Shown here piece by piece: positions 1 to 11,217 of a DNA stretch of 11,217 nt; positions within the stretch are counted from its first letter, which is position 1; every line of letters starts with the position of its first letter. Position numbers and translations under genes: made by a program. The stretch lies in the NCBI GenBank assembly GCA_005239845.1, contig SBBD01000057.1:1-11217 (forward strand), written 5' to 3'. The notes beneath the pieces were generated by a model. It did no database searches, had not been told where the DNA came from, and saw only the letters and a program-made list of their open reading frames with translations. The stretch is from an archaeon (lineage in GTDB: Archaea; Micrarchaeota; Micrarchaeia; Norongarragalinales; SBBD01).

Positions 1-223
1 AATAAGACATGTAGAAGGGTGCCTCTCTTTGAATGAACTCCTGCAACCCGTTCTCCGACTCGAAAGACTTGTGGCGGTACTCAATCTTTCTTTCAAAGCC
101 GAACCCGAACTCACGCATGTGAAGAAGAACAGGCGGCTTCAAGTGGTGGCGGTAATAGTCGCGGAACTTCTGCTGCAAAAACTGGCGTTCCTTGTTAGCG
201 GATGGAATAAGATTGGAATTCAT
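1..223 (-). CDS. priS: DNA primase small subunit PriS, N-terminal fragment (runs off left edge)
   Basis: This is the N-terminal 74 codons of the catalytic small subunit of the archaeal/eukaryal-type primase, which with PriL makes primers for DNA replication. It starts at the ATG whose complement is at 221-223 and stays open to the window edge. The translation begins MNSNLIPSANKERQFLQQKF. It contains the conserved PriS start signature: a YYR segment (residues 23-25), then REFGFGFE (38-45), an RH pair (50-51), and an L-EF-------AP--MS-like stretch up to residue 74. This matches the REFGF...R...F...L..FI...AP...Y.S pattern of archaeal PriS. The catalytic Asp residues lie beyond the edge and cannot be checked. 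The start is 7 nt after the stop of the methyltransferase gene, so the two are probably co-transcribed. No clear Shine-Dalgarno motif is seen. The family call comes from motif recall and is fairly secure. Confidence 0.85.
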   Translation of the reverse strand, partial: MNSNLIPSANKERQFLQQKFRDYYRHHLKPPVLLHMREFGFGFERKIEYRHKSFESENGLQEFIQREAPFYMSY

Positions 224-230
224 AGGGTAA

Positions 231-986
231 TCATTTTGGTCTGAGTTGCAAGTATCGTTGAGAAATGCCGAAGCCCCTTTCCCTGCGCAGTCGTCGTTCC
301 CGTTCTCCATACAGCGTGAGGGCGGAGCGCGGAGTTAACGCAAACCCTTCTCCTTGAATATCAAAGTGTGCCTCTACAACACGCTTAAACGTAGCGTGGC
401 TGGACCCGAGCTTTGCCTGCATGTAGGGGACGCTGTACGTCAAGAGTGCGTTGCCATTTCTTCTCAATGCCCTCCGGAATTGTGAAACGATTTCCAGGCG
501 TTGGGGCAAGGTGTGCAGCGTGGCAATGCTTAACGCCGCATCATACGAATTCGCTGGAAGTCGCTGCATCTTCTGCGCGTCGAAAACTTCGAAGTTGATT
601 TTGTTTGAGACGCCTTCTTTTCGGGCTATGCGTTGGGCAATCCTCAAGTTGCGTGCATCCGTGACAAACGCCGTAATCCTTCCATTTGCACCAAGCACGT
701 GTTTGGCAAGGAACACTTCGAATAGGCCGCCATCAATGCCCAGCGTGACGAGACGCGAATTCGGTCGCAGCCGAAGTGAATCCAGCGCCAGTTTCATGTG
801 CCGCATGTAGCGCTGCGGGTGCACCCAGTACCCGAAGCTCACTCCAAGCTCATGGTTGACGATGTCCCCCACGTTGCTGCCTGGAAAACGCGGGGCATTC
901 GTTGCAGTTATCCGGCTTTCGGGGGGAGCATAGGTTCGAACGAATTCAGCAAACGTGCGGTGAAGCGCTTGCTCCGATAGGGCCAT
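231..986 (-). CDS. Class I SAM-dependent methyltransferase-like protein
   Basis: This encodes a protein of 251 aa. The central part reads as a Rossmann-type methyltransferase: a motif I-like strand-loop (LVTLGIDGGLFEVFLAKH, about residues 85-102), an acidic post-I strand (ITAFVTDARN), a motif II/III-like segment (INFEVFDAQKMQRLP) and a motif IV strand (YDAALSIATLHTLP), followed by the usual FRRALRRNGNALLTY helix-strand. The glycine loop is atypical (LGIDGG rather than GxGxG), so SAM binding is inferred. The N-terminal 70 residues and the basic C-terminus (ERERRLRRERG) are not recognised, and the substrate is unknown. The ATG at 986 is chosen over an in-frame start at 1124 because the upstream extension would run through the promoter region and into amrS. 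A TATA-like box sits about 28 nt before this ATG, which suggests a leaderless transcript. priS follows after 7 nt. Confidence 0.7.
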   Translation of the reverse strand: MALSEQALHRTFAEFVRTYAPPESRITATNAPRFPGSNVGDIVNHELGVSFGYWVHPQRYMRHMKLALDSLRLRPNSRLVTLGIDGGLFEVFLAKHVLGANGRITAFVTDARNLRIAQRIARKEGVSNKINFEVFDAQKMQRLPANSYDAALSIATLHTLPQRLEIVSQFRRALRRNGNALLTYSVPYMQAKLGSSHATFKRVVEAHFDIQGEGFALTPRSALTLYGERERRLRRERGFGISQRYLQLRPK

Positions 987-1010
987 GGGTTGGTTTTTGT
1001 TGGCAAGTGT

Positions 1011-1018
1011 ATTTAAAA
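1011..1018 (-). promoter_or_regulatory. TATA-like box for the methyltransferase-priS unit
   Basis: On the minus strand the motif reads TTTTAAAT, centred about 28 nt upstream of the ATG at 986. That is the usual archaeal TATA-to-start-site spacing, so transcription would begin at or within a few bases of the start codon. The motif is nearly symmetric, so it could also serve the plus strand, but a better-placed box for amrS lies at 1040-1047. Confidence 0.45.
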
Positions 1019-1039
1019 GCGGCTTTGCAGCGCTAAGCC

Positions 1040-1047
1040 TAATATTT
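1040..1047 (+). promoter_or_regulatory. TATA-like box for amrS-amrB
   Basis: The motif TAATATTT is centred about 25 nt upstream of the amrS ATG at 1069, which fits leaderless initiation. No Shine-Dalgarno motif precedes that ATG. The alternative is the TTTAAA core at 1012-1017, which would give a leader of roughly 28 nt without a ribosome binding site. Confidence 0.4.
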
Positions 1048-1068
1048 GTGCAATGCGTTTTGTTATTT

Positions 1069-2106
1069 ATGTACCGGGAAGCGGAATTGTACGAAGCGCT
1101 GGAGGAAAAAAGCGTGAAGTGCACGGCGTGCCCCCATTACTGCATCATTCGCGAAGGCTTGTCGGGAGCGTGCGGGGTAAGAAAGAATAAGGGAGGCAAG
1201 CTTTACTTGTTGGCGTACGGGGCTCCAGCCACGCTTGCCGTTGACCCTCTCGAAAAAAAACCCCTCTTCCACTTCCTGCCGGGCCAGCACGTGCTGTCGC
1301 TGGGCACGCTGGGCTGCAATTTCGGGTGCGATTTCTGCCAGAACTGGGATATTTCGCAGGCCATGAAGCTGGCGCGCGTGGAAAAGAAAAAAGAATTCAA
1401 GGAAGAAGAATTCTTTCAGCCCACGTGGCCTCCGGAAAAACTCGCGGAGTATGCGGCCACGCAGCGCATTCCAGCGATTGCTTTCACCTACAACGAGCCC
1501 ACCATTTTGTACGAATACGCTTTAGATACGTTCAAACTCGCTCGCAAAAACAACATCAAAACCATTTACGTCTCAAACGGGTTTGCTTCGCTTGAGGCCG
1601 TTGAAGGCATTTCAAAATGGTTGGATGCCATCAACGTGGACTTGAAGAGCTTCAACGACGCTTTTTACCGCAAGGTATGCAAGGGAAGGCTCAAACCCGT
1701 CCTGGAGGCTATCCGGTTATACCACGAAAAAGGGGTTTGGGTGGAAGTTACAACGCTCGTAATTCCCGGCCAAAACGATTCACAAGAAGAGCTAGGACGC
1801 ATTGCCGAGTTTATCGATTCGGTCAACCCGCAAATTCCTTGGCACGTGACTGCCTTTCACCCGGATTATAAGATGGCTTCCCGGACTTCCACGCCCGCGA
1901 AAACGCTGTTGAAGGCTCGAGACATTGGGTTTGCAGCGGGATTGGATTACGTGTATGTCGGCAACGTGCTGCATTCGGAAGCGGAATCCACGTACTGCCC
2001 CTCGTGCAAGAAATTGTTGATTGAAAGAAGAGGGTTTTTCGTTTCCTTGAAAGACTTTAGCGGGACGTGTTCGTGTGGAGAAAAAATTGCGGGGGTTTGG
2101 AGTTGA
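1069..2106 (+). CDS. amrS: AmmeMemoRadiSam system radical SAM enzyme (AmrS)
   Basis: This is a cytosolic radical SAM protein of 345 aa, related to pyruvate formate-lyase activating enzymes and usually found with MEMO and AMMECR1 proteins. Its reaction is not known to me. The [4Fe-4S]/SAM motif CxxxCxxC is at C83, C87 and C90 (LGCNFGCDFCQNW). A family-typical N-terminal Cys cluster is present at C18, C21, C25 and C35 (CTACPHYC...GACGVR). The C-terminus has two further pairs, C310/C313 and C334/C336, which could hold a metal or an extra cluster. The central TYNEPTILYEYA and INVDLKSFND segments are also family-typical. The frame is open back to an ATG at 985, but that extension overlaps the divergent gene start and its promoter. 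The start at 1069 (MYREAELYEALEE) matches the usual family N-terminus and lies about 25 nt after a TATA-like box. amrB begins 5 nt after the stop. Confidence 0.9.
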   Translation: MYREAELYEALEEKSVKCTACPHYCIIREGLSGACGVRKNKGGKLYLLAYGAPATLAVDPLEKKPLFHFLPGQHVLSLGTLGCNFGCDFCQNWDISQAMKLARVEKKKEFKEEEFFQPTWPPEKLAEYAATQRIPAIAFTYNEPTILYEYALDTFKLARKNNIKTIYVSNGFASLEAVEGISKWLDAINVDLKSFNDAFYRKVCKGRLKPVLEAIRLYHEKGVWVEVTTLVIPGQNDSQEELGRIAEFIDSVNPQIPWHVTAFHPDYKMASRTSTPAKTLLKARDIGFAAGLDYVYVGNVLHSEAESTYCPSCKKLLIERRGFFVSLKDFSGTCSCGEKIAGVWS

Positions 2107-2111
2107 CTAGC

Positions 2112-2891
2112 ATGAAGGTAAGGCCGCCTGCCGTGGCGGGAACGTTTTATCCCGCGCCAACCGACGAGCTCCGCAACACGGTGGACCAGTTCCTTTCCAA
2201 AGCCGCCTCCCACCCCGTGAAAAAATGGAGGGCTATTATTGTTCCGCATGCCGGCTTGATGTATTCGGGAGCCGTGGCGGCGCAGGCGTTCAAGCTGCTG
2301 AAAGGAACTGGGATTAAGCGCGTGTTTCTGGTGGGGCCCTCGCATTACGCGTGGTTTGAGGGGCTAGCGGAAGACGGCCATGCTTTCTGGGAGACTCCTT
2401 TAGGAAAAATAAAAACGAAGCGGCTTTCTCATTTCACCACATCGGATTTTGTATGTTCTGTTCCTGAAGCGTTTGCTGCCGAGCATTGTTTGGAAGTAGA
2501 ACTGCCCTTTCTCCAACGTACCCTCACGGGTTTTGAAATTGTTCCGTTGCTTACGGGCAACGCTTCTCCCCAAAAAGTCGCTGACCTCTTGCTTCCTTTG
2601 CTGGATTCGTCGTCTCTCTTGGTTGCGAGCTCGGACTTAAGCCATTATCACCCTTACGAGGAAGCCCGTCGCTTGGACGGGAAAGCAAACAAAGCCATTC
2701 CATCCCTTGACATGGAACGGGTTGAGAACGAAGTAGAAGCGTGCGGCAAGACCGCAGTCCTAGTCGCTATGCACGTGGCCAAGAAGCTCAAGTGCAAGGG
2801 CCTCTTTTTGGGCTACCAGAATTCGGGGGACACGGCCGGAGACAAAAGCAGTGTAGTGGGTTATGGAGCATACGCGTTCTTTACGCCTTGA
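2112..2891 (+). CDS. amrB: MEMO family protein (AmmeMemoRadiSam system protein B)
   Basis: This protein of 259 aa belongs to the MEMO1/AmrB family, structurally related to class III extradiol dioxygenases. Its biochemical role is not settled. Family marks are the N-terminal RPPAVAGTFYP segment (residues 4-14), the metal-site PHAG motif with H46, a GPSHYAWF segment with a second His, the SSDLSHYHPY stretch, and the C-terminal NSGDTAGDKSSVVGYGAYAF. The length is normal for archaeal members. The start at 2112 is chosen because the conserved sequence begins there, and because a GGAG at 2099-2102 ends 9 nt before it. An in-frame start at 2067 lies inside amrS and adds only non-conserved residues. 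The gene follows amrS by 5 nt, so the two form an operon. The third usual partner, an AMMECR1-domain protein, is not in the window. Confidence 0.92.
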   Translation: MKVRPPAVAGTFYPAPTDELRNTVDQFLSKAASHPVKKWRAIIVPHAGLMYSGAVAAQAFKLLKGTGIKRVFLVGPSHYAWFEGLAEDGHAFWETPLGKIKTKRLSHFTTSDFVCSVPEAFAAEHCLEVELPFLQRTLTGFEIVPLLTGNASPQKVADLLLPLLDSSSLLVASSDLSHYHPYEEARRLDGKANKAIPSLDMERVENEVEACGKTAVLVAMHVAKKLKCKGLFLGYQNSGDTAGDKSSVVGYGAYAFFTP

Positions 2892-2903
2892 ATTTTCGAC
2901 AAG

Positions 2904-2912
2904 TTTATTTAA
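2904..2912 (+). promoter_or_regulatory. TATA box for the AbrB-ACT gene
   Basis: The motif TTTATTTAA is centred about 28 nt upstream of the ATG at 2936, which gives the spacing expected for a leaderless archaeal transcript. It starts 12 nt after the amrB stop, so the AbrB-ACT gene probably has its own promoter instead of relying only on read-through. Confidence 0.6.
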
Positions 2913-2935
2913 GGGCATTCTTCCCATTGCCTCTC

Positions 2936-3328
2936 ATGGCCAAACTGGAACGAACCAAGCTGGATGAGAAAGGCAGGCTGCTGGTTCCGCAAGCCTTCAG
3001 GGAGATGCTGCGCTTGAAGGAAGGCGAAGAAGTGCAGTTGCTCTTGGATGAGCAGAACGAGCGAATCATCGTGAGTCCCAGCCTCGAGAAGGGACGGCTG
3101 CTGGTAGAAATCGGCCTCTCGGACGACCCGGGCTCGCTTGCAAAGGCCGCCGACGTGCTTGCAGACTTTGGTGTGGACTTGATTTCCACGGAGTCCCGCT
3201 CCATGCTGAGAGGCAAACAGGCGGAATGGCACGTGCTCTGCAATGCCTCCTCCGTGAAAGACCTGCAGGCCCTCAAGAAAGCCTTGCAGGCCAAAGGCGT
3301 GTTGTGGGTCACTTTCCACAAGCTTTGA
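2936..3328 (+). CDS. AbrB/SpoVT-type DNA-binding domain fused to an ACT domain; putative amino-acid-responsive regulator
   Basis: This encodes a protein of 130 aa with two domains. Residues 4-50 are a swapped-hairpin AbrB/MazE-type DNA-binding domain (KLDEKGRLLVPQAFREML, then LKEGEEVQLLLDE and RIIVSP). Residues 54-128 look like an ACT ligand-binding domain: strand LLVEIGLSD, the DDPGSL loop with G66, helix AKAADVLADFGVDL, then strands around ISTESRS, EWHVLCNAS and VLWVTFHKL, with helix VKDLQALKKALQAKG. ACT domains commonly sense amino acids, so a small-molecule-controlled transcription regulator is the natural inference; ligand and targets are unknown. It is monocistronic with its own TATA box and lies 256 nt upstream of tRNA-His and about 370 nt upstream of the histidine operon, on the same strand. 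The long plus-strand frame that starts earlier lies inside amrB and is not used. Domain calls are good; the regulatory role is inference. Confidence 0.82.
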   Translation: MAKLERTKLDEKGRLLVPQAFREMLRLKEGEEVQLLLDEQNERIIVSPSLEKGRLLVEIGLSDDPGSLAKAADVLADFGVDLISTESRSMLRGKQAEWHVLCNASSVKDLQALKKALQAKGVLWVTFHKL

Positions 3329-3333
3329 TTTTT
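3329..3333 (+). terminator. Possible T-run terminator after the AbrB-ACT gene
   Basis: Five consecutive T residues directly follow the TGA stop codon. Archaeal RNA polymerases often terminate at short T-runs without a hairpin. The run is short, so this is tentative. Confidence 0.3.
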
Positions 3334-3399
3334 GGGGAGCAAGCGGACTAATGCTGCATCGCATCCTTGCCTATCCACTTTCGCGCTCCTCAAATTGAT

Positions 3400-3431
3400 G
3401 TGGGAAAAAAGTGGGAAAGATTTATTAATCT
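3400..3431 (+). promoter_or_regulatory. TATA box with upstream direct repeats and overlapping inverted repeat, before tRNA-His
   Basis: A strong archaeal TATA element (TTTATTAA, 3421-3428) lies in the gap before the tRNA. Two exact copies of GTGGGAAA start at 3400 and 3411, spaced 11 bp, about one helical turn. The second copy abuts the TATA box in the position of the purine-rich BRE. The TATA box also lies within an exact inverted repeat, AGATT-TATT-AATCT (3418-3431). The predicted start site is around 3450, so the transcript would run through about 135 nt before tRNA-His. The repeats could be regulator or TFB contacts. The promoter call is good; the operator reading is inference. Confidence 0.55.
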
Positions 3432-3584
3432 GCTAGTCCATAGCTTTTCCGGTTAAGTCGGAGTTGGGTGCCATGGGCGGTTTACTTCACTCGGGAATTG
3501 CGTGAACGTGCTACGGCTAGCCTCCGCCTTCGGGGTTTTCAAGAATTTTTCAGGAATTTCTTCCGCCTAGTTCTAACGCTGGAC
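3432..3584 (+). other. Non-coding stretch between the 3421 TATA box and tRNA-His; possible RNA leader or small RNA
   Basis: No convincing gene is visible. The predicted transcript start is near 3450. Small potential stems are TTCAC/GTGAA (3486-3490 with 3502-3506), GGCGG/CCGCC (3476-3480 with 3524-3528), the palindrome GGCTAGCC (3515-3522), and an A/T-rich imperfect hairpin just upstream of the tRNA (about 3541-3562). A 10-codon frame starts at 3473 but has only one His codon and nothing to support it. A GTG-started frame at 3468-3677 runs into the tRNA and is treated as chance. No box C/D, SRP RNA or RNase P signature was recognised. Confidence 0.3.
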
Positions 3585-3656
3585 GGCTGTGGTGGTGTAG
3601 CGGCTGCATTCAGGACTGTGGATCCTGCGGACCGGGTTCGAGCCCCGGCCACGGCC
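3585..3656 (+). tRNA. tRNA-His (anticodon GTG)
   Basis: The cloverleaf folds as follows. The acceptor stem is 3586-3592 with 3649-3655 (seven pairs, one G-U). The anticodon stem is 3611-3615 with 3623-3627, and loop CTGTGGA carries the anticodon GTG at 3618-3620. The T stem is 3632-3636 with 3644-3648, and the T loop is TTCGAGC. The extra G at position -1, the hallmark of tRNA-His, is encoded at 3585 and faces C73 at 3656. The 3' CCA is not encoded, as is common in archaea. The D arm is weak: GTGT at 3595-3598 can pair with GCAT at 3606-3609 only with G-U pairs at its ends, and the D loop is short. The variable region has 4 nt. The gene lies 39 nt upstream of the histidine operon, on the same strand. 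Confidence 0.93.
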
Positions 3657-3668
3657 CTTTCAGGGTGC

Positions 3669-3675
3669 AAAATAT
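3669..3675 (+). promoter_or_regulatory. Possible TATA box for the his operon
   Basis: AAAATAT is centred about 24 nt upstream of the GTG at 3696, close to the spacing for leaderless initiation. It is weaker than the box at 3421-3428. The operon could instead, or also, be transcribed by read-through from that upstream promoter past tRNA-His. No Shine-Dalgarno motif is apparent before the GTG, which favours a leaderless start. Confidence 0.35.
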
Positions 3676-3695
3676 GACGGGCGATTCACTTCATC

Positions 3696-5594
3696 GTGGC
3701 GCTGCCCAGCAAGGGCTCGTTGAGTCTTCCCACGCGCAAACTGTTCGCGGCCGCAGGGTTTGAAGGACTGGCGGAAAGCCGGTCCTACTCGTTGAATGGC
3801 AAAAGCCTCTCGTTCCTGCTCGTGCGCGCGAAGGACGTTCCCCTGTACCTCGAGCGGGAGCTTGCGGACATCGGCGTTACGGGGAAAGACGTGCTCGCGG
3901 AAACCGGCACTGGATTCGCGTCCCTACTCGATTTGCCTTATGGCTATTGCAGGCTCTCTTTGGCAGCACCGGTTGAGGCACGCGGGCGAAAGGAGGCGTA
4001 TTCAAGGATTGCCACGGCGTTTCCGAATCTTGCCAGGCAATATTGCAGAAGGAGGGGGCTGCAGTCTGAAATCATCGTGTTGGAAGGCGCGGTGGAGGCC
4101 AGCGTTTCCTCGGGAATAGCGGATGCCATTGTCGACTTGGTTTCGACGGGAAAGACCCTTCAGGCAAACAACTTGCAGGAAAAGGAAGTGCTGCTGCAGT
4201 CCAATGCGGTGCTGGTCGCCTCCCCGCTCGCGTTGAAGGAAAAGAAGGCGGAAGTGGAACGGCTGGTGGCGCAGTTGAAAGGCAATTGGCATATCTTGAG
4301 GTCTGAAATTGCAGGGCTTTCCCCTGAACAACGCAGAAAGCTCTTGAGGAGGGGGAGAGAGCAATCGGGGGAAGTGCTTTCGGTGGTTAGGGAAATCATT
4401 TCGAGAGTGGAACAGGAGCGAGATGCCGCCATCTCCTTCTATTCCCAAAAGTTCGGAGGAGTCTCCCTCAAGGCAAGGGAGTTCGAGGTGCCGGGGGAAG
4501 CAATCCGGGAAGCGTACGCCAAGACCCCGCCCGTATTGCTGGAAGCGCTCAAGCAGGCTGCATTCAACATCCGGCGGTTTGCCGAGAAAGAGTTGCGGGA
4601 AAGCTTTGAAATCAAGATGGACGGAGGGTTTGCCGGGAAACGCTTCGTGCCCTTGGACTGTGTGGGCGTCTATGCTCCCGGCGGCATGGCCTCGTATCCT
4701 TCCTCCGTGCTGATGGGCGTCATTCCGGCAAAAGTGGCAGGCGTAAGGAAAATCGTGGTCTGCACTCCGTGCAATTCGATAAAAGAGTGCAATCCGGCCG
4801 TGCTCGTGGCAGCGGATTTGGCGGGAGCGGATGAAGTGTACCGTTTGGGGGGAGCGCAAGCCATCGCGGCCTTGGCCCTAGGGACGGGAACGGTTCCAAG
4901 AGTGCGGAAAATCGTGGGGCCAGGTAACGTGTATGTTGCCGGCGCGAAGCTTGAAGTGCAGGCAAGGGGTTTTTGCGCCATCGACATGCCGGCAGGGCCT
5001 TCCGAAATCCTGGTGGTAGCGGACGAGACGGCAAACCCGGCATGGGTGGCCGCGGACTTGCTGGCGCAAGCGGAACACGATGCGGATGCCTGTCCCGTAC
5101 TGGTTACGACTTCCCAAAAAATTGCAGGTGACGTGGAGGCTGAGTTGCGTAAGCAAGCCATGTTGCTTTCCCGCCGGCAAATCGTGGAAAAGGCGTTGCA
5201 AAACAACGGGGCCATTCTCCTAGCGAAGGATTTGGTGGAAGCCCTGGAATTTGCGAACGCGTATGCTCCCGAGCACTTGGAGCTGCAGGTGGAACGCCCG
5301 GGGAGATGGCTGGACAAGGTGAGGAACGCTGGCGCGGTTTTTTTGGGTTCGTACGCGTGCGAGGCTGCCGGCGATTATTCGGCTGGGCCGAATCACGTGC
5401 TTCCCACGGGCGGCAGCGCGGGCTCGTATTCGGGGCTTTCGGTCTCCGCTTTCGGGAGGGAATTGAATTACCTCATGCTGCAGCGGAGCGGTTTGGAAAA
5501 GCTGCGTTCAAGCATTAAGGCGATTGCGGATGCGGAGGGCTTGGAGGCGCACGCGAATTCCGTGAAAAAGAGGTTTGAAGGGGAGGGAAAATGA
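3696..5594 (+). CDS. hisGD: Fused ATP phosphoribosyltransferase (short-form HisG) / histidinol dehydrogenase (HisD)
   Basis: This is one uninterrupted frame of 632 aa with the first and last enzymes of histidine synthesis. Residues 1-196 are HisG, which joins ATP and PRPP: the N-terminal ALPSKGSLSLPT motif, and the PRPP-binding region EGAVEA...GIADAIVDLVSTGKTL (130-155). It ends where short-form HisG ends, without the C-terminal regulatory ACT-like domain of long HisG. From about residue 205 a full-length HisD follows, which oxidises histidinol to histidine with NAD. Its zinc and catalytic residues are all in place: Q458 and H461 (AQAEHDADA), E526-H527 (YAPEHLEL), D560 (GDYSAGPNHVLPTGG) and H619 (EGLEAHANSV). 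Both halves therefore look active. Short HisG normally needs HisZ, which is absent from the window. The GTG at 3696 is the start because a stop at 3675-3677 closes the frame upstream with no better codon between. The stop overlaps hisC by 4 nt. Confidence 0.93.
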   Translation: MALPSKGSLSLPTRKLFAAAGFEGLAESRSYSLNGKSLSFLLVRAKDVPLYLERELADIGVTGKDVLAETGTGFASLLDLPYGYCRLSLAAPVEARGRKEAYSRIATAFPNLARQYCRRRGLQSEIIVLEGAVEASVSSGIADAIVDLVSTGKTLQANNLQEKEVLLQSNAVLVASPLALKEKKAEVERLVAQLKGNWHILRSEIAGLSPEQRRKLLRRGREQSGEVLSVVREIISRVEQERDAAISFYSQKFGGVSLKAREFEVPGEAIREAYAKTPPVLLEALKQAAFNIRRFAEKELRESFEIKMDGGFAGKRFVPLDCVGVYAPGGMASYPSSVLMGVIPAKVAGVRKIVVCTPCNSIKECNPAVLVAADLAGADEVYRLGGAQAIAALALGTGTVPRVRKIVGPGNVYVAGAKLEVQARGFCAIDMPAGPSEILVVADETANPAWVAADLLAQAEHDADACPVLVTTSQKIAGDVEAELRKQAMLLSRRQIVEKALQNNGAILLAKDLVEALEFANAYAPEHLELQVERPGRWLDKVRNAGAVFLGSYACEAAGDYSAGPNHVLPTGGSAGSYSGLSVSAFGRELNYLMLQRSGLEKLRSSIKAIADAEGLEAHANSVKKRFEGEGK

Positions 5595-6649
5595 AGAGCG
5601 TCGAACAGTTGGTGCGGAAGGATGTGCGGCAGCTGGAGCCTTACGTGTGCGCACGCGACTTGTGCAAGCAGGCGGAACAGTTCATGGACGCGAACGAGAA
5701 CGCGTTCGGAACCACGGTAGAGTTTGAAGATGTGCCACTAAACCGTTATCCGGATTCGGACTTGTTAGAATTAAAGCAAACCCTGGCGGAATACATCGGC
5801 GGGATTGCCGAGAACAACGTCTTGGTGGGAAACGGCTCGGATGAAATCATCGACTTGGCCATCCGCACGTTCGCTGAAAAAGGGGACAACGTCGTCTGCA
5901 TCGTGCCGGGCTATTCCATGTTCGAGGTGTGCGCACAAATATCGGGCGTTCACGTGCGCCGGGTGCTCGTGGAGAAGGACTTTCAGCCCAACGTGGAAAA
6001 AGTATTGGCCGCATGCGACGGACGCACCAAGCTCATCATGCTGGTGACGCCGAACTCGCCGTTGGGAAACATCGTTGAACCCGCTCGGATTCTGGATTTG
6101 TTGGAGAAGAGCGGGGCCATCGTGTTCGTGGACGAGGCGTACGGAGAGTTCGCGGGCTCTTCGTGGGCAAGGGAAACTGCAAATTACGGCAATTTGCTGG
6201 TAAGCAAGACCTTGTCGAAGGCATGGGGGCTAGCCGCGCTTCGTGTGGGGTACGCAGTCGCTTGTCCCTTCATTATTGAAAGCATGCGCAAAATCAAACC
6301 TCCCTACAACGTGAGCGCCATTTCCAACTATTTGGCGTTGAGGGCTCTGGGCAACAGGGACAGAATGGAATTGTATGTGCGGGAAATGAAGGAGGAGAAG
6401 GAAGTGTTGGAAGCGGAGTTGAAGAAGATGGGGTTTGAGGTGTTCGACACGGTGACGAATTTCAGTGTTTTCCGCGTTCCTGGGCAAGTGAGTTCGAAGG
6501 AAGTGCAGCGGAAGATTGCAGGCAAGGGCATCATTGTCCGGGACCGCTCGCCCTTGCCGTTCTTGGAGAACTGCATCCGGGTGACGGTCGGGACGCGGAA
6601 GGAAAACAGGCGTTTTTTGTCTGCGCTGGAACGGGCGATGACCCTATGA
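5591..6649 (+). CDS. hisC: Histidinol-phosphate aminotransferase
   Basis: This PLP enzyme of 352 aa (fold type I) transfers an amino group from glutamate to imidazole acetol phosphate, giving histidinol phosphate. Visible family marks are DANENAFG (33-40), RYPD (52-55), NGSDEIIDLAIRTF (81-94), the DEAYGEF segment with D181 and Y184, and the PLP lysine K210 in SKTLSKAWGLAALRVGYA with R218. The asparagine loop reads TPNSPLGN instead of the commoner NPNNPTG, but the key Asn remains. The length is normal. The ATG overlaps the hisGD stop in an ATGA, with a strong Shine-Dalgarno run (GGGGAGGG) just before it. The same ATGA overlap joins it to the phosphatase gene downstream, so translation is probably coupled. 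HisC paralogues can act on other amino acids, but the operon position makes the histidine role firm. Confidence 0.95.
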   Translation: MKSVEQLVRKDVRQLEPYVCARDLCKQAEQFMDANENAFGTTVEFEDVPLNRYPDSDLLELKQTLAEYIGGIAENNVLVGNGSDEIIDLAIRTFAEKGDNVVCIVPGYSMFEVCAQISGVHVRRVLVEKDFQPNVEKVLAACDGRTKLIMLVTPNSPLGNIVEPARILDLLEKSGAIVFVDEAYGEFAGSSWARETANYGNLLVSKTLSKAWGLAALRVGYAVACPFIIESMRKIKPPYNVSAISNYLALRALGNRDRMELYVREMKEEKEVLEAELKKMGFEVFDTVTNFSVFRVPGQVSSKEVQRKIAGKGIIVRDRSPLPFLENCIRVTVGTRKENRRFLSALERAMTL

Positions 6650-7395
6650 AAAAGCCTTTTCGGTACGCGCTGGTGTTGGACATGGACGGAACCCTTACGC
6701 CTGCGGACACGATTTTCCAGTTGTTCGAACGCTTGGGGAAGCGGCCCCGCGCAGAACAAGTCTACAAATGGAGCAAGACCCGACCGGACAGAATTGCCCG
6801 CGAATTCGGGGTTCCGGAATCGAGAGTGTTTCCGGGGATGGATGCCGAGCTTGTCCTGAAGGAAACGCTTCGGGAACGGGACTCCATAAGCGCCTCCTGC
6901 TTCGAACGTGTTGCGGGTGTAACGCTTTATCCGGGTGCCAGGAGGTTCGTCAGGCGCTTGGCATTGCACTATAGCGTGACGCCGTTCATCGCGACCGCAA
7001 GCTATTCTCCTGTTGCCCTTTCGATTGCGAGGCGACTGGGTATTGCGGAAGGGAACGTGGGAGCTACGCGGCTGCTGCTGGACGCTGACGGAAACGCTGT
7101 TTCCTTCGTGGGGCCGGTCATGGAAGGCGCGCAAAAGGAGGATTTTGTCCGCACGCTGGGGAAGAAACTCCGCATTCCGTTACGCAACTTTATCGGCGTG
7201 GGCGACAGCCCTTCCGACTTGCCGTTCCTTCTTGCCATAAAACGTTCCGGGGGGATGGTCCTGTCCGTCAAGAAGAAGCCGGAATTTTCGCGGGAGGGCA
7301 TACCTGTTTTCCGAAAAGACGGGCGGCCGGATTTTGCAGGCATGGAAAAGAGGATAGTGGGTTGGTTGAGGGCAAAGAAGGTGATGGAAAAATGA
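6646..7395 (+). CDS. HAD-superfamily phosphatase, probable histidinol-phosphatase
   Basis: This protein of 249 aa has all four HAD motifs: DMDGT with D12 and D14 (motif I), ATAS around T117 and S119 (motif II), K164 (motif III) and GVGDSPSD with D187 and D191 (motif IV). The segment between motifs I and II (about residues 17-95) is mostly helical in character, as in the cap of SerB-type (HAD-IB) phosphatases. By sequence alone it would be called a phosphoserine phosphatase-like protein. Its position between hisC and hisB, joined to both by ATGA overlaps, and the lack of any other histidinol-phosphatase here (no PHP or inositol-monophosphatase type) make histidinol phosphate dephosphorylation the best assignment. 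In E. coli the equivalent activity is the N-terminal half of HisB, also a HAD protein but of another subclass. The HAD call is firm; the substrate is inferred from context. Confidence 0.85.
   Translation: MKKPFRYALVLDMDGTLTPADTIFQLFERLGKRPRAEQVYKWSKTRPDRIAREFGVPESRVFPGMDAELVLKETLRERDSISASCFERVAGVTLYPGARRFVRRLALHYSVTPFIATASYSPVALSIARRLGIAEGNVGATRLLLDADGNAVSFVGPVMEGAQKEDFVRTLGKKLRIPLRNFIGVGDSPSDLPFLLAIKRSGGMVLSVKKKPEFSREGIPVFRKDGRPDFAGMEKRIVGWLRAKKVMEK
7379..7385 (+). promoter_or_regulatory. Shine-Dalgarno motif for hisB
   Basis: AGGTGAT matches the complement of the archaeal 16S rRNA 3' end over seven bases and ends 6 nt before the ATG at 7392. It supports that start over the in-frame upstream codon at 7362. 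It also shows that internal genes of this operon use ribosome binding sites, unlike the first genes of transcription units in this window. Confidence 0.7.
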
Positions 7396-7982
7396 AACGC
7401 ATTGCCGAGATTGAGCGTAAGACAAACGAGACGCAGGTCAGGCTGAAACTGAACGTGGACGGCACTGGAAACTACCGTATCAGCACGGGAATCGGTTTCT
7501 TCAACCACGTCCTGGAATTGTTTGCCAAGCACGGCCTCTTCGATTTGGAGGTTGAGGCGAAAGGAGACTTGGATGTTGAGGAACACCACTTGGTGGAAGA
7601 TGCCGGAATCGTGTTGGGGCAGGCGTTCCGGCAAGCCTTGGGGGACAAGAAGGGCATCCGGCGCTACGGGTTCTTCGTCCTGCCCATGGACGAGGCGTTG
7701 GCGCTCGCCGCCGTCGACTTCAGCGGACGCCCGGAATTCGTGTGGAACGCAGAGTTCAAGCGGGAGAAGATCGGGACGCTTCCCACGGAGCTGTTGCCGC
7801 ACTTCTTCAAGTCCATCGCGGACAACGCCATGATGAACCTGCAGTTGAAGCTCTTCTATGGAATGAACGAGCACCACAAGGCGGAAGCGCTGTTCAAAGC
7901 ACTAGCGAGAGCCATGCGCATGGCCTGCGAATACGATGCACGGTCGCGGGGTGTTGTGCCGAGCACGAAGGGAGTGATTTGA
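7392..7982 (+). CDS. hisB: Imidazoleglycerol-phosphate dehydratase
   Basis: This is a monofunctional HisB of 196 aa, which dehydrates imidazole glycerol phosphate to imidazole acetol phosphate at a di-manganese site. The metal-binding repeats are visible: FFNHVLELFAKHG (N38, H39, H47), VEEHHLVEDAG (H65, H66, E69, D70) and the C-terminal half NEHHKAEALFKALARAM (H161, H162, E165). The R-GFFVLPMDEALA segment is also typical. It has the standard length of single-domain HisB, without the phosphatase fusion of enterobacteria. The ATG at 7392 is supported by the AGGTGAT motif 6 nt upstream, the ATGA overlap with the phosphatase stop and the family N-terminus (RIAEIERKTNET). A 33-nt gap, the only sizeable one in the operon, separates it from hisH. 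Confidence 0.96.
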   Translation: MKRIAEIERKTNETQVRLKLNVDGTGNYRISTGIGFFNHVLELFAKHGLFDLEVEAKGDLDVEEHHLVEDAGIVLGQAFRQALGDKKGIRRYGFFVLPMDEALALAAVDFSGRPEFVWNAEFKREKIGTLPTELLPHFFKSIADNAMMNLQLKLFYGMNEHHKAEALFKALARAMRMACEYDARSRGVVPSTKGVI

Positions 7983-8015
7983 AGGGATCGGAGAGCGTGT
8001 TTTGAGGCGGGAAAC

Positions 8016-8642
8016 ATGATTGGGGTTTTGGATTACGGGCAAGGCAACCTCTACAACGCCAGGAACGGATTGCGGCGCGCGGGAGCGAAACGCGTAAAGG
8101 TAGTGGAAACCCGTTCCGAAATCGATAAGTGTAGCGCATTGGTAATCCCGGGAGTTGGCTCGTTTTCAGAGGCCATGAAAAAACTGGAACCCTTGCGCTC
8201 TTGCCTGCGGGAGTTTGTCGGGGAAGGCAAGCCCCTGCTCGGAATTTGCCTGGGGATGCAGGTGCTGTTTGAGGAGGGTGAGGAAGGAGGAAAAACGGTG
8301 GGGTTGGGACTGCTTGCCGGAAGCGTGCGAAAGCTCAGGGGAGCGTCAAAGCTGCCTCACATCGGATGGAATTCCGTCCTTTCGAACAAGCGTGCGGGAG
8401 TACCGGAAAGCCTGTTATGGAAGGGCTTGCCGGAGAACCCGTTTTTCTACTTCGTGCACTCGTACGCAGGCGTTCCTGTAGAGGAAAGCGTGATTATCGG
8501 GAGGACGGAGTATGGTAAAAAGTTTGTTTCAGCCGTGCAGCGCAGGAACGTGTTCGGCGTGCAGTTTCACCCGGAAAAGAGCGGGAAGAATGGCGAGAAA
8601 GTGCTCGCTAATTTCGTGGAGTTGACTGAAAAATGGAAGTAG
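8016..8642 (+). CDS. hisH: Imidazole glycerol phosphate synthase, glutamine amidotransferase subunit
   Basis: HisH (208 aa) hydrolyses glutamine and passes ammonia to HisF for closure of the imidazole ring. It is a class I glutamine amidotransferase: the nucleophile C78 sits in GICLGMQ, and the triad is completed by H185 and E187 in VQFHPEKS. Other family marks are LDYGQGNL (5-12), IPGVGSF (44-50), PHIGWN (114-119) and the FVHSYAG segment. The length is normal. The start at 8016 is preceded by a GAGGCGGG run that can serve as a ribosome binding site. The last 10 nt overlap the start of hisA in another frame. hisF lies two genes downstream, so both subunits come from the same transcript. Confidence 0.96.
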   Translation: MIGVLDYGQGNLYNARNGLRRAGAKRVKVVETRSEIDKCSALVIPGVGSFSEAMKKLEPLRSCLREFVGEGKPLLGICLGMQVLFEEGEEGGKTVGLGLLAGSVRKLRGASKLPHIGWNSVLSNKRAGVPESLLWKGLPENPFFYFVHSYAGVPVEESVIIGRTEYGKKFVSAVQRRNVFGVQFHPEKSGKNGEKVLANFVELTEKWK

Positions 8643-9349
8643 TCCCTGCCATCGATTTGCTGGATGGAAAAGTGGTGCGGCTAAAGCAAGGGAAGCGCTC
8701 CTCTAGCGTAGCCTATGCCAGTGATGCGGGTCAAGTTGCGATGGAGTACGTGAAACAGGGGGCGAATCGGATTCATGTCGTGGACTTGAATGCGGCTTTA
8801 GGAATGGGAGACAACTTGGATTTAGTTTGCCGGCTTGCCACCAGCTGTCCCATTCCCTTGCAAGTGGGGGGAGGAATCCGCAGCGTGGAGACAGGAGTAG
8901 GATTGCTCCAGCGGGGCGCGGATCGCCTCGTCATCGGTACAGCGGCGTTGGATTCCAACACGTTGAAGCGCTTTGTGGATTATTTTGGGCGGAACGTGTG
9001 GGCCGCCGTGGACGTCAAGAACGGGATAGTTGCCGCGAACGGCTGGACCCGGGATTCCGGGCTTGGTTTCCGAAGCGTTTTGTCCAAGTTAGGGCAAGCT
9101 GGAGTCGGAGGCGTTGTGGTAACCGACGTCTCGGGAGACGGAATGCTTTGCGGGGTTTCTGAAGCGTTTTTCAAGAAGATTCGGGCAAGCACCCCCTTGT
9201 CGTTGTATGCGGCTGGAGGAATTGCAAGTTTGGAGGACATTCGTTTGCTTTCCGAGCTTTGTTATGACGGAGTGATTGTGGGAAAGGCGTTGTATGAGAA
9301 GCGGTTCACGTTGAAGCAAGCGTTTACGGTGGGGGAAAATGTTGGCTAA
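8633..9349 (+). CDS. hisA: ProFAR isomerase (5-ProFAR to PRFAR)
   Basis: HisA (238 aa) is a (beta/alpha)8-barrel that performs the Amadori isomerisation of ProFAR to PRFAR, the substrate of HisF. Residues matching the known T. maritima HisA active site fall at the same numbers: D8 ([15 protein letters not shown]), D127 (AAVDVKNG) and T164 ([10 protein letters not shown]). Phosphate-binding glycine segments are seen at QVGGGIRS (77-84) and AAGGIAS, the expected two half-barrel sites. The TDVSGDG motif has Gly where Arg is more usual (TDxSRDG), a minor oddity. It overlaps hisH by 10 nt and hisF by 11 nt. A GGAG at 8618-8621 is a weak ribosome binding site, so coupled translation is likely. TrpF-like dual use (PriA) cannot be excluded, but nothing points to it. 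Confidence 0.95.
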
Positions 9350-10097
9350 ACGCATTATTGCTTGTCTGGATGTCAAAGGCGGGCGGGTAGTGAAAGGGGT
9401 GCGTTTCAGGGACTTGAGGGACGCAGGCGACCCCGTAGTGCTGGCGGAGCGGTACTGCAAGGAAGGAGTGGATGAAATCGTTTTTTTGGACATTTCCGCT
9501 AGTGCTGGGAAGCGGAGGACGCGGCGGGATTGGGTGAAACGGGCGGCGCGAAGGTTGGATGTGCCTTTTACGGTGGGGGGCGGCGTTTCAAGTCTCGACG
9601 ACATTCGAGCATTGTTGAGGGCAGGTGCGGACAAGGTTTCTGTGAATTCTGCAGCCGTGCTTAATCCGAGGCTAATCGCGGAAGCTTCCCGCACCTTTGG
9701 TTCGCAGTGCATCGTATCGGCTATTGACGCAAAAAGAACGGGTGCTGATTGGGAGGTATATGTTTATGGAGGAACAACGCCCACTGGAAAGAATGCCGTG
9801 GAATGGGCGGTCGAGTGCGAACGTTTTGGGGCTGGGGAAATCCTGTTGACGAGCATGGACGCGGACGGGACAAAAAACGGTTTTGATGTCGGCTTGACGA
9901 GGGCGGTTAGTGAAGTGGCAAACATTCCAGTAATTGCCTCTGGAGGCGCTGGAAGAATGCAGGATTTCGTGCAGGTTTTCAAGCAAGGAAAGGCGGATGC
10001 GGTGCTTGCGGCCAGCCTCTTCCACTACGGGAAGCTGAGCGTTCCGTCCCTGAAAGAGTATTTGAAACTCCAGGGAATTTTGGTGAGAATGGAATGA
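9339..10097 (+). CDS. hisF: Imidazole glycerol phosphate synthase, cyclase subunit
   Basis: HisF (252 aa) is the (beta/alpha)8-barrel partner of HisH. It uses ammonia from HisH to turn PRFAR into imidazole glycerol phosphate and AICAR. The catalytic aspartates are D11 ([15 protein letters not shown]) and D130 (VSAIDAKR), exactly the numbers known for T. maritima HisF. Phosphate sites are visible at TVGGGVSS (78-85) and IASGGAG, and the [12 protein letters not shown] loop is typical. The length is full. The ATG is preceded by a GGTGGGGG run ending 3 nt upstream. The gene overlaps hisA by 11 nt and hisIE by 4 nt (ATGA). Confidence 0.97.
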
Positions 10098-10684
10098 AGC
10101 TAAACTTCGACGAAAATGGTTTGGTTCCTTTAATCGTGCAGGACGCGGAATCCAAACAAGTGCTTTCCTTGTTTTATGCCAGCCCTGCCTCGTTACAAAA
10201 AATGAAAAAGACTGGATTCGTGTGGAGGTACAGCCGGAGCCAGCAAAAAATAATGAAGAAAGGGGCAACTTCCGGAAACGTGCAACGGATCGCAGCCATA
10301 TTGCCGGACTGCGATTCGGATACCTTGTTGGTTCTTGTGAAACAATCCGGAAAAGGAGCATGCCACACGGGAGCTTGGAGTTGTTTCGGGGAGGAGAAGG
10401 CAAGAAACTGGGGCGTTTTGGACGAGTTGGGGAATGTGCTTGCAGAAAGGAAACGAAAACCACGAACTGGTTCGTATACCTCTGAGCTTTTTGCCCAACC
10501 GACAAAAATAGGGGAAAAACTGAAGGGGGAAGCCGCCGAGTTAGAGGAAGCCATGCTGGGGAAGCCGGATTCTGAAGTAGTATGGGAGGCTGCAGATTTG
10601 CTCTTTTTCACGCTGGTGGCCTTGCAGCAAAGGGGGATTGATGTTGAACGCGTGCTGCAAGAATTGAAGCGCCGCCGGAAATAG
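10094..10684 (+). CDS. hisIE: Bifunctional phosphoribosyl-AMP cyclohydrolase / phosphoribosyl-ATP pyrophosphatase
   Basis: This fused enzyme of 196 aa performs steps two and three of the pathway. Residues 1-105 are the HisI cyclohydrolase: FVWRYSRS (42-49), [10 protein letters not shown] (55-64), the metal-binding DCDSD (72-76, with C73) and the zinc cysteines C90 and C97 in [11 protein letters not shown]54 stands where a Trp is common. Residues about 108-196 are the HisE pyrophosphatase, an all-helical MazG-like domain with [12 protein letters not shown] (E146, E149) and [12 protein letters not shown] (E165, D168). The fusion order is that of bacterial HisIE. GGTGA at 10082-10086 ends 7 nt before the ATG, which overlaps the hisF stop. 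It is the last gene of the operon and faces the release factor gene across 57 nt. Confidence 0.96.
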
Positions 10685-10741
10685 TGGGTTGTCTTGTGCG
10701 CGGGAGGGACAAGAAATAAACAGGAAAGACGAGCTAGCGCG
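10685..10741. terminator. Convergent intergenic stretch with possible termination signals
   Basis: This is the 57-nt gap between the ends of hisIE and the release factor gene. Read on the minus strand, 10735-10703 is pyrimidine- and T-rich (CTTTCCTGTTTATTTCTTGT), plausible as an archaeal terminator for the release factor gene. On the plus strand, TCTTGT (10692-10697) can pair with ACAAGA (10709-10714) around an 11-nt G-rich loop, but no T-run follows. A perfect palindrome, TAGCGCGCTA (10735-10744), overlaps the release factor stop codon. All of this is tentative. Confidence 0.3.
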
Positions 10742-11217
10742 CTACTTATACCTCAAGAACGCCCCCAGACCATGGAACGTGGCGAAGAACTGCTTGCCCT
10801 CGTGCGTCTCCTGTGAAATCAGCTCCACTCCTATCCCCTTCTCGGCCCCCTTATCCTGAATCTCTTCCACGAGGTTTTTTTGGTCCACGATTGTTCCCTG
10901 CCCACCGCATTTTGCGCAGCGCAATTCTGCTATCCTCCCTTCCAGCTTGCCCTCCATGACCTTCGCTTCGATGTTCCCGCAAGAGGAACACTTGATTTTC
11001 ACTTCATGCAGCAAAAAGTCTTCCGAAATGAGGACGGTGCGGGCCTTTCCGCTTTCCACGGCCTCCCTCACTTGCTGCAAGCCATACGTGGCCAGACCAT
11101 CCGTACTGATTTCTTTCATGAACTCGTCCAAAAGCTTCTTCTCCTCCACGGCCTCCTGTTCCTGCAGCAAGCCCTCCGACTTTTCAAGCAGTTCGCGCAG
11201 TCCCACTTCTTCCGTGT
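10742..11217 (-). CDS. prf1: Peptide chain release factor aRF1, C-terminal part (runs off right edge)
   Basis: These are the last 157 codons of the archaeal class I translation termination factor, homologous to eRF1. The frame stays open to the window edge, so the start lies outside. Visible marks of the C-terminal domain are GLRELLEKSEGLL, the STDGLATYGLQQVREAVESG segment, VLISED, a zinc-finger-like pair of CxxC motifs (CSSCG and CAKCG), then GVELISQETHEGKQF and the terminal GLGAFLRYK, all typical of aRF1. An in-frame GTG at 11204-11206 could be mistaken for a start, but the conserved sequence continues upstream of it (TEEVGLREL). The catalytic GGQ motif belongs to the middle domain outside the window; the GGQ string within CAKCGGQG is coincidental. 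The gene converges on the his operon. Confidence 0.93.
   Translation of the reverse strand, partial: TEEVGLRELLEKSEGLLQEQEAVEEKKLLDEFMKEISTDGLATYGLQQVREAVESGKARTVLISEDFLLHEVKIKCSSCGNIEAKVMEGKLEGRIAELRCAKCGGQGTIVDQKNLVEEIQDKGAEKGIGVELISQETHEGKQFFATFHGLGAFLRYK

Follow-up and report, generated by a model that had tools for sequence, protein, structure and literature searches.

Among described systems, the autoregulatory +1 frameshifting of bacterial RF2, compared here with what we take to be the exact letters of prfB, comes close to the arrangement reported below: both have a short open reading frame (ORF) in the 0 frame, a CUU shift codon, a slow codon in the A site, and a product encoded in the +1 frame. 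The two differ in that UGA is replaced here by a sense codon for His or Trp (CAT in our sequence, CAC or CAT elsewhere), that the signal would be the supply of an amino acid and not of a release factor, and that the arrangement occurs in archaea, in front of several genes and sometimes with two sites in series. In the attenuation of enteric his and trp operons, a short leader peptide with codons for the regulated amino acid lies ahead of the operon. Our locus likewise has a leader peptide ORF with a codon for the regulated amino acid, but mostly one such codon, placed in +1 phase to what follows, so that control would act on translation; a bacterial consensus scan found no terminator-like site between the leaders and hisG.

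The choice of CUU agrees with RF2, of which it is the conserved shift codon according to excerpts of a review (PMC5009743). The same excerpts describe frameshifting at hungry codons in E. coli, which resembles our case in that the ribosome slips when the tRNA for the A site is scarce, but which was studied under imposed starvation (PMC5009743); of trans-frame proteins with a starvation-specific function, they state that "no examples are known" (PMC5009743). For archaea, one reported −1 case is given in the portion seen of a review of archaeal recoding (PMC8211752). Fusions of histidine enzymes are a further parallel (HIS4, HisNB, HisIE, and HIS7), although HisG is not a partner in them and, in Archaea, no his fusion other than hisIE was known in 2007, as far as excerpts of a survey of that year go (PMC1963479). 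This agrees with the sequence-only reading, a model's reading of the letters alone, in which a HisG-HisD fusion was held not to be standard; nor did the titles listed, mostly outside subscription journals, include a paper on such a fusion in Micrarchaeota or on such a leader. With the short-form HisG/HisZ system our locus shares the catalytic part of HisG, but HisZ was not found and HisG is fused to HisD.

The window, that is, the whole stretch of 11,217 nucleotides that was analyzed, comes from a draft genome of 1.19 Mb in 195 contigs (G000, about 70% complete). It holds, in this order, genes for an AbrB-ACT protein, tRNA-His, HisG-HisD (hisGD), hisC, a HAD phosphatase, hisB, hisH, hisA, hisF, and hisIE:

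2933 to 3328, plus strand: protein with AbrB-type DNA-binding and ACT domains, likely regulator of the his genes (TIGR01439, 28.9 bits; cut-off 28.3)
3401 to 3416, plus strand: TGGGAAAAAAGTGGGA direct repeat, putative operator (1 match against 0.03 expected)
3586 to 3657, plus strand: tRNA-His (GTG) (ARAGORN; Rfam RF00005, 48.4 bits)
3693 to 4283, plus strand: HisG domain of the short form, at +1 relative to leader 2, which is listed further below (family matches and structure comparison)
4347 to 5594, plus strand: HisD domain, fused to HisG (PF00815 match at 4347 to 5576; family, alignment, and structure comparison)
5591 to 6649, plus strand: HisC (TIGR01141, 330 bits)
6646 to 7395, plus strand: HAD-IB phosphatase, probably histidinol-phosphatase, a function inferred from its position (TIGR01488, 48 bits; cut-off 45)
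7362 to 7982, plus strand: HisB (PF00475, 221 bits); an internal ATG may be the true start
8016 to 8642, plus strand: HisH, so named by its place in the operon (PF00117, 94.7 bits)
8633 to 9349, plus strand: HisA, taken as HisA rather than HisF by its place in the operon (PF00977, 209 bits)
9339 to 10097, plus strand: candidate HisF, an ORF that we take to be HisF from its place in the operon
10094 to 10684, plus strand: HisIE fusion (PF01502, 81.5 bits; PF01503, 74.5 bits)

Outside this series, a radical-SAM gene of the AmmeMemoRadiSam type (TIGR04337, 367 bits) adjoins a Memo gene (PF01875, 171 bits) at 985 to 2891, and the C-terminal part of archaeal aRF1 (TIGR03676, 128 bits; cut-off 234.7) lies on the minus strand at 10742 to 11206, at the contig end.

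ORF analysis confirmed that positions 3696 to 5594 form a single open frame of 632 codons without an inner stop. The HisG part of its product matches TIGR00070 (169 bits, residues 1 to 175) and PF01634 (160 bits), and the HisD part matches TIGR00069 (498 bits, residues 231 to 626) and PF00815 (525 bits); the first and last enzymes of the histidine pathway are thus joined in one chain, a real and unusual fusion, as had been read from the sequence. HisG was also correctly recognized as the short form, with the catalytic domain present (TIGR00070, 169 bits) and no match to PF08029 (HisG_C) in G000. In the alignment of fused sequences it keeps D147...G152-x-T154-L155, which presumably has a role in PRPP binding. 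HisD is intact, as had been claimed, with Q458, H461, E526, H527, D560, and H619 invariant across 16 aligned fused sequences. An AlphaFold model of the fusion (pLDDT 80.6, poor at residues 553 to 595) resembles known structures of HisD (e.g., 1k75) and of HisG (e.g., 5ub9 and 6r02), with a TM score of 0.86, normalized by target, and 36% identity between 6r02_F (Psychrobacter) and the HisG part.

Proteins with both domains are not confined to the window. Among the best 120 of 7995 candidates, 16 relatives (P0002 to P0017) share 51 to 65% identity with it, and the four with an organism name are all Candidatus Micrarchaeota; a scan of genome contigs gave three Micrarchaeota among the 80 loci listed. 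A fusion common to 16 relatives rules out an assembly error that joined two genes, and because the junction is open in relatives on other contigs, a sequencing error at 4280 to 4330 is very unlikely. A quick tree of HisD places the Micrarchaeota fusions, 20 rows of which 17 are distinct because three loci occur twice, in one clade (SH-aLRT 99), whereas in a shorter HisG tree the Micrarchaeota fusions need two changes. At least six further HisG+HisD proteins, Clostridia-like and 42 to 55% identical (P0018 to P0021, P0023, and P0025), stand among the same best 120 of 7995. The first four, two of them named Scatomonas and Oliverpabstia, were taken into the trees (P0023 and P0025 were left out) and group among unfused HisD rows; apparently, these Clostridia-like fusions are separate events, by read-through or deletion.

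Within the window's order, HisG is present in 9 of 29 genomes. It is fused to HisD in G000, G111, G240, and G059, and hisG and hisD are separate but adjacent in G195, G255, G075, and G073, while in G163 a short hisG directly precedes hisH and a HisD match is absent. Read on the sequence, the hisG stop of the unfused pairs seems to overlap the hisD start, a state that would be one indel away from fusion. Probably, the fusion arose from such an overlapping pair, and with it the first and the last enzyme are made in a 1:1 ratio. An apparent TGA inside HisD of G255 and G075 proved to be the normal stop, past which the alignment had run. As separate observations, the hisG frame of G073 (L034) looks disrupted in its first third, and hisD, hisC, hisB, and the phosphatase gene were not found in the his operon of G163 (L033).

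The GTG at 3696 may not be the true start of HisG-HisD. A different frame begins at the ATG at 3674, and relative to it HisG is at +1. Two short leader ORFs of this kind, each with CTT before a His codon, stand in the window:

3473 to 3505, plus strand: leader 1, encoding MGGLLHSGIA and a stop, with CTT at 3485 to 3487 and the His codon CAC at 3488 to 3490
3489 to 3677, plus strand: +1 frame of leader 1, which runs open for 62 codons across tRNA-His and is closed by TGA at 3675 to 3677
3674 to 3763, plus strand: leader 2, encoding MTGDSLHRGAAQQGLVESSHAQTVRGRRV (starting MTGDSLHR), with ATG at 3674 and the 0-frame stop at 3761 to 3763
3689 to 3694, plus strand: proposed +1 shift site CTT-CAT, with CTT (Leu, P site) at 3689 to 3691 and CAT (His, A site) at 3692 to 3694

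Leader 2 has the Shine-Dalgarno (SD) sequence AGGGUGCA (−6.3 kcal/mol), and HisG-HisD is in its +1 frame. The TGA that closes the +1 frame of leader 1 overlaps the ATG of leader 2. Leaders like leader 1 also stand upstream of tRNA-His in G111 and G059, and the extension of the +1 opening past tRNA-His is not significant by itself in any of the three (shuffle P of 0.17 in the window, 0.09 in G111, and 0.20 in G059). G111 has the same pair of leaders, with the +1 stop of leader 1 five bases before the second ATG. The arrangement thus comes in two modes, either direct entry of the next gene in the +1 frame (the fused type) or coupling, in which the +1 frame ends at the next start codon. The window has both, and G059, which lacks the fused type, has a leader 1 whose +1 stop overlaps the hisG ATG.

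On this sequence evidence, we consider it likely that HisG-HisD synthesis is gated by translation, through a +1 frameshift at a hungry His codon by which the level of charged tRNA is sensed. With ample His-tRNA, ribosomes would decode CAC or CAT and end at the stop codon of the leader itself. With little His-tRNA, the ribosome would pause with CUU in the P site and a waiting A site, tRNA-Leu would slip from CUU to UUC, and reading would continue in the +1 frame. On leader 1, the shifted ribosome would run to the ATGA at 3674 and restart on leader 2, and on leader 2 it would make HisG-HisD. We infer the pausing, the slippage, the dependence on tRNA charging, and the reinitiation at ATGA from the positions, phases, and recurrence of the leaders and from the match of their codons to the pathway, all of which are apparent in the sequences.

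Recurrence is seen at all nine hisG-first loci of the order, eight with CTT-CAY and one (G073) with GTT-CAC. Placed side by side, most of these hisG starts have no in-frame start codon, and an ATG (GTG in G195) opens another frame; the common part of the leader peptides ends in L-H (V-H in G073), with hisG at +1. The same element precedes hisD where hisD is the first gene. Unrelated genes thus share it: hisG of G111 and hisD of G151 are identical over 20 bases. Throughout the phylum, 23 of the 36 first-his-gene loci, i.e., those whose first his gene sequence was retrieved, have a leader, 22 of them with CTT-CAY. The fused type accounts for 18 loci (17 with CTT-CAY, plus G073 with GTT-CAC), and in five more (G059 and, before hisD, G085, G114, G033, and G282) the +1 frame stops at the start codon; a second leader of this coupling mode stands at G253. 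The remaining 13 first genes have no leader by these criteria, including G187, which is cut before the hisD start; at the first gene of G184, CCT-CAT in +1 phase can be seen by eye.

Fused-type CTT-CAY in the +1 relation is found in 17/36 first his genes and in 1/163 other his genes, a control that excludes fused HisD (4/167 before its removal), for a Fisher P value of 8e-14 in which related loci count as independent. The CTT-CAY pattern was named after the first loci had been seen; the control guards against the resulting bias, as does a tally with no pair named beforehand, in which CTT-CAC is again the commonest codon pair in first genes. For the coupling mode, 8/163 other his genes also scored, but none had both CTT and a 0 frame of at most 30 codons; most had TTT, GTT, or ATT before CAY, and several were stops of the preceding gene. 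In the two control cases with CTT-CAT, the 0 frame spans 629 codons (hisC of G184) and 108 codons (hisC of G034), so they are not short leaders.

The starts of the leaders also stand out, with a best SD of −6.3 kcal/mol or lower in 14/18 fused-type loci versus about 10% of 718 control ATGs, and the 16S 3' end GATCACCTCC is present in G126, G136, G195, and G151 (four of the eight loci displayed). A possible counterpart of the stimulatory internal SD at fixed spacing in RF2 is AGG nine bases before the shift codon, seen by eye in 11/18 loci; the window has GGC there. In G111, where 1.04 of about 1.2 Mb was scanned with an SD of −6 and 100 open codons required, CTT sites in +1 phase were not commoner than in +2 (15 versus 20), CAY occurred only at hisG, and no other convincing operon with a leader was found. 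The fixed pattern ARGGRTNNNCTTCAY had 33 matches over the order versus 18 with the reversed pattern, and of the 30 loci retrieved, two qualified as leaders, each of them at hisG. When ATG and AGG were set two codons apart, the pattern had six matches, of which those in G292 and G272 look like leaders.

The alternative that fares best is an ordinary start, in which translation of HisG-HisD would begin at GTG 3696, or at some other codon than ATG, and the ATG out of frame would be accidental. The GTG is in frame and has a usable SD (−6.1, spacing 9), several other fused-type loci likewise offer in-frame starts, and the records P0005 and P0010 to P0012 begin at MAIP, all of which count against frameshifting. 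However, 6/18 fused-type loci (G163, G195, G255, G075, G073, and G263) have no in-frame ATG, GTG, or TTG between the last stop and the tenth codon after the site, G195 has 15 codons from the site to HisG IAIP without a start codon, and similar leaders stand before hisD, hisS, and one trpE. We therefore regard an ordinary start as unlikely.

The hisS leaders, which came out only under looser criteria than ARGGRTNNNCTTCAY, were found in 11 of 24 hisS loci of the order (G140, G157, G240, G097, G070, G122, G037, G183, G247, G059, and G111) and were absent from the other 13 and from hisS of the window's own genome; these loci come from 26 genomes with PF13393, with the fragment in G108 left out. 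Their peptides carry LLH or SLH (e.g., L059:1240-1480, L268, L271, L057, L061, L274, L277, and L279), and ARAGORN places a tRNA-His between leader and hisS in 8/11. In 8/11 the +1 frame is open for 50 to 129 codons and ends no more than 11 bases from where hisS starts, while the 0 frame closes after 2 to 9 codons and the +2 frame after 6 to 36 (shuffle P of 0 to 0.11 each; G070 and G247 belong to the same genus); in the other three, the +1 frame closes early. A profile search found no HisG or HisD match in 8 of the 11 genomes with a hisS leader. Separately, a tRNA-His-like sequence with an apparent insert stands before hisS in L041 (G000, C66), seen by eye and not called by ARAGORN.

A single case concerns tryptophan. 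In G155 (L265:6030-7457, minus strand), ATG GAA CAG GGA AGG GAT TTA CTT TGG lies ahead of trpE (PF04715, 97 bits; PF00425, 319 bits), with trpE in the +1 frame, where scarcity of Trp-tRNA would take the place of that of His-tRNA. Downstream are trpG (PF00117) and trpD (PF00591), and then two ORFs that are candidates for trpC and trpB; trpE also has an in-frame GTG. A Trp pattern, incomplete because of an arbitrary extra GC, had 34 matches, and of 30 loci tested, one passed. On the minus strand of G292 (L267), two tandem cassettes, CTT CAT and CTC CAT, lead into an AbrB-like frame (by eye), followed by a frame that matches HisG weakly (E 7e-4) and is truncated at the end of the contig. A leader encoding MTGRGLLHGGRK in G272 (L266:3-332, minus strand) has a 110-codon +1 frame that reaches the contig end without a Pfam match.

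These leaders could also act by attenuation without frameshifting, with a stall at the His codon altering RNA folding or termination, as might be suggested by short peptide ORFs whose codon matches the pathway and by some leaders whose last codon is the His codon or lies shortly beyond it (e.g., VKGGLLH). This we consider quite improbable, given that there is mostly a single His codon at the site and no run, that repeatedly the next gene is in +1 phase or the +1 frame is open as far as its start codon, and that a scan with a bacterial consensus found no terminator-like site between the leaders and hisG in the window. For the frameshift reading in its broadest form, our confidence is evenly balanced: Micrarchaeota might possess a portable codon-programmed starvation sensor, AGG-GRT-nnn-CTT-[end-product codon], in which scarcity of charged tRNA would cause a +1 slip. 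Such a sensor would control histidine synthesis, HisRS, and at least one trp operon and could be stacked in series, as in the window, and slipped ribosomes would read through the tRNA-His gene, so that tRNA maturation and enzyme synthesis would compete for one RNA.

How HisG activity itself is controlled is a related question, for which the sequence-only reading had raised the idea that HisD stands in for HisZ as scaffold or regulatory partner; a HisD part replacing HisZ would serve short HisG as scaffold and histidine sensor. HisG is indeed short, HisZ was not found, and both parts form one chain. However, short HisG without HisZ is unfused in G195, G255, G075, and G073, and G163 has a short HisG without any HisD match, so that the idea is not supported and appears very improbable to us. 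In the nine HisG genomes of the order, profile searches found no HisG_C (the genomes with unfused HisG are 71 to 90% complete), although it scores above the cut-off in 30 genomes outside the order, and found one PF13393 match above the cut-off each, taken as HisRS rather than HisZ; in the window's genome (70% complete), the sole match is a hisS cut by the contig end. Since unfused short HisG of the same order also lacks HisZ and an ACT-like domain, the loss of regulatory parts is not tied to the fusion, and short HisG without HisZ is a trait of the order. Short HisG alone is active and insensitive to histidine, as described in excerpts of PMC9734150. Because HisG here has neither HisZ nor an ACT-like domain, control may rest on synthesis, through the leader and the AbrB-ACT protein, and not on feedback inhibition.

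The ACT match of the AbrB-ACT protein (PF01842) reaches 25.2 bits, below the cut-off of 27. In 9/9 hisG loci of the order, the queried gene closest to hisG on its upstream side encodes a relative, with tRNA-His in between in the fused loci G000, G111, and G059 and not in G240. The protein also precedes hisD in L150 to L157 and in G293, including genomes with a long HisG, and was not seen in the stretches examined of L040, L042, and L159 to L163. In 17/36 loci, 9/9 in the order, the repeat TGGGA-N6-TGGGA lies ahead of the first his gene by no more than 700 bases, with five occurrences in the remaining 341,565 bases. That the protein is no transcription factor but the missing regulatory subunit of short HisG, which its ACT-like domain and its place upstream of hisG in all nine loci would allow, is hardly credible, as it also precedes hisD-first operons of relatives whose long HisG has HisG_C and the repeat element sits upstream of the first his gene.

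If the proposed frameshifting is true, frameshifting at hungry codons would have a regulatory role in nature, as an archaeal amino acid sensor that needs neither repressor nor riboswitch, with a sensor codon that seems exchangeable between His and Trp. The starts of hisG, hisD, and trpE in these genomes may then be misannotated. HisG-HisD itself extends the known set of his fusions and exemplifies a short HisG without HisZ or an ACT-like domain.
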